64,000 nt of DNA from Eggerthellaceae bacterium (GCA_910575165.1 CAJTDS010000011.1:1-64000); one strand, 5' to 3'; numbered from the stretch's first letter, positions 1-64,000 are shown. Numbers and translations are program-made. The notes: generated by a model from the sequence alone, not told the origin.

Positions 1-124
1 TCACAACGGAAGGAGGAAGCGCTAGGACGGTCGCGGCCGCGTGATACCCATAGCCCTCCTCGAAGAGCTCCGCTGCGGCCCTGCGGACATCGACGTCGTA
101 TCTGATCCTAAGGTCTGATGGCAT
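1..124 (-). CDS. IS3-family transposase OrfA-like helix-turn-helix protein (N-terminal part)
   Basis: The reading frame starts with ATG at 124 and stays open to the window edge, giving 41 residues. It begins MPSDLRIRYD and continues through AAAELFEEGYGYHAAATVL to LPPSVV. This matches the pattern of the N-terminal HTH of IS3 OrfA proteins, in which a helix of the AAELFEEGY type precedes a recognition helix that binds the element ends. A GGGAGGC ribosome-binding sequence lies about 7-8 bases upstream and is buried in a perfect hairpin. The catalytic DDE part, normally made by frameshifting into orfB, lies outside the window. Confidence 0.65.
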   Translation of the reverse strand, partial: MPSDLRIRYDVDVRRAAAELFEEGYGYHAAATVLALPPSVV

Positions 125-130
125 AAAGAA

Positions 131-164
131 GCCTCCCATTTCTCGTGTCCAAGAAATGGGAGGC
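131..164 (-). promoter_or_regulatory. Hairpin sequestering the transposase ribosome-binding site
   Basis: Positions 131-143 and 152-164 are a perfect 13-bp inverted repeat with an 8-base loop. On the minus strand the 3' arm contains the GGGAGGC Shine-Dalgarno of the OrfA-like ORF. Transcripts entering from outside the element would fold this stem and hide the site. Similar devices limit read-through activation in other insertion sequences. The outer arm overlaps the terminal sequence of the element. Confidence 0.6.
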
Positions 165-228
165 AGTACACTCTGCGAAGAGCGGGGTTTCTCTTTTTCC
201 TGATGCCGGTCTCGGCGCACTAGGACGG

Positions 229-570
229 TCAGACGGCCGCAAGCTCCGGGTAGTCGTCGTCGCAACCGTGCATGAGGGCGGACAGGTACGCTTGAACGGC
301 ACGCTCGATGCTGCCGCAAAACCCCTCGACCACGTCGATGCCCTGACGCTCGATCTGGCTGCGCACAGCCTGGTCGAGGGCGTGCACCAGCAAAGTGTCG
401 ACCCCCAGCGACGTCAGTACGTAAACCCACGACTCGCCCGGTGCGATGGGGCTCGAGTAGTTCCGGCAGCGGACGATGATACCGCGCTCGACGGTGTAGC
501 ACATGAACCCCGCAAGCGTTGCTTGCTCGGTGCATACGTCCGATCCCGCGCTCGCAACGGCAATCAGCAT
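229..570 (-). CDS. Stand-alone NifX/NifB-type (dinitrogenase iron-molybdenum cofactor) domain protein
   Basis: This 113-residue protein starts MLIAVASAG and has the alternating strand/helix layout of the single-domain NifX/NifB/YjbK-like family. Recognisable features are an early VCTEQATLAGFMCYTV segment, a central GVDTLLVHAL strand-helix and a late GIDVVEGFCGSIERAV segment. Relatives bind or carry Fe-Mo type cofactors, or are of unknown function in organisms without nitrogenase. No nif gene is visible here, so no nitrogen-fixation role is claimed. A purine-rich stretch (GGGGAAGGGGG) lies upstream of the ATG. The insertion sequence ends 59 bp past its stop codon, so its original downstream neighbour may be displaced. 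Confidence 0.6.
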   Translation of the reverse strand: MLIAVASAGSDVCTEQATLAGFMCYTVERGIIVRCRNYSSPIAPGESWVYVLTSLGVDTLLVHALDQAVRSQIERQGIDVVEGFCGSIERAVQAYLSALMHGCDDDYPELAAV

Positions 571-685
571 GGGCGCCCCCTTCCCCTACTTCCTTCCGAC
601 TTATTGTTAGGGAAGGGTGCCCGCTCGTTCGCCAGAAACCAGCAAACGGCGCCGGGGGCACCTCTGTACGGTACCGCCGCAGATC

Positions 686-2152
686 CTAGGAGCGCCCGCG
701 CTTGCGCGCAAGGGCGGCGCGATGCGCCCTTCCCGGCTTCATGTCCTGACCCCGGGTGCGGCCCTGCTGGGTCGGACGGCCGGCTTGCGCGGGCTTCGCG
801 CCCCGGGTCCTCTTCGCCTCATCGCGTCCCTGGCCGGCAGCTTGCGCGGGCTTCGCGCCCTTCCGCCGGGTCCGCTGCCTCTGCGACTCTGCCTGCTGGG
901 CGGCCCGTTCCTTGGCTGCCTGCTTCTTGTGCTCGCGGCTCATGAGCTCGCGCTTGGCCTGCTGGATCTCCGGATCCTTCCCGTCCTGCGCCCGCTGGGC
1001 TTTCGCCTGGACCTCCTCAAGGGCTCGGTCCATATCGAAGCCGGCAAGCTCAAGGGGCCGTATGGGTTTGCGCACCAGCTTCTCGATGGCTCGCAGGTCG
1101 TCCTCGGCCTCCGGCGTCACGAACGAGACCGAGAAGCCTTCATGGCCGGCGCGGCCCGTCCTGCCTATGCGGTGCACGTAATCCTCGGGCTGCGTGGGCA
1201 GGTCGTAGTTCACCACGTAGGACACCTCGTCCACGTCGATGCCGCGGGCCAGCACGTCGGTGGCCACCAGGATGTCGGTTTTCCCCTGGGCGAAGTTGTC
1301 CAGGGCGCGACGGCGCTGGTTCTGGCTTCGGTCGGAATGAATCGCCTCGGCCGAAAACCCTGCGCGCTTCAGGCGCCGGCAGGTGGCGTCGGCGCGGGAG
1401 CGGGTGCGGGCGAAGACGATGACGCGCTCGGATCCCTTTTCGGCAAGCAGGGCCTTCAGCAGGGCGGGTTTCACCTCTTGGGGCGTGCGCACGAGGTACT
1501 GGTCCACGGTATCGGCGGTCTCGCCGCGTTTGGCGATCTCCACTACGACCGGGTCCTTGAGCAGCGTGCCGACTGATTTCTGGACGGACCTGTCGATGGT
1601 GGCCGAGAACAGAAGCGTTTGGCGCTGGGCCGGCGTCTGCTCGACGATGCGCTTGACCGAGGGCCAGAACCCCATGTCGAGCATACGGTCGGCCTCGTCG
1701 AGCACCAGCACCTGCACCCGGGAGAGCGCGACGGCCTGCTGGTTCATGAGGTCGATGAGCCTGCCCGGCGTGGCCACCAGGACGTCGGTACCCTTTCTGA
1801 GCGCGGCGATCTGGGGTTCCAGGGACACGCCGCCCACAACGCAGGCGACGCGATGGTGCGTTCTCGCCGCAATGGTGCCCGCAACGTCGTAGATCTGCTG
1901 GGCGAGCTCCCTTGTGGGAGTGATGACGAGCATGAGCGGCCCTTGGCCCTTGCCCGCATGGGGCAGCTTGTCGAGGGCGGGCAGCGAGAAAGCGGCGGTC
2001 TTTCCCGTACCCGTCTTGGCCGCGGCGATGATGTCGCGTCCTTCGAGCACGTAAGGTATGGCCTGCGCCTGCACGGGGGTGGGGCTCTCGTAGCCCAGGT
2101 CGCTTACGGCTTGCAGGGCGAGAGGGGAAAGGGGCAGGTCGGTGAAGGTCAC
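686..2152 (-). CDS. DEAD-box ATP-dependent RNA helicase, RhlE-like
   Basis: The 488-residue protein begins at a GTG (2152) preceded by GAGGAAACC. Longer in-frame upstream sequence belongs to another gene's shadow. It has the Q motif near residues 21-28, motif I AKTGTGKT (45-52), PTRELA (about 79-84), TPGR, DEAD (152-155), SAT (183-185), and HRIGRTGRAG in the second RecA domain. Residues from about 400 form a basic, Ala/Arg/Lys-rich tail in which GAKPAQA occurs twice, probably an RNA-binding appendage. Such enzymes unwind short duplexes during ribosome assembly and RNA turnover. The upstream neighbour is the glycosyltransferase gene, 62 bp away on the same strand. Confidence 0.9.
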   Translation of the reverse strand: MTFTDLPLSPLALQAVSDLGYESPTPVQAQAIPYVLEGRDIIAAAKTGTGKTAAFSLPALDKLPHAGKGQGPLMLVITPTRELAQQIYDVAGTIAARTHHRVACVVGGVSLEPQIAALRKGTDVLVATPGRLIDLMNQQAVALSRVQVLVLDEADRMLDMGFWPSVKRIVEQTPAQRQTLLFSATIDRSVQKSVGTLLKDPVVVEIAKRGETADTVDQYLVRTPQEVKPALLKALLAEKGSERVIVFARTRSRADATCRRLKRAGFSAEAIHSDRSQNQRRRALDNFAQGKTDILVATDVLARGIDVDEVSYVVNYDLPTQPEDYVHRIGRTGRAGHEGFSVSFVTPEAEDDLRAIEKLVRKPIRPLELAGFDMDRALEEVQAKAQRAQDGKDPEIQQAKRELMSREHKKQAAKERAAQQAESQRQRTRRKGAKPAQAAGQGRDEAKRTRGAKPAQAGRPTQQGRTRGQDMKPGRAHRAALARKRGRS

Positions 2153-2214
2153 GGTTTCCTCGTTTCGTGGGATGGGATCGGTTGGTTTTCGGGCGAGGGC
2201 GGCCGATCGGGCGA

Positions 2215-3624
2215 TCAGCGAATGTGGGCCGGTTTGCCGCCGAGGTAGAAGTTGGCGAAGTGGCGCTTCAGCACCGGGTCGTCCGGCTCGCGCGTGCGGG
2301 CGGCCAATGCGAGGCTTCGGGAGACCACGTCTCGTGCAGCGTTGGGCTTCGCCAGGAAGCTTCCGTTGACGAGCATGGCCTTGGTGCTCTCCGGGTTCAG
2401 CGACACGTGGCGCAAGGCGTCCAGCAGCTCCCGCGGCGTGGTCACGTGCATGGCGGCTCCCAGCGAGGTGAGCAGGTTTACGTTCACCTTCTCCTGCCCG
2501 TAGGCGCGCCCCAGCAAGATCATGGGGGAGCGGGAGCACAGGCACTCGGTCACCGTGAGGCCCCCGGACTTGCAGATAATCAGGTCGCTCGAGCTCATGA
2601 GCGCCGCCATGGCATCCACGTACTCGAGCACGGTGGCGTTCTCCACGCCCAAATCGGAAAGCGATGAGCGCAGATGGTCGGCGTACTCGCGGTCCTTGCC
2701 GGCAACCAGGACGAAGTGAAGCGTCCTGTCCATGGTGCGCATGTAGGGGACGATCTGGTCGATGGCCGCGCGGAAGTGCACGTAGGGGCGGGGCAGGTAG
2801 GCGCCGGCCAAGACCAGCACCACGCGCTTGTCCTCGGGCAGCCCCAGGGATGCGCGGGTCTGGGCGGAGTCGTAGCTTTTTCGGAAGTCGTCGCGCGTGG
2901 GTATGCCCGTGATGGCGATGCGCTTGTCGGGCACCTTGCGGGGGCGCAGCGTCTCGGCCATGGACTCGCTGGCCACGCAGAACAGGTCGGTAGCCTGGTG
3001 CGGCCACAGCCCCTCGGTCTCGTAGTCGGTGGGGACGCTCACGATGGGGAAGTCCTGCTTGGAGAGCATGCGCGCCGCTACGCTGGCGTTGGCTGCGGTG
3101 ATGTGGGTGCAGATGACCGCAGCCGGCTTCTGCTGGCGGATGTACTCCGTCAGCGGGGAGTACATGGCCCACGACCAGATGGTCCCCCCACCCCACAGGA
3201 GACGTCCGGTAAGAGTGTATCTCCAGGTAAGATCGTAGAACGGGCGCGTGGCCCCCGTGAACAGCGACGCTGTCTTGTTTCCGTCGAACACGATGCGCCC
3301 GAAGTCAAGCACGTCGACCACTTTTACGCGGCAACGGTCGAGCAGCGCGTCGGCAGCTTCGTCGCCGGTGCTGGCCGCAAGGCCCTCGCGCCGCTCCCGC
3401 TGCATGTTCTCCAGGGCCTGGGCGATGGCTTCCGCGGCGCTGCGGTGGCCTGAACCCACCGAGGCGTGCATGACGAGCACCAGGGGCGCGTCTGCCGGCT
3501 CTGGTGCTGCGGGTTGTGCGGGGGAAGGCTCCGACGGGGAAGCGTCTACCGGGTTACCCGGTGCGGTCTGCTGGGAGCTGGCGTCTGCGCTTTCGTCCTG
3601 AGCCGGTGTCTCTGTGGTCGTCAT
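2215..3624 (-). CDS. MGDG synthase/UgtP-like family 28 glycosyltransferase (glycolipid synthesis)
   Basis: This 469-residue protein has a Pro/Ala/Ser/Glu-rich N-terminal 45 residues, then the acceptor-binding motif LVMHASVGSGHRSAAEAI (about 50-67). The nucleotide-sugar half includes LVLAGAYLPRPYVHF and SSDLIICKSGGLTVTECL. These are hallmarks of processive diacylglycerol glycosyltransferases and plant MGDG synthases, which act at the inner membrane face. The sugar and lipid acceptor cannot be fixed from sequence. The ATG at 3624 is chosen because the family-like sequence follows and an upstream in-frame ATG would run through the tRNA-Glu terminator. The gene appears leaderless: the -10 box TATACT ends 7 bases before the ATG and there is no Shine-Dalgarno. 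Confidence 0.85.
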   Translation of the reverse strand: MTTTETPAQDESADASSQQTAPGNPVDASPSEPSPAQPAAPEPADAPLVLVMHASVGSGHRSAAEAIAQALENMQRERREGLAASTGDEAADALLDRCRVKVVDVLDFGRIVFDGNKTASLFTGATRPFYDLTWRYTLTGRLLWGGGTIWSWAMYSPLTEYIRQQKPAAVICTHITAANASVAARMLSKQDFPIVSVPTDYETEGLWPHQATDLFCVASESMAETLRPRKVPDKRIAITGIPTRDDFRKSYDSAQTRASLGLPEDKRVVLVLAGAYLPRPYVHFRAAIDQIVPYMRTMDRTLHFVLVAGKDREYADHLRSSLSDLGVENATVLEYVDAMAALMSSSDLIICKSGGLTVTECLCSRSPMILLGRAYGQEKVNVNLLTSLGAAMHVTTPRELLDALRHVSLNPESTKAMLVNGSFLAKPNAARDVVSRSLALAARTREPDDPVLKRHFANFYLGGKPAHIR

Positions 3625-3631
3625 GGGCAAC

Positions 3632-3637
3632 AGTATA
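3632..3637 (-). promoter_or_regulatory. -10 box of a probable leaderless promoter for the GT28 gene
   Basis: On the minus strand TATACT is followed by exactly seven bases and then the ATG at 3624, which would place the transcript start at or next to the start codon. No convincing -35 hexamer is visible at the usual distance. Confidence 0.5.
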
Positions 3638-3708
3638 GTGCAAGGGGTCGGCCGATGCGCCCAAGGCGGGACGAGCGAGCGCCAAACCTGCCGAAACGCC
3701 ATGAAACG

Positions 3709-3736
3709 AAAAGGGCAGGCCGTGAAAGCCTGCCCT
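3709..3736 (-). terminator. Rho-independent terminator of tRNA-Glu
   Basis: Arms 3712-3720 and 3728-3736 form a 9-bp GC-rich stem (AGGGCAGGC with GCCTGCCCT) around a 7-base loop. On the minus strand it is followed by TTTTCG. It lies 9 bp past the CCA end of the tRNA. Confidence 0.85.
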
Positions 3737-3744
3737 GCGGTTCG

Positions 3745-3819
3745 TGGTGCCCCCAACGAGAATCGAACTCGTGTCTCAGCCTTGAAAGGGCCGCGTCCTG
3801 ACCTCTAGACTATGGGGAC
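3745..3819 (-). tRNA. tRNA-Glu (anticodon TTC)
   Basis: The minus-strand transcript folds as a 75-base tRNA with an encoded CCA end. The acceptor GTCCCCA pairs with TGGGGGC, the anticodon loop reads CTTTCAA, and the T-arm contains GTTCGATTC. The TTC anticodon decodes GAA/GAG. Its wobble U34 is a classical target of Elp3-type modification, relevant to the elp3 locus at 52.5-55.2 kb. Confidence 0.95.
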
Positions 3820-3860
3820 GGTAGCCGCTGTCGATTTACATGCATCGAAACAGCCGTACT

Positions 3861-3889
3861 AGTATCGCAGAAGACACAACGCGATGCAA
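3861..3889 (-). promoter_or_regulatory. Promoter of tRNA-Glu
   Basis: On the minus strand, -35 TTGCAT (3884-3889) and -10 GATACT (3861-3866) are separated by 17 bases. The start point falls about 35 bases before the mature tRNA. Its -35 box lies only 3 bp from the -10 box of the opposing hisI promoter. Confidence 0.65.
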
Positions 3890-3892
3890 GGG

Positions 3893-3898
3893 TATAAT
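3893..3898 (+). promoter_or_regulatory. -10 box of the hisI-addB-addA promoter
   Basis: A perfect TATAAT sits 32 bp before the hisI ATG. The expected -35 position has no good match, so the promoter may be weak or activator dependent. It is interleaved with the divergent tRNA-Glu promoter. Confidence 0.55.
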
Positions 3899-3930
3899 TA
3901 AGCATCTTCGGAAAGGGGAGTGGATAGGGT

Positions 3931-4263
3931 ATGGAATATCCCATGCTTGCTTTCAACGAGCAGGGCCTTGTGCCCTGCATAGTTCAGGACGGTGGCTCGC
4001 GCGAGGTGCTCATGATGGCCTGGATGAGCCGGGAATCGCTGGACGCCACCTTCGCATGCGGGGAGCTGGTGTTCTGGTCGCGCAGCCGCAAGGAGCTCTG
4101 GCACAAAGGTTTTACCAGCGGAAACACCCAGAAGCTGCTGGAGCTTCGCTACGATTGTGACGGCGATGCGCTGCTGGCGCTGGTGGAACCGGCGGGCCCG
4201 GCGTGCCATACCGGGGAGAGGAGCTGCTTCTTCCGCGAGCTGGAGGGGCCCCATGGGCTTTGA
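3931..4263 (+). CDS. hisI: Phosphoribosyl-AMP cyclohydrolase
   Basis: The 110-residue protein opens the ring of phosphoribosyl-AMP in histidine biosynthesis, in the cytoplasm. The family motifs are present: LMMAWMS, a [12 protein letters not shown] stretch, TSGNTQ, the metal-binding DCDGDALL segment and the C-terminal [10 protein letters not shown] with its zinc cysteines. Its length is that of a stand-alone cyclohydrolase, with no fused HisE pyrophosphohydrolase. No other his gene is visible nearby. It heads the transcription unit that continues into addB, whose start lies 11 bp inside its 3' end. Confidence 0.95.
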
Positions 4264-7177
4264 GTGCGCGCATTGCTTCACCGACGCGGTGCTGGACGGA
4301 TGCCGATGGCTGCAACGCCAGCAGGCCCCCCAGCTCGTCGCGCTGCTCGGCACCCGCTCCGATGTCGAGCTCGCCCGTCGGGCGGCTGCCGATGCGGGCC
4401 TGGGCTTCGGCGTCCGCTTCGAGACCGTCTCGTCGTGGGTGCGGTCCCTGTGGGAGCTTCTGGGGGACGGTCGGACCGTCGTCGACGGAGCCTTGCGCGA
4501 GATTCTGGTCCGGCGCCTTCTTCGGCAATCGGCCGGGCGCCCGGCTTGCGCCGCAAGCGAGGTCGACTCGACGGTCTCGGTCGTTGCGCAGGGCGTGCTC
4601 CCGGCTTTGCTTGCGACGGGCGTCGAGCCTGCGGAGAGTCTCGGCCTTTCGTCTCGCGAGCTCGATGCCCTCGGCTATGCCCGGGAATACCGAAGCGCGC
4701 TTGAAGGCGAAGCTCTGGTCGACCTGTCAGATGCTGCGGCGCTCGTCGCCTCGGACGATCGCCTCGAGTGCTGCGTGGCCGTTATCGGCTCGTTCGCAAC
4801 CTCTGCCGGCCAGCAGCATTTCCTGGACAGGCTGGAGGCTCGCTGGCCCGTTGCCCGCTTTCCCTACGGTTACGAAAGCCCCATCCCGTCGCCGCGCCGC
4901 GCATCCGAGCTGCAGCAGCTGCTCGGACGGCTGTACGCAAGCGCGCCGACGCCGCCCGTCCGTCCCGGGGGAGCCGTCCGCTTTCTGCTGCCTTCGGGGG
5001 ATTACGCCTCGGCCCGCCTTGTGGCGGAGTGCATCCTCGACTACCTCGGCGAGAGGTCGGGCGCAAAAACGGGTACGGCCCGGGTCGTCGTCGCCGCGAA
5101 GGATCCCATGGCTATGCACCGCCGCCTGGTTCCGTGGCTTAATCGGGCCGACCCGGCCGTAAGCTGCGCGCTCTCCGAAGTCCAGGCCTTCGAGGACACC
5201 GCGTTCGGCCGAGGCTTCCTCGCGCTGCTGGACTTCGCGACGGAGCGGCCCTGCTCGCTGGAGGCCGCGTCCGATTTCGCGCTGTCCCCGCTTTCCGGGG
5301 CGAGCCTCTTCGACGCCTCGAAGCTCGATGCGCGCTGGCGCGCCGACAGGCTTGCGGACCGCGAGGCCGTCATCGGCGATCTTGTCGGGTGCAACCCCGA
5401 CTTGCAGCCGCTTTTCGCATGCCTGTCGGCCGGCAACTACGGCGGGGCTCTGGCCGTCCTGCGGTCGGTTGCCAGGCTGGATGCTTCGGGTTCCACCGCG
5501 CATCGTCGCTCCATGGCGGCGGCATGCAGCAGCGCCGAGTCGTTCTTCTCGCTGTGCGAAGACGCGAAGGCCGACCCGCTTTGCTGCATCGATCTGCTCC
5601 GCCGCGTCAAGGTTGGTTTCTCGGGATGCTCCGGCGGCGAGGGGGCTGCGGATGACCCTGCCGTGGTGGTGACGTCCCTGAAGCAGGCGAGCGCGATGGC
5701 GCCATGCAGCTGCGGAATGCTTGTCCTGTGCGACATGAGCGCATCGTCCTACCCGGTCAAAGCGTCGGAGGACTCGGTCAGCCTGCTGGCGGAGAAGCTC
5801 GGCCTGCACCAGAACCGCCCCGACGCGCTCGGCGAGCACAGGCGCATGGTGTTCCGCGCGCTGGAGACCGCCTGCGACCGCGTGGTTCTCGAGCGCCCCC
5901 GCTTCGACCAATCCGCCTCGGAGTCGTACCCGTCGGTGTCATGGGAGGAGATTGCCGACGGATACCGCCCCATGGGGTTCGAGCTCGAAGACGGAGGAGT
6001 CGCGCTTTTTGCGGACGACAAGGCCACGGGCCTTCCGCGCGTTCTGGGACCGTTCTGCCGCGGCGCCGTCGAGGAATCCCTGACCGGTTACGCCTACGGC
6101 ACGGCGCAGGATGCCGGCCTTGCCCTGCATGTTCTCCCCCAGCGCGACCCGTTTTCGCTCGTCGACACCGACCGGGCGCCCTCGGCCCTCTGTCCCGTGG
6201 GGCCGGACGGGACCTTCCTGCTCTCGCCGTCGGCCATCGAGACGTACCTCGAGTGCCCGGCGAAATGGTTTTCCGAGCGACGTCTCAGACTCGACTCGCT
6301 GGACGCCGAGTTCGGCGCGCGGGAGACGGGAACGTTCGCCCATGACGTGCTGCGGCGTACGTTCGAGCGCCTTGGCAGCCAGGGCATTTGCGCGGTCGAC
6401 GGCGAGAGCCTCCCTGCAGCCCGAAGGGTTCTGCAGGAGGTTTTCGACGAGCGGCTGGCCGCCCAGGCCGCCCTCGGCCCCTCCGATTGCCCGCTTATCG
6501 CCTTGGATTCCCTCGAGCGCGAGGAGGTGGAGCTGCTCCGCAGGCGCCTGCTGTCCTACCTCGAGCGCGAGGCCGGCATGCTGCCCGGCTTCGCTGCGCG
6601 CTACTTCGAGCTTCCGTTCGGCACGGAGGAGCCCTTCACCTACGCCGGGTGCCTGATCCGCGGGAGCATCGACCGCGTCGACGTGAACGAGCGCGGCCAG
6701 GCGGTGGTCATCGACTACAAGAGCTCGGCGAAGCCGGAGCATTGCCTGGCGAGCTGCTCTCCTTTCGCGACGGCGGCCGGCGGCACCGAGGCGCAGGGAG
6801 GCGAGCTCGTGCTCCCTCACAGGGTTCAGGCGCTCGTCTATGCGCAGGTGGTCCGCCGTATGACGGGACTTGACGTGGTCGGGGCGCTGTACGTTCCCTA
6901 CGGCAAGCCGGCTGGCAGGGCCTGCGCCGTGGGAGCCTACGACCCGCAGGCGATCGGCGAGGCGGACATCCCCGGCGTGAAGGGCGCGGAATGCGGGTTC
7001 TTCGGCGATGTGGCCGAAGCGTTCGAGGTTGCCGGTTTCCACGAGCTGCTGGACGAGGTCGAGCGGCGCATCGAAGTCGCTTTGCGCGGAATGCGCGCGG
7101 GGGATGTCGCGCCCAGGCCCCGAGGAGGCGCCCCGTGCAGCTGGTGCTCGTTCCTCTCGTGTCCCGAAAGGAGGTAG
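4253..7177 (+). CDS. addB: AddB-like ATP-dependent nuclease subunit
   Basis: This 974-residue protein starts at ATG 4253, after GGAGGGG, overlapping hisI by 11 bp. Together with AddA it would process double-strand breaks for RecA loading. The C-terminal nuclease domain (about 650-974) shows YLECPAKWF near residue 665, IDRVDV and VIDYKSS near 810-822. The cysteine cluster CSWCSFLSC near 961-969, with the earlier Cys, would make the [4Fe-4S] staple typical of AddB. I see no obvious Walker A motif at the N terminus, unlike B. subtilis AddB. The middle is divergent, so the assignment depends on the nuclease end and the adjacent addA. Confidence 0.85.
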
Positions 7178-7180
7178 CCT

Positions 7181-10100
7181 GTGGATCTGACGACGTTTAC
7201 CGACGGCCAGCGCAAAAGCGTCACCCACCTGGGAGGGCCGCTTCTGGTCTCTGCCGGGGCGGGTTCGGGCAAGACCTTCACGCTCACCCAGCGCATCGCC
7301 TATGCGCTTCTTCCCGAAAGCGGGCCGTTCGCGCAGGATATCGACCAGATAATGGCGATCACCTTCACCGAGAAGGCGGCATCCGAGATCAAGGCGCGCG
7401 TGAAGCGAACCCTTTCCCAGGAGGGGTTGCACGAGCAGGCGCTGCGCGTGGACGGCGCGTGGATCTCCACCATCCACGGCGCTTGCGCGCGCATCCTGAG
7501 AGCCCATGCCCTCGAGCTGGGCATCGACCCGAAGTTCGGCATCTTGAGCGAAGCCCAGCGCCTTGCGCTGGTGTCGCAGGCCGTCTCGGAGGCCCTTGAC
7601 GCGGCGCGAACGGACCCGCAGCTGCTCGGCTACGGATTGCTGCTGCGCGAGTACGATATCCGCGCCAAGGGCATGGCGGCCTCAAGCGTGCAGGCGATGC
7701 TCGAGGCCCTCATGGGGAAGCTCTCCGGAATGGCCGGCGGCCTCGAGAGCCTGGTGACAGGCCCCGGCGCACCTCCTGCAGGCATCATCGCCCGTCGCCT
7801 CGTTGAGCTCTACCGCGCTGTCGGAGAGGTCGTGGCTTTGCAGAAAGAGAGCAGCACCTCCGAGAAGGCGGCAAGGACCGCGGCCGATTCCCTGGATGCC
7901 TTGGAAGCCTATCTCTCGTCGGGGAAGGGCGAGGGCGACTACGAGGCCCTCGCGCAAGCGCTGGACCGGTGCGGGACGGTCGGGCGAAACTTCGGCTCGA
8001 AGGAGTGCAAGGCGCTGGTTGCGGACTTCCAGCAGGAGCTCTCCGCGGCGTGCGCTCAGGTGGTCCTTGGGCTGGCCGCCCCCGCCGCATCCCAGCTCGT
8101 GTCGCTGACGGCGAAGGTGGGCGAGATCTACGAGCGCCTCAAAACCGCCTCGGGCTCCTTCGACAACGACGATCTGATGATGCGAACCTTAAGGGCGTTT
8201 TCCGACCATCCGCAGATCGCGGCCTATTACAGGGACAAGTTCAAGCTCGTCATGGTCGACGAGTTCCAGGATACCAGCCAGCTGCAGATAGACCTGGTGT
8301 CGTTTCTTGCCGGCGAGCACTTGGAGCGGCTGTGCACCGTGGGGGATTCCCAGCAGTCGATCTACCGCTTCCGCGGCGCCGACGTCAACGTCTACGAGGC
8401 GCACAAGCAGACCATGGCCTCGCCGCAGGTCGGCGCCCTCGGCATCCAGCTGTCCAAGAACTTCCGAAGCCATAGGGACGTGCTGAGCTTCGTGGACCGC
8501 ATCTTCGAGCAGTACCGGTCGTTCGGTCGGCGATTCATGTCCCTCGAGCCGAACCTGTCGCGCGAAAGCCTGCTCGCGCCCGGGCTGCCCCGCATCCAGG
8601 TTGAGCTGTGCAGCTACGCCGCGCAGGGCGAGGCCAAAGTGAGCTCTTCTGATGCCGTGAGGGCTTCTGCCATGCTGCTTGCCCGACGGTTCGCGGAATA
8701 CCGACAGGCCGGCCACAGCGCTTCGTCCATGGTGGTCCTGCTTGGGCGGATGACCAATGCGCCCGTGTTCGCCTCTGCGCTGCGGGACGAGGGCTTCGAG
8801 TGCATCGTGGCCGGGGGCTCGTCCTTCGCGGGCACCGTCGAGGTCCAGGTGATCGCAAGCTTGCTGCGCGCTTTGGCGAACCCCCTCGATACCAGGGCCC
8901 TTTTTCAGGTGCTCGCAAGCGGCATGTTCGGTCTGACCGCCGAGGAGCTGCTCGAGCTGGCGACGGCGTGGGACGGGGAGGGCTTCGCCCGGACGCGCAG
9001 TCTCGCGATGGGGTTGATGTCGGCTTCCGCCCCCGAGTCGTCCGGGCGACCAGCTGGCACGAACCTCTCGACCGGGCAGCGGGCCGCCGTCCTTTTCAGC
9101 GAGGCCCGCGCAAGGCTGCGGTCGGAACCCGCATCCGTTGTGGCATCCCAGCTGGTTGCTGCTTCGGGATGGCTCCTGCGGCTCGAGGCCCAGGGCGCCC
9201 AGGGCAGAGCCGAGGAGGCCAACGTTCTCAAGGCCCTGCGCCTGGCGTCGTCCCTCGAAGAGGAGCGCAAGGTCGGGCCGGCAGCGCTCGCCAAGCTGTT
9301 CGAGGCGGAGCTCGCCGCCCTGAAGGAGCCCCCGGGCGCCCTTTCGGGTTCGTCCAGCGAAGCGGTGCGCATTATGACCATCCATTCGTCCAAGGGGCTC
9401 GAGTTTCCCATCGTGGGCGTGGCGGAGTTCACGAAGGATGCGAAGCTTCCCCCCCTTGTGGCCGAGACCGTGGGACGTCACGTGTTCATGTCGCTCAAGG
9501 CCTCCCGTTCCGCCGACCGCTTCGCCAACCTGTTCAAGATTGCGAGGGGCTTCTCTGCGGCAGCCGCCGACGACCGGGAGGATGCGGCGGACGCCGAGGA
9601 CGCCCTGCTCGCCCAGCGCGATGCGCTATCCTATCGAACGTTGCTGGAGCAGCGGGTGCGGGACGAGGAGCTTGCAGAGGGGCGCAGGAAGCTCTACGTG
9701 GCCCTGACCCGGGCAAGCGAGGCGCTGGTCGTGTCCATGGTGGCCAAGGAGTCGAAAAGCGCCGGCTATCCGGAGCTGATCGAGGACTTCCGCTGCGCGC
9801 TCTTCGGCGACGAGGATTTCCCTTCGGGGGAGGCGCTCTGCGACATCGGCGCCGAGCAGCCGTGCCTCTTCCGTCGGACGGATGCCCGCAGCGTTCTCGC
9901 CGCTGCGCGGGACTGCGGGACCGGGGCCGCGGGCGCAGAGGGTTTCCCGGTGCTCGATTTGCCCCTTGCCTGCGACGCGGGCCTCGCGCCGTGGGCGGGC
10001 ATGGCGCGGGACGCGGTCTCCTACAGCTTCTTGTCGCGCACTGCGGATAGCTTCCGCGGCCCGTCCGACCTATGGGCGAGCGGCGAGGGGGAGGGGAGCC

Positions 10101-10735
10101 TTCCGCTTGAGCCCCCGTCCACCGAGGAGCGGCTGTGCCTGGACGACGACGAGCCGGCTTGCGGGGATCGTCCATCCGACGAGGACAAAGCGACCGATTT
10201 CGGCATCGCGTTTCATCGCGCGGCGGAATACTGCGGCAAGACCGGCTCCGTGCCTCCGGATGGCGCCGTGGGGGCCATTGCGCGCTCGGTCGGGTTGAGC
10301 GATGCAGGGACCGAGCGGCTGAGGCGCGCCGTTGCGCTGTGGTTCGACAGCCCGTGCTTCCGGGAGGCGTCGAGGTACTCCTCCGTTCGATCCGAAGTGC
10401 CATTCCTCGTCTCCCTCGGCGAGGGCATGTACCTGGAAGGCGAGATCGACCTGCTCTGCACCGATGGCGACGGCAAAGCCTTCGGCATCGACTATAAAAC
10501 GGGGAGGAACCGCCTTCTTACCGAGGACGACCTGTTGAGGAAGCATCAGCTGCAGGCGCAGTCCTACGCCTACGCGCTGCTGGTGAGCGGCTACGAAGAA
10601 GTGGAGCTTCGGTTCGTCTACGTCGAGCAGCCGCAAGACGAGGGCGGACTGAGGTCGGTGAGCTTCCGGTTCGCCGAAGGAGATAGGCTGCCGCTGGGAC
10701 AAGCGCTGCGAGCGGCCGCGGAAAGTGCGCTATAA
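7181..10735 (+). CDS. addA: AddA-like helicase-nuclease subunit (UvrD superfamily)
   Basis: This 1184-residue protein starts at GTG 7181, with AAAGGAGGT overlapping the addB stop. The SF1 helicase motifs are clear: SAGAGSGKT (about 23-31), AITFTEKAASEIKARV, VDEFQDTSQLQ (about 358), GDSQQSIYRFRGAD and IHSSKGLEFPIV. YVALTRASEAL comes late in the motor. The C-terminal RecB-like nuclease is seen in GEIDLL and GIDYKTG (about 1086-1110). It should translocate on the 3' strand and cut DNA within the AddAB complex. The gene closes a three-gene unit and is followed within 10 bp by tRNA-Arg. Confidence 0.95.
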   Translation: MDLTTFTDGQRKSVTHLGGPLLVSAGAGSGKTFTLTQRIAYALLPESGPFAQDIDQIMAITFTEKAASEIKARVKRTLSQEGLHEQALRVDGAWISTIHGACARILRAHALELGIDPKFGILSEAQRLALVSQAVSEALDAARTDPQLLGYGLLLREYDIRAKGMAASSVQAMLEALMGKLSGMAGGLESLVTGPGAPPAGIIARRLVELYRAVGEVVALQKESSTSEKAARTAADSLDALEAYLSSGKGEGDYEALAQALDRCGTVGRNFGSKECKALVADFQQELSAACAQVVLGLAAPAASQLVSLTAKVGEIYERLKTASGSFDNDDLMMRTLRAFSDHPQIAAYYRDKFKLVMVDEFQDTSQLQIDLVSFLAGEHLERLCTVGDSQQSIYRFRGADVNVYEAHKQTMASPQVGALGIQLSKNFRSHRDVLSFVDRIFEQYRSFGRRFMSLEPNLSRESLLAPGLPRIQVELCSYAAQGEAKVSSSDAVRASAMLLARRFAEYRQAGHSASSMVVLLGRMTNAPVFASALRDEGFECIVAGGSSFAGTVEVQVIASLLRALANPLDTRALFQVLASGMFGLTAEELLELATAWDGEGFARTRSLAMGLMSASAPESSGRPAGTNLSTGQRAAVLFSEARARLRSEPASVVASQLVAASGWLLRLEAQGAQGRAEEANVLKALRLASSLEEERKVGPAALAKLFEAELAALKEPPGALSGSSSEAVRIMTIHSSKGLEFPIVGVAEFTKDAKLPPLVAETVGRHVFMSLKASRSADRFANLFKIARGFSAAAADDREDAADAEDALLAQRDALSYRTLLEQRVRDEELAEGRRKLYVALTRASEALVVSMVAKESKSAGYPELIEDFRCALFGDEDFPSGEALCDIGAEQPCLFRRTDARSVLAAARDCGTGAAGAEGFPVLDLPLACDAGLAPWAGMARDAVSYSFLSRTADSFRGPSDLWASGEGEGSLPLEPPSTEERLCLDDDEPACGDRPSDEDKATDFGIAFHRAAEYCGKTGSVPPDGAVGAIARSVGLSDAGTERLRRAVALWFDSPCFREASRYSSVRSEVPFLVSLGEGMYLEGEIDLLCTDGDGKAFGIDYKTGRNRLLTEDDLLRKHQLQAQSYAYALLVSGYEEVELRFVYVEQPQDEGGLRSVSFRFAEGDRLPLGQALRAAAESAL

Positions 10736-10745
10736 TCATCGCCGA

Positions 10746-10821
10746 GCGCCCATGGCTCAACGGATAGAGCATCAGACTTCTAATCTGACGGTTGCAGGTT
10801 CGAGTCCTGCTGGGCGCGCCA
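10746..10821 (+). tRNA. tRNA-Arg (anticodon TCT)
   Basis: This is a 76-base tRNA with acceptor GCGCCCA/TGGGCGC, discriminator G and an encoded CCA. The anticodon loop CTTCTAA gives TCT, reading AGA/AGG. It starts 10 bp after addA and has its own terminator. AGA is rare in this GC-rich coding sequence. Its U34 is another classical mcm5U site in eukaryotes. Confidence 0.95.
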
Positions 10822-10830
10822 GATAACACC

Positions 10831-10863
10831 AGGCCAGAGCTGATCTTTCGCTCTGGCCTTCTT
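10831..10863 (+). terminator. Terminator after tRNA-Arg
   Basis: AGGCCAGAGC (10831-10840) pairs perfectly with GCTCTGGCCT (10850-10859) around a 9-base loop, followed by TCTT. It lies 9 bases after the tRNA CCA. Confidence 0.85.
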
Positions 10864-11306
10864 GCTGCGTAAGCGATGCGCGAGCTAAAGCGCGCCGATT
10901 TGATTCGCTTCAAGAGTTTTCGCTCTGAAATATCGAATATTTTTGATTTGATATGCAAATTCATACATCAATATTCCTCCATAAGCCTAGTTCATCTAGA
11001 TATTTCTCGTGCAAGTATATCTGTTTACAATTTGTAATTTCCAATAAAGTCAATACGAAAAAGCTAAATAGTTGTGTTTGTTTCATGTTCTCACTGAAAT
11101 TCTAGCGATGACCAATTGCCCTCTTTTTCAGGCGTTATGGAAACGGGAGGCTAACGTTGCGATTCTGTTGTTGATTTTTGGAGTTATCAGTGAGACTGTT
11201 AAGCACGTCGTTGGGTTTCCGGTGCGCAACGGACCCAGCGATGCTTCAGGTTTGAAAATGCATAGGCGGGGAATTCCAACACCTGTGCATGCCGCCGGAA
11301 ACGACG
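10864..11306 (+). other. AT-rich non-coding region upstream of the arc operon
   Basis: About 440 bp far richer in A+T than the flanking genes (especially 10,890-11,100), with no convincing gene. It contains a perfect palindrome TTACAA-T-TTGTAA (11025-11037). An imperfect inverted repeat has TTGATATG on one side and CATACATCAA on the other, around 10949-10973. Either could be an operator for an arginine or anaerobiosis regulator. Neither matches a regulator consensus well enough to name one. No promoter stands out. Low GC in a promoter region of a high-GC genome also fits nucleoid-protein binding or a decayed insertion. Confidence 0.5.
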
Positions 11307-11354
11307 GCGCTTGGCGAAGACAGCCAAGAAGGCGCTAAAGGACGTTTTCTTGGC
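11307..11354 (+). promoter_or_regulatory. Mutually exclusive hairpins in the arcA leader (possible RNA switch)
   Basis: GCCAAGAA (11323-11330) can pair upstream with CTTGGC (11310-11315), extended by GCGC/GCGC (11307-11310 with 11332-11335). It can instead pair downstream with TTCTTGGC (11347-11354), 8 bp perfect. The two folds exclude each other, 55-100 bases before the arcA start. There is no U-tract after the downstream hairpin, so classical attenuation is not obvious. The element resembles no riboswitch class I recognise. Confidence 0.35.
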
Positions 11355-11408
11355 AGCGCGCGGCTCTAACCCGGCCGTGCGTCACTTAGCGAAAAGGAGG
11401 GTTGCATA

Positions 11409-12626
11409 ATGGCAGGCGTTAACGTCAAGAGCGAAATCAAGCCCTTGAAGAAGGTACTGCTCCACCGTCCTGGCGACGAGCTGCTGAACCTGACGCCGAA
11501 CACGCTCGAAGAGCTGCTGTTCGACGACATTCCGTTTCTGCAGGTCGCCCAGGCCGAGCACGATGCCTTCGCGGACATCCTTCGCTCCGAAGGGGTAGAG
11601 GTTGTCTACCTCGAGGACCTGATGGCCGACGTCATGGCCCAGCCTGGCAGGCGCGAGCAGTTCCTGGCCCAGTGGTTGAGCGAGGCGAACATCCACACGG
11701 ACCTGTACCGCAGGATCATCTCCGACTACCTGGCCGAGAACTACGCAGACCCGAAGGCCTTCGTTATGAAGACCATGGCAGGTATCAATCTGCAGGAGCT
11801 TCCCAACGACAAGACCGACACCCTGGTCGACCTGGTCTCCGATGCCTCCAAGCTCGTGGTTCCTCCCATGCCGAACCTGTACTTCACCCGCGATCCCTTC
11901 GCGATGATCGGCAACGGCGTCTCCCTGAACAGGATGTACTCCGTCACCCGTAACCGCGAGACCATCTACGGCGAGTACATCTTCAAGTACCATCCGGACT
12001 ACGACAAGGTCCCCGAGTTCTACAGCCGCTACAACTCCTTCCACATCGAAGGCGGCGACATCCTAAACATCAACGAGAAGACGCTGGCCATCGGCATCTC
12101 GCAGCGTACCGAGCCCGACGCCATCGACCAGATCGCGAACAACCTCTTCGCCGATCCCGAGTCCACTATCGAGACGATCCTGGCGTTCAACATCCCGAAC
12201 TCCCGCGCCTTCATGCATCTGGACACGGTGTTTACCCAGATCGACGTCGACAAGTTCACGGTGCACCCCGGCATCATGGGCCCGCTGACCGTCTTCGAGA
12301 TCACGAAGAATCCCGCCGGCGGCCTGAAGATCCGCGAGCGCTCCGAGGCCTTGGAGAAGATTCTGGCCGAGTACGTGGGCTGCCCGGTGGAGCTGATTCC
12401 CTGCGGCGGCGGCGACCGCATCGCTGCCGAGCGCGAGCAGTGGAACGACGGCTCCAACACGCTGTGCCTGCGCCCCGGCACCATCGTAGTGTACGAGCGC
12501 AACAACGTGACCAACGAGGTGCTGCGCGATAAGGGCCTCAACGTGCTGAGCATGCCCTCCGCAGAGCTCTCCCGCGGTCGTGGCGGTCCGCGCTGCATGT
12601 CCATGCCTCTGTGGCGCGAAGACTAA
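11409..12626 (+). CDS. arcA: Arginine deiminase
   Basis: This 405-residue enzyme hydrolyses arginine to citrulline and ammonia, the first step of the cytoplasmic arginine deiminase pathway. It has N-terminal LKKVLLHRPGDEL, the substrate-site FTRDPFAMIG, GGDILNI, HLDTVF and PCGGGDRIAAEREQWNDGSN. The C-terminal GGPRCMSMPL carries the nucleophilic Cys near residue 396. Length is normal for the family. A strong AGGAGG lies 8 bases before the ATG. It leads arcA-arcB-arcC and a YfcC-type transporter, a complete energy-yielding pathway. The long structured leader suggests regulation before translation begins. Confidence 0.97.
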   Translation: MAGVNVKSEIKPLKKVLLHRPGDELLNLTPNTLEELLFDDIPFLQVAQAEHDAFADILRSEGVEVVYLEDLMADVMAQPGRREQFLAQWLSEANIHTDLYRRIISDYLAENYADPKAFVMKTMAGINLQELPNDKTDTLVDLVSDASKLVVPPMPNLYFTRDPFAMIGNGVSLNRMYSVTRNRETIYGEYIFKYHPDYDKVPEFYSRYNSFHIEGGDILNINEKTLAIGISQRTEPDAIDQIANNLFADPESTIETILAFNIPNSRAFMHLDTVFTQIDVDKFTVHPGIMGPLTVFEITKNPAGGLKIRERSEALEKILAEYVGCPVELIPCGGGDRIAAEREQWNDGSNTLCLRPGTIVVYERNNVTNEVLRDKGLNVLSMPSAELSRGRGGPRCMSMPLWRED

Positions 12627-12637
12627 CCCAGCCAACC

Positions 12638-12691
12638 AAAGGCCCGACCCGAGGAAGGATCGTTTCCATATCCGCTTCGGGAAGGGCCTTT
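12638..12691 (+). terminator. Intercistronic hairpin between arcA and arcB (partial terminator or processing site)
   Basis: AAAGGCCC (12638-12645) pairs with GGGCCTTT (12684-12691), and CCGA/TCGG-type pairing inside lengthens the stem. No T-run follows beyond the stem itself. The structure could reduce read-through or protect the arcA message end so that arcA is expressed above the downstream genes. Confidence 0.45.
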
Positions 12692-12738
12692 CCGTTGCGA
12701 TGCCGTTTACCGTTTACCCCTCCAGAAAGGAATAAGCT

Positions 12739-13734
12739 ATGCCTGTGAACCTGAGCGGTCGCAGCTTCACGAAGCTGCTCGACTTCACCCCCGAGGAGAT
12801 CAACTACCTGATCGACCTCTCCCAGAACTTCAAGGACATGAAGCGCGCCGGCGTGCCGCACCGCTACCTTGAGGGCAAGAACATCGTGCTGCTGTTCCAG
12901 AAGACCTCTACCCGCACCCGCTGCTCCTTCGAGGTAGCCGGCATGGACCTGGGCATGGGCGTTACCTACCTCGACCCCGGCAGCTCCCAGATGGGCAACA
13001 AGGAGTCCATCGAGGATACCGCCCGCGTGCTCGGCCGCTTCTACGACGGCATCGAGTTCCGCGGCTTCAAGCAGTCCGACGTGGAGGAGCTTGCCGCCAA
13101 GGCCGGCGTTCCGGTGTGGAACGGCCTGACCGACGAGTTCCATCCCACCCAGATGATCGCCGACATGCTCACGGTCAAGGAGAACTTCCCCACCGGCATC
13201 AAGGGCCTGAAGTTCGTCTTCTTCGGCGACCTTCGCAACAACATGGGCAACTCCCTCATGGTCGCCTGCTCCAAGCTGGGCCTGAACTTCGTCGGCTGCG
13301 GCCCGAAGGACCTCATGCCCGAGCAGGGTCTGGTGGATACCTGCAAGAAGCTTTGCGAGGAGTCCGGCGGGTCGGTCACCTTCACCGACGACCCCAAGGC
13401 CGCTGCGAAGGGCGCTAACGTCCTCTACACCGACATCTGGGTGTCCATGGGCGAGTCCGCCGACCTGTGGGCCAAGCGCATCGAGCTGCTGTCCCCGTTC
13501 CGCGTGACCAAGGAGCTCATGGCCCTGGCCGACAAGGACGCCATCTTCATGCACTGCCTGCCCTCCTTCCACGACACCAACACCTCCATCGGCAAGGACA
13601 TCGCCGACAAGTTCGGCATCACCGAGATGGAGGTCGAGGACGACGTGTTCGAGTCCAAGCAGTCGCGCGTTTTCGACGAGGCCGAGAACCGCATGCACTC
13701 CATCAAGGCCATCATGTACGCCACCCTGCGCTAG
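12739..13734 (+). CDS. arcB: Ornithine carbamoyltransferase (catabolic context)
   Basis: This 331-residue enzyme interconverts citrulline plus phosphate with ornithine plus carbamoyl phosphate. The carbamoyl-phosphate loop STRTR is at 57-61, HPTQ near 135 and the ornithine-binding HCLPSFHDTNT near 271. Motifs alone do not separate catabolic ArcB from anabolic ArgF. The position between arcA and arcC supports the catabolic role. The SD AGAAAGGAA precedes the ATG. Confidence 0.95.
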   Translation: MPVNLSGRSFTKLLDFTPEEINYLIDLSQNFKDMKRAGVPHRYLEGKNIVLLFQKTSTRTRCSFEVAGMDLGMGVTYLDPGSSQMGNKESIEDTARVLGRFYDGIEFRGFKQSDVEELAAKAGVPVWNGLTDEFHPTQMIADMLTVKENFPTGIKGLKFVFFGDLRNNMGNSLMVACSKLGLNFVGCGPKDLMPEQGLVDTCKKLCEESGGSVTFTDDPKAAAKGANVLYTDIWVSMGESADLWAKRIELLSPFRVTKELMALADKDAIFMHCLPSFHDTNTSIGKDIADKFGITEMEVEDDVFESKQSRVFDEAENRMHSIKAIMYATLR

Positions 13735-13767
13735 GGGCGTCTTTTCTGAAAGGTTAAGGTGATCGCT

Positions 13768-14721
13768 ATGCCTTACAAGAAAGGAAAGGGCCCAAGCGTC
13801 GTCATCGCCCTGGGCGGCAACGCCCTCGGCAACACGCCGCAGGAGCAGCTCGAGCTGGTGAAGGACACCGCCACCCATATCGTCGACATGATCGGCGAGG
13901 GCGTCAACGTGGTGGTGTCCCACGGCAACGGCCCGCAGGTGGGCATGATCAACAACGCGTTCGCCTATGCGGCCGCCAACGACGGCAAGACGCCCGAGAT
14001 GCCCTTCCCGGAAGCGGGCGCCATGTCCCAGGGCTACATCGGCTACCAGCTGTCCCAGGCCATCCTCAACGAGCTCAAGGAGCGCGGCATCATGCGCTCC
14101 ACCGCCTGCATCGTGACCCAGACCGTCGTCGACGCGAACGACCCGGCCTTCCAGAACCCCACGAAGCCCGTGGGCGCCTTCCTCTCCGAAGAGGAGGCAA
14201 AGGCCAAGGCCGACGAGACCGGGTGGACGTTCAAGGAGGACGCCGGGCGCGGATGGCGCCAGGTGGTCGCTTCCCCCAAGCCGGTTCGCATCGTCGAGTT
14301 CGACGCCATCAAGGACCTCATGGACGACGGCTACGTGGTGGTATCCACGGGCGGCGGCGGGGTTCCCGTGCTCGAAGTCGACGGCAAGTACCAAGGAGTG
14401 CCGGCGGTTATCGACAAGGACCGCTCCTCGGCCAAGCTGGCCGCCGACTTCCATGCCGATATGCTGGTCATCCTGACCGCGGTCGAGAAGGTGTGCATCA
14501 ACTTCGGCAAGCCCGACCAGCAGGAGATCTCCTCGATGACCGTGGCCGAGGCCCGCAAGTACATCGACGAGGGTCAGTTCGCCCCCGGCAGCATGCTGCC
14601 CAAGGTGGAGGCCTGCATCGAGTTCGTCCAGGCGCATCCCGAAGGCAAGGCGCTCATCACCTCGCTCGAGTGCGCCGCCGAGGGCCTCGAGGGCAAGACG
14701 GGCACCGTCATCACCGCGTAG
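13768..14721 (+). CDS. arcC: Carbamate kinase
   Basis: This 317-residue amino-acid-kinase-fold enzyme transfers phosphate from carbamoyl phosphate to ADP, the ATP-forming step of the pathway. Visible features are VVIALGGNALG at the N terminus, VVVSHGNGPQVG, the GYIGYQLSQAI segment, VVSTGGGGVPV and IDKDRSSAKLA. The ATG at 13768 has AAGG about 8 bases upstream. An in-frame GTG at 13759 would add three residues and is possible. It lies 33 bp after arcB. Confidence 0.95.
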   Translation: MPYKKGKGPSVVIALGGNALGNTPQEQLELVKDTATHIVDMIGEGVNVVVSHGNGPQVGMINNAFAYAAANDGKTPEMPFPEAGAMSQGYIGYQLSQAILNELKERGIMRSTACIVTQTVVDANDPAFQNPTKPVGAFLSEEEAKAKADETGWTFKEDAGRGWRQVVASPKPVRIVEFDAIKDLMDDGYVVVSTGGGGVPVLEVDGKYQGVPAVIDKDRSSAKLAADFHADMLVILTAVEKVCINFGKPDQQEISSMTVAEARKYIDEGQFAPGSMLPKVEACIEFVQAHPEGKALITSLECAAEGLEGKTGTVITA

Positions 14722-14734
14722 TCCTCTGCTTGAA

Positions 14735-14768
14735 GCTGCCGCCCGCCTTGCTCGGGCCGGGCGGTAGC
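14735..14768 (+). other. GC-rich hairpin between arcC and the transporter gene
   Basis: GCTGCCGCCCG (14735-14745) pairs with CGGGCGGTAGC (14758-14768), with further pairing in the loop. There is no T-tract. It is probably an mRNA stability or processing element rather than a terminator, because the next gene continues the pathway. Confidence 0.45.
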
Positions 14769-14819
14769 CTTCCCGAAAGGGATCTATCCGTTACCGATCC
14801 TTAAAGAGGAGGGGTCGAA

Positions 14820-16448
14820 ATGACAGAGAAAGAAAAGGCGAAGAGTAGAAAGCGCAAGGCGCTCTCCTCGTTCTCGATTCTGCTCATCATCCTGATCGTC
14901 CTTGCCATCATCACCGTCATCATGGGAGCCAGCGGTGTTGAGGGCGTCACCGGCGCAACGCTCGCCGACGTGACCACCGCTCCTGTCCGCGGCTTCACCG
15001 ACGCGCTGCCCGTCTGCCTGTTCGTGCTCATCCTGGGCGGTTTCCTGGGCATCACCGCCGAGACCGGCGCCCTTGATGCCGGCATCGCCGCGCTGGTGCG
15101 CAAGCTCCACGGCAACGAGCTTCTGCTCATCCCCATCCTGATGTTCCTGTTCTCCATCTGCGGTACCACCTACGGTATGTGCGAGGAGACTGTGCCTTTC
15201 TACCTGCTGCTCGCGGCTACCATGGTGGCTGCCGGCTTCGACAGCATGGTAGGTGCCGCCACGGTGCTTCTGGGCGCCGGCACCGGCGTTCTGGGCTCCA
15301 CGGTAAACCCCTTTGCCGTGGGCGCGGCCGTTGACGCCCTGTCCACCTCGGGCATCGCCATCAACCAGGCAACCATCATCGGCTTGGGCTGCGTGCTGTG
15401 GCTTATCACCCTTGCGATCTCCATCTGGTTCGTCATGCGCTACGCGAAGAAGGTGAAGGCCGACAAGGGCTCCACCATCCTGTCTCTGCAGGAGCAGGAG
15501 ACCATGAACGCCGAGTTCGGAGGTGCCGAGAAGGACACCGAGGAAGCCGAGGCCAACCCCAACAAGAAGATGCTGACCGGCCGTCAGAAGGGCGTTCTGG
15601 CTGTGTTCGCCGTCACCTTCGTCATCATGATCATCGGCTTCATTCCGTGGGAGGACCTGGGGGTCGACGCGTTCAACGCCGGTGCCCAGTACGAAGAGGT
15701 CGTAGCCCCCGTGGACGCGACCGAGATCGAGGGCGCATGGGCTGACGCTACCGACGGCGCAGCGCTCATGATCGACGGCTCCGTAACCGGCGAGTCCGTG
15801 GCCGAGGAGCAGGTGTCGCAGGGCTGGTCCGCCTTCCTGTGCGGCCTGCCGCTGGGCCAGTGGTACTTCGACGAGGCTTCCACCTGGTTCTTGCTGATGA
15901 CCTTCGTCATCGGCATCGTGGGTGGCCTGTCCGAGTCCCGCTTCGTGAAGGCCTTCATCAACGGCGCAGCTGACATGATGTCGGTCGTGCTCATCATCGC
16001 TTTGGCCCGTTCCATCACCGTGCTCATGGGCACCACGGGCCTGGACATGTGGATCCTCACCAACGCCGCTAACGCGCTCGAGGGCATGTCCGCCATCATC
16101 TTCGCTCCGCTGTCCTTCCTGCTCTACGTGCTGCTGTCCTTCCTGATTCCGTCTTCCTCGGGTATGGCCACCGTGTCCATGCCCATCATGGGCCCCCTGG
16201 CTGCGGGCCTTGGCTTCTCGCCCGACGTCATGATCATGATCTACAGCGCGGGCAACGGCCTTGTGAACTTGTTCACGCCTACGTCCGGCGCCATCATGGG
16301 CGGCCTGGCCATCGCACGCATCGAGTACTCCACATGGCTCAAGTTCGGCTCGAAGCTGTTCGTGATCTTGGGCGTGGTCTGCATCGTCGTGCTGACGGTG
16401 GCAATGGTGCTGATTCCCTACACGGGACCGGCGCCCACCATGGGCTAG
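14820..16448 (+). CDS. YfcC-family membrane transporter, probable arginine/ornithine antiporter
   Basis: This 542-residue integral membrane protein belongs to the YfcC/C4-dicarboxylate-carrier-like family, not to the APC family of classical ArcD. It has a short basic N terminus and a first helix near 18-38. Conserved stretches include GTTYGMCEETVPFY (around 120), GVLGSTVNPFAVGAA, PSSSGMATVSMPIMGPLA and a late GLVNLFTPTSGAIMGG. A soluble acidic loop around 230-330 interrupts the helices. YfcC members stand in for ArcD in several arginine deiminase operons. The position here, as last gene of the arc cluster, makes arginine-in/ornithine-out exchange the likely job. The SD is AGAGGAGGGG. Confidence 0.85.
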   Translation: MTEKEKAKSRKRKALSSFSILLIILIVLAIITVIMGASGVEGVTGATLADVTTAPVRGFTDALPVCLFVLILGGFLGITAETGALDAGIAALVRKLHGNELLLIPILMFLFSICGTTYGMCEETVPFYLLLAATMVAAGFDSMVGAATVLLGAGTGVLGSTVNPFAVGAAVDALSTSGIAINQATIIGLGCVLWLITLAISIWFVMRYAKKVKADKGSTILSLQEQETMNAEFGGAEKDTEEAEANPNKKMLTGRQKGVLAVFAVTFVIMIIGFIPWEDLGVDAFNAGAQYEEVVAPVDATEIEGAWADATDGAALMIDGSVTGESVAEEQVSQGWSAFLCGLPLGQWYFDEASTWFLLMTFVIGIVGGLSESRFVKAFINGAADMMSVVLIIALARSITVLMGTTGLDMWILTNAANALEGMSAIIFAPLSFLLYVLLSFLIPSSSGMATVSMPIMGPLAAGLGFSPDVMIMIYSAGNGLVNLFTPTSGAIMGGLAIARIEYSTWLKFGSKLFVILGVVCIVVLTVAMVLIPYTGPAPTMG

Positions 16449-16500
16449 CGGCCCTGCCGTAGGCTGCTGTACGCCTGCGGGCTCGCACAAGTCCGCCGTT

Positions 16501-16533
16501 AGAACCCCCGCTTCATGCAAGCGGGGGTTCTTT
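16501..16533 (+). terminator. Strong terminator of the arc operon
   Basis: A 13-bp perfect stem (16501-16513 with 16519-16531) around loop CATGC ends in TTT. It lies about 50 bp after the transporter stop codon. Confidence 0.9.
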
Positions 16534-16599
16534 GCTGCAGTCAAGTATGGTTTTTCGCCGAATGTTGAAGTGCGAAAAGGGGAGAGGAGGGGTCGACCC

Positions 16600-16628
16600 T
16601 TGCAAACGGTTACGTGCAGCCGTATCAT
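16600..16628 (+). promoter_or_regulatory. Promoter of the rpsP operon
   Basis: -35 TTGCAA (16600-16605) and -10 TATCAT (16623-16628) are spaced by 17 bases. The start would lie near 16635, giving an untranslated leader of about 87 bases before rpsP. Confidence 0.7.
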
Positions 16629-16721
16629 TAGCAATTGCTGTTTTCGCTGCGTCGGTACGGAACCGCCTGCACCGGCGTACGCAAATAAAGATATCAAGAG
16701 AAGCAAAAGGAGTTCATCTTC

Positions 16722-16967
16722 ATGGCAGTGAAAATTCGCCTTGCCCGTCACGGTGCGAAGAAGCGTCCCTACTACCGCATCGTCGTTGCCAACGCCTCCA
16801 GCCCCCGCGACGGCCGCTTCATCGACGAAGTGGGTCGCTACAACCCCATCGCCGACCCCGCCGTCGTCTCCTTCGACCTCGAGAAGGTCGATCGCTGGAT
16901 CGCCAACGGCGCGCAGCCGACCGACACCGTGGCCTCCCTGCTGAAGCGCTACCGCGAGAACGCCTAA
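16722..16967 (+). CDS. rpsP: 30S ribosomal protein S16
   Basis: The 81-residue protein starts [20 protein letters not shown] and contains [13 protein letters not shown], the family signature. It is a primary assembly protein of the 30S body. It opens the conserved rpsP-khpA-rimM-trmD order found in many Gram-positive bacteria. AAAAGGAG lies about 10 bases before the ATG. Confidence 0.98.
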
Positions 16968-16971
16968 GCCC

Positions 16972-17229
16972 ATGTCCGAAGTCAGCGACGACATTATCGG
17001 CCTTGTCCAGGCCGTGGTGGTGCCTCTGGTCGAGTTCCCCGACGAGGTGAGCGTTGCCCTTGGCGAAGAGCACGACGATCTGATCGTCGTCAACATCTCC
17101 GTCAACGAGCAGGATGCCGGCAAGGTGATCGGCCGTCAGGGGCGGGTCATCAAGTCTATCCGCACCCTCGCCCGCGCTGCGGCATCTAAGACCGACGCCC
17201 GCGTGGAAGTGGAGCTGCTCGACTCGTGA
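16972..17229 (+). CDS. khpA: KH-domain RNA-binding protein KhpA
   Basis: This 85-residue protein has a single KH domain with the GKVIGRQGRVIKSIRTL loop (about 47-63), the GxxG RNA-binding element. KhpA pairs with KhpB in other bacteria and binds many RNAs. The gene lies 4 bp after rpsP and overlaps rimM by 4 bp, so translation is likely coupled. Confidence 0.92.
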   Translation: MSEVSDDIIGLVQAVVVPLVEFPDEVSVALGEEHDDLIVVNISVNEQDAGKVIGRQGRVIKSIRTLARAAASKTDARVEVELLDS

Positions 17230-17744
17230 GCTCGTGGACCAAGGCCGCATATCTTTCCAAGGCTCGGCAACTGCAAGGAGGGCTTGTTGCGCGCAACGCA
17301 GCGGGCCTTCCTTTTTTGCTACGTCCGGGTCTTGAGGTCTCCTTCGTGCCCCCTACGCTCGACGGAGACCGTCACGGGGTGGTCGAGTCGGTCGAGCGCC
17401 TTTCGGGCGAGGACTACCTCGTGTTCTTCCGCAACATCCGCGATATCGACGCCGCGCAGCGCCTTGCGGGTTCCTTCTGCCTGGCGCGGACCGAGGACGT
17501 GGGGGAGGCGCTTGCCCAGACGCCCGGGCTTCGCCTCGAAGGGTGCCGCGTGGTCGACATCGCCCAGGGCGAGGTCGGCGTCGTCTCCGGCATTGTCGAC
17601 AACCCGTCCCAGCAGCTGCTCGAGGTGACCTCGTCCGACGGCTCCGTCTTCCTGGTGCCCAACGTCGACGCCATCGTTGTCTCATTCGACGCCGACGCGC
17701 GCATCGTGCGCACGTCCCTGCCTGCGGGGATCATGGACCTGTAG
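17226..17744 (+). CDS. rimM: Ribosome maturation factor RimM
   Basis: This 172-residue protein starts at the GTG of a GTGA overlap with khpA. A first beta-barrel region includes LVFFRNIRDIDAAQRLAGS and is followed by a PRC-barrel half with FLVPNVDAIVVSFD. RimM helps 30S head maturation through contact with S19. The N terminus is divergent from the usual GKI..xHGL form, so the call leans on the second half and on the operon. Confidence 0.85.
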   Translation: MSSWTKAAYLSKARQLQGGLVARNAAGLPFLLRPGLEVSFVPPTLDGDRHGVVESVERLSGEDYLVFFRNIRDIDAAQRLAGSFCLARTEDVGEALAQTPGLRLEGCRVVDIAQGEVGVVSGIVDNPSQQLLEVTSSDGSVFLVPNVDAIVVSFDADARIVRTSLPAGIMDL

Positions 17745-17752
17745 GGGATTTG

Positions 17753-18508
17753 ATGCGCATAGACACCCTTTCCACCTTTCCCGGCATGTACGACTCCGTC
17801 ATGGGCGAGTCCATGATGAAGCGCGCCCAAGAGAAGGGCCTGCTGGAGTTTTGCGCCCACGACCTGAGGGACTGGACCCATGACCGCCACCGCACCACCG
17901 ATGACGATCCCTACGGAGGGGGAAACGGCCTGGTGATGCGCTGCGCACCCATATTCGAGGCCTTCGACGACATCGTGGGGCCTCGCAGCGAAGACGACGG
18001 CACCGAGGTGCTGTTCCTCTCGCCTTGCGGCGAACCCTTCACCGACCGCGTGGCCAACCGGCTTGCAGCCAAGCGCCGGCTGGTCTTCGTGTGCGGGCAC
18101 TACGAGGGAATCGACGAGCGCGCCTACAGCCTTGCCGACACGGTGCTGTCCTTGGGCGATTACGTGCTCACCAGCGGCGAGTTGGCATCCATGGTGGTGA
18201 TCGACGCTGTGGTGCGCAAGCTGCCCGGGGTGCTGGGGGCCCAAAACGGCGCGGAAACGGAAAGCTTCGTCGACGGCTTGCTGGAGTACCCCCAGTACAC
18301 CCGCCCCTCCACGTACCGCTCCATGGAGGTTCCCCCCGTGCTGCTGTCGGGCGACCACCAGGCGGTGGACCGATGGAGGCGCCAGCAGAGCATCGAGCGC
18401 ACCTGGCGCTTGCGCCCGGACCTGCTCACCGACGAGGTGGTGCGCTCCTTCGACGAGCACGACGTTTCTTTTCTGCAAAGTCTGCAGAGTTTGACCGCCG
18501 AAGCGTAA
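17753..18508 (+). CDS. trmD: tRNA (guanine-N1)-methyltransferase TrmD
   Basis: This 251-residue SPOUT enzyme makes m1G37 next to the anticodon, preventing +1 frameshifting. The knot motifs are present: DDPYGGGNGLVMR, CGHYEGIDER, LGDYVLTSGELA and PQYTRPSTYR. The start ATG follows GGGGATTT. It sits 8 bp after rimM in the usual gene order. Confidence 0.97.
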   Translation: MRIDTLSTFPGMYDSVMGESMMKRAQEKGLLEFCAHDLRDWTHDRHRTTDDDPYGGGNGLVMRCAPIFEAFDDIVGPRSEDDGTEVLFLSPCGEPFTDRVANRLAAKRRLVFVCGHYEGIDERAYSLADTVLSLGDYVLTSGELASMVVIDAVVRKLPGVLGAQNGAETESFVDGLLEYPQYTRPSTYRSMEVPPVLLSGDHQAVDRWRRQQSIERTWRLRPDLLTDEVVRSFDEHDVSFLQSLQSLTAEA

Positions 18509-18598
18509 GAGCGGGCGCGTCGGGGTATCATGTATGGCTACGACTGATTGCACGGCGGGGCCCGGGCCCCATTCGGCGGAAAGCGAGCTATACCTTCC

Positions 18599-19186
18599 AT
18601 GGACCAAGGGCCACGTCGGCCGCAGGGCGGCAACATCATCCTCAGCGCGGTGGGGCGGGTGCTCAAGACCATCGCGAGCATCCTGGCCCTCGTCATCGTC
18701 ATCCTGGGTTTGTCCTGGTTCATGCGCGAGTTCGTCTTCCAAGCCTACGAGATTCCCTCCGGCTCGATGGAGGACACCATCATGGTGGGGGACATGGTGT
18801 TCGCCGAGAAGGTGAGCTACTACTTCCGCGAACCGGAGTACAAGGACATCGTCACCTTCCACGACCCCGAGATTCCCGGTCGCATCCTCATCAAGCGCTG
18901 CATCGCCACGGAGGGCCAGGTGGTCGACATCGACGACAACACAGGGACCCTCTACATCGACGGCGTCGCCATGGACGAGCCCTACACTGACGGCAAGCCC
19001 ACCTACACCTTGGCCGGCGGCGTGAGCTTTCCCTACACCGTCCCCGAGGACCACATCTGGGTGATGGGCGACAACCGCACCAACTCCCAGGATTCCCGCT
19101 ATTTCGGCGCCGTGCCGGTGTCGTCCGTCACCGGGCGGGGGGCACTCGTCTACTGGCCCCTTACCAGCATGCGCGTTCTCGAGTAA
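18599..19186 (+). CDS. lepB: Signal peptidase I
   Basis: This 195-residue type I signal peptidase has one N-terminal transmembrane helix (about 21-42). The catalytic Ser56 sits in EIPSGSM and the catalytic Lys99 in RILIKR, with a late [12 protein letters not shown] box. It cleaves signal peptides on the outer face of the membrane. The ATG at 18599 is preferred for family length but has a poor ribosome-binding site. An upstream in-frame TTG could add 17 residues. Its position after trmD is common in Gram-positive bacteria. Confidence 0.93.
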
Positions 19187-19257
19187 CCGCTCCGTTCCCA
19201 GGCGCTTCGGCCTTCGGGGCGCATCCGCTGCATAGCCGTTTGACCAGAAGGAGAACC

Positions 19258-20226
19258 ATGAGCCAACCGTTGCAGGCGGCCCCGGTCGCCCAAGCCGCCA
19301 AGACGCAGGCGCTGCCGCCGACGTTCCAGGACGTCATCATGAACCTGCAGCGCTATTGGGCCGAGCAGGGCTGCGTTATCCTGCAGCCCTACGACAACGA
19401 GGTGGGCGCCGGAACCAACGCCCCGGCCACCACGCTGCGCTCGCTGGGTCCCGACACCTGGCGAACCGCCTACGTGCAGGGATGCCGCAGGCCTACCGAC
19501 GGACGCTACGGCGAGAACCCGAACCGCACCCAGTTCTACTACCAGTTCCAGGTGCTCATGAAGCCTTCGCCCGACAACATCCAAGATCTCTACCTGGGCA
19601 GCCTGCGAGCCATCGGCATCGACGTCGAGGCCCACGACGTGCGCTTCGTCGAGGACGACTGGGAATCTCCCACCCTGGGAGCCTGGGGCCTTGGCTGGGA
19701 GGTGTGGATCGACGGCATGGAGGTCACCCAGTTCACGTACTTCCAGCAGGTGGGCGGCTTCGAGTGCAGCCCGGTGCCCGTCGAGATCGCCTACGGTCTG
19801 GAGCGCCTTACCATGTACATCCAGGGCGTGGACAGCATGTTCGACATCGTATGGAGTCGCGGATCCGACGGCGTCACGTTCACCTACGGCGACGTGTACC
19901 TGGAAAACGAGCGCCAGTACTCGAAGTTCAACTTCGAGGTTGCCGATACCGAATTCCTCTTCCGCGAGTTCAACGAGCGCGAGGCGGAATGCATGCGCAC
20001 CCTGGAGGCGGGCCTTCCGCTTCCGGCCTACGACAGCGTGCTCAAGTGCTGCCACGCCTTCAACCTGCTGGATGCCCGCGGCGTCATATCTGCAACCGAG
20101 CGAATGGCCTACATCCTGCGCGTGCGCACCCTTGCGAAGGCGTGCTGCGCCTCGTACATGGAGCATGTCGTGGGAGTCGACCCGGAAACCGGCGAGCCGA
20201 AGAGAAGCCTTGAGGGCGAGGAGTAG
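19258..20226 (+). CDS. glyQ: Glycyl-tRNA synthetase alpha chain
   Basis: This 322-residue catalytic subunit of the tetrameric (alpha2beta2) bacterial GlyRS shows [22 protein letters not shown], the strongly conserved [33 protein letters not shown] and YGLERL. The start ATG is preceded by AGAAGGAG. Most actinobacteria use the unrelated dimeric GlyRS, so this subunit type helps narrow the lineage. Confidence 0.97.
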
Positions 20227-20234
20227 TGAGCACT

Positions 20235-22328
20235 ATGGAAAACGCAAACACCGCAACGCTTGCCTTCGAGATAGGCACCGAGGAGATCCCCGCGTTCGAC
20301 CTGCACAAGGCCACGGAGCAGCTTCGTACGCTGACGGGGGAGGCCCTCGACGCCAAGCGCATCCCCCATGGCGACGTGAGCGTCTACTCCTCGCCGCGCA
20401 GGCTCATCGCCGTGGTGGGCGACGTGGCCTTGCGCACCGAGGAGCTGACCGAGGTCTTCCGCGGCCCCTCCGCCGCCATCGCCTTCGACGACCAGGGGGC
20501 CCCCACCAAAGCCGCCGTCGGCTTCGCCAGGGGCAAAGGGCTTTCCGTCGAGGATCTGACGCGCCGAAGCGTGGACGGCGTCGACTACGTCTTCGCCACC
20601 CGCCATGTCGCTTCCGTCGAGGTCGATTCGATGCTGCCCGAGGTGATTGAGGGCGTTATCGAGTCCATCTCCTGGCCGAAATCGTGCCGCTGGGGCACGC
20701 AGAGCGCCTTCTTCTCGCGTCCCGTCCGCTGGCTGGTGGCGCTTTTGGGCGACAAGGTGGTGCCCGTGCGTTTCGCCGGGCTGGAGGCGGGGCGCCTTAC
20801 CTGGGGCCATCGGTTCCTCGCCGCGGGCCCGTGGGAGGTCGCCCATGCCGACCAGCTGCTCGACGTGGTCCGCTCCGCCTTCGTGGTCCCTTCGGAGGCG
20901 GAGCGCGAACAGGCGATCCGCGCGGGCGTAGCGGCCATCGAAGCCGAGACCGGCTCGAAGGCCGAGCTGCCCGCGAAGACGCTTTTGGAGGTCACCAACC
21001 TTTCCGAGTACCCGACACCGCTGAAGGGAACCTTCGACGAGGAGTTCCTCGCCGTTCCCGAGGAGATCATCGTCGACGCCATGCTCATGCACCAGCGCTA
21101 TTTCCCGCTCTACGACGGCCAGGGCAAGCTGACCAATTCCTTCGTCCTGGTCAGCAACGGTGATCCCGCCTGCGCCGACACCATCGTCGACGGCAACGAG
21201 CGCGTCGTCCGGGCGCGCCTGTCCGATGCCAAGTTCTTCTATGAGGAGGACCTCAAACGGCCTCTGGAAAGCTACGTGGAGCATCTCGACGAGGTGGTGT
21301 TCCAGGAGACGCTGGGCACCATGCGCGACAAGACCGACCGCATCGTGGCGCTGGCGACGCATCTGGCCGCCGATGCCTCCCTCGACGGGGACGACTCCCG
21401 CGACGCCGCCCGCGCCGCGCTGCTCGCCAAGGCCGACCTGGTCACAAACGCCGTGGTGGAGTTCACGAGCGTCCAAGGAGTCATGGGGTCCTACTACGCC
21501 GCAGCGGCGGGGGAGACCGATCAGGTGGCCCGCGCCATCGCCGACCATTACCGTCCCCGCTTCTCCGGCGATGCGCTTCCCGAATCGACGGTGGGCCGCA
21601 TCGTGGCCATGGCTGACAAGCTCGACACCATCTGCGGATTGTTCAGCGTTGGCCAAGGCCCCACCGGCTCCTCCGACCCCTTCGCGTTGCGCCGAGGCGC
21701 CATCGGCATCGTGGCCATGCTGCAGGCCGGCCTTCCCGTTTCCCTCGAGCAAGCCGTCGACGCGTCCCTTGCCACCTACGCCGATGCGGGCATTGGGTTC
21801 GAGAGGGAGGCAGTCCGCCGGCAAGTGCTCGACTTCTTCATCACCCGCACCTCCGTCATGCTGCGTGACGAGGGGGTTCACGCCGACACCATCGACGCTG
21901 TGCTGGCATGCGATGTAGTGGAGCCGGCGATCATCATCGCCCGTGCTCGGGCCCTTGAAGCCGCTCGCAGCCAGGATCCCGACACGTTCGCCGACCTTGC
22001 AACCGCCTTCTCCCGAGCCGACAACCTGCGCGACGCGTCCCTGGGCGAGGAGCCCGACCGCTCCATCATGGAGGCCTCCGAGCGGGCGCTCCTCGAGGCG
22101 ACCGACGTTGCCGCAGACGCGGTTCGCCGTGCGCTTGCCGACGACGACTACCCGGCGGCGCTCGCCTCCTTGGCGGCCCTGCGCGCGCCCATCGACGGAT
22201 TCTTCGCCGAGGTCATGGTCATGGCCGACGACGACGGGGTCCGCACGATGCGCCTGCGGCTGCTCAATCGCTTCGCCGCCATCTTCAAGGACGTCGCTGA
22301 CTTTTCGAAGATGGCCAAGAGCCGATGA
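20235..22328 (+). CDS. glyS: Glycyl-tRNA synthetase beta chain
   Basis: The protein, of 697 residues from ATG 20235, starts with LAFEIGTEEIPAF after a short leader and contains KSCRWG, FSRPVRWLVAL, MHQRYFPL and MADKLDTICGLF (an HD-like segment). It binds tRNA-Gly for the alpha subunit. An in-frame GTG at 20226 overlaps the glyQ stop, but the ATG is better spaced from GAGGAG. Its stop region overlaps the next gene by 4 bp. Confidence 0.96.
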   Translation: MENANTATLAFEIGTEEIPAFDLHKATEQLRTLTGEALDAKRIPHGDVSVYSSPRRLIAVVGDVALRTEELTEVFRGPSAAIAFDDQGAPTKAAVGFARGKGLSVEDLTRRSVDGVDYVFATRHVASVEVDSMLPEVIEGVIESISWPKSCRWGTQSAFFSRPVRWLVALLGDKVVPVRFAGLEAGRLTWGHRFLAAGPWEVAHADQLLDVVRSAFVVPSEAEREQAIRAGVAAIEAETGSKAELPAKTLLEVTNLSEYPTPLKGTFDEEFLAVPEEIIVDAMLMHQRYFPLYDGQGKLTNSFVLVSNGDPACADTIVDGNERVVRARLSDAKFFYEEDLKRPLESYVEHLDEVVFQETLGTMRDKTDRIVALATHLAADASLDGDDSRDAARAALLAKADLVTNAVVEFTSVQGVMGSYYAAAAGETDQVARAIADHYRPRFSGDALPESTVGRIVAMADKLDTICGLFSVGQGPTGSSDPFALRRGAIGIVAMLQAGLPVSLEQAVDASLATYADAGIGFEREAVRRQVLDFFITRTSVMLRDEGVHADTIDAVLACDVVEPAIIIARARALEAARSQDPDTFADLATAFSRADNLRDASLGEEPDRSIMEASERALLEATDVAADAVRRALADDDYPAALASLAALRAPIDGFFAEVMVMADDDGVRTMRLRLLNRFAAIFKDVADFSKMAKSR

Positions 22329-23206
22329 TAAGCGAGTTCATCAGCCTAGAGAACACGACGCCGCTGCCCACCATCCACGTTGTCAGCGACTCGGTGGGCA
22401 TCACCGCTCAGACGGTGGCCCGGGCGGCGGCGGCGCAGTTCGGCGTCACGAACCCCAACATAGAGGTGCTGCCCAAGGTGCGCTCCTTCAACGAGGTGGT
22501 GGAGTTCGTCGACGAGCACACGGCCTGCCATCGCGCGACCTACGGCGACGGGCGTATCCTGGTGTTCTACACGCTCGTCGACAGCGACCTGTCCCACGAG
22601 GTGGCTGAGTTCTTCGCCGAGCGCGACGACGTTGTGGCAGTCGACCTGATGACCGGGGCGCTGTCGGCTATCGCACAGATGACGGGCAAGCGCCCGGCGG
22701 TTACTCCGGGAAGCGTGCACATCGCCGACCAGAACTACTTCCGTCGCATAGAGGCTATCGAGTTCACCATCGAGCACGACGACGGCCGAAACCCCCAGGA
22801 TCTGACCCGGGCCGACATCGTGCTTCTGGGCGTTTCCCGCTCTTCGAAGACGCCCACGTCCATTTACCTGGCCCAGCAAGGCTTCAAGGTCGCCAACGTG
22901 CCGCTCGATCCTTCCACGGAGCCCCCGGCGCAGCTGTTCGACGTGGAGAGAAGCCGTCTGTTCGGACTCATGATCTCGCCCGATGCCCTGGTGGGCATTC
23001 GCCAGCGAAGGCTCGGCAACGCCATCGGGGTGGCGGGGGCCTACGCCGATCTCGAGTACATCTACCGCGACCTGGAAGAGGCCCGTGCGCTCATGCGCAG
23101 GCTCGGCTGCATCGTCGTTCACACCGAAAACCGGGCCGTAGAGGAGACCGCACAGGAAATTTTGCGGTATTATGAGCGGGTTCATCCTCCTTCGGATAAC
23201 ATGTAA
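22325..23206 (+). CDS. PPDK regulatory protein (ADP-dependent kinase / Pi-dependent phosphorylase, DUF299)
   Basis: This 293-residue bifunctional regulator switches off pyruvate phosphate dikinase by phosphorylating the Thr near its catalytic His, and reactivates it with Pi. It has HVVSDSVGITAQTV at the N terminus, EFTIEHDDG in the middle and the P-loop GVSRSSKTPTSIYLA (about 174-188). The late region RQRRLGN is also typical. It is directly upstream of its target ppdK, 55 bp away, and overlaps glyS by 4 bp. Confidence 0.93.
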   Translation: MISEFISLENTTPLPTIHVVSDSVGITAQTVARAAAAQFGVTNPNIEVLPKVRSFNEVVEFVDEHTACHRATYGDGRILVFYTLVDSDLSHEVAEFFAERDDVVAVDLMTGALSAIAQMTGKRPAVTPGSVHIADQNYFRRIEAIEFTIEHDDGRNPQDLTRADIVLLGVSRSSKTPTSIYLAQQGFKVANVPLDPSTEPPAQLFDVERSRLFGLMISPDALVGIRQRRLGNAIGVAGAYADLEYIYRDLEEARALMRRLGCIVVHTENRAVEETAQEILRYYERVHPPSDNM

Positions 23207-23261
23207 TCAGCTGAGTCATCTGGGGATCGGCTCCCGAATACGTTCAGGTTAGGAGAGTAAG

Positions 23262-25979
23262 GTGACTGAGGAAGTCAAGCGAGTCTACGCATTCGGCAAA
23301 GATGCAGACGGCAAGAACGTGACCGAAGGCAACACCAACATGAAGGCCCAGCTGGGTGGCAAGGGCGCCAACCTGGCGGAGATGGCTAACATCGGCTTGC
23401 CCGTGCCTCCGGGATTCACCATCACCTGCCAGACCTGCATGGAGTACGCCAACGCCGGCAACACCTGGCCGGAGGGCGCGCTCGACACCATCCGCGAGTA
23501 CCGCGTCGACCTCGAAGCGCGCATGGGCAAGAAGATCGGCGACGCCGAGGACCCGCTGCTCGTCTCCGTGCGCTCCGGCGCCCCCATGTCCATGCCCGGC
23601 ATGATGGACACCGTTCTCAATCTGGGGCTGAACGACCAGTCGATCAACGGTCTCATCAAGCAGACGGACAATCCCCGCTTCGCATGGGATTCCTACCGCC
23701 GCTTCATCCAGATGTTCTCCAACGTGGTCATGGGGCTGGATGGCGATCTGTTCGAGAACGCCATCAACGCCATGAAGAACAGCCGGGGCGTTGCCCAGGA
23801 TACCGACCTGAACGCGGACGACCTGCAGGAGCTGGTGGGGGAGTTCAAGCGCATTTTCTCCGAGAACGTCTCGGGCGCCGAGTACCCTTCGCTGGTTGTC
23901 GACGGTGCCGTGGCTTTCCCGCAGGACCCCATGGTGCAGCTGAAACTGGCCATCGAGGCGGTGTTCGGCAGTTGGAACAACCCCCGCGCCGTGCTGTACC
24001 GCAAGCAGAACAAGATCGCCGACGACCTGGGAACCGCCGTCAACGTGCAGTCCATGGTGTTCGGCAACAAGGGCAACACTTCCGCCACCGGCGTGGCCTT
24101 CACCCGCAACCCCGCTAACGGCGAGAAGGAGTTCTACGGCGACTACCTGGTCAACGCTCAGGGCGAGGACGTGGTGGCGGGCATCCGCAACACGAGCCCC
24201 ATCGCCGAGCTCAAGCATGTCGAGGGCCTGGAGGACGCCGGACGCGAGCTCGAAGAGGTGTTCGTCACGCTGGAGAACCACTTCCGCGACATGTGCGACA
24301 TCGAGTTCACCATCGAGCAGGGCAAGCTGTGGATGCTGCAGACCCGCGTGGGCAAGCGTACCGCCGCCGCCGCGCTGCACATCGCCATCGAGATGGAGAA
24401 GGAGGGCCTCATCTCCAAGGAGGAGGCCGTCATGCGTGTCGATCCCGAGCAGCTCGACCAGCTGCTGCACCCGCAGTTCGATAAGTCCGCAACCTACGAC
24501 GTGCTGGCTCGCGGTCTGAACGCCAGCCCCGGCGCCGCCGTGGGCGAGGCCGTTTTCTCCGCTGCCGACGCCGTGGCCGCCGCCGAGGCGGGCCGCAAGT
24601 GCGTGCTGGTTCGCTGGGAGACCAATCCGGACGACCTGGCCGGTATGATCGCCGCCGAAGGTATCCTCACGAGCCATGGCGGCAAGACCTCCCATGCCGC
24701 CGTTATCGCCCGCGGCATGGGCGCGCCGTGCGTATGCGGCGTCGAATCCCTCAAGATCGACGCGGAGAAGAAGCAGGCCAGCGTTGCTGGCACCGACATC
24801 GTCATCAAGGAAGGCGACGTTGTCTCCATCGACGGCACCACCGGCATCGTCGTGCTCGGCGCGGTCGAGCTGGTCATGCCCGAGCTCACCGGCGACCTTG
24901 ACACCATCCTCGAGTGGGCAGACGAGTTCCGCACGCTGGGCGTTCGCGCCAACGCCGACAACCCCGAGGACGCGGCCCTGTCCCGCAGCTTCGGTGCCCA
25001 GGGCATCGGACTGTGCCGCACCGAGCACATGTTCCTCGGCGATCGCAAGAAGATTATCCAGACCTTCATCCTCAACGAGGATCCCGCGGTGCGCGAGAAG
25101 GCCGTGGCCGACCTGCTGGCGGCCCAGACCGGCGACTTCCTCGGCATGTTCGAGGCCATGGACGGGCTGCCCGTCATCGTGCGCTTGCTCGACCCGCCGC
25201 TGCACGAATTCCTGGAGAGCCCCCGTGCGCTCGACGTCGAGATCGCGCGCTTGGAGGCAGCTGGCGCCGATGCGGCCGTCGTCGCAGAGAAGCGCAACCT
25301 CATGGACCAGATCGACGCTCTTGCCGAGCAGAACCCCATGCTTGGCCTGCGCGGATGCCGCCTCGGCATCGTTTACCCCGTACTGCCCCAGATGCAGGCT
25401 CGCGCCATCGCCACGGCCACTGCCCAGCTGATCAAGCGCGGGTTGAATCCCAAGCCCGAGATCATGGTCCCGTTGGTTTCGGTCGTCCCCGAGCTGGAGA
25501 CCATGCGCGAGCTGGTGGAGCGTACGGTCGCCGAAGTTGCGGCCGAGCAGGGCGTGGAGCTGTCCATTCCGGTCGGCACCATGATCGAGCTGCCGCGTGC
25601 AGCGGTGACCGCCGACGAGATCGCTCGCTACGCCGACTTCTTCAGCTTCGGCACCAACGACCTTACCCAGACCACGTTCGGCTTCAGCCGCGACGACGTG
25701 GAGGCGGAGTTCGTGCCTCAGTACCTGCGTGACCGCATTCTGCCCTTCAACCCCTTCGCGACGGTCGATGCCGGCGTCGCGAAGCTGGTGAAGATGGGCG
25801 TGGAGCTTGGCCATGAGGGCAATCCCGACATCGTATGCGGCGTATGCGGTGAGCATGGCGGCGACCCCGACTCCATCCATACGTTCCAGGCGTGCGGCGT
25901 CGATTATGTGAGCTGCTCGCCGTACCGTGTCCCTGTAGCGCGCCTTGCTGCAGGACAGGCGGCGATTCAAGCGAAGTAA
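23262..25979 (+). CDS. ppdK: Pyruvate, phosphate dikinase
   Basis: This 905-residue enzyme interconverts pyruvate, ATP and Pi with PEP, AMP and PPi. It has an ATP-grasp N-terminal third (AQLGGKGANLAEMA at the start), the central phosphohistidine domain SHGGKTSHAAVIARG (His near 477, with the regulatory Thr beside it), and a C-terminal PEP-binding barrel ending in GVCGEHGGDP. The start GTG at 23262 has AGGAGAG. With its regulator upstream and a membrane pyrophosphatase at 56 kb, it fits PPi-based glycolysis or gluconeogenesis in an anaerobe. Confidence 0.97.
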   Translation: MTEEVKRVYAFGKDADGKNVTEGNTNMKAQLGGKGANLAEMANIGLPVPPGFTITCQTCMEYANAGNTWPEGALDTIREYRVDLEARMGKKIGDAEDPLLVSVRSGAPMSMPGMMDTVLNLGLNDQSINGLIKQTDNPRFAWDSYRRFIQMFSNVVMGLDGDLFENAINAMKNSRGVAQDTDLNADDLQELVGEFKRIFSENVSGAEYPSLVVDGAVAFPQDPMVQLKLAIEAVFGSWNNPRAVLYRKQNKIADDLGTAVNVQSMVFGNKGNTSATGVAFTRNPANGEKEFYGDYLVNAQGEDVVAGIRNTSPIAELKHVEGLEDAGRELEEVFVTLENHFRDMCDIEFTIEQGKLWMLQTRVGKRTAAAALHIAIEMEKEGLISKEEAVMRVDPEQLDQLLHPQFDKSATYDVLARGLNASPGAAVGEAVFSAADAVAAAEAGRKCVLVRWETNPDDLAGMIAAEGILTSHGGKTSHAAVIARGMGAPCVCGVESLKIDAEKKQASVAGTDIVIKEGDVVSIDGTTGIVVLGAVELVMPELTGDLDTILEWADEFRTLGVRANADNPEDAALSRSFGAQGIGLCRTEHMFLGDRKKIIQTFILNEDPAVREKAVADLLAAQTGDFLGMFEAMDGLPVIVRLLDPPLHEFLESPRALDVEIARLEAAGADAAVVAEKRNLMDQIDALAEQNPMLGLRGCRLGIVYPVLPQMQARAIATATAQLIKRGLNPKPEIMVPLVSVVPELETMRELVERTVAEVAAEQGVELSIPVGTMIELPRAAVTADEIARYADFFSFGTNDLTQTTFGFSRDDVEAEFVPQYLRDRILPFNPFATVDAGVAKLVKMGVELGHEGNPDIVCGVCGEHGGDPDSIHTFQACGVDYVSCSPYRVPVARLAAGQAAIQAK

Positions 25980-26008
25980 TTCGCTCCGCAAGCACTTCCT
26001 TGGTATGC

Positions 26009-26037
26009 AGGACCCCGGTTTGCACCGGGGTCCTTTT
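26009..26037 (+). terminator. Terminator of ppdK
   Basis: AGGACCCCGGT (26009-26019) pairs with ACCGGGGTCCT (26024-26034) around a 4-base loop, then TTT. Confidence 0.9.
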
Positions 26038-26080
26038 CGATTCATCTGGACTTTTAGAACGATTCATGGATTCCCTTCAT

Positions 26081-26142
26081 ATACGAACATTTATTCTATT
26101 CACATCCAGTGTTTCTCTATAATACGAACAAACGTATTATAG
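26081..26142 (+). promoter_or_regulatory. Tandem operator-like repeats in front of the Y-family gene
   Basis: ATACGAACA occurs at 26081 and again at 26122, 41 bp apart (about four helical turns). The second copy lies in a perfect 10-bp inverted repeat, CTATAATACG (26117-26126) and CGTATTATAG (26133-26142), which also contains a TATAAT -10-like box. The first copy, CGAAC-N4-ATTCT, resembles a Gram-positive LexA box (CGAAC-N4-GTTCG). The arrangement suggests repressor control, possibly SOS, of the downstream gene. Confidence 0.5.
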
Positions 26143-26158
26143 AAGGGAGTGGTTTTCC

Positions 26159-27394
26159 ATGGAGCCGTTCGTTAACGCTACGCCGGGTAGGTACCTATGC
26201 GTCGGACTTCCCATCGATATCGATGAGCCTGCGGGAGCGTCTGCCGCGAACAATGGTCGGCGTGCCCCTTGGTTGCCGCAAGCGCTTGCGGACCTCTGGG
26301 CAGAGCAGGCAGCGAGCGTCTACCGCACCTACCTGCGCTACGCGGGACCGGGCGACATTTTCGTGCGCTCCATAGGCGAGCACTTCATCGACGCGGAGGC
26401 CTATCTGGCGACGACGGGCGCAGATTCGCACGATCTTGCCTGCGAGCTGGCCCGCATCGTGTTCGCCGAAACGGGAATACCCATCGAAGTGGGGGCGGGC
26501 GACAACCTGTTCCTAGCCAAGGTGGCTCGCGACAGGGCTTCTCAGTCGTCTTCGAAAGTGGCATTGCTGGATGCTGCCTCGTTTCGAAGGGATTACTGGC
26601 TCCATCGCCCGATTGCCGACCTGTGGGGCTTCGGGCCGGAGACGGCGAGAAGGCTCGAGCAGCTTGGGATATACGATCTCGCCGGCGTGGCTGGCGAAAG
26701 CGAGGAGGCGCTGTATCGGGAGTTCGGCGCGGAGGCCGAGTTTCTCATCGACCATGCCTGGGGCATGGAGCCTTGCACGCTGCGGCAAGTTCTCAGATGC
26801 AAAGCCGCCGGCAGCAGCGTCTCCAAAGCCACTCTTATGCCGTCGAGATGCACCGGGTACCAGATGGAGCGTACAATCTGCGGGATGACGCGCGAGCTGT
26901 GCGAGGACCTTGCCTTAGATGGTCTTGCCGCCACGTCGGTCACGCTCCATCTGGGGTATCCCGCCGTTTGCGGGCCAGCCGGTCCGCATGGTCGATACTC
27001 GGACGACCCGGCAGAACGCATCGCTGCGGCGTCTGCTCGAGCAAGCGAGCGAACGCGGGCGCTTCCGGGCTACGTTTGCGAAAGCCGGTGCTTTGCCAGG
27101 CCTATTGCCGCTGCCGAGCCCATAGCGGCCGCGGTCAACCGTCTCTACGAAAAGGCCAACGTTGCCGGACTGGAACCTTGGCGAGTTAGCGTGACCTTGC
27201 GGGACCTCGTGCCGAGCAGCACGCCGTCCCGCTCGGAACCGATGCTGAGACTGCTGGAGGCGAGGGTGGCAAGACGCGGGTCCCATGTTGCGAGGAACCA
27301 TGCTGGGCGAGGCCGTCAGTTCGTGCTGCTTCCGGCATATCGCGGCTATTCCGATATGGTGGCGAAGATAGCCTTGGACGAAGAAGCCGCCTAG
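26159..27394 (+). CDS. Y-family DNA polymerase-like protein lacking catalytic residues (ImuB/UmuC-like)
   Basis: This 411-residue protein aligns by eye with UmuC-type polymerases from the palm onward: the AGPGDIFVRSIGEHFID segment (about 62-78), GIPIEVGAGDNLFLAKVA, RPIADLWGFGPETARRLEQLGI (the HhH region) and FLIDHAWGMEPCT. A little-finger-like end follows. Two things are missing. The first roughly 100 residues carrying the metal-binding Asp are replaced by a short unrelated stretch, and the catalytic SIDE motif reads SIGE (71-74), losing the Asp. It probably cannot polymerise and may act as a scaffold, as ImuB does. No imuA or dnaE2 is adjacent. The ATG follows GAAGGGAG, and the upstream repeats suggest repression. 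Confidence 0.75.
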   Translation: MEPFVNATPGRYLCVGLPIDIDEPAGASAANNGRRAPWLPQALADLWAEQAASVYRTYLRYAGPGDIFVRSIGEHFIDAEAYLATTGADSHDLACELARIVFAETGIPIEVGAGDNLFLAKVARDRASQSSSKVALLDAASFRRDYWLHRPIADLWGFGPETARRLEQLGIYDLAGVAGESEEALYREFGAEAEFLIDHAWGMEPCTLRQVLRCKAAGSSVSKATLMPSRCTGYQMERTICGMTRELCEDLALDGLAATSVTLHLGYPAVCGPAGPHGRYSDDPAERIAAASARASERTRALPGYVCESRCFARPIAAAEPIAAAVNRLYEKANVAGLEPWRVSVTLRDLVPSSTPSRSEPMLRLLEARVARRGSHVARNHAGRGRQFVLLPAYRGYSDMVAKIALDEEAA

Positions 27395-27448
27395 GGTCTG
27401 CTACACTGAATAATCCTTATGCTTGTTTTCGGAAGGACGGGCTTGCCC

Positions 27449-30400
27449 ATGCTCATAAACTCGCTTGCTTTCGTGCTTGAGAAGTCGCATTGCCTCGAGC
27501 CGTTCTGGGCAAAACTCGATAAAGGCGAGGACGCCGCTATCGGCGTCGCCTCGTCGGCCCGCCCCTTCCTCGTTGCCGCCCGATTCGCCTGCAGGCCTCA
27601 ACCGACGCTCGTGATCGTCGCCGGGGAGGAGAGCGCCGTCGCGTTCGCCCGCAGCGTCGCCGCGTACCTGGGAGACGACAAGGTGCTGCGCTTTCCTGAG
27701 CGGACGGATACCCCCTTCGTGCCGAAGCGGCCCGACTTCTCGGCCGCTGCCCGACGCATGAGGGCCGCCTGGGCCCTGCAGGAGGGCAGGGAGGTGGTCG
27801 TAGTCGCAAGCGCTCGGTCCCTGGTGCGCCGAATTCCGCCGGCGCAGGCCTGCGCCGCCGCGCCTCTGCTCCTTCGCGCAGGCTTCGAGCTTGGCGCCAT
27901 GGAGCAACCTGCGCGCTCTCGCAGCCTGAACGACTACGAGGACGTTCTGCGCTCCCTGGAGGCGCGCGGCTACGAGAACACCGGGGAGCTCGACGGCCCC
28001 GGGACGTTCGCTGCCCGAGGCGGAACCATAGACGTCTACCCGGGCAACCTCAGCTATCCGGTGCGCCTTGACTTCTTCGGCGACGAGCTCGAGGAAATAC
28101 GGCGTATCATCCCCTCGACCGGGCAGACGGTCTCATCCCTCGAAGAGGTGGAGGTGTATCCTGTCCTGGAGTTCGAGACGACGCCGCAGACCATGGCGCA
28201 GGCGCGGAAGAAGCTGAAGCGTCCCGCCGCTTCTAACCCGGTGCTGCGCGCCATGCTCGAAAACCTCGAGGGAGGGATGCGCTTCGACGGCGCCGACGGC
28301 CTTTTGCCCTATCTGTACGAAGAGACGGCTACTTTGGGCGACTACGTGGCGAAAGGCAGCCTCGTAAGCCTTATGGAACCTCGCTCGCTCATGGACGACA
28401 TGGCCCATGCGCTGGACGAGCTGTCGGTGAAGGCGAAGGGGTCGGGGCTTGCCCTGGACTCGCTCTACGCGGCGGCCGAGAGCGCAAGCTTCGGGGATGC
28501 GCTCAGGGCAACCTACGTTTCGATCATGCAGGTAGGAGGGCTGCTCGACGCCGAGCTTCCCGTAAAGCGCGTGGAGGTGGCAGGACATCCCGACAAGCTG
28601 TACGGACGCCTGAGGAGCCTCGTGGGCGGATCGTACACGGTCGTCTTCAGCGCGTCGAACCGCCGCGCGCGCAAGGAAATGGAGCTCGAGTTCGTAGAGC
28701 GCGGCCTTCCTATTCAGGAACTGCGCCAGGAAAAGGGAACCGAGGACAACGGAGACGGCGAGGATGCGCCCGGCGCCGAGAAACGACGGCTTCGCAAGGG
28801 CGTCGTCAACGTCACGGACGTCGACGTGCCCTTGGGCATGGTCATCCCAGCCGCCAAGCTGGCCCTCGTCAGCCTGACCGACACCCAAGGCTCGAAGGCG
28901 TCCCAGTCGGCGAAGCGCCATGTCGACATCACCGAGGTGACGTTTCCCTACAAGCCAGGCGACTACGTCGTCCATGCCGCCCATGGCGTCGCCCATTTCA
29001 AGGAGCTGGTGCGAAGGGAGATCGACGGAGTCGAAAGGGATTACCTGCTGCTCGAGTACGCCGAAGGAGACAAGCTGTTCGTCCCGGTGGAGCAGCTCGA
29101 CCGCGTAACCCGCTACGTCGGGCCCGAAGGGGCAAGTCCCCGCCTTACGCGCCTGAACACCGCCGACTGGTCGAGGGCGGTCGCCAAGGCGACGGCCGCT
29201 ACCAAGAAGCTTGCTTTCGACCTGGTGGACGTTTACGCCAGAAGAGCGGCAGTCAAGGGCTACGCGTACCCGCCGGACAGCTGGCGCCAGCACGAGATGG
29301 AAGAGGCATTTCCCTTCCAGGAAACCCGCGATCAGCTGGCTGCCATAGCCGACACGAAGTCGGATATGGAATCGGACAGGCCGATGGACCGCTTAATCTG
29401 CGGCGATGTGGGATTCGGCAAAACCGAGGTGGCTTTGCGGGCCGCGTTCAAGGCTGTGGACGCGGGAAAGCAGGTCATGGTGCTCTGCCCCACGACCATC
29501 CTCGCCCAGCAGCACTACACCAGCTTCAACGACCGCTTCGAGCCCTTCGGGGTTAAGGTGGAGGTGCTCTCCCGCTTCCGCACTCCCGAGCAGCAGCGGA
29601 AGGCGCTCTCCGGATTCGAGAACGGGGATGTGTCGGTGCTCGTAGGAACGCATCGGCTGCTGTCGAGGGACGTCAATCCTCGCGATTTGGGGCTCGTCAT
29701 CATCGACGAGGAGCAGCGGTTCGGCGTGGGCCATAAAGAGCAGCTGAAGCATCTGCGCGAATCGACCGACATCCTTACGCTGTCGGCGACTCCCATCCCC
29801 AGAACCATGCAGATGTCCCTTTCCGGGGTGCGCGATATGAGCTTGATAATGACGCCCCCCAATCAGCGCCGTCCCGTAAACGTGCACGTGGGGGAATGGG
29901 ATCCGGACCTGGTGTCCGACGCCATACGACGGGAGCTCGCCCGAAAAGGGCAAGTGTACTACGTGTCGAACCGTGTTCGCTCCATCGACGACGCCGTAGC
30001 CCGCGTGCAGCGAGCCGCCGAGGAGGCTCGTGTCGGGGTTGCCCACGGGCAGATGTCAAAAGAGCAGCTTGAACGGGTTATGGAGGAGTTTGCGGCAGGC
30101 AAGCTAGACGTGCTCGTCGCGACGACCATCATAGAAAGCGGCATCGACAACCCCCATACCAACACGCTCATCATAGAGGATTCTCAGCGCCTCGGTCTGG
30201 CTCAGATGTACCAGTTGAAAGGGCGCGTGGGCCGCTCGTCCGAGCAAGCCTACGCCTACTTCATGTTCCCCGACAACATCCCCCTTACTGAGGAGGCGCA
30301 AGCGCGCCTTACCGCGCTATCCGAGCATCAGGAGCTTGGCAGCGGTCTTCGGATAGCCATGAAGGACCTCGAGATCCGCGGCGCAGGGAACATCTTGGGC

Positions 30401-30976
30401 GCCGAGCAGTCGGGCAACATGTCGGCGGTCGGCTTCGATCTGTTCGCCCAGATGCTCGCCCAGGCGGTAAACGCCACCAAGGAAGGCGACCTCAAGGCTC
30501 TCGACCAGCTGCCGCCGGCCCTCTCCGACATCACGGTGAACCTTCCCGGGCATACCTACCTGCCTGAGGACTACATCCCCGCCACCGACGAGCGCGTCCT
30601 CTGGTACCGAAAGCTCGCGTCGGCCTCTACGGAGCAGGCAGTGCAGGAAATCTACGAAGATCTGCTCGCGAAGCGCCCCGACATGCCCCAGGCTGCGGAG
30701 AACCTGTTCGCGAAGGCGCGTCTCAAGGCCTTTGCGAACGAGCATCATGTCCGCCTTGTCTCGGCGGTAGCCGGAAAGCTCACCGTGGAGCCTATCGATA
30801 TCCCCAAGGACAGGCTCACCGCCCTGCGCCGCGCCCAAGGCCGCTACCTGTCCGACAAGCGCAAGCTCATACTGCCGTTGCGCTATTTCAAGCTAGGCGA
30901 GGGCGACAACCTCATTCGGCCGGTGTATGAGCTGCTGAAGAGCTTGGTGGGGGAGGATGATTCCAGCCGAGGCTAA
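27449..30976 (+). CDS. mfd: Transcription-repair coupling factor
   Basis: This 1175-residue ATPase removes RNA polymerase stalled at lesions and recruits UvrA. Its domains in order are the UvrB-like N-terminal module (GGTIDVYP, FFGDELEEIRR), a CarD-like RNAP-interaction domain (YKPGDYVVHAAHGVAHF), and the SF2 motor with ICGDVGFGKTEVALRAAF, LCPTTILAQQH and IDEEQRFGVGHKE. The TRCF end contains LPGHTYLPEDYI. The ATG at 27449 gives the usual N terminus, MLINSL. An in-frame ATG at 27419 would add 10 residues and is not excluded. The gene follows the Y-family protein by 54 bp, a repair neighbourhood. Confidence 0.95.
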   Translation: MLINSLAFVLEKSHCLEPFWAKLDKGEDAAIGVASSARPFLVAARFACRPQPTLVIVAGEESAVAFARSVAAYLGDDKVLRFPERTDTPFVPKRPDFSAAARRMRAAWALQEGREVVVVASARSLVRRIPPAQACAAAPLLLRAGFELGAMEQPARSRSLNDYEDVLRSLEARGYENTGELDGPGTFAARGGTIDVYPGNLSYPVRLDFFGDELEEIRRIIPSTGQTVSSLEEVEVYPVLEFETTPQTMAQARKKLKRPAASNPVLRAMLENLEGGMRFDGADGLLPYLYEETATLGDYVAKGSLVSLMEPRSLMDDMAHALDELSVKAKGSGLALDSLYAAAESASFGDALRATYVSIMQVGGLLDAELPVKRVEVAGHPDKLYGRLRSLVGGSYTVVFSASNRRARKEMELEFVERGLPIQELRQEKGTEDNGDGEDAPGAEKRRLRKGVVNVTDVDVPLGMVIPAAKLALVSLTDTQGSKASQSAKRHVDITEVTFPYKPGDYVVHAAHGVAHFKELVRREIDGVERDYLLLEYAEGDKLFVPVEQLDRVTRYVGPEGASPRLTRLNTADWSRAVAKATAATKKLAFDLVDVYARRAAVKGYAYPPDSWRQHEMEEAFPFQETRDQLAAIADTKSDMESDRPMDRLICGDVGFGKTEVALRAAFKAVDAGKQVMVLCPTTILAQQHYTSFNDRFEPFGVKVEVLSRFRTPEQQRKALSGFENGDVSVLVGTHRLLSRDVNPRDLGLVIIDEEQRFGVGHKEQLKHLRESTDILTLSATPIPRTMQMSLSGVRDMSLIMTPPNQRRPVNVHVGEWDPDLVSDAIRRELARKGQVYYVSNRVRSIDDAVARVQRAAEEARVGVAHGQMSKEQLERVMEEFAAGKLDVLVATTIIESGIDNPHTNTLIIEDSQRLGLAQMYQLKGRVGRSSEQAYAYFMFPDNIPLTEEAQARLTALSEHQELGSGLRIAMKDLEIRGAGNILGAEQSGNMSAVGFDLFAQMLAQAVNATKEGDLKALDQLPPALSDITVNLPGHTYLPEDYIPATDERVLWYRKLASASTEQAVQEIYEDLLAKRPDMPQAAENLFAKARLKAFANEHHVRLVSAVAGKLTVEPIDIPKDRLTALRRAQGRYLSDKRKLILPLRYFKLGEGDNLIRPVYELLKSLVGEDDSSRG

Positions 30977-31167
30977 GCGGTCGCGTGGCGGGCGGAAGCT
31001 CCCGCGCTTCGGAGGCCTGTCGCGCAGGGGGTTTTCCGGCAGCAGCCTGGCAGCCGTCAGGCGATTCGGCGGCTGACTGGAATCCGGTACGGGCGTGAAG
31101 CGCCCGTCGGACCGGGCGCACGCGACCGTCTCGAACCGCTCGGCAGGCTGCGCGCTTTGGCTGTCAG

Positions 31168-31578
31168 CTACTTGTAGCAGGTGGCGATCATGCGAGCGAC
31201 GAGCTTGCCGGTATCGTCGGTGATGTCGACGCTGCCGAACACCACGGTCCGTCCGACCTTGTCGAGGGCGGCTTCGGCGTACAGGACATTCCCGTGCGAT
31301 ACGGAGAGGAAATCGATGGAGCAGGAAATGGACATGGTAGGCTCGCTGCCGTAGTTCGCGGCTATGGAGAGCGCATAGTCCGCCAGCGTGAAGATGGCTC
31401 CTCCCATGATGTTGCCCATCGCGTTGCGATGCTGCGGGCCCACCTCCATCGAGCACAGACCGCGGCCAGGGGCGGCCTCCACAATCTGGCAGCCCACCGT
31501 CCGTGCGGCGAAGACGTCCTTCTCCATGATCGACCGGACCGTTTCCACGGGAGCCCCTTCGGGTATCATCGCGGTCAT
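31168..31578 (-). CDS. PaaI-family hotdog-fold thioesterase
   Basis: This 136-residue protein carries the hotdog signature NAMGNIMGGAIFTLADYALS (about 52-71), with the catalytic acidic residue in the helix. The C-terminal strands include VGRTVVFGSVDI. Family members hydrolyse acyl- or aryl-CoA thioesters in the cytoplasm; the substrate is not predictable here. GGAAAGGAG precedes the ATG. It is convergent with mfd; the 190-bp gap contains several GC hairpins (for example 31089-31107) but no T-rich terminator. Confidence 0.85.
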   Translation of the reverse strand: MTAMIPEGAPVETVRSIMEKDVFAARTVGCQIVEAAPGRGLCSMEVGPQHRNAMGNIMGGAIFTLADYALSIAANYGSEPTMSISCSIDFLSVSHGNVLYAEAALDKVGRTVVFGSVDITDDTGKLVARMIATCYK

Positions 31579-31655
31579 ACTGCTCCTTTCCGCGCATCCT
31601 TGCTGCGTGCGCCTCGATGCGGGCAGCGCGGGCTGGCTGCCCATGCCGCCCGCCG

Positions 31656-32801
31656 TCACTGCTCGAGTTCGGCAGTGGCTCCATAGAGCTCGAGCCAATC
31701 CCCGTTCCTCACGGTTACCGTCTGGTTCGACCCCACGGTAACGTAGCGCTCGTCCGCGAACGTGCCGTCGGGGAAGGTACGCTCGGACATAACGTAAGCG
31801 CCGGCCTCGAGGCTGATGCTGCCGGCCAGGTCTGGGTCGAGCTCCACATGGTAGGTGCCTTCGGGGATGTCGACCCCCACCCGGTAGAACCCGCTCGTGA
31901 GAACGGACCCTGCATCCACCTCGGCAAGGGACGCGTCGTACATCGCATCGTCGCTGTCGGCCGGGAGGTATACCAGCAGGTCGCCGTCGGACAGCGACAG
32001 GAAGTAATTCCCAAGGTAGGTGTTCTGCCCGTAGTAGGCGTACCGGGCCTTCTGCGGGTCGGCCCGGCCCGAAACGGCCTTGAAGAGGAAGTAGGTGCTC
32101 TCCTGGGTGTCCGAGCCCTCCAGGAAGTAGATTCCCGCAGGGATGCCGGAAAGGGTGCCCACCTGGTAGGCCCCGGCGGTGCAAGCGACAAGATCGGTGC
32201 CCGGGACGTCCTCAACCGTTCCCCCGACGTCGGGCAGCGCCGCAAGGACGTCGGCATAGGTGAAGAGCGTCTGGGAGAGGTCTTGGGAGCTGCTCGAATC
32301 CTCTGCGCCCCCGCCGAGGAAGTCGTGGCTGTAAGGGTAGTACCAGCTGTAGGGGTCCTCGCCCGACGGATCGGACCCATAGGCCCCGGAACCGCCGGAC
32401 AAGCCGCCCCAGACCTGCTGATGGGCGCCGGAGAGGACGGCCGTCGTACCGCCGATGCCAAGCGCAACGCCCGCAACAAGGCCCAACGCGCCGCCAAGGA
32501 GAGCCCACGGCCATCGCCGGCGCTTCTTTTGGCCGATGACAGCCCCTTCGACCGCCTGCAGCGAAGTCGGGGCGGCACTTTCAAGGAGCGCGCCGCTACT
32601 GGGCGTCGCATCCGAGGGCGGTATGCGGTCGCATCCCCTTGGCGCCGGGTCGGCGGGCGCTGCTTGCCAGCGCGGTGCCTGGGATTCGGGGATCTGCGAC
32701 GCCCACAGGGGCGGCGGCGTGGGCGCACTGCTTTCGTGCTGCACCGCTCCCGGGAACGCTGCGGGATCGCTGGTTTGCTGGGAATAGGTTCGCTCGTCCA
32801 T
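31656..32801 (-). CDS. Single-pass membrane protein with duplicated IPxGxY beta domain, function unknown
   Basis: This 381-residue protein has a Pro/Ala/Ser-rich cytoplasmic N terminus (1-90), a KKRRR stop/anchor cluster, one transmembrane helix (about 97-122), a Gly/Ser/Asp/Tyr linker (about 125-170) and two similar extracellular modules. Module one has YQVGTLSGIPAGIYFLEG ending in DGDLLVYLP. Module two has YRVGVDIPEGTYHVEL ending in RNGDWLELYG. Such modules occur in surface proteins of Gram-positive bacteria but I know no proven function. The positive cluster before the helix predicts an outside C terminus. GAGGTG serves as ribosome-binding site. It lies between gltX and the thioesterase on the same strand. 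Confidence 0.75.
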   Translation of the reverse strand: MDERTYSQQTSDPAAFPGAVQHESSAPTPPPLWASQIPESQAPRWQAAPADPAPRGCDRIPPSDATPSSGALLESAAPTSLQAVEGAVIGQKKRRRWPWALLGGALGLVAGVALGIGGTTAVLSGAHQQVWGGLSGGSGAYGSDPSGEDPYSWYYPYSHDFLGGGAEDSSSSQDLSQTLFTYADVLAALPDVGGTVEDVPGTDLVACTAGAYQVGTLSGIPAGIYFLEGSDTQESTYFLFKAVSGRADPQKARYAYYGQNTYLGNYFLSLSDGDLLVYLPADSDDAMYDASLAEVDAGSVLTSGFYRVGVDIPEGTYHVELDPDLAGSISLEAGAYVMSERTFPDGTFADERYVTVGSNQTVTVRNGDWLELYGATAELEQ

Positions 32802-32820
32802 AGGGCACCTCGCTACGAAA

Positions 32821-32848
32821 CGGCGCGCCCGCTGCCTCGGGCGCGCCG
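32821..32848 (-). terminator. Terminator between gltX and the membrane-protein gene
   Basis: An 11-bp all-GC perfect stem (32821-32831 with 32838-32848) has a 6-base loop. On the minus strand it is followed by TTTCGT. The T-tract is short but the stem is very stable. Confidence 0.7.
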
Positions 32849-32855
32849 CGAAGGG

Positions 32856-34472
32856 TTACTGAGCGTCAGGGAACACGACGGCGGCTACGTTGTCTATGCG
32901 CCCGAGCACGTCGGAACGCTCCATGAGCACGATGCTCTCGAACAGGGGAGGAGACACCATGTTGCCGGCAACGGCCACGCGCAGCGGCTGGAAGAGCAGC
33001 TTCGGCTTGATACCGGCCGCCTCCCCCAGATTTCTGCAGGCCAGCTGCAGCGTCTCGGCATCCCAGGCTACCGACGTGTCGGCAAGCACCTGGCGGCAAA
33101 GCCCCAAGGCCTCCTGGGCGCGCGCGCCGTCCTTCAGCAGCACCTTCTGGACGCTTTTGCCGTCAAGGACGCACCCTTGGCCCCAGAACAGGAAACGCAG
33201 CTTGTCGGGAATCTCGTCCAGACGCACCAGCCGCTCCGCCACGAGCGGGTAGAGCTGCTCGAACCAGCTGGGGTCGTCGGCGAAGGCGGCCTGGGCCGCA
33301 GCGACGTCGTCGGGAGAGGGCGCCGTCGCTGCGAACGGCGAGCCGTCGGCAGCGGGCTCGACGACAATGGCCTTGGGCTCGGCGGCGTAGCCCTGCGCCA
33401 TCGCCTGCTCGATCCAGGGGCGGGCTGCCAGCGCCCAAGATGCGGCGCCCATGTCGCGGATGTACACCCCGTTCATCCAATCGAGCTTCTTCGTGTCGAA
33501 CACTGCGTCCTTGCGCTGGATGCGCGCGGCGTCGAAGGAGCCGCACAGGACGTCCCGGGGGATGATGGTGGTCTCGCCGTCCAGCGACCAACCCAGAAGC
33601 GCGAGGAAGTTCACCATGGTGTCGGCCAGGTAGCCCCGGTCGCGGAACTCCTCCACCGACGTGTCGCCATGGCGCTTGGAGAGCTTCTTGCCGTTCTCGC
33701 CCAGAATCATGGGCAAATGCCCGAACACGGGGTGCTCGAGCCCCAGCGCCTCGTAGATGAGTATCTGCCTGGGGGTGTTTGACAGGTGGTCGTCGCCGCG
33801 AACGACGTGGCTTATCTGCATGTCGGCATCGTCGCAGACCACGGCGAAGTTGTAGGTGAAGGTGCCATCGGTGCGGCACAAGATCATGTCGTCCATGACG
33901 TCGGCGGGGAAGGACATGGAGCCGTAGACCATGTCGTCGAAGACGATGGGGCCATGGTTCTCGGGCACTTTCAGGCGCCAGACGTGGGGCTCGCCGGCAT
34001 CGATGCGCCGCTTGGCCTCAGCCGGGTCGATGTTGCGGCAGGTGCGGTCGTAGCCGGCGTAACCGCCCTCGCTGGCCTCGGCCGCCGCCCGCTTCGCGTC
34101 GAGCTGCTCCTTGGTGCAGAAGCACGGGTAGACCGCCCCGCGCTCCTTCAGCCGTTCGAGGGCGGCGCGATAGGTCTGGGTCCTCTGGGTTTGGAAGTAG
34201 GGGCCGAATTCGCCGCCCACTTGCGGCCCCTCGTCCCAGTCAAGTCCCAGCCACCGCATGGCGTCGATGATGATGCGCGTATTCTCGTCGGTGGAGCGCT
34301 GGGTGTCGGTGTCCTCGATGCGCAGGACGAACGTCCCGCCTTTGGCCCGCGCGAACGCCCAGTTGTAGATCGCCGTGCGCGCGCCGCCCACATGGAGCAT
34401 GCCGGTGGGGGAAGGGGCGAAGCGGACGCGGACGGCGCCCCCTTCGCTGCAGGTGTCGTTGCAATCGACCAT
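32856..34472 (-). CDS. gltX: Glutamyl-tRNA synthetase
   Basis: This 538-residue class I synthetase has the HIGH-type motif PSPTGMLHVGGAR (about 20-32), LRIEDTD, RGDDHLSNTPRQ and the KMSKS-type KKLSKRHGD. A Cys-containing YPCFCT stretch sits in the zinc-region position. ATG 34472 is preferred, with GAAGGA 11 bases upstream. A GTG three codons earlier is too close to that site. It charges tRNA-Glu, and in organisms without GlnRS also tRNA-Gln; which applies here is unknown. Confidence 0.95.
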   Translation of the reverse strand: MVDCNDTCSEGGAVRVRFAPSPTGMLHVGGARTAIYNWAFARAKGGTFVLRIEDTDTQRSTDENTRIIIDAMRWLGLDWDEGPQVGGEFGPYFQTQRTQTYRAALERLKERGAVYPCFCTKEQLDAKRAAAEASEGGYAGYDRTCRNIDPAEAKRRIDAGEPHVWRLKVPENHGPIVFDDMVYGSMSFPADVMDDMILCRTDGTFTYNFAVVCDDADMQISHVVRGDDHLSNTPRQILIYEALGLEHPVFGHLPMILGENGKKLSKRHGDTSVEEFRDRGYLADTMVNFLALLGWSLDGETTIIPRDVLCGSFDAARIQRKDAVFDTKKLDWMNGVYIRDMGAASWALAARPWIEQAMAQGYAAEPKAIVVEPAADGSPFAATAPSPDDVAAAQAAFADDPSWFEQLYPLVAERLVRLDEIPDKLRFLFWGQGCVLDGKSVQKVLLKDGARAQEALGLCRQVLADTSVAWDAETLQLACRNLGEAAGIKPKLLFQPLRVAVAGNMVSPPLFESIVLMERSDVLGRIDNVAAVVFPDAQ

Positions 34473-34804
34473 GAATGCCACATTCCTTCGTCTGTTCGCA
34501 GTAGAGCCGGCGACGGCCGGCCGATAACGTCGGACAGAGTATAGGCAACGGACGGCACGGCAAGGCCGAAGCCGCTGGCTCGCCAGGGAAAAACCAGAGT
34601 AACCCGCACCGGGGACCGTTTTCCGGGATGCGAGGCGATCGGCGGGACGCTCTGGGTTTTCTGCCGTTTTTCCCCTGGTTCCTAGACAAGATTCCTGCTA
34701 TCTACCAAAATAGAGAATCCACGCACGAGCGATACGTTCTCCCGTGCCCGGTTTCTCCCTACAACCTGCGCAGCGCTCGATAGAGCGCAGAAGGATAGCC
34801 GAAG
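34473..34804. other. Divergent intergenic region between gltX and def
   Basis: These 332 bp have no convincing gene. On the minus strand TATACT (34538-34543) is a plausible -10 for gltX. On the plus strand, GCGCTC (34773-34778) and GAGCGC (34783-34788) form a hairpin directly before the AAGGAT ribosome-binding site of def, close enough to influence ribosome access. A stretch around 34,685-34,720 is locally AT-rich and may hold the def promoter, but no clear -35/-10 pair is seen. Confidence 0.45.
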
Positions 34805-35338
34805 ATGATTACCATCGTCGAATCACCGAACCCGTTGCTGAACCAGGTGTGCGACCCCTGCGACCTTGCTGACAGGGAGCTGCGCCGCCTTGCGAAGTCC
34901 ATGGTGAAGGCCATGTACAAAAACGGCGGCTGCGGGCTTGCCGCGCCCCAGGTCGGGGTGAGCAAGCGCCTCGTCGTCATCGACTGCGACCAGGACGACT
35001 CCGGCGAGCAGAATCCCATCGTCATGGTCAACCCCGTCATCGTGGAGACGTCGGGGGAGGTGGTGACCGAGGAGGAGGGGTGCCTGTCGATCCCCGGCAT
35101 CTCGGTGCCCATCGCCCGGCCCGAGTACGCTCGCGCCCGCTTCTTCGATCTTGACGGGGAGGAGTGGGAGATCGAGGGCGACGGCCTTCTGGGCCGCTGC
35201 CTGCAGCACGAATGCGACCACCTGGACGGCATCACCATGTTCGAGCGGTGCACCCCGCAGGCCCGCCTCCAGGCGCTTGCCGACTACGAGCAGGCGCAGG
35301 CCGCCGGCGCTAAGCCCGGCGACACCTCCGTTTCCTAG
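34805..35338 (+). CDS. def: Peptide deformylase
   Basis: This 177-residue metalloenzyme removes the formyl group from new proteins. All three motifs are intact: GCGLAAPQVG (about 42-51), EGCLSIPG (about 95) and the metal-binding QHECDHLDG (about 137-145). It is followed 8 bp later by fmt, the enzyme that adds the formyl group to initiator tRNA. Confidence 0.97.
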   Translation: MITIVESPNPLLNQVCDPCDLADRELRRLAKSMVKAMYKNGGCGLAAPQVGVSKRLVVIDCDQDDSGEQNPIVMVNPVIVETSGEVVTEEEGCLSIPGISVPIARPEYARARFFDLDGEEWEIEGDGLLGRCLQHECDHLDGITMFERCTPQARLQALADYEQAQAAGAKPGDTSVS

Positions 35339-35346
35339 GGCCGCCC

Positions 35347-36280
35347 ATGCGCATCGTATTCATGGGAACGCCCGAGTTCTCCGCCACCATACTGGGCTAC
35401 CTTGCGGAGCAGCACGACGTCGTAGCCGCCTACACGCGGCCCGACGCTGTTCGCGGCAGGGGGAGGTTCCTGGAGCCGTCGCCGGTCAAATCCCTGGCGC
35501 AATCCCTCGGCATCCCGGTCTTCACCCCGCGCAGCCTGCGCGACGAGCAGGTCGTTGCCGAGCTCGCCGAGCTGCAGCCCGACGCCATCGTCGTCGCCGC
35601 CTACGGCATGCTGCTCCCCAAAGCTGTTCTCGACATACCTCGCTACGGATGCATCAACGTTCATGCGTCCCTGCTGCCCCGCTGGAGGGGTGCGGCTCCC
35701 GTGGAGCGTGCCATCCTTGCCGGCGACGAGGAGACCGGCGTGTGCATCATGGCCATGGAAGAGGGGCTCGACACGGGTCCGTACTGCGTCTGCAGGACTA
35801 CCTCGGTGGCAGGCAAGAGCGTCCGCGAGCTCACCGAGGAGCTGGCGTCCCTGGGCGCTTCGGCCCTGCTCCACGGCCTGACCATGGTGGCCTCGCAGCC
35901 CCATCCTTTCGTCGCCCAATCCGATGAGGGAATCACCTACGCCTCGAAGATAGGGAAAGGCGAGCTCAACCTTCGTCCGTCCGACGGCGCCGAGGGAGCC
36001 CTCAGGAAGGTGCTCGCCTCGTCGGATGCGCATCCGTGCAAAGTAGTCGTATGCGGACGTCCCCTTACCGTCCTTGTCGCCGAGAGGGCGGCAGAGCAGC
36101 ACCCGCCGCTTGCCTGCGGGCAGGTGGCGGTTTCCGGGAAGCGCGTGGTCCTGGGCATGGCCGACGGCGCCATCGAGCTTGCCAGCGTAAGGCCCGACGG
36201 CAAGAAGACTATGGACGCGGCGGCCTTCGCAGCCGGAATCCGCGGATCGAAAGACGCAACGATGATGTGGGAGGAATTCG

Positions 36281-36291
<11 letters not shown>
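35347..36291 (+). CDS. fmt: Methionyl-tRNA formyltransferase
   Basis: This 314-residue enzyme formylates Met-tRNA for initiation. It has MRIVFMGTPEFSA at the start and an SLLPRWRGAAPVERAI block (about 113-128) with the formyl-folate site; the C-terminal OB-like domain begins near 210. The SD is weak. Its stop codon lies 11 bp inside the next gene. Confidence 0.96.
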
Positions 36292-41867
<5,576 letters not shown>

Positions 41868-41899
41868 GGCAGCGCCGAATCCGCCGCCGAGCAATGAAA

Positions 41900-41930
41900 A
41901 AGGCACGTCCCTTGCGGCGTGCCTTCGTTT
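41900..41930. terminator. Bidirectional terminator between tgt and tRNA-Pro
   Basis: AAGGCACG (41900-41907) pairs with CGTGCCTT (41918-41925). T-rich sequence flanks both sides (TTCGTTTTCC on plus, TTTTTCATT on minus), so it can serve both converging units. Confidence 0.75.
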
Positions 41931-41935
41931 TCCGA

Positions 41936-42012
41936 TGGTCGGGACGACAGGATTCGAACCTGCGACATCCTGCTCCCAAAGCAGGCGCGCTACCAGGCTG
42001 CGCCACGTCCCG
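41936..42012 (-). tRNA. tRNA-Pro (anticodon TGG)
   Basis: This is a 77-base minus-strand tRNA with acceptor CGGGACG/CGTCCCG, discriminator A and encoded CCA. The anticodon loop TTTGGGA gives TGG. The T-arm has GTTCGAATC. Confidence 0.95.
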
Positions 42013-42030
42013 ACGGGTAAAGCGCCGATA

Positions 42031-42058
42031 AGTATAGCAGACTTCCCGCCGTTGTCTA
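42031..42058 (-). promoter_or_regulatory. Promoter of tRNA-Pro
   Basis: On the minus strand, TAGACA (42053-42058) and TATACT (42031-42036) are 16 bases apart. The start point lies about 10 bases before the mature tRNA end. Confidence 0.65.
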
Positions 42059-42086
42059 AGTGTCCATGTCCTACCGGGCGCCATGG

Positions 42087-42150
42087 TACAATAATGCGTC
42101 ATGGGCGGGATGCGCCGCCCGATGCGGCACACCCCGACGAAAGGACAGGA
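42087..42150 (+). promoter_or_regulatory. pyrK promoter -10 and short leader
   Basis: TACAAT (42087-42092) is a likely -10; no strong -35 is visible. The leader contains GGGCGG...CCGCCC, a short hairpin before the AAAGGACAGGAG ribosome-binding site. It is not long enough to be a PyrR-type attenuator. Confidence 0.4.
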
Positions 42151-42960
42151 GTGACACTCTTCGACGAACGGGCGCGCCTGGTCGCCAACGCGGGCGCCGG
42201 CCCGAACCTCTTCGTGGCCACCTTCGAGGCGCCTCGGCTCGCACAATCCGTGCAGCCCGGGCAGTTCGCGCACATGCAGATCCCCGGAATGGAGTCGCAT
42301 ATCCTGCGCCGGCCCTTCTCGGTCTACGGGCGCAACCTCGCGTCGCAGACCGTCGACATCCTCTACCAGGTTGTCGGTGCGGGAACGCGGCACCTGTCCG
42401 GCATCAGCCCCCGGTCCGACCTGGCAGAGGGCTTCGGCCTCATCGGCCCCGTGGGACGCGGATGGAGCCCGCCCGCTGCAACTTCCCGGGCGCTGCTCGT
42501 AGGCGGCGGCGTGGGGGCGGCGCCCTTGTTCATGCTGGCCGAGTCGCTGAAGGGGCAGGGGGTTCCCGCCACGGTGGTGCTGGGCGCCCAGACCCATGCG
42601 GCCCTGGCCTGCGAGGCAGCTTACCTGGATCTTCTGGGCGAGGACGACGTGCGCTGCGCCACCGACGACGGCTCCTACGGGCGGCCTGGCTTCTGCACCT
42701 CGCTTGCGACCGAGGCGCTCGACCAGGCGGCCGCCGAGGGACGGCCTTTCGACTACGTGGCGGTGTGCGGCCCCGAGCCGCTCATGCGCATCGTCGCCCA
42801 GGAGGCCCGCGAGCGAGGGGTGGCTTGCGAGGTGTCCATGGAGCGTCGCATGGCCTGCGGCGTGGGCGCCTGCCTGTCCTGCGTGGTGGAGACCGCGCTG
42901 GGCAAGAAGCGTTCATGCGTGGACGGACCTGTCTTCGACGGAAGCGAGGTGCTCTGGTGA
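42151..42960 (+). CDS. pyrK: Dihydroorotate dehydrogenase B electron-transfer subunit
   Basis: This 269-residue flavoprotein links PyrD to NAD+. It has RRPFSVYGRN (FAD binding), LLVGGGVGAAPLF for NAD(H), and a [2Fe-2S] site with CGVGACLSC and a further Cys in KRSCVDGPVF. The start is GTG 42151. It overlaps pyrD by 4 bp. Confidence 0.93.
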   Translation: MTLFDERARLVANAGAGPNLFVATFEAPRLAQSVQPGQFAHMQIPGMESHILRRPFSVYGRNLASQTVDILYQVVGAGTRHLSGISPRSDLAEGFGLIGPVGRGWSPPAATSRALLVGGGVGAAPLFMLAESLKGQGVPATVVLGAQTHAALACEAAYLDLLGEDDVRCATDDGSYGRPGFCTSLATEALDQAAAEGRPFDYVAVCGPEPLMRIVAQEARERGVACEVSMERRMACGVGACLSCVVETALGKKRSCVDGPVFDGSEVLW

Positions 42961-43871
42961 GCAACGTGAACATGGCCGTCAACCTGGGCGGCCTTCCCAT
43001 GAAGAATCCGGTCACCACGGCTTCGGGCACCTTCGCAGCGGGCATGGAGTACGCCGACTTCGTGAACGTTTCTGCCTTGGGCGCCGTGACCACCAAGGGC
43101 GTGTCGCTGCACGGCTGGGCCGGAAACGCAAGCCCCCGCATCGCCGAGACGCCCTCGGGCATGCTCAACTCCATCGGGCTTCAGAACCCCGGCGTCGAGC
43201 ACCTGAAGACCGTGGAGCTCCCCTGGCTTCGCGACCAGGGCGCCACCGTTATCGTCAACGTCTCAGGCCACAGCGCGCAGGAGTACGCTTCCGTGATCGA
43301 GGCCCTCGAGGACGGCCCTGTGGACGCCTACGAGATAAACGTGTCGTGCCCCAACGTGGACGCCGGCGGCATGACCATCGGCACCGACCCGTCAAGCGTG
43401 GAGGCGGTGGTGTCCCGCTGCCGCCAGGCGACCAAGCGGCCGCTCATCGTGAAGCTCACGCCCAACGTCACCAGCGTCGTCGACATCGCCCGGGCCGCCG
43501 AGGCCGCAGGCGCCGACGCCATCTCGCTCATCAACACCCTGCTCGGCATGGCGGTGGATGCGAAAACGCGCCGCCCGAAGCTCGCCCGCGTGGTGGGGGG
43601 GCTTTCGGGACCGGCCGTCAAACCGGTGGCCCTGCGCATGGTATGGGAGTGCTACCGCGGCGTGTCGCTGCCCATCTTGGGGATGGGCGGCATCGCCACC
43701 GGTGAGGACGCCGTCGAGTTCATGCTGTGCGGCGCGACGGCCGTGGCCGTGGGGACCGCCAACTTCTCCGACCCGGCGAGCACTGCACGCGTGATCGAGG
43801 GCATAGAGCGCTACTGCCGCGAGCAGGGCGTTGACGACGTAAACGAGCTGAGAGGAGCCCTGAAGGCATGA
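42957..43871 (+). CDS. pyrD: Dihydroorotate dehydrogenase B catalytic subunit
   Basis: This 304-residue class 1B enzyme oxidises dihydroorotate to orotate. It shows NPVTTASGTFAAG, NSIGLQNPG, YEINVSCPNV with the class 1 catalytic Cys, INTLLGMAVD, GGLSGPAVKP and GMGGIATGEDA. The start GTG sits in a GTGA overlap with pyrK, fitting a stable PyrK-PyrD complex. Confidence 0.96.
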   Translation: MSNVNMAVNLGGLPMKNPVTTASGTFAAGMEYADFVNVSALGAVTTKGVSLHGWAGNASPRIAETPSGMLNSIGLQNPGVEHLKTVELPWLRDQGATVIVNVSGHSAQEYASVIEALEDGPVDAYEINVSCPNVDAGGMTIGTDPSSVEAVVSRCRQATKRPLIVKLTPNVTSVVDIARAAEAAGADAISLINTLLGMAVDAKTRRPKLARVVGGLSGPAVKPVALRMVWECYRGVSLPILGMGGIATGEDAVEFMLCGATAVAVGTANFSDPASTARVIEGIERYCREQGVDDVNELRGALKA

Positions 43872-44605
43872 GCGACTTTTCCCATGAACCGGCCCGCGAC
43901 CGCATCATCGTCGCCCTGGACTGCGACCGCGCCGAGGCGCTGCGGCTCGCCGAGCTTCTGAGCGGCCGCGCCAAATGGCTGAAGGTGGGCATGACCCTCT
44001 TCTACGCCGAAGGGCCCGCGATCGTCTCTCAGCTCAAAGCCCTTGGCTTCAAGGTGTTCCTCGACCTGAAGTTCAACGACATCCCGCACCAGGTGAAAGG
44101 GGCCGCCGCATCGGCCACCCGAAGCGGCGCCGACATGCTCACGATGCACGCCTCGGGCGGCGCGCCCATGATGGCGGCGGGGCAGGAAGGGGCCCGGGAC
44201 GCGGCGCTGTCCGCAGGGCTTGCAGAGCCGATCACCCTTGCTATCACCGTTCTCACCTCCATGGACCAGGCCGACTTGGACGACATAGGCGTAGCGCGCC
44301 CGCTGCGCGAGCAGGTATGCGCCTTGGCCGAGCTCGCGCGCAAGGCGAAGCTCTCCGGCGTGGTCGCCTCGCCCCAGGAGGCATCGCAGCTGCGCGCCGT
44401 CCTGGGACCGGACGCCTGCATCGTGACGCCCGGCGTTCGCCCGGCCGGCGCCAGCCTGGGCGACCAGAGCCGCGTGGCCACGCCCGCCCAGGCGTTCCTG
44501 AACGGTGCCTCGCACATCGTCGTAGGCCGCCCCATTACCCAGGCCGACGACCCTGCGGCCGCCTTCGAGGCCATCGCCGAGGAGCTCGCTTGCGCCGGCC
44601 TGTGA
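43868..44605 (+). CDS. pyrF: Orotidine 5'-phosphate decarboxylase
   Basis: This 245-residue barrel enzyme makes UMP. It has IIVALDCDRAEAL, the catalytic FLDLKFNDIPHQV, TMHASGG and VTPGVRPAG. It overlaps pyrD by an ATGA. It ends the pyrimidine unit. Confidence 0.96.
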   Translation: MSDFSHEPARDRIIVALDCDRAEALRLAELLSGRAKWLKVGMTLFYAEGPAIVSQLKALGFKVFLDLKFNDIPHQVKGAAASATRSGADMLTMHASGGAPMMAAGQEGARDAALSAGLAEPITLAITVLTSMDQADLDDIGVARPLREQVCALAELARKAKLSGVVASPQEASQLRAVLGPDACIVTPGVRPAGASLGDQSRVATPAQAFLNGASHIVVGRPITQADDPAAAFEAIAEELACAGL

Positions 44606-44761
44606 GCCGGCTTGCCCCCCTTCGGACTACCGCTGGGGAGGGAATTTGTAGAGTTTCATACATAATGCTAGGTCACATACCGATTTCAATGCTAGTATCA
44701 CGGAAGCGTAAAGAAGCACCCAAGGTGCATACCACAGCAAGAACCAGAAGGAGACACTCGA

Positions 44762-45082
44762 ATGGCTATTCCTCAACTTAGCGCCGCCGAGCGCCAGGCC
44801 GCCCTCGAGAAGGCGAAGGCCGCCCGCATCAAGCGCGCCCAGGTGCGCGATGAGCTGAAGTCCGGCAAGCTCACCCTGGCCCAGGTCATCGAGATGAAGG
44901 ACGACCCGGTTGTCGGACGCATGAAGGTGTCCACCCTGATCGAGACCCTGCCCAGCTACGGCAAGGCTAAGGCCGAGAAGGTCATGAAGGAGCTTCAGAT
45001 CGCCGAGAGCCGTCGTCTTCGCGGCCTGGGCGAGCGTCAGCAGGCTGCGCTTCTGGAGCGTCTGGGCAAAACGGGCAAGTAA
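44762..45082 (+). CDS. mihF: Integration host factor, actinobacterial type (mIHF)
   Basis: This 106-residue nucleoid protein has the actinobacterial mIHF/sIHF layout. An N-terminal helix (ERQAALEKAKAARIKRAQVRD) leads into a helix-two-turns-helix domain with LPSYGKAKAEKVM and ending RLRGLGERQQ. It binds DNA without sequence similarity to enterobacterial IHF. It is followed directly by gmk, an order conserved in actinobacteria. The upstream 150 bp contain AT-rich promoter-like DNA, with TAGTAT near 44692 as a possible -10. Confidence 0.92.
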   Translation: MAIPQLSAAERQAALEKAKAARIKRAQVRDELKSGKLTLAQVIEMKDDPVVGRMKVSTLIETLPSYGKAKAEKVMKELQIAESRRLRGLGERQQAALLERLGKTGK

Positions 45083-45655
45083 GTGCGACGCGGCAACCTC
45101 TTCGTCGTTTCGGGGCCATCGGGAGCCGGCAAGGGCACCCTGGTGGCCCTCCTTATGAAAGCCATCCCCGATGGATGGCTTTCCGTTTCCGCAACCACCC
45201 GCGCACCGCGGGCGGGGGAGACGGAAGGCGCGAGCTACCTCTTCAAGACGCGCGAGCAGTTCGACCGCATGGTCGAAGAGGGCGATCTGCTGGAATGGGC
45301 CGAGTACGGCGGAAACTGCTACGGCACGCCGAAGAGCAGCGTGCTGGCCGCTGTTCGGGCCGGCAAGCAGGTTGTCCTGGAGATCGACGTCCAGGGCGCT
45401 TTCCAGGTGAAGGAGCTGTTTCCAGACGCCCACCTGGTATTCATCGAGCCGCCCTCGGCAGAGGTGCTCAGGAGCCGTCTGGAAGGACGCGGCACCGATG
45501 CGCCCGAAGCCGTGGAGCGCCGCCTCGAGACGGCGAAGCGCGAGCTCGCCCAAGCGGACAGATACGAGTTTCGCCTGGTGAACGACGACCTCGAAGAAGC
45601 TTTGGACCAGCTGGTCTCCTATGTGAACCGCTGTGCGACATCAGACAAGGACTAG
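45083..45655 (+). CDS. gmk: Guanylate kinase
   Basis: This 190-residue enzyme phosphorylates GMP to GDP. It has the P-loop SGPSGAGKGTL (about 10-20), SATTRAPRAGE for GMP binding, EWAEYGGNCYGTP and the DVQGAF segment. The GTG start at 45083 follows the mihF stop directly, so it is probably translated by coupling. Confidence 0.97.
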   Translation: MRRGNLFVVSGPSGAGKGTLVALLMKAIPDGWLSVSATTRAPRAGETEGASYLFKTREQFDRMVEEGDLLEWAEYGGNCYGTPKSSVLAAVRAGKQVVLEIDVQGAFQVKELFPDAHLVFIEPPSAEVLRSRLEGRGTDAPEAVERRLETAKRELAQADRYEFRLVNDDLEEALDQLVSYVNRCATSDKD

Positions 45656-45661
45656 GAACCT

Positions 45662-45922
45662 ATGAGTATCATCGAACCGAAGATCGACGTACTGCTCAGC
45701 GAAACCGACAACGACCGGTTTCTGCTGTGCGCCCTGGCGTCCAAGCGCGCCCACGACATCAACGACATGATGCGGGGCCAGCGCGACCGCGCCCTGCAGC
45801 TGCAGACGGCCGTGGAGATCGCCCGCGCCGCCGACCGCAAGCCGCTCTCGCTGGCGTTCAGCGAAATCGCCCGCGACGAGGTCTCGTTCGACCCCACCTC
45901 CATCGACGTCAAGAACCATTAG
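45662..45922 (+). CDS. rpoZ: RNA polymerase omega subunit
   Basis: This 86-residue protein has FLLCALASKRAHDINDMM, the conserved core that clamps the beta' tail, and KPLSLAFSEIARDEVSF. It lies 6 bp after gmk in the usual gmk-rpoZ order. Confidence 0.95.
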   Translation: MSIIEPKIDVLLSETDNDRFLLCALASKRAHDINDMMRGQRDRALQLQTAVEIARAADRKPLSLAFSEIARDEVSFDPTSIDVKNH

Positions 45923-45934
45923 GGTCCTTGCGCC

Positions 45935-47116
45935 ATGTCGCGTTTTCAACGGATCTGCTTGGCCCACTACCATGAGATCGGCCTGAAGGGCCACAACCGC
46001 GCGTCGTTCGAGAAGCGCCTCCTGAAAAACCTCGAGGTTTTGCTGGGGGCGTTTCCCGTTGTTACCATCCACCGCATCTCGGGGCGCATCTGCGTCTTTC
46101 TGCGGGAAGGAACCGACTGGGACACGGCCCGCGAGTGCGCGCAGCTGATGGCGAAGGTCCCCGGGGTTGCCCGCGTGAGCTGCGGATACAAGTGCCCGCG
46201 CGAAATCGATGCCATGATAGAGGCGGCCCTTGACGCCATGGGGGACGCCGGGGAGTTCGCCACCTTCAAGGTGCACGCCCGGCGCAACCATACCGATTTC
46301 CCCGTGGGCTCCATGGAGATGAACCAGGTCATCGGCGCGGCCCTGTGCGAGGCTCGTCCCGATGCCGGCGTGCGCATGAAAGACCCGGACCTCACCGTGG
46401 GCGTGGAGGTGGTACAGAACGCCGCCTACGTCTACGGCTGGTCCGAGCGGGGCATCGGGGGGCTTCCGGTGGGAAGCTCGGGCAAGGTGGTGTGCCTGCT
46501 GTCCTCGGGCATCGACTCGCCCGTGGCGCTCTGGCGCATGGCCCGGCGCGGCGCCACCTGCATCGGCGTGCACTTCTCGGGCCGACCCCAGACCAGCGAC
46601 GCCAGCGAGTACCTGGTAGACGACATCGCGCGCGTGCTGCAGAAGACCGGCTGCATCTACCGGACCTACACCGTGCCCATGGGCGACATGCAGCGCCAGA
46701 TCGCGCTGGATGCGCCGCCCGAGCTGCGCATCATCCTGTACCGCCGCCTCATGTTCAAGGTGGCCGAGGAACTGGCTGGGCGCCTGCGTGCGGGCGCTCT
46801 CGTGACGGGGGAGAGCCTTGGGCAGGTAGCCTCGCAGACCCTGGACAACATCCGCTGCACCGACGCCGCGGTAGCCATGCCTGTCTTTCGCCCGCTCATC
46901 GGATCTGACAAGCTCGACATCATCCAGGAGGCGCAAAATCTAGGGACGTTCGCCATTTCATCCCAGGACGCGCCGGATTGCTGCACGCTGTTCATGCCGC
47001 GCTCCCCGGAAACCCACGGCAAGCTCTCCGTCGTCGAGGAAGCGGAGGGTGCGTTCCCGATCGACCAGTGGGTGCAGCAGCTGGTCGACCAGGCCGAGAT
47101 GAGGGAGTACCGCTAG
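45935..47116 (+). CDS. thiI: tRNA 4-thiouridine synthase ThiI
   Basis: This 393-residue protein has an N-terminal ferredoxin-like domain, a THUMP domain (about 60-165) and the PP-loop VVCLLSSGIDSPVALW (about 187-202). There is no rhodanese domain, as in many Gram-positive ThiI proteins, so sulfur must come directly from a partner such as a cysteine desulfurase. It makes s4U8 in tRNA. It sits where coaBC or metK usually follows rpoZ in actinobacteria. Confidence 0.95.
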   Translation: MSRFQRICLAHYHEIGLKGHNRASFEKRLLKNLEVLLGAFPVVTIHRISGRICVFLREGTDWDTARECAQLMAKVPGVARVSCGYKCPREIDAMIEAALDAMGDAGEFATFKVHARRNHTDFPVGSMEMNQVIGAALCEARPDAGVRMKDPDLTVGVEVVQNAAYVYGWSERGIGGLPVGSSGKVVCLLSSGIDSPVALWRMARRGATCIGVHFSGRPQTSDASEYLVDDIARVLQKTGCIYRTYTVPMGDMQRQIALDAPPELRIILYRRLMFKVAEELAGRLRAGALVTGESLGQVASQTLDNIRCTDAAVAMPVFRPLIGSDKLDIIQEAQNLGTFAISSQDAPDCCTLFMPRSPETHGKLSVVEEAEGAFPIDQWVQQLVDQAEMREYR

Positions 47117-47132
47117 AGAAGGGATTGACTGC

Positions 47133-48176
47133 ATGCTCTACCGCGTTATCGACGCCGCCGAGCTTCCGCTGCTCGTTTCCGCCTTCATGCAGCAGTACGA
47201 GGTCGTCGCCCCGGTGAAACGGGGCCGCTCCTACGTCTTCGACGCCATCGAGCACCCCGAGGACATGGTGCTCGACTACCCCACGACCTCCGCATCGCTC
47301 AAGAAGTACTTCCTGCCGCCCAAGGAGACGCTCATGCGCTTCAACGCGCAGACCAACCGGGTGGCAGAGCACACGCTTGAGGTGCCCCCGCGGGTCATCT
47401 TCGGGGCGCACGCCTGCGATATCAACGCCATAAACCGCCTCGACCAGGTGTTTCGCGACGGAACCTACAACGATCCCTACTATTGCGCCCGCCGGGACGC
47501 CACGCTTATCGTGGGCATCTCGTGCACGCCCGCGGACAGCTGCTTCTGCCATCTGTGGGATGCCGACGAGGCACGTTTCGGCTACGACCTGTTCCTGCAG
47601 GATATCGGCGACAGGTTCCTGGTGAGCATCTCAAGCGTCGAGGCCGCCAACATCCTCGAATCGGCCTGCAACCCCCGCGAGGCCACCGACCAGGACCGCA
47701 TCGACTTCAGGCACGCCACGCGACGGCGCCAGGCGTCCTTCAACCCCGGCATTCCCGACATCCAGGACGTGGCCATGCTCATGGACGCCTTCCACAAGGA
47801 CGACTTCTGGGAGGAGCTGGGCAGCCGCTGCCTGTCGTGTTCGGCCTGCGCGGCCGTATGCCCCACCTGCTTCTGCTTCGATTTGCAGGACCGCTTGAGC
47901 CCCGACGGAAAGCAAGGGGAGCGCTACCGGGTGTGGGACGCCTGCACGAGCCCCCAGTTCGCCCAGGTGGCCGGGGGACACAACTTCAGGCCCGAAGGCC
48001 GCGAGCGCGTCCGTCACCGCATGTACCACAAGCTCAACGGCTTTCTGGCGAACCACGACCGCATGCTGTGCGTCGGGTGCGGCCGGTGCGTGAAGGCCTG
48101 CAAGGCGGACATCAACCCCGTGAAGGTGCTCGAGTTCTTCAAGCAGAAGGGAGCCGACGATGCCTCTGCTGCATAG
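47133..48176 (+). CDS. hydB: Hydrogenase beta subunit, AsrA-like 4Fe-4S protein
   Basis: This 347-residue iron-sulfur protein matches the AsrA/HydB family. It has FGAHACDINAINRLD (about 89-103), a first cluster region CLSCSACAAVCPTC (about 232-245), and a second CVGCGRCVKACKADINP (about 311-327). It would carry electrons between the small subunit and the flavin-containing gamma subunit. It heads four genes in the order beta-gamma-delta-alpha, as in archaeal soluble sulfhydrogenases. It overlaps the next gene by 17 bp. Confidence 0.88.
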   Translation: MLYRVIDAAELPLLVSAFMQQYEVVAPVKRGRSYVFDAIEHPEDMVLDYPTTSASLKKYFLPPKETLMRFNAQTNRVAEHTLEVPPRVIFGAHACDINAINRLDQVFRDGTYNDPYYCARRDATLIVGISCTPADSCFCHLWDADEARFGYDLFLQDIGDRFLVSISSVEAANILESACNPREATDQDRIDFRHATRRRQASFNPGIPDIQDVAMLMDAFHKDDFWEELGSRCLSCSACAAVCPTCFCFDLQDRLSPDGKQGERYRVWDACTSPQFAQVAGGHNFRPEGRERVRHRMYHKLNGFLANHDRMLCVGCGRCVKACKADINPVKVLEFFKQKGADDASAA

Positions 48177-49077
48177 CGCGCCCGCCAAGACCGTGGAGGT
48201 GAACCCGCTGGGCGAGCGCGTGACGCCCTTGAGCGGCGCCGAGCTCATGGCCGCCAACCCCTACCGTCCCTGGCCTGCGCGCATCACCTCCATCACCGAT
48301 CTGACCGCCACGGAGAAGCTCTTCGAGTTCCGCCTCATCGACGAGGCCATCCGCGAGGCCTTCCGCCACGAGCCCGGGCAGTTCGTCGAGCTGTCCATCT
48401 TCGGAGTGGGAGAGGCTCCCATCTCCATCTCGTCGAGCCCCTCCAAGCACGGTTTCATCGAGCTGTGCGTGCGGCGCACCGGCCGTTTCACCGAGGTGCT
48501 GCACACCATGCAGTGCGGCGATATCGTGGGCATCCGCGGGCCCTTCGGGCGGGGATTCCCCTTCGAGCAGATGAAGGGGCACGACATCCTCCTGGTGGCC
48601 GGCGGCCTTGGCATCGCGCCCTTGCGCAGCCTCATCAACAACGTCCACGACGAGCGCAGCGAGTTCGGCAAGGTCACCATCATCTACGGGTCGAAGAACC
48701 CCTCCGAGGTGATGTTCCGCGACCAGTTCGAGATGTGGCGCCACCGCAAGGACTTCGACCTGTACCTGACCGTCGACCACCCCGACGAGAGCTGGGATGG
48801 GGAAGTGGGCCTGGTCACGAAGCCTTTCGAGCATTTGGAGCTGGATGCGCGCCACACTTATGGCGCCGTGTGCGGGCCGCCGGTGATGTACCGGTTCGTC
48901 ATCGACGAGATGCGCAAGAAGGGCATCGAGTACGACCATATCTACTGCAGCTTCGAGCGGCACATGAAGTGCGGCATGGGAAAATGCGGCCACTGCCAGA
49001 TCGGCCACCAGTACTGCTGCATAGACGGTCCGGTCTTCAACTATTGGGAAGCCAAGAACATTCAGGGGTCGATGTAG
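48160..49077 (+). CDS. hydG: Hydrogenase gamma subunit, NAD(P)H/FAD oxidoreductase
   Basis: This 305-residue member of the ferredoxin-NADP reductase-like AsrB/HydG family has an FAD barrel (HEPGQFVELSIFGVGEAPIS), the nucleotide motif LLVAGGLGIAPLRSLI, CGPPVMYRF, and a [2Fe-2S]-type cysteine set CGMGKCGHCQIG plus YCCIDGPVF near the C terminus. It is the site where NAD(P) exchanges electrons. Confidence 0.9.
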   Translation: MPLLHSAPAKTVEVNPLGERVTPLSGAELMAANPYRPWPARITSITDLTATEKLFEFRLIDEAIREAFRHEPGQFVELSIFGVGEAPISISSSPSKHGFIELCVRRTGRFTEVLHTMQCGDIVGIRGPFGRGFPFEQMKGHDILLVAGGLGIAPLRSLINNVHDERSEFGKVTIIYGSKNPSEVMFRDQFEMWRHRKDFDLYLTVDHPDESWDGEVGLVTKPFEHLELDARHTYGAVCGPPVMYRFVIDEMRKKGIEYDHIYCSFERHMKCGMGKCGHCQIGHQYCCIDGPVFNYWEAKNIQGSM

Positions 49078-49078
49078 C

Positions 49079-49876
49079 ATGACGACGACGGAACTAAGCG
49101 GGATAGGCGTTCGGGGACAGGGCCGCCCGGCCCGGGTCGTCGTGGCCAGCTTCGCCAGCTGCTTCGGATGCCAGCTGCAGATCACCAACATAGAGCAGCA
49201 CCTCATGGACGTACTGGGGCAGATCGACCTGGTGTACTGGCAGCTTACCGACAGCACCCCCATGCCCGAGGAGTTCGACATCGCGGTCATCGAGGGGGCC
49301 GTGACCACCGAGCAGGCCGAATCCCAGCTCAAGGAGCTGCGCTCGAAGGCCAAGGCGATCATCGCCATCGGCTCCTGCGCGGTGACCGGCGGCGTGCCCG
49401 GCATGGTTTCCCGCGACTTCTACGAACGCCCGAGCCAGGTCTACCCCAAGGTGCCCCACGCCTGCGGGAAGATGATCACACCGCGGCCCGTAAGCGCCAT
49501 CGTGAACGTGGACTTCGAGACGCGCTGCTGTCCCATAGACCCCTACGACTTCGTGGTGATGCTGCAACGGGCCATCTACGGCTCGAACAAGCTGGCCACC
49601 ACACGCACCCTGTGCAGCGACTGCAAGCGAAACGAGACCTCCTGCTTCTTCGAGGACGGGACGCTGTGCCTGGGGCTCGTCACGTCCGCCGGCTGCGGCG
49701 CGCGCTGCGTGAACCTGGGCCGGCCCTGCCTGGGCTGCGCCGGCCTCTCGCCCAGCGCCAACCTCGACTCCGCCCGACAGTGCTGCGAGCGCTACGGGGT
49801 GGACGCCCGGGCCTTCGACGAGCGGCTCCAGCTGTTCAACCAGACCAACCCCGCAGTAGAGGACTCCGACCGATAG
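49079..49876 (+). CDS. hydD: [NiFe] hydrogenase small (delta) subunit
   Basis: This 265-residue subunit ligates the proximal cluster with CFGC (28-31) and GSCAVTGG. CCPIDPYDF replaces the usual GCP(I/P) form with an extra Cys before the ligand. A second Cys-rich half (CSDCKRNETSC, GCGARCVNLGRPCLGCAG) holds the medial and distal clusters. There is no twin-arginine signal, so it is cytoplasmic. Confidence 0.92.
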   Translation: MTTTELSGIGVRGQGRPARVVVASFASCFGCQLQITNIEQHLMDVLGQIDLVYWQLTDSTPMPEEFDIAVIEGAVTTEQAESQLKELRSKAKAIIAIGSCAVTGGVPGMVSRDFYERPSQVYPKVPHACGKMITPRPVSAIVNVDFETRCCPIDPYDFVVMLQRAIYGSNKLATTRTLCSDCKRNETSCFFEDGTLCLGLVTSAGCGARCVNLGRPCLGCAGLSPSANLDSARQCCERYGVDARAFDERLQLFNQTNPAVEDSDR

Positions 49877-49885
49877 GACCGCCCC

Positions 49886-51178
49886 ATGGCTAGAACCTCC
49901 CTCACCGTCGAGCATATAGCGCGCATCGAAGGGCACGGCAACGTGTCGCTGTCCATCGAGGACGGAGCCGTCAAGTCGGTCGAGATGAACATCGTGGAAC
50001 CGGCCAGGCTCTTCGAATCCATGGCCCGGGGCCGCGTCTTCGACGACGTTCCCGCCATCGCCTCGCGCATCTGCGGCATATGCTCGTCAAGCCATGTGGT
50101 CACCGACATCCTGGCCATCGAGAGCGCCCTGGGCGTCACCGTGACCGACCGCACCCATGCCCTGCGCGAGCTTCTTGTGTACGGCTCCTACCTGCAGAAC
50201 CACGCAACGCACCTGTTCGTCTTCGCCGCGCCGGACTACGTGGGCGAGCCGAGCATCTTCCCGCTGTCCCAGACCGACCCCGACCTGTTCCAGGGGGCGC
50301 TCGGCATCAAGGCGCTGGGCAACGAGCTGTGCTGCGCCGTGGGCGGGCGCAGCGTGCATCCCATCACCGCCGTCGTGGGCGGCTTCACGGCGGAGCCTAA
50401 GGCCCGGCGCTTCAGCGAGCTGGCGGACAAGCTGGAGCAATCCCTGGCCTTCGCCTGCAAGACCGTGGACCTGTTCCGCACCTTCCCGGTTCCAAGCCTT
50501 GCCACCGACGGCGAGATGCTGGCCCAGTTCCAGCCGGGAGCCTATCCGGTGTGCACGTCGCCTGTCATGGAGCTTGTCCGCGACGGCGTGCGCTTCGACG
50601 CCTCCTGCTACCAGGATTACCTCGAAGAGTACTCCCAGCCCCATAGCGCCGCCTTGTTCGCCCGGGTGCGCGCCACCGGCCTGCCCTTCATGACCGGCGC
50701 CTTGGCCCGCATCAACGCCTCGTGGGACAACCTGACCCAGACCGCCCGCGTGGCCGCTGCGAAGGCGGGGCTGCGCCCGCCCGAGCACAACCCCTTCATG
50801 AACAACGTCGCCCAGGCCGTGGAGCTGGTGGACGCGCTGGAGCGCTGCGCGGCGCTGTGCCGGTGCCTGGCCTCAGCGGATGGTTTCGAGGGCTCGAGCG
50901 CACCGGTTCCCTACAAGGTGCACGCAGGCCACGGGGTGGGCTACACCGAAGCGCCCCGAGGGGCCCTTATCCACGATCTGACCTTGGACGACCAAGGGCG
51001 CGTCACGAGCGCCTCCATCACCACGCCCACGGGCATGAACCTTGCCAACCTGGAGGCCGACATCGAGCTGCTCGCCCGTCAGCTGCTTGCGGCGGGCGCC
51101 GACGAGGACGACCTGCGGCTGCAGGTCGAGAAGCTCATCCGCGCTTACGACCCCTGCCTCTCCTGCAGCGTCCACTAG
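49886..51178 (+). CDS. hydA: [NiFe] hydrogenase large (alpha) subunit ending at the nickel-site His
   Basis: This 430-residue subunit has the L1 motif RICGICSSSH (C63, C66) and L2 DPCLSCSVH (C424, C427), giving all four nickel cysteines. EHIARIEGHGN is present at the start. The stop codon follows the terminal His directly, so the C-terminal extension that most large subunits carry and lose after nickel insertion is absent. The mature end is therefore genetically encoded. No hyp maturation or endopeptidase gene is nearby. Group 3b-like identity comes from the gene order and partner subunits. Confidence 0.92.
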   Translation: MARTSLTVEHIARIEGHGNVSLSIEDGAVKSVEMNIVEPARLFESMARGRVFDDVPAIASRICGICSSSHVVTDILAIESALGVTVTDRTHALRELLVYGSYLQNHATHLFVFAAPDYVGEPSIFPLSQTDPDLFQGALGIKALGNELCCAVGGRSVHPITAVVGGFTAEPKARRFSELADKLEQSLAFACKTVDLFRTFPVPSLATDGEMLAQFQPGAYPVCTSPVMELVRDGVRFDASCYQDYLEEYSQPHSAALFARVRATGLPFMTGALARINASWDNLTQTARVAAAKAGLRPPEHNPFMNNVAQAVELVDALERCAALCRCLASADGFEGSSAPVPYKVHAGHGVGYTEAPRGALIHDLTLDDQGRVTSASITTPTGMNLANLEADIELLARQLLAAGADEDDLRLQVEKLIRAYDPCLSCSVH

Positions 51179-51192
51179 GCCCGAAGCCGCCC

Positions 51193-52497
51193 ATGGAAGC
51201 CTGCGGCGACACTTCCCGGGAATGGGCCCTCCCGCCTTGGGAGGGCAAGGCCATCGTGCTGCTGGATTTGGACGCGTTCTTCGCATCGGTCGAGCAGCTG
51301 GACCACCCGGGTTGGCGCGGCAAGCCCGTCATCGTGGGCGGCCGCCCCGAGGACCGCGGCGTGGTGTCGACGGCCTCCTACGAAGCCCGCGCCTTCGGCG
51401 TCCATAGCGCCATGGCCTCCTCGGTGGCCGCCTCCCTGTGCCCGCAGGCCATCTGGACCCAGGGGCGCCACCGGCGCTACAAGGAGGTATCGCGCCAGGT
51501 CATGGCAATCCTCTACGACGAGACGCCGCTCATCCAGCAAGTGAGCATCGACGAGGCCTTCGCCGACGTGAGCCCCACCAAGACCAACCGCGAGCATCCG
51601 GTGCTCGTGGCGCAGCGCATCCAGCGCCGGGTGGAGGAGCTGGGCGTCACCTGCTCCATCGGCATCGGCACCTCGAAGGCCGTGGCCAAGATCGCCTCGG
51701 AAACCCGAAAGCCCCGGGGGCTCACCGCGGTGTACCCGGGAACCGAGGCGTCCTTCCTGGCACCGCTGCCCGTGAAGGCGCTCTCGGGCATTGGGACGGC
51801 TTCTGAGCGGGCGCTTGCCAGCCGAGGCATTCGCACCCTGGGAGACCTCGCCAACGCCAGCGACAGCCTCTTGCAGCGCCTTCTCGGCAAGAACGGAGCC
51901 GTGATGAAGCGGCGGGCCATGGGGTTGGGCGACAGCGCCGTAGAGGAGCGCGAGCCGGTAAAGTCCATCTCAAACGAGCTGTCCTTCGCCGAGGACCTGA
52001 CCGGTCGCGGCGACCTGGAAGCCGCCGTGTCCACCATGGCCGCCAAGGTCGGCAGGAGGGCGCGCACCGCCGGGCTGAAGGGCATCACGCTGACACTGCG
52101 CCTGCGCTTCGGCGACAGGACGGTTCGCAGCGTGCAGCGAAAGCTCCCAGAGCCCAGCGACGACGACCTGTCGTGGAAGGGCATGCTCGGCGAGATGCTC
52201 GACGAACTGTGGGCCGAGGGGGTAAACGTGCGCCTCGTCGGCGTGGGGCTATCCGATTTTCGGGAGCCGGCACCCGCCCAGGCGACGCTGTTCGGCGGCC
52301 TGGATGACGACCAGGAGGCCCGCAGGGGCCAAAGCCGCCGCGAGCTGCTGGCGGCAACGGACTCGGTCCGCGCGCGCTTCGGAGACGCGGCCGTGCGCTT
52401 CGGCAGCGAGATCCGCACCTTGGAAGGGGAGCACTGCCATCGCCCGTCCGGCGACGACGCGGAAAGCCCGGGGCGCACCGGCGTGCGGAAGCCCTAG
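51193..52497 (+). CDS. dinB: DNA polymerase IV
   Basis: This 434-residue Y-family polymerase has an intact active site: LLDLDAFFASVE (Asp25) and SIDEAFAD (Asp120, Glu121). It also has STASYEARAFGVHSAM and IGIGTSKAVAKIASE. A clamp-binding motif QATLFGGL lies in the C-terminal region. It provides translesion synthesis and contrasts with the degenerate relative at 26.2 kb. It is 14 bp after hydA. Its TAG stop overlaps the stop of the convergent elp3. Confidence 0.94.
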   Translation: MEACGDTSREWALPPWEGKAIVLLDLDAFFASVEQLDHPGWRGKPVIVGGRPEDRGVVSTASYEARAFGVHSAMASSVAASLCPQAIWTQGRHRRYKEVSRQVMAILYDETPLIQQVSIDEAFADVSPTKTNREHPVLVAQRIQRRVEELGVTCSIGIGTSKAVAKIASETRKPRGLTAVYPGTEASFLAPLPVKALSGIGTASERALASRGIRTLGDLANASDSLLQRLLGKNGAVMKRRAMGLGDSAVEEREPVKSISNELSFAEDLTGRGDLEAAVSTMAAKVGRRARTAGLKGITLTLRLRFGDRTVRSVQRKLPEPSDDDLSWKGMLGEMLDELWAEGVNVRLVGVGLSDFREPAPAQATLFGGLDDDQEARRGQSRRELLAATDSVRARFGDAAVRFGSEIRTLEGEHCHRPSGDDAESPGRTGVRKP

Positions 52498-54323
52498 GGT
52501 TCGAGAGGGCGAACCTGGTACAGCCCCGCATCGGCGAAGCCGAGGGAGCGGTAGTAGGAACGCGTGCCCACGGCGCTTATCACGGCGATGCTGCCGTAGC
52601 CTTCCGAAGCCGCCAAGCCGCACGCGGCATCCACCAAGGCGGCTCCCAAACCGCGATGCTGGGCGCTCGTTCCCGCGCCGTGCAAGGGGGTGGAGCGGCC
52701 GTAGACGTGCAGCTCTCGGATCATCGCCTGGCACGGACGCGCCGGAATCGGCGGCCCGCAGGCGCCGGCGACCTTAGGCCAGGGAAGGGAGAGCCGCAGG
52801 AAGCCCGCGATGCGCCCGCACGCATCCACCCATTGCAGGAAATGCTCGCGGGAGACCGTCGTATCGTAGGCGACGTCGTCCAGCCGAAGCGTCTCCCAGT
52901 CGACGTCGCCCGAGGCCACCTCGCGCATGCGGACCTCCTCGATCTTCGCCCCTCGCGCCTGCGCCTTCTCGACCGCGCGCCGCTCCACCGCCTGCCTCAG
53001 GTTCGTCTTGCGGCTGCCCGCTTCTATGTCGTGGGCGGATATATCGCGGATCATGCGGGAAATGCGCAGGTAGGGCGGAGCAGCCAGCACCTCCTCGGAG
53101 AGCAGGTCCACGAGCGTGTCGTCGTCGTAGGGCTGCCAACGGCCGTCCTCGTACCAGTCGGTCAGGCGGGCGCTCCTCACCAGCACGCAGGGGTAGAGCT
53201 TGACCTCGTCGGGCCGGTAGCGGCCGGAATCCACCAGCCCCCTGAAGTCGTCCATGTCCCCCGCAGGGTCGGAAAGCGGCAGGTTCGCCATGAGGTGCAC
53301 GTGTATCTTGAATCCGAACAGCCGCAGCAGCTCGAAGCTGCGCTCGACGCTACCGTCGTCGAGCGACCGTCCGCAGCCGGCGCGAATCTGCGGCCGAAGC
53401 GTCTGCACGCCCATCTGAACCTTCGTGCACCCCAGCCTGCGCATCTCTGCCAGGCTCTCCGGCGTCACTGCATCGGGCCTTGTCTCCATCACCAAGCCGA
53501 CGCATCGACAGGCAGCCTCTTCGTTAGCCGAGAAAAGCGAGCGAATACTCGATTCAACCACTAACCTAGTCGCTGCTTGTTTATATACCATCGCTTCGTT
53601 ATCGCAGATAGAGAGTGCACTGTTATATGAGAGCAGTTTACGATTCACGCTGTCTTGCGTGCTATCTCGTATATACTTGCTTTCGCTAGTTTTATAGTAT
53701 GAATCAAGTGACTCGTAGATTTCCCAGCGGATGCGCTCCCGCTCTGCGGCCACCTCGGTTCCGAAATCGTTGAGCGCCTGGAACAAGCTACTGACGAACC
53801 ACTCGCGATACGGTTTCGGATAATCGGTCCACGATCCGCCCAAAACGATGAGCTCGACCTTGTCGGTGGGGTGCCCCATGTCGTCGAGCACCTGCAGGCG
53901 GCGGAGCACTTGCAGGTAGGGATCGAAGCGGCAGCGCAGCGCCCGCTGGCAGGCCGGCTCGTCGGACAGGTAGCTTTTGGGCATAGCGATGTCGGAGGGA
54001 CAGTACAGGCAGTCGCCGGCGCAGGGCCAGGGCTTCGTGAGCACGGTGACGGTAGTGACCCCCGAAGCGGTGCGCCGAGGCTTCGCCTGCAGCAGGGCGC
54101 AAAGGGCTCGGTCCTCGTCCTCGCTCGGCGCCCACGCCTCCCATCGCGGACTGCGCTGGCGTTTCTGCGCCAGGTAGTAGGGCATGAGCCGCCGCTTGGC
54201 AACCGAGCGCGAGCCGTCGCGCATCTCGCGGTTGCGGGTGCGCACCACCCGGTCCAGGAAAGCGCCGTCGACCGGCTCCCCGGCGCGCATCGCATCCAGC
54301 AACATATGTATAGCCTTGTCCAT
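52494..54323 (-). CDS. elp3: Bacterial Elp3: radical SAM/GNAT tRNA U34 carboxymethyl-type transferase
   Basis: This 609-residue protein has an N-terminal helical tRNA-contact region and then a radical SAM domain with Cys101, Cys105 and Cys108 in CAGDCLYCPSD. ELIVLGGSWTDYP, CVGLVMETRPD and MGVQTL are typical Elp3 blocks. A C-terminal GNAT acetyltransferase includes QHRGLGAALVDAA and YYRSLGF. Elp3 builds cm5U-type wobble uridines from acetyl-CoA. The start ATG 54323 is seven bases after TATAAT, apparently leaderless. Residues about 201-268 are encoded by an unusually AT-rich stretch. It is divergent from a Trm9-like methyltransferase. Confidence 0.9.
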   Translation of the reverse strand: MDKAIHMLLDAMRAGEPVDGAFLDRVVRTRNREMRDGSRSVAKRRLMPYYLAQKRQRSPRWEAWAPSEDEDRALCALLQAKPRRTASGVTTVTVLTKPWPCAGDCLYCPSDIAMPKSYLSDEPACQRALRCRFDPYLQVLRRLQVLDDMGHPTDKVELIVLGGSWTDYPKPYREWFVSSLFQALNDFGTEVAAERERIRWEIYESLDSYYKTSESKYIRDSTQDSVNRKLLSYNSALSICDNEAMVYKQAATRLVVESSIRSLFSANEEAACRCVGLVMETRPDAVTPESLAEMRRLGCTKVQMGVQTLRPQIRAGCGRSLDDGSVERSFELLRLFGFKIHVHLMANLPLSDPAGDMDDFRGLVDSGRYRPDEVKLYPCVLVRSARLTDWYEDGRWQPYDDDTLVDLLSEEVLAAPPYLRISRMIRDISAHDIEAGSRKTNLRQAVERRAVEKAQARGAKIEEVRMREVASGDVDWETLRLDDVAYDTTVSREHFLQWVDACGRIAGFLRLSLPWPKVAGACGPPIPARPCQAMIRELHVYGRSTPLHGAGTSAQHRGLGAALVDAACGLAASEGYGSIAVISAVGTRSYYRSLGFADAGLYQVRPLEP

Positions 54324-54330
54324 AAGCGCT

Positions 54331-54336
54331 ATTATA
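54331..54336 (-). promoter_or_regulatory. -10 box of a probable leaderless elp3 promoter
   Basis: On the minus strand a perfect TATAAT is followed by seven bases (AGCGCTT) and the elp3 ATG. No ribosome-binding site exists between them. The 47-bp gap to the divergent methyltransferase GTG must hold both promoters. Confidence 0.6.
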
Positions 54337-54370
54337 CGAGACCGCCGACCGACGAGAGAGGAAGTGGGCT

Positions 54371-55159
54371 GTGGACGAGCGGACAAGGCGCATACTCGAC
54401 GACCGGACGAGGGCGTTCTACCTCGCCTGCGCCGATTCGTTCTCCGAGACGCGCCAGGCCCCGTGGCCTGGATGGGAACCCGTGGCGCGGCGCCTTGCCG
54501 AGGCGACCCAAGACGGCAATCCCGTGCGGCTGCTGGACGTGGGCTGCGGGAATCTGCGCTTCGAGCGCTTCCTGCTCGACCGTGGCGTCGGCTTTCGGGC
54601 CCTTGCCCTCGACCGCTGCGAAGCGCTGGCCGTCGCAGGGCTGGCAGCCGACCCGAGGCTTTCCAGCTGCTGCCGCATCGGACCCTTCGACGCGCTTCGC
54701 GACGCCGATGTCCCGGGGGGTCGGCAGGCCTTCTCGGCGGCCGTGGCGTTCGCCCTGCTGCACCATATCCCCGGCCACGATGAGCGCATGGCGCTTCTTA
54801 AGTCCATGGCCTGCAGGCTGCAGGAGGGAGGGCTGCTGGCCCTTTCGCTGTGGGACCTCGACTCGGATGCGCGTCTGTCGCGCAAGGCCCGCCGCGACAC
54901 GGACAGGGCCTGCCGGGCCCTGGGGCTGGGCCCTCTCGACGAAGGGGACTTCGTGCTGGGCTGGCAGCACCGCGACGACGCCTTCCGCTACTGCCACAGC
55001 TTCTCCGGGGAGGAGGCCGATCGCATCGTCGGGCAGCTGAGCGGCGAGCTTCGCCTGGTCGAGCGCTACCGCAGCGACGGACCTTCGGGATGCGCCAACC
55101 GCTACCTGCTTTTCAACAAACGGGCATTGTCGTCGCCCAGCACCGAACAACCGCTATAA
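54371..55159 (+). CDS. Trm9/ALKBH8-like SAM-dependent methyltransferase, probable tRNA wobble methylase
   Basis: This 262-residue class I methyltransferase begins at GTG 54371 after GAAGTGGG. Its N terminus contains SFSETRQAPWPGW (23-35), resembling the FSxTRYKPWP segment that marks Trm9 and the ALKBH8 methyltransferase domain. Motif I is LLDVGCGN (54-61). AFALLHHIPGHDER occupies the post-motif II position (Trm9: VLHHL), GGLLALSLWD follows, and RYCHSFSGEEAD resembles the RYYH region. Trm9 methylates cm5U34 to mcm5U34 on Elp3 products. The divergent neighbour elp3, 47 bp away, supports that role. It could still act on another substrate. Confidence 0.7.
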   Translation: MDERTRRILDDRTRAFYLACADSFSETRQAPWPGWEPVARRLAEATQDGNPVRLLDVGCGNLRFERFLLDRGVGFRALALDRCEALAVAGLAADPRLSSCCRIGPFDALRDADVPGGRQAFSAAVAFALLHHIPGHDERMALLKSMACRLQEGGLLALSLWDLDSDARLSRKARRDTDRACRALGLGPLDEGDFVLGWQHRDDAFRYCHSFSGEEADRIVGQLSGELRLVERYRSDGPSGCANRYLLFNKRALSSPSTEQPL

Positions 55160-55160
55160 T
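55155..55160 (+). promoter_or_regulatory. Possible -10 for the DegV gene
   Basis: TATAAT overlaps the stop codon of the methyltransferase gene, about 95 bp before the DegV start. No clear -35 is visible. Confidence 0.35.
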
Positions 55161-55254
55161 GACATAGTTTGCGCAGAGCAGGGCTTGCCTGCAAACGTTG
55201 CTCCGCGCAAACCGCATTGTCCCGCACCACCTTCGAGAAAGGCTTCACGCCGCC

Positions 55255-56142
55255 ATGGCCGCTAACTACAAGATCATCACCGATTCCTGCTCGAACCTCC
55301 TGGAAGACACCATCGAACAGCACGGCTTGGAGGTCCTTCCGCTCACCTTCATGGTGGATGGCGAGGACGACGTGTACCAGAGCTACCTGAAAGGCCACAC
55401 GACCGACCTCAAGCAGTTCTTCTCGATGATGCGAGAGGGGAAGGTGTTCAAGACCTCGCTGCCCACGCTCTCCCAGACCCGCGAGCTGATGGAGGGCATC
55501 CTCGACGGCGGTCAGGACATCCTCTACATCGGCTTCTCCAGCGGTCTGTCCGGCACCTACGAGGCAACGAGCCTGCTCATGAACGAGCTGGCCGAAGCCT
55601 ACCCGGACCGCAAGCTCTACGCCGTGGACACCTTGGCCGCCTCGGGCGGGGAGGGCCTGCTGGTTCACTACGCCGCCCAGATGGCCGAGCAAGGGGCCAC
55701 CATCGAGGAGGTTCGCGACTGGGTGGAGGAGCACAAGCTGAACCTGGCCCACTGGTTCACCGTGGACGACCTCATGTTCCTGTTCCGCGGCGGGCGCGTC
55801 TCGCGGACGAGCGCCTGGGCCGGCACACTTCTGAACATCAAGCCCATCCTGCATGTGGACGACGAGGGGCACCTTATCCCCATGGAGAAGCTGCGCGGCC
55901 GCAAGAAGGCCATCAAGGGGCTGCTCGACCACATGGAGCGAACGGCCACGAAGCCCGTGTCGGAGCAGACCGTCTTCATCACCCACGGCGACTGCATCGA
56001 GGACGCCGAATCGCTCGCAGACATGATCCGCGAGCGATTCGGGGTGAAGGACATCGTCATCAACTACATCGACCCGGTCATCGGCGCTCATTCGGGCCCC
56101 GGCACCCTAGCCCTGTTCTTCCTGGCCGACTCGCGCAACTAA
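55255..56142 (+). CDS. DegV-family fatty-acid-binding protein (FakB-like)
   Basis: This 295-residue two-domain protein has YKIITDSCSNLLED at the start, TSLPTLSQTRELM, the ligand-site IGFSSGLSGTYEA (about 98-110), and late VIGAHSGPGTLALFF. FakB proteins present fatty acids to FakA for phosphorylation and use of exogenous fatty acids. No fakA is in the window. ATG 55255 gives the usual N terminus; GAGAAAGG lies upstream at somewhat long spacing. Confidence 0.9.
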   Translation: MAANYKIITDSCSNLLEDTIEQHGLEVLPLTFMVDGEDDVYQSYLKGHTTDLKQFFSMMREGKVFKTSLPTLSQTRELMEGILDGGQDILYIGFSSGLSGTYEATSLLMNELAEAYPDRKLYAVDTLAASGGEGLLVHYAAQMAEQGATIEEVRDWVEEHKLNLAHWFTVDDLMFLFRGGRVSRTSAWAGTLLNIKPILHVDDEGHLIPMEKLRGRKKAIKGLLDHMERTATKPVSEQTVFITHGDCIEDAESLADMIRERFGVKDIVINYIDPVIGAHSGPGTLALFFLADSRN

Positions 56143-56157
56143 CCCGCGACTTGCCCG

Positions 56158-56184
56158 ACGCCCGCCTTTTTGGCGGGCGTTTTT
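56158..56184 (+). terminator. Terminator of the DegV gene
   Basis: ACGCCCGCC (56158-56166) pairs with GGCGGGCGT (56172-56180) around TTTTT, followed by TTTT. Confidence 0.92.
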
Positions 56185-56250
56185 CGCGCTCGGGGGCCGT
56201 CCGTTTGCGTCTTTGCGAGACCCTGCGTCGGAACTCTGCGGGAATCCGGG

Positions 56251-56278
56251 TTCACAAACCGGGCGAATCCACTACAAT
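56251..56278 (+). promoter_or_regulatory. Promoter of hppA
   Basis: -35 TTCACA (56251-56256) and -10 TACAAT (56273-56278) are spaced by 16 bases, giving a GC-rich untranslated leader of about 100 bases. No fluoride or other known riboswitch was recognised in it. Confidence 0.65.
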
Positions 56279-56385
56279 TGGGCGACTGCGGTTTTCGCGC
56301 CACGATGCCCGGCCCGAAGCCCGCAGAGCCCGCGGCCGGCAGCACAAGGCGCCGCCGCTTCAGGTTTTAGGGAATGGAGGAATAC

Positions 56386-58503
56386 GTGACTACATCCATC
56401 GCATGGTTGGCTCCCATCTGCGCCGTCATTGGCATCGCAGTGGCCGCCTACCTGGCAAACTGGGTTCTCAAGCAGAACCCGGGCCCCGACAAGATGAACA
56501 ACATCTCGTTGAAGATCCAGCAGGGCGCCAAGGCCTTCCTGTTCAGCGAGTACAAGCTGCTCATCATCTTCATGGTGGTGGTGGCCGTCATCATGGCGGT
56601 GGCCCTGTCGCCCATCACGGCCCTGGCCTTCGTGACCGGCGGCGTGCTGTCCGCCGCGGCCGGCTACGTGGGCATGCACGTGGCTACCCGCGCCAACACC
56701 CGCACCGCCTACGCTGCCGAGACCAGCGTGGCCGCCGCCCTGAACGTCAGCTTCAAGTCGGGCCTCACCATGGGCCTGTGCGTGGCGTCCTTCGCGCTGC
56801 TGGGCCTGTCGCTGTGGATGATCCTGCTGGTGTTCGGCGTCGACACCTTCGACCTCATGCACGAGAACATCGGCATGGTCGAGGGCTTCGCCACCGGTGC
56901 CTCCGCCGTGGCCCTGTTCGCCCGTGTGGGAGGCGGCATCTACACCAAGGCCGCCGACGTGGGCGCCGACCTGGTGGGCAAGGTTGAGGCCGGCATCCCC
57001 GAGGACGACCCCCGCAACCCCGCCACCATCGCCGACAACGTGGGCGACAACGTGGGCGACGTGGCCGGCATGGGCGCCGACCTGTTCGAGAGCTACACCG
57101 GCTCCATCCTGGCCCCCACCATCCTGGCCACCACCTTCGCGGCCCTGGGCTACTTCGGCGGCGTCGTCGATGCCGTCTGGGCCGTGGTGATTCCCGTCAC
57201 CATCGCCGCCTTCGGCATCCTGACCTCCATCATCGGCTTGTTCGCCGTGCGCACCAAGGAAGGCGCCGAGCTGCACAAGGCCCTCAACCGCGGCACCTAC
57301 GTAGCCGCCGGCATCGAAATCTGCATCATCCTGGCCCTGTTCGTGGCCTGGAACTCCATGTCCGTCGACGCTCAGCCCATCTGGCTGTTCGGCTCTGTTA
57401 TCTGCGGCCTGGTAGCCGGCCTTGCCATCGGCAAGATTACCGAGTACTTCTGCTCTGACAAGTACAAGCCGGTCCACAAGATCGCCGAGGCCGCCGAGAC
57501 CGGCGCCGCCACGGTGGTCATCGAGGGCATCGGCACCGGCATGCTCTCCACCATCGCCCCCATCTGCTTGGTGGCCCTGGCCATCATCGGCGCCTACACC
57601 TTCGGCAACATGGCGTTCCCCAATGCCGTGATCGAGGAGGGCGGCATCGCCGTGGGTCTCTTCGGTGTGGGCCTGGCCGCTACCGGCATGCTCTCCAACA
57701 CCGCCATCACCATCGGCGTTGACGCCTACGGCCCCGTGGCCGACAACGCCGGCGGCATCGCCGAGATGGCCGGCCTGCCCGAGGAGGTGCGCGAGCGCAC
57801 CGACCAGCTCGACGCCGTGGGCAACACCACCGCCGCCATCGCCAAGGGCTTCGCCATCGCATCTGCCGGCCTGTCCGCCATCTCGCTGTTCGTGTCCTAC
57901 CAGGCCACCATGCACCACGCCTTCGACAGCTTCGAGCTCACCCTCACCGACCCGCTGATCGTGGCCGGCATCTTCATCGGCGCCATGATGCCGTTCATGT
58001 TCGCCGCGCTGACCATGGGCGCCGTCTCCCGTGCGGCCCACGCCATGGTCGAAGAGGTTCGCCGCCAGTTCCGCGAGATCAAGGGCATCATGGAATACGA
58101 GGCCGAGCCCGAGTACGACAAGTGCGTGGCCATCTCCACCTCCAGCGCCCTGAAGGAGATGATGACCCCGGGCATCCTGGCTGTCGTCGTCCCCATCGTC
58201 ATCGGCTGCTTCAACCCGGCCATGCTCGGCGGCTTCCTCGCCGGCGCCGTGGCCACTGGCATGCTCATGGCCATCTTCATGTCCAACGCCGGCGGCGCTT
58301 GGGACAACGCGAAGAAGTACATCGAGCAGGGCCATTTCGGCGGCAAGGGATCCGATGCCCACAAGGCCGCCGTCGTGGGCGACACCGTGGGCGACCCCTT
58401 CAAGGACACCTCCGGCCCGTCCATGAACATCCTTATCAACCTGATGACCATCGTGGCCCTCACGTTCAGCCCGCTGTTCATCACCGTGCAGACGCTGCTC
58501 TAG
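56386..58503 (+). CDS. hppA: Membrane-bound ion-pumping pyrophosphatase, K+-dependent type
   Basis: This 705-residue polytopic protein hydrolyses PPi to pump H+ and/or Na+. The active-site acidic motifs are intact: [35 protein letters not shown] and [21 protein letters not shown] has Ala where K+-independent enzymes have Lys, indicating the K+-dependent class; the pumped ion cannot be settled. GTG 56386, six bases after GGAGG, is a better start than the ATG at 56374, whose purine tract is too close. It fits with the PPi-forming or -using PPDK at 23 kb. Confidence 0.95.
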
Positions 58504-58526
58504 CACCGTAGTCGCTCGCACAGCCG

Positions 58527-58563
58527 GCAGGGCGTCCCTCGTAAGGGGCGCCCTGCTTTCGTT
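58527..58563 (+). terminator. Terminator of hppA
   Basis: GCAGGGCG (58527-58534) pairs with CGCCCTGC (58549-58556), with CCCT/AGGG pairing inside the loop, followed by TTTCGTTTTC. Confidence 0.85.
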
Positions 58564-58686
58564 TTCGCATGTTTAGCGAAACGGTGAAACCTTGGTCCGC
58601 ACCGCAGGGGGGCAGCCAGGCGAAAACTATACTGAAAAGCTCATCTACGGCAACGGGCAAAAGGAAGGGAAGGCGAAGGCGGCAGC

Positions 58687-61299
58687 ATGGGTAACGTCCT
58701 GCGCATCCTCAAGCGCGACGGGCTTCGGCTGCTCAAGACCCCGCAGGCGATCGTCGTCTGCCTGGCGCTGCTGGTACTTCCCTCGGTCTACACCTGGTAC
58801 AACGTCCTGGGCTTTTGGGATCCTTACAACAACACCGCCGGCGTGCGGGTCTGCATCGCCAACGAGGACGAAGGCGGATCCTCCGACATCACCGGCCAGC
58901 TCGACCTGGGCGAGCAGATCGTCGAGCAGCTTCGGGAGAACCATCAGCTGGACTGGTACTTCACCGACGAGCAGGATGCCATGGCCCAGGTGGAAAGCGG
59001 CCAAGCTTACGCCGCCATCGTGATCCCGCCCACCTTCACATCCGACCTGCTCACGCTTGTCACCGGTGATTTCACCCAGCCGAAGCTTCAGTACTACGTC
59101 AACGAGAAGGCCGGGCCGGTGGCGCCGAAGATAACCGACACCGGCGTGAACACCTTGGACGAAACCATCAACTCGGCCTTCGTGTCCACGGTCACCGGCG
59201 TCATAGCTACGGCCATAGACGACGCCTCCACCGAAGCGCAGCAGCATATGGACGACTCCAAGACCGGCGCGCTCGCCCGCATCGTCGACGCGTCGGACAA
59301 GCTTGCAGCCCTTCGCGAAAGCCTCTCGTCGATGATGGGCAAAACCGACGAGGCGGCTGTGGCCGCCGAGCAGTCGCGCGGCTCCCTCGAAGGAGCGCGC
59401 TCCGACATCGACGACGCCTCCAGCGCGCTTCAGACCCTGTCTTCCATCGTCTACGAGCTCAACGACGGCGCCGGCAAGCTCGTCCCCGCCATAGCCAACG
59501 CCTCCACCCAGGCGCTCGGGCAGCTCAGCGGCCTCTCTACTGACCTCGGCGAGGCCTCGGTCAAGCTCGAGGAGCTCCTGGCCCAGGCGGGCGGCCAGAT
59601 AGAGTCGGGAATAGAGGAGGGCAAGGGCGTGTCGGAGACGCTCTCGCGGTCTTTGGGCGAGCTGGCATCCTTGGTCGACGAGCTTCCCGAGGGGGACGTC
59701 AAGCAGCTGCTCTCCGAGGTGGTAGCCGCCGAAACCGGGCGTATCCAGGACATCGATGCCGCCTTGGATTCCCTCGCATCCTCCCATGAGAGCGTCGAAG
59801 CGCGCCTGGAGACGCTCGAGGGCGCCACGGACGAGATGGGCAGTGCAGCCGGCACGGTCATCGATGCGGTGCAGGCGGCGGCCTCGCAGCTCAACGGGAG
59901 CGATTTCCCAGCGCTCAGCTCGAACCTCTCCCAGCTCTCCGCGCTTGCCGCCGATCTCGGCGGCGCCGTCGCGTCGGCCTCGGGCCTCGTCGACAGCACC
60001 GACTCGCTGCTCGGCCAGATACAGACGGCCCTCGGCAGCGCCCACACTTCCCTCGCTCAGACCGACGAGCTGCTGGAGGGGCTTCAGGGGGAGCTCGACG
60101 CCATCAGGACCGACGTCGAGGCGCTGCGAACGTCCAGCGCGCTTAAGGATATCCTGGGTGAGGACAGCCTGAACGCCACCGTGATATCGGACTTCATGGG
60201 GGCGCCCACGCGCCTTCAGACCGAGCAGCTCTATCCGCTGAACGCCTACGGATCGGCCATGGCGCCCCTGTTCATGAACCTCACGTTCTGGATCGGCGCC
60301 TTCATGCTGGTGGTGGTCATGCGCCAGGAGGTCGACTCGGAAGGCATTCGCAACCTCAAGCTGTACCAGCGCTACCTGGGCCGATTCCTCTTCATGGCCG
60401 TCATGGTTGTGCTGCAGGCCGTCATCTGCTGCGCGGGCCTGCTGCTCATCGGCGTGCAGCCCGTCTCCGCCCCAGCGCTTTTCCTCGCCGCCATCTGCGC
60501 ATCCCTGGCCTACCTGTCCATCATCTTCTCGCTGTCGCTGACGCTGCAGCATATCGGCAAGGGCATCTGCATCCTTTTGGTGTTCGCCCAGATACCGGGC
60601 GCCACCGGGCTTTATCCGGTCGAGATGACGTCCAGCTTCTTTCAGGCGGTCTACCCGCTCATGCCCTTCACCTACGGCATCAACGCGCTGCGGGAGGCCA
60701 TCTGCGGCTTCTACGGCAACCAGTTCTGGGAGATGCTAGGGGTGCTGGGGGCGTTCTTCGCGCTGTTTCTGGCGCTGGGCCTCATCTTCCGACCAAAGCT
60801 TGCCAACGTGAACCTCATGGTGGCGCGGCAGGTGGGCGAGGGGGGCATCTTCAACGGGGAAGACGTGGAAGCGCCCCTGCGCCCCTACAAGTTCTCCCAC
60901 ATCATCCGCGCGCTCTCCGATCGCCAGGAGTACAACCGCGAGCTCACCGTGCGCTACACCCGGTTTTTACGCTGGTACCCCCGCATCATCCGCATCACCG
61001 CCGCGGCCAGCATCGCCATGCCCGTCGCGCTTTTCCTGCTGTTCGCCCTCACGCCGGCGGAGAAGGTGACGTTGCTCACCATATGGCTCGTCTGGATCGC
61101 CGTCGCCTTCGTGCTGCTTTTGGTTGTGGAGAGCCTGAAAGACGGCTTCGAGCGGCAGATGAGGCTCGACCATATGAGCGACGAGAAGCTGCGGGGGCTC
61201 TACCGAAACGCCTCCGACGACCCGAACCCGTCAGCCGAAGCCGATGGCTCCGTCGCATCCGACCCGTCCGTACGCGGAGAGGAGGGCATCCGTGGGTAA
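58687..61299 (+). CDS. YhgE/Pip-family membrane protein, first of a tandem pair
   Basis: This 870-residue protein has one N-terminal helix (about 20-40), then the family block NVLGFWDPYNNTAGVRVCI. A roughly 480-residue extracytoplasmic region follows, rich in Ala/Ser/Leu/Asp heptads that predict coiled coils. Several C-terminal helices from about 528 resemble ABC-2 permeases, with FTYGINALREAICGFYGN. The last helices and an acidic tail (about 770-870) are extra relative to the partner. YhgE/Pip proteins include phage receptors and the type VII-associated EsaA; no ESX genes are here. TATACT at 58628-58633 may be its -10. Confidence 0.85.
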   Translation: MGNVLRILKRDGLRLLKTPQAIVVCLALLVLPSVYTWYNVLGFWDPYNNTAGVRVCIANEDEGGSSDITGQLDLGEQIVEQLRENHQLDWYFTDEQDAMAQVESGQAYAAIVIPPTFTSDLLTLVTGDFTQPKLQYYVNEKAGPVAPKITDTGVNTLDETINSAFVSTVTGVIATAIDDASTEAQQHMDDSKTGALARIVDASDKLAALRESLSSMMGKTDEAAVAAEQSRGSLEGARSDIDDASSALQTLSSIVYELNDGAGKLVPAIANASTQALGQLSGLSTDLGEASVKLEELLAQAGGQIESGIEEGKGVSETLSRSLGELASLVDELPEGDVKQLLSEVVAAETGRIQDIDAALDSLASSHESVEARLETLEGATDEMGSAAGTVIDAVQAAASQLNGSDFPALSSNLSQLSALAADLGGAVASASGLVDSTDSLLGQIQTALGSAHTSLAQTDELLEGLQGELDAIRTDVEALRTSSALKDILGEDSLNATVISDFMGAPTRLQTEQLYPLNAYGSAMAPLFMNLTFWIGAFMLVVVMRQEVDSEGIRNLKLYQRYLGRFLFMAVMVVLQAVICCAGLLLIGVQPVSAPALFLAAICASLAYLSIIFSLSLTLQHIGKGICILLVFAQIPGATGLYPVEMTSSFFQAVYPLMPFTYGINALREAICGFYGNQFWEMLGVLGAFFALFLALGLIFRPKLANVNLMVARQVGEGGIFNGEDVEAPLRPYKFSHIIRALSDRQEYNRELTVRYTRFLRWYPRIIRITAAASIAMPVALFLLFALTPAEKVTLLTIWLVWIAVAFVLLLVVESLKDGFERQMRLDHMSDEKLRGLYRNASDDPNPSAEADGSVASDPSVRGEEGIRG

Positions 61300-63535
61300 C
61301 ATCGCCAAGCTGTGCGCCGACGACGTGCGAAGGCTCTTCTCCAACACCGTCTGCGTCATCATCACCATGGGCCTTGTCGTGCTCCCGTCGATCTTCGCCT
61401 GGTACAACGTCATAGCCTGCTGGAACGTCTTCGACAACACCGGCAACCTCAAAGTGGCCGTCGCCAACAGCGACGAAGGCTACGAGAGCGACCTCATCCC
61501 CATACCCGTCAACGTAGGCGACCAGGTGGTGTCAGCCCTTCGGGCCAACGACCAGATCCACTGGGTCATCACCGACGAGGAGGATGCCGTCGACGGCGCG
61601 CGCTCGGGCCGCTACTACGCCGCCGTGGTCATCCCCGCCCAGTTCAGCCGCGATATGCTCACGTTCTACCGAAGCGACGCGGAGCACGCCAGCATCATCT
61701 ACTACAGCAACGAGAAGAAAAGCGCCATAGCCCCCAAGATCACCGACAGCGGCGCCGATGCGGTGTCGCACCAGGTGAACCAGGTGTTCGCCGAGACCTT
61801 GGCCGAAGTGGCCATGGGGCTTGCCAACGGGCTTTCCGACTATGCGGCCGAAAGCGACGCCTCGGGCACCATCGCTGCGCTTGCCGCCCATGCGGGCACC
61901 CTCGCCGACGACGTGGACCGCATGGCCGACGTGCTGGTGCTCTACGGGCAGCTGACCGAATCGGTGAACGGGCTCGTCAGCGGATCCGCCAACCTGCTGC
62001 AAAGCGCCACGGACAAGCTCTCGGAACTGAGGGAGGTGGCCTCCGGAGCGCCGGGGCAGGCCGAAAGCCTCTCGGGTTCCCTGCAGGGTTTGTCGGATAC
62101 CCTCGGCGGCGCCGTGGGAAGCGCATCCGGCGCCTTCGGAGGGCTCGATCCGACCATCGACAAGCTCTTCGACGAGGGCGAGGCGGCCGTATCGGACGCA
62201 AGCGAAGCCCTACGCGACCAAAGCAGTGCGCTGGCAAACCGAAGCGATGCGGTGGGGGAGGGCATCGAGCGGACGCAAGGCGTCAGAGACGAATTGAAGC
62301 GGCGTCTTGACGAGCTTGCATCCGAGCAGCCCGACAACCCCTTGGCGGGGCCGGGACAGCGGGCGCTGGCCGCCCTCGACTCCTACCTGGCGGCTTTGCG
62401 CTCCGCCCAGCAGCACCTCGACTCCGCCTCCGAGGCCCTGGCCCGCGCCGCCGACAAGGTAGACTCCGGCAGCACCGACCTCTCGACCGAGCGCGAGCAG
62501 GCCAAAGAGGAGCTCTCGGCTACGAAGGCAGCGTTCGGCGACGCACGCTCCACCTACGACAACGTTATCGCGCCGCAGATCCAGAGCCTTCAGGAAACAG
62601 CGCAGCGGCTCTCGTCGTCCCTGAGCGCGGGACTCGACGACCTGGGAGCAGCCTCCGCCACGTTGACCGAGGCTGCGGGGGGCGCGCAATCGTCCCTGGG
62701 CCAGGCAACGTCCTCCCTGAGCGAGACCGTCGATTCGCTGCGCGACGCGGCGCAGACGCTGCGATCAACCGCCCAGGACATCACCGACGCCTTGGCTTCG
62801 GGCGATTCAGACCGCCTGCGCGAGATCTTGCAGGGCGACACGCAAGCGCTTGCCAACGCGCTCTCCTCGCCGGTGGGCGTCGAGCGCGTACCGGTGTTTC
62901 CTGCTGACAACTTCGGGTCGGCCATGGCGCCGCTCTACACTACGCTCGCGCTGTTCATCGGAGCGCTGATCATCATGGTGGTCGTTCGGCCCCAGCCTAG
63001 CTCCCAGCAAGTAGCCCAGCTGCGCAACCCCAAGCCGCGGCAGCTCTTCCTCGGCCACTTCGGCGTATGCGCCCTTCTGTCCCTGGCCCAATCCACCCTC
63101 ATGGGTCTGGGGAACATGTTCTTCCTCCAGGTGCAGGTAACGCATCCCTGGCTTTTCATGGTGTGCTTCTGGGCAGCCGGGCTGGTCTTCACCTTCATCA
63201 TATACTCGCTGGTGTTCTCGTTCGCCAACCTGGGCAAGGCCATCGCGGTGCTGCTGCTCATCGTGCAGGTCACCGGCTGCGGCGGCTCGTTCCCTCTGCA
63301 GATCCTGCCCGATTTCGTCCAGGCGATCTCGCCTTGGCTTCCCGCAACCCACGTGGTCGACGCCATGCGCGCCGCCATGTTCGGCGCTTACGGCAACGAT
63401 TTCTGGATCCAGATAGGCAAGCTGGCGCTGTTCGTCGTGCCCTTCGCCGTGCTGGGCCTGCTGCTGCGCAAACCTACCGAGAAGTTCATGCGCTGGTACG
63501 TGCACAAGGTGGAAAGCTCGAAGCTCATATGCTAG
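61292..63535 (+). CDS. YhgE/Pip-family membrane protein, second of a tandem pair
   Basis: This 747-residue paralogue has the same plan: an N-terminal helix with VVLPSIFAWYNVIACWNVFDNT, a long extracytoplasmic coiled-coil-rich region with repeated SxxL/A heptads (about 200-530), and about five C-terminal helices ending in LPATHVVDAMRAAMFGAYGN. GTG 61292 has GGAGAGGAGG and overlaps the first gene by 8 bp, so the two are probably made together and may form a heteromeric export or surface complex. Confidence 0.85.
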   Translation: MGNIAKLCADDVRRLFSNTVCVIITMGLVVLPSIFAWYNVIACWNVFDNTGNLKVAVANSDEGYESDLIPIPVNVGDQVVSALRANDQIHWVITDEEDAVDGARSGRYYAAVVIPAQFSRDMLTFYRSDAEHASIIYYSNEKKSAIAPKITDSGADAVSHQVNQVFAETLAEVAMGLANGLSDYAAESDASGTIAALAAHAGTLADDVDRMADVLVLYGQLTESVNGLVSGSANLLQSATDKLSELREVASGAPGQAESLSGSLQGLSDTLGGAVGSASGAFGGLDPTIDKLFDEGEAAVSDASEALRDQSSALANRSDAVGEGIERTQGVRDELKRRLDELASEQPDNPLAGPGQRALAALDSYLAALRSAQQHLDSASEALARAADKVDSGSTDLSTEREQAKEELSATKAAFGDARSTYDNVIAPQIQSLQETAQRLSSSLSAGLDDLGAASATLTEAAGGAQSSLGQATSSLSETVDSLRDAAQTLRSTAQDITDALASGDSDRLREILQGDTQALANALSSPVGVERVPVFPADNFGSAMAPLYTTLALFIGALIIMVVVRPQPSSQQVAQLRNPKPRQLFLGHFGVCALLSLAQSTLMGLGNMFFLQVQVTHPWLFMVCFWAAGLVFTFIIYSLVFSFANLGKAIAVLLLIVQVTGCGGSFPLQILPDFVQAISPWLPATHVVDAMRAAMFGAYGNDFWIQIGKLALFVVPFAVLGLLLRKPTEKFMRWYVHKVESSKLIC

Positions 63536-63547
63536 GGACTCGCTGCA

Positions 63548-63591
63548 AAGGCGCCCGGTGCCCCTCGCAACCGCAGGGCACCGGGCGCCTT
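63548..63591. terminator. Very strong terminator between the YhgE pair and the aminotransferase
   Basis: A perfect 16-bp stem (63548-63563 with 63576-63591) with a 12-base loop is followed by TCTCGTTT on the plus strand. It separates converging genes and may act in both directions. Confidence 0.85.
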
Positions 63592-63674
63592 CTCGTTTCA
63601 AAGCCTGGAAAGGCCTGCCGTGCAAAGGGCGGCTGCCAGCTAAGCAGCCTTCCGCCTACGCCCGCCGCAAGCCC

Positions 63675-64000
63675 CTACTGGCGGTAGTGGGCCAGGAAGG
63701 CTTCGAGCTTTCGCACCGCAACGGAGAGGTCCTCGATGCGGGGCAGGTAGACCACGCGGAAGTGGTCGGGCTTGGCCCAGTTGAACCCGCGGCCCGGCAC
63801 CACCAAGATCTTCGTTTCGTGCAGCAGGTCGAAGGCGAACCGCTCGTCGTCGGTGATGTTGAAGCGCCGCACGTCTAGCTTCGGGAAGATGTAGAAGGCG
63901 GCGCTGGGCTTGACCGCGGAGACGCCCGGGATGGCGTTCAGGGCCTCGTAGACGAAGTTGCGCTGGTCGTAGATGCGCCCGCCGGGCACGATGTAGTCGT
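63675..64000 (-). CDS. AlaA-like alanine aminotransferase, C-terminal part
   Basis: The frame is open to the window edge and gives the last 107 residues of a PLP-dependent class I aminotransferase. VPGGRIYDQRNFVYEAL, PGVSAVKPSAAFYIFPKLD, GRGFNWAKPDHFRVVYLP and a short terminal helix resemble the C terminus of AlaA (glutamate-pyruvate aminotransferase). The Arg in HFRVVYLP would bind the substrate carboxylate. The PLP lysine lies outside the window. Confidence 0.85.
   Translation of the reverse strand, partial: DYIVPGGRIYDQRNFVYEALNAIPGVSAVKPSAAFYIFPKLDVRRFNITDDERFAFDLLHETKILVVPGRGFNWAKPDHFRVVYLPRIEDLSVAVRKLEAFLAHYRQ

Follow-up and report, generated by a model that had tools for sequence, protein, structure and literature searches.

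Elp3 makes cm5U34 by SAM radical chemistry with acetyl-CoA. In eukaryotes the enzyme that acts next after Elp3 is the Trm9-Trm112 methyltransferase, or the corresponding domain of ALKBH8, and Trm9 methylates the carboxylate of cm5U34 to give mcm5U34 (PMC5372719). In archaea Elp3 is able to act alone (PMC13315578; PMC7663514). The Elp3 and Trm9-family genes of Sulfolobus solfataricus are clustered, and for Haloferax an mcm5s2U-like base has been proposed as the product of such genes (PMC2584109). Bacterial MnmE/MnmG likewise act on C5 of U34, in tRNAs of the same kind, with cmnm5U34 as the product, and CmoM, a bacterial carboxyl methyltransferase of the wobble uridine that has the same fold as the methyltransferase described below, makes mcmo5U34. 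A 2017 review reported a failure to find bacterial genes resembling those for the Trm112-dependent methyltransferases of eukaryotes (PMC5372719), a 2020 nucleoside survey confines mcm5U to archaea and eukaryotes (PMC7694415), and in a 2020 review Elp3 in bacteria is restricted to a single clade and its products are given as unknown (PMC7663514). No literature on Elp3 in Coriobacteriia was found in a partial search, and an earlier mention elsewhere is not excluded.

The locus described here is in a 64,000-nt stretch from an Eggerthellaceae bacterium (GCA_910575165.1, CAJTDS010000011.1:1-64000), the whole of which is termed the window. It resembles the archaeal arrangement in having Elp3 alone plus a Trm9 homologue, but the host is bacterial and Trm112 is absent, whereas archaeal Trm9 is reported to act with Trm112 (PMC7694415).

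The elp3 gene and its divergent neighbour

The elp3 gene, a predicted radical SAM/GNAT tRNA-U34 cm5U synthase of 609 aa with an ATG start, is found at positions 52494..54323 on the minus strand. The listing of open reading frames begins it at an upstream TTG, but the ATG is favoured by relatives. The Trm9-like class I methyltransferase gene, of 262 aa and predicted to convert cm5U34 to mcm5U34, is on the plus strand at 54371..55159, and its GTG start is backed by the N-termini of relatives. Between these divergent genes is an intergenic region of 47 bp (54324..54370). Thus both genes of the initial annotation, a full-length elp3 47 bp from a divergent methyltransferase, are real and lie at the positions given there. 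A consensus scan did not reveal a sigma-70-type promoter in the 47-bp gap. A TATAAT-like word is present on the minus strand of this region, seen by eye only.

The translated elp3 sequence gives a full-length match to the curated model TIGR01211 with 399 bits (cut-off 350), and in a phmmer search its best match is the Dehalococcoides Elp3 chain 5l7j (4.9e-86); solved archaeal and eukaryotic Elp3 chains are also aligned. An alignment of 38 sequences, Dehalococcoides Elp3 among them, shows no variation at the radical-SAM cysteines Cys101/105/108. The C-terminal GNAT residues are conserved with the Dehalococcoides mccartyi protein, with Y590/Y591 invariant, although the score of the GNAT domain model PF00583, 20.5 bits, is slightly below its cut-off of 20.7. 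The radical SAM Cys triad and GNAT domain that had been read initially are therefore both borne out. Judged by these sequence features, the window gene is an intact, full-length Elp3, and cm5U34 synthesis itself is inferred. As in the window, the D. mccartyi protein is a stand-alone bacterial Elp3; the window protein differs from it in having an insert near residues 187-255 and in not having the linker cysteines. To our knowledge, Elp1, Elp2 and Elp4 to Elp6 are not expected in bacteria.

Three tRNA genes of the window should also be mentioned. ARAGORN places tRNA-Glu(UUC) at 3745..3819 on the minus strand and tRNA-Arg(UCU) at 10746..10821 on the plus strand, both of which are possible substrates by analogy with yeast, a role that is inferred; tRNA-Pro(UGG) is at 41936. 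The Glu and Arg genes had been cited in support of a link between Elp3 and a Trm9-like enzyme. The genes do exist, but the tRNAs of the window are ordinary and carry no weight for such a link.

Likeness of the methyltransferase to Trm9

The methyltransferase is assigned to class I by Pfam Methyltransf_23. No specific family name was found for it in NCBIfam or Pfam, where only generic methyltransferase labels apply, and 14 of 35 relatives match trans-aconitate 2-methyltransferase weakly. As a single sequence it displays only a weak similarity to Yarrowia Trm9 (E = 0.011). A profile of 35 members ranks Yarrowia Trm9 (5cm2) first in the PDB at 1e-8, and the next match is at 3.7e-5. For a second profile, built from a distant branch of relatives in other lineages of the phylum, the match to Trm9 reaches 1.9e-20 and extends over residues 25-222, nearly end to end, and the next-ranked matches end near residue 150 and cover the Rossmann core only. 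Relatedness between the methyltransferases of the window branch and those of the distant branch is evident (E = 3.4e-28). It should be noted that the ranking of Trm9 rests on solved structures, without a library of eukaryotic or archaeal sequences.

A resemblance to Trm9 had initially been read from two segments, SFSETRQAPWPGW, which corresponds to residues 23-35 of the methyltransferase, and LLHHIP, at about 129-134. Across 46 methyltransferase relatives the motifs TR..PW and HH show little or no variation, and thus are not due to chance. In a joint alignment the window protein and Yarrowia Trm9 have in common T27, R28, W32, the CGN motif, D81 and H131, and further downstream W161, D193, W198, R206, Y207, H209 and N243. 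In yeast Trm9, the mutants R29A, H115A, R241A, Y243A and N271A are impaired in tRNA affinity and in activity (kcat) (PMC5372719), and the yeast numbering used here, with R29 and with the first H of HH as 115, agrees with that report. Four of these five key residues are kept: R28, H131, R206 and N243 of the window protein correspond to yeast R29, H115, R241 and N271. Among relatives, H131, R206 and N243 are invariant (46/46), and R28 is kept in 42 of the 43 that are aligned at that position. The fifth, yeast Y243, is replaced by Cys208 in the window protein; the position is Cys in 43 of 46 relatives and Ala in the remaining three, and is Tyr in the distant relative L113.

The class I fold, TR..PW, HH, a lid motif of the type (V/I)PW..RYYH and a C-terminal Asn are thus shared with eukaryotic Trm9-Trm112 and the ALKBH8 domain. 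The window protein differs from eukaryotic Trm9 in its remote sequence similarity, in the Cys at the Y243 position, in the lack of Trm112 in the genome and in its C-terminus, where a conserved DG...N.Y is found in place of the eukaryotic DNW. By profile comparison the methyltransferase is a divergent, remote relative of Trm9, as had been suspected. Since it has no Trm112 partner in the genome and differs at the Y243 position, it is termed Trm9-like and is not filed as Trm9.

The predicted structure of the methyltransferase is confident (pLDDT 94, pTM 0.90) and displays a class I fold with a lid over the active site, a fold common to other families. In a Foldseek comparison with this model, Trm9 (5cm2) is third, with a TM of 0.77 on target. 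By VIA-align METTL6 is first (Z 22.1), and CmoM (8joz) has a Z of 18.5. Thus, structure by itself does not point to Trm9 in particular, and many class I methyltransferases fit equally well or better.

Linkage of the pair and absence of other U34 enzymes

The distribution of both genes was assessed in 119 genomes of the Coriobacteriia, a class with gut genera such as Collinsella among its members, and in an overlapping sample of 60 genomes from 48 genera of the family to which the window genome belongs. In the class sample the methyltransferase is found in 49 genomes and Elp3 in 50: both are present in 49, Elp3 is alone in one (G145), the methyltransferase is never alone and 69 have neither. 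In 48 of the 49 genomes with both, the two genes are on one contig within 4 kb of each other, 46 pairs being divergent and two tandem. In the family sample, 50 genomes have both genes, eight have neither, none has Elp3 only, and the two with the methyltransferase only are incomplete (84% and 75% complete); 45 of the 50 pairs are linked by coordinates, the exceptions being G004, G008, G014, G015 and G029. Fisher tests of co-occurrence ignore the relatedness of the genomes. However, the pair is gained or lost together even inside single genera, as in G108 compared with G098, G119 and G131, and in G011 compared with G055. Four neighbouring genes of the window were not retained in any of 12 comparison loci, 11 of which have both genes of the pair, and the linkage is therefore specific to elp3 and the methyltransferase.

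All named relatives retrieved by sequence belong to the Coriobacteriia (Collinsella, Atopobium and Atopobiaceae), the class to which the window is accordingly assigned, and no plasmid-borne relative of the methyltransferase was found. Beyond the class, a phylum sample showed six genomes, in three other families, that carry a distant full-length relative with 26-30% identity. Elp3 adjoins this gene in all four loci where the adjacent sequence is visible (L113, L114, L115 and L117); two further loci, L112 and L116, are on short contigs and were left out of this count. The pairing proposed from the single locus is thus conserved across genomes, with near-perfect co-occurrence, and extends to distant lineages of the phylum.

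MnmE and MnmG, which differ from the pair in both enzymes and chemistry, are absent from the genome of the window (99.7% completeness), in keeping with what the initial annotation had put forward for checking. MnmE is absent from all 60 family genomes, and MnmG is above cut-off in none of these and in only 1 of the 119 class genomes, with control genomes giving the expected result; weak MnmG fragments of about 28-45 bits were left uncounted. MnmG is also absent from all six distant-lineage genomes that have a methyltransferase relative. The 2-thiolase MnmA is present in 21 of 21 genomes examined. Trm112 (PF03966) is absent from the genome of the window, and weak, short matches to it are seen in six of 60 relatives.

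A candidate two-protein route to mcm5U34

The reading that best accommodates the conserved pair, the active-site residues shared with Trm9 and the lack of MnmE/MnmG is a two-step synthesis of mcm5U34. Elp3, acting alone with SAM, an Fe-S cluster and acetyl-CoA, would carboxymethylate U34 at C5, and the neighbouring Trm9-like enzyme would then transfer a methyl group from SAM to the carboxylate of cm5U34. In addition, tRNA-Glu, -Gln and -Lys could be 2-thiolated by MnmA, giving mcm5s2U34. The pair would replace the missing MnmE/MnmG and would work without Trm112. We consider it probable that Elp3 and the Trm9-like protein form such a minimal bacterial pathway to mcm5U34, probably to mcm5s2U34 in some tRNAs. 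What is observed comprises both genes and their homology, the active-site residues that are kept, the linkage and co-occurrence, and the absence of MnmE, MnmG and Trm112. Which reactions take place and in what order, which tRNAs are the targets and whether these are thiolated are matters of inference, in the absence of activity or nucleoside data. Counting against this reading are the Y243 change, the lack of Trm112, the remote similarity of the single sequence and a structure that fits other families.

Co-occurrence with Elp3 points to a shared pathway and not to its exact chemistry, and the residue at the Y243 position has changed. The methyltransferase may therefore be part of the Elp3 pathway with a different end product: amidation of an intermediate ester could give ncm5U, for instance, or some other cm5U derivative could be turned into its methyl ester. 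This is regarded as unlikely, as the four kept residues (R, H, R and N) are reported to position cm5U34 in Trm9 (PMC5372719) and no third gene was seen to accompany the pair, although only neighbours in the window were examined. Another target altogether, i.e., a different tRNA position or another molecule, with the gene travelling with elp3 through shared regulation or inheritance, would be compatible with a class I fold that is common to many tRNA, small-molecule and protein methyltransferases, and with the weak trans-aconitate 2-methyltransferase matches. Joint gain and loss within one genus (G108 and its relatives above), linkage kept in two distant groups and active-site residues that match Trm9 all argue against it, and it is thought to be quite unlikely.

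CmoM should also be considered, being likewise a carboxyl methyltransferase of tRNA U34 and structurally similar to the model (Z 18.5 above), and a functional equivalent of it would convert cmo5U34 to mcmo5U34. The substrate of CmoM, however, comes from the Cmo pathway, whereas the methyltransferase here co-occurs with Elp3, a maker of cm5U and not of cmo5U; in addition the best profile match is Trm9, with no CmoM among the matches to E = 1. On the co-occurrence and the profile matches, this equivalence is considered very improbable. Since every genome has many class I methyltransferases, an Elp3 gene could be imagined to lie next to an unrelated one merely by chance. Such adjacency was rejected on the linkage data (48/49 linked and 49/50 co-occurring, in several arrangements and without the neighbouring genes being kept), and it is hardly credible.

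The two-protein Elp3/Trm9-like route first proposed from the window is thus supported as a strong candidate and is not demonstrated; nothing that would have refuted it was found among what could be tested. With somewhat more reserve, it appears likely that a large bacterial class, together with other lineages of the phylum, uses Elp3 and a Trm112-independent Trm9-like enzyme as a route to mcm5(s2)U34 that replaces MnmE/MnmG. If this is true, the wobble ester mcm5(s2)U34 would also be bacterial and achievable with just two proteins, the pair would serve as a minimal model for Elongator/Trm9 biology, and the question of the origin of eukaryotic Trm9 would be raised. A widespread lineage that includes gut bacteria such as Collinsella would make a eukaryote-type wobble ester, and this would explain how Coriobacteriia manage without MnmE/MnmG.

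A low-GC patch within elp3

The GC content of elp3 (52494-54323, minus strand) dips to about 0.45 at codons about 205-262 (positions 53500-53700), versus about 0.69 in the flanks, and third-position GC in this patch is 0.40 versus 0.81 overall. The dip much exceeds that in the other elp3 genes examined. The patch is located at the family-specific insert of Elp3, and 10 of the 25 A-ending split-box codons of the gene (scored as AAA, GAA, CAA, AGA, GGA and TTA) fall within it. It could be a recombined patch or could reflect a codon-linked self-regulation; neither explanation is established.

Exceptional gene complements

Elp3 without the methyltransferase is found in only one class-sample genome, G145, where elp3 (locus L119) sits in a different gene neighbourhood. 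Genome G046 has two methyltransferase copies (contigs C6 and C4), one adjoining elp3 and the second unlinked. A full MnmG (730 bits) is present solely in G122, 1 of the 119 class-sample genomes.

Relatives possibly without known U34 C5 modification genes

Six near-complete genomes of 2.8-4.0 Mb (G003, G007, G027, G031, G041 and G053) lack both Elp3 and the methyltransferase, and neither MnmE nor MnmG is detected in them above the cut-off. As judged from gene content alone, these relatives may therefore be without any of the known modifications at C5 of U34.
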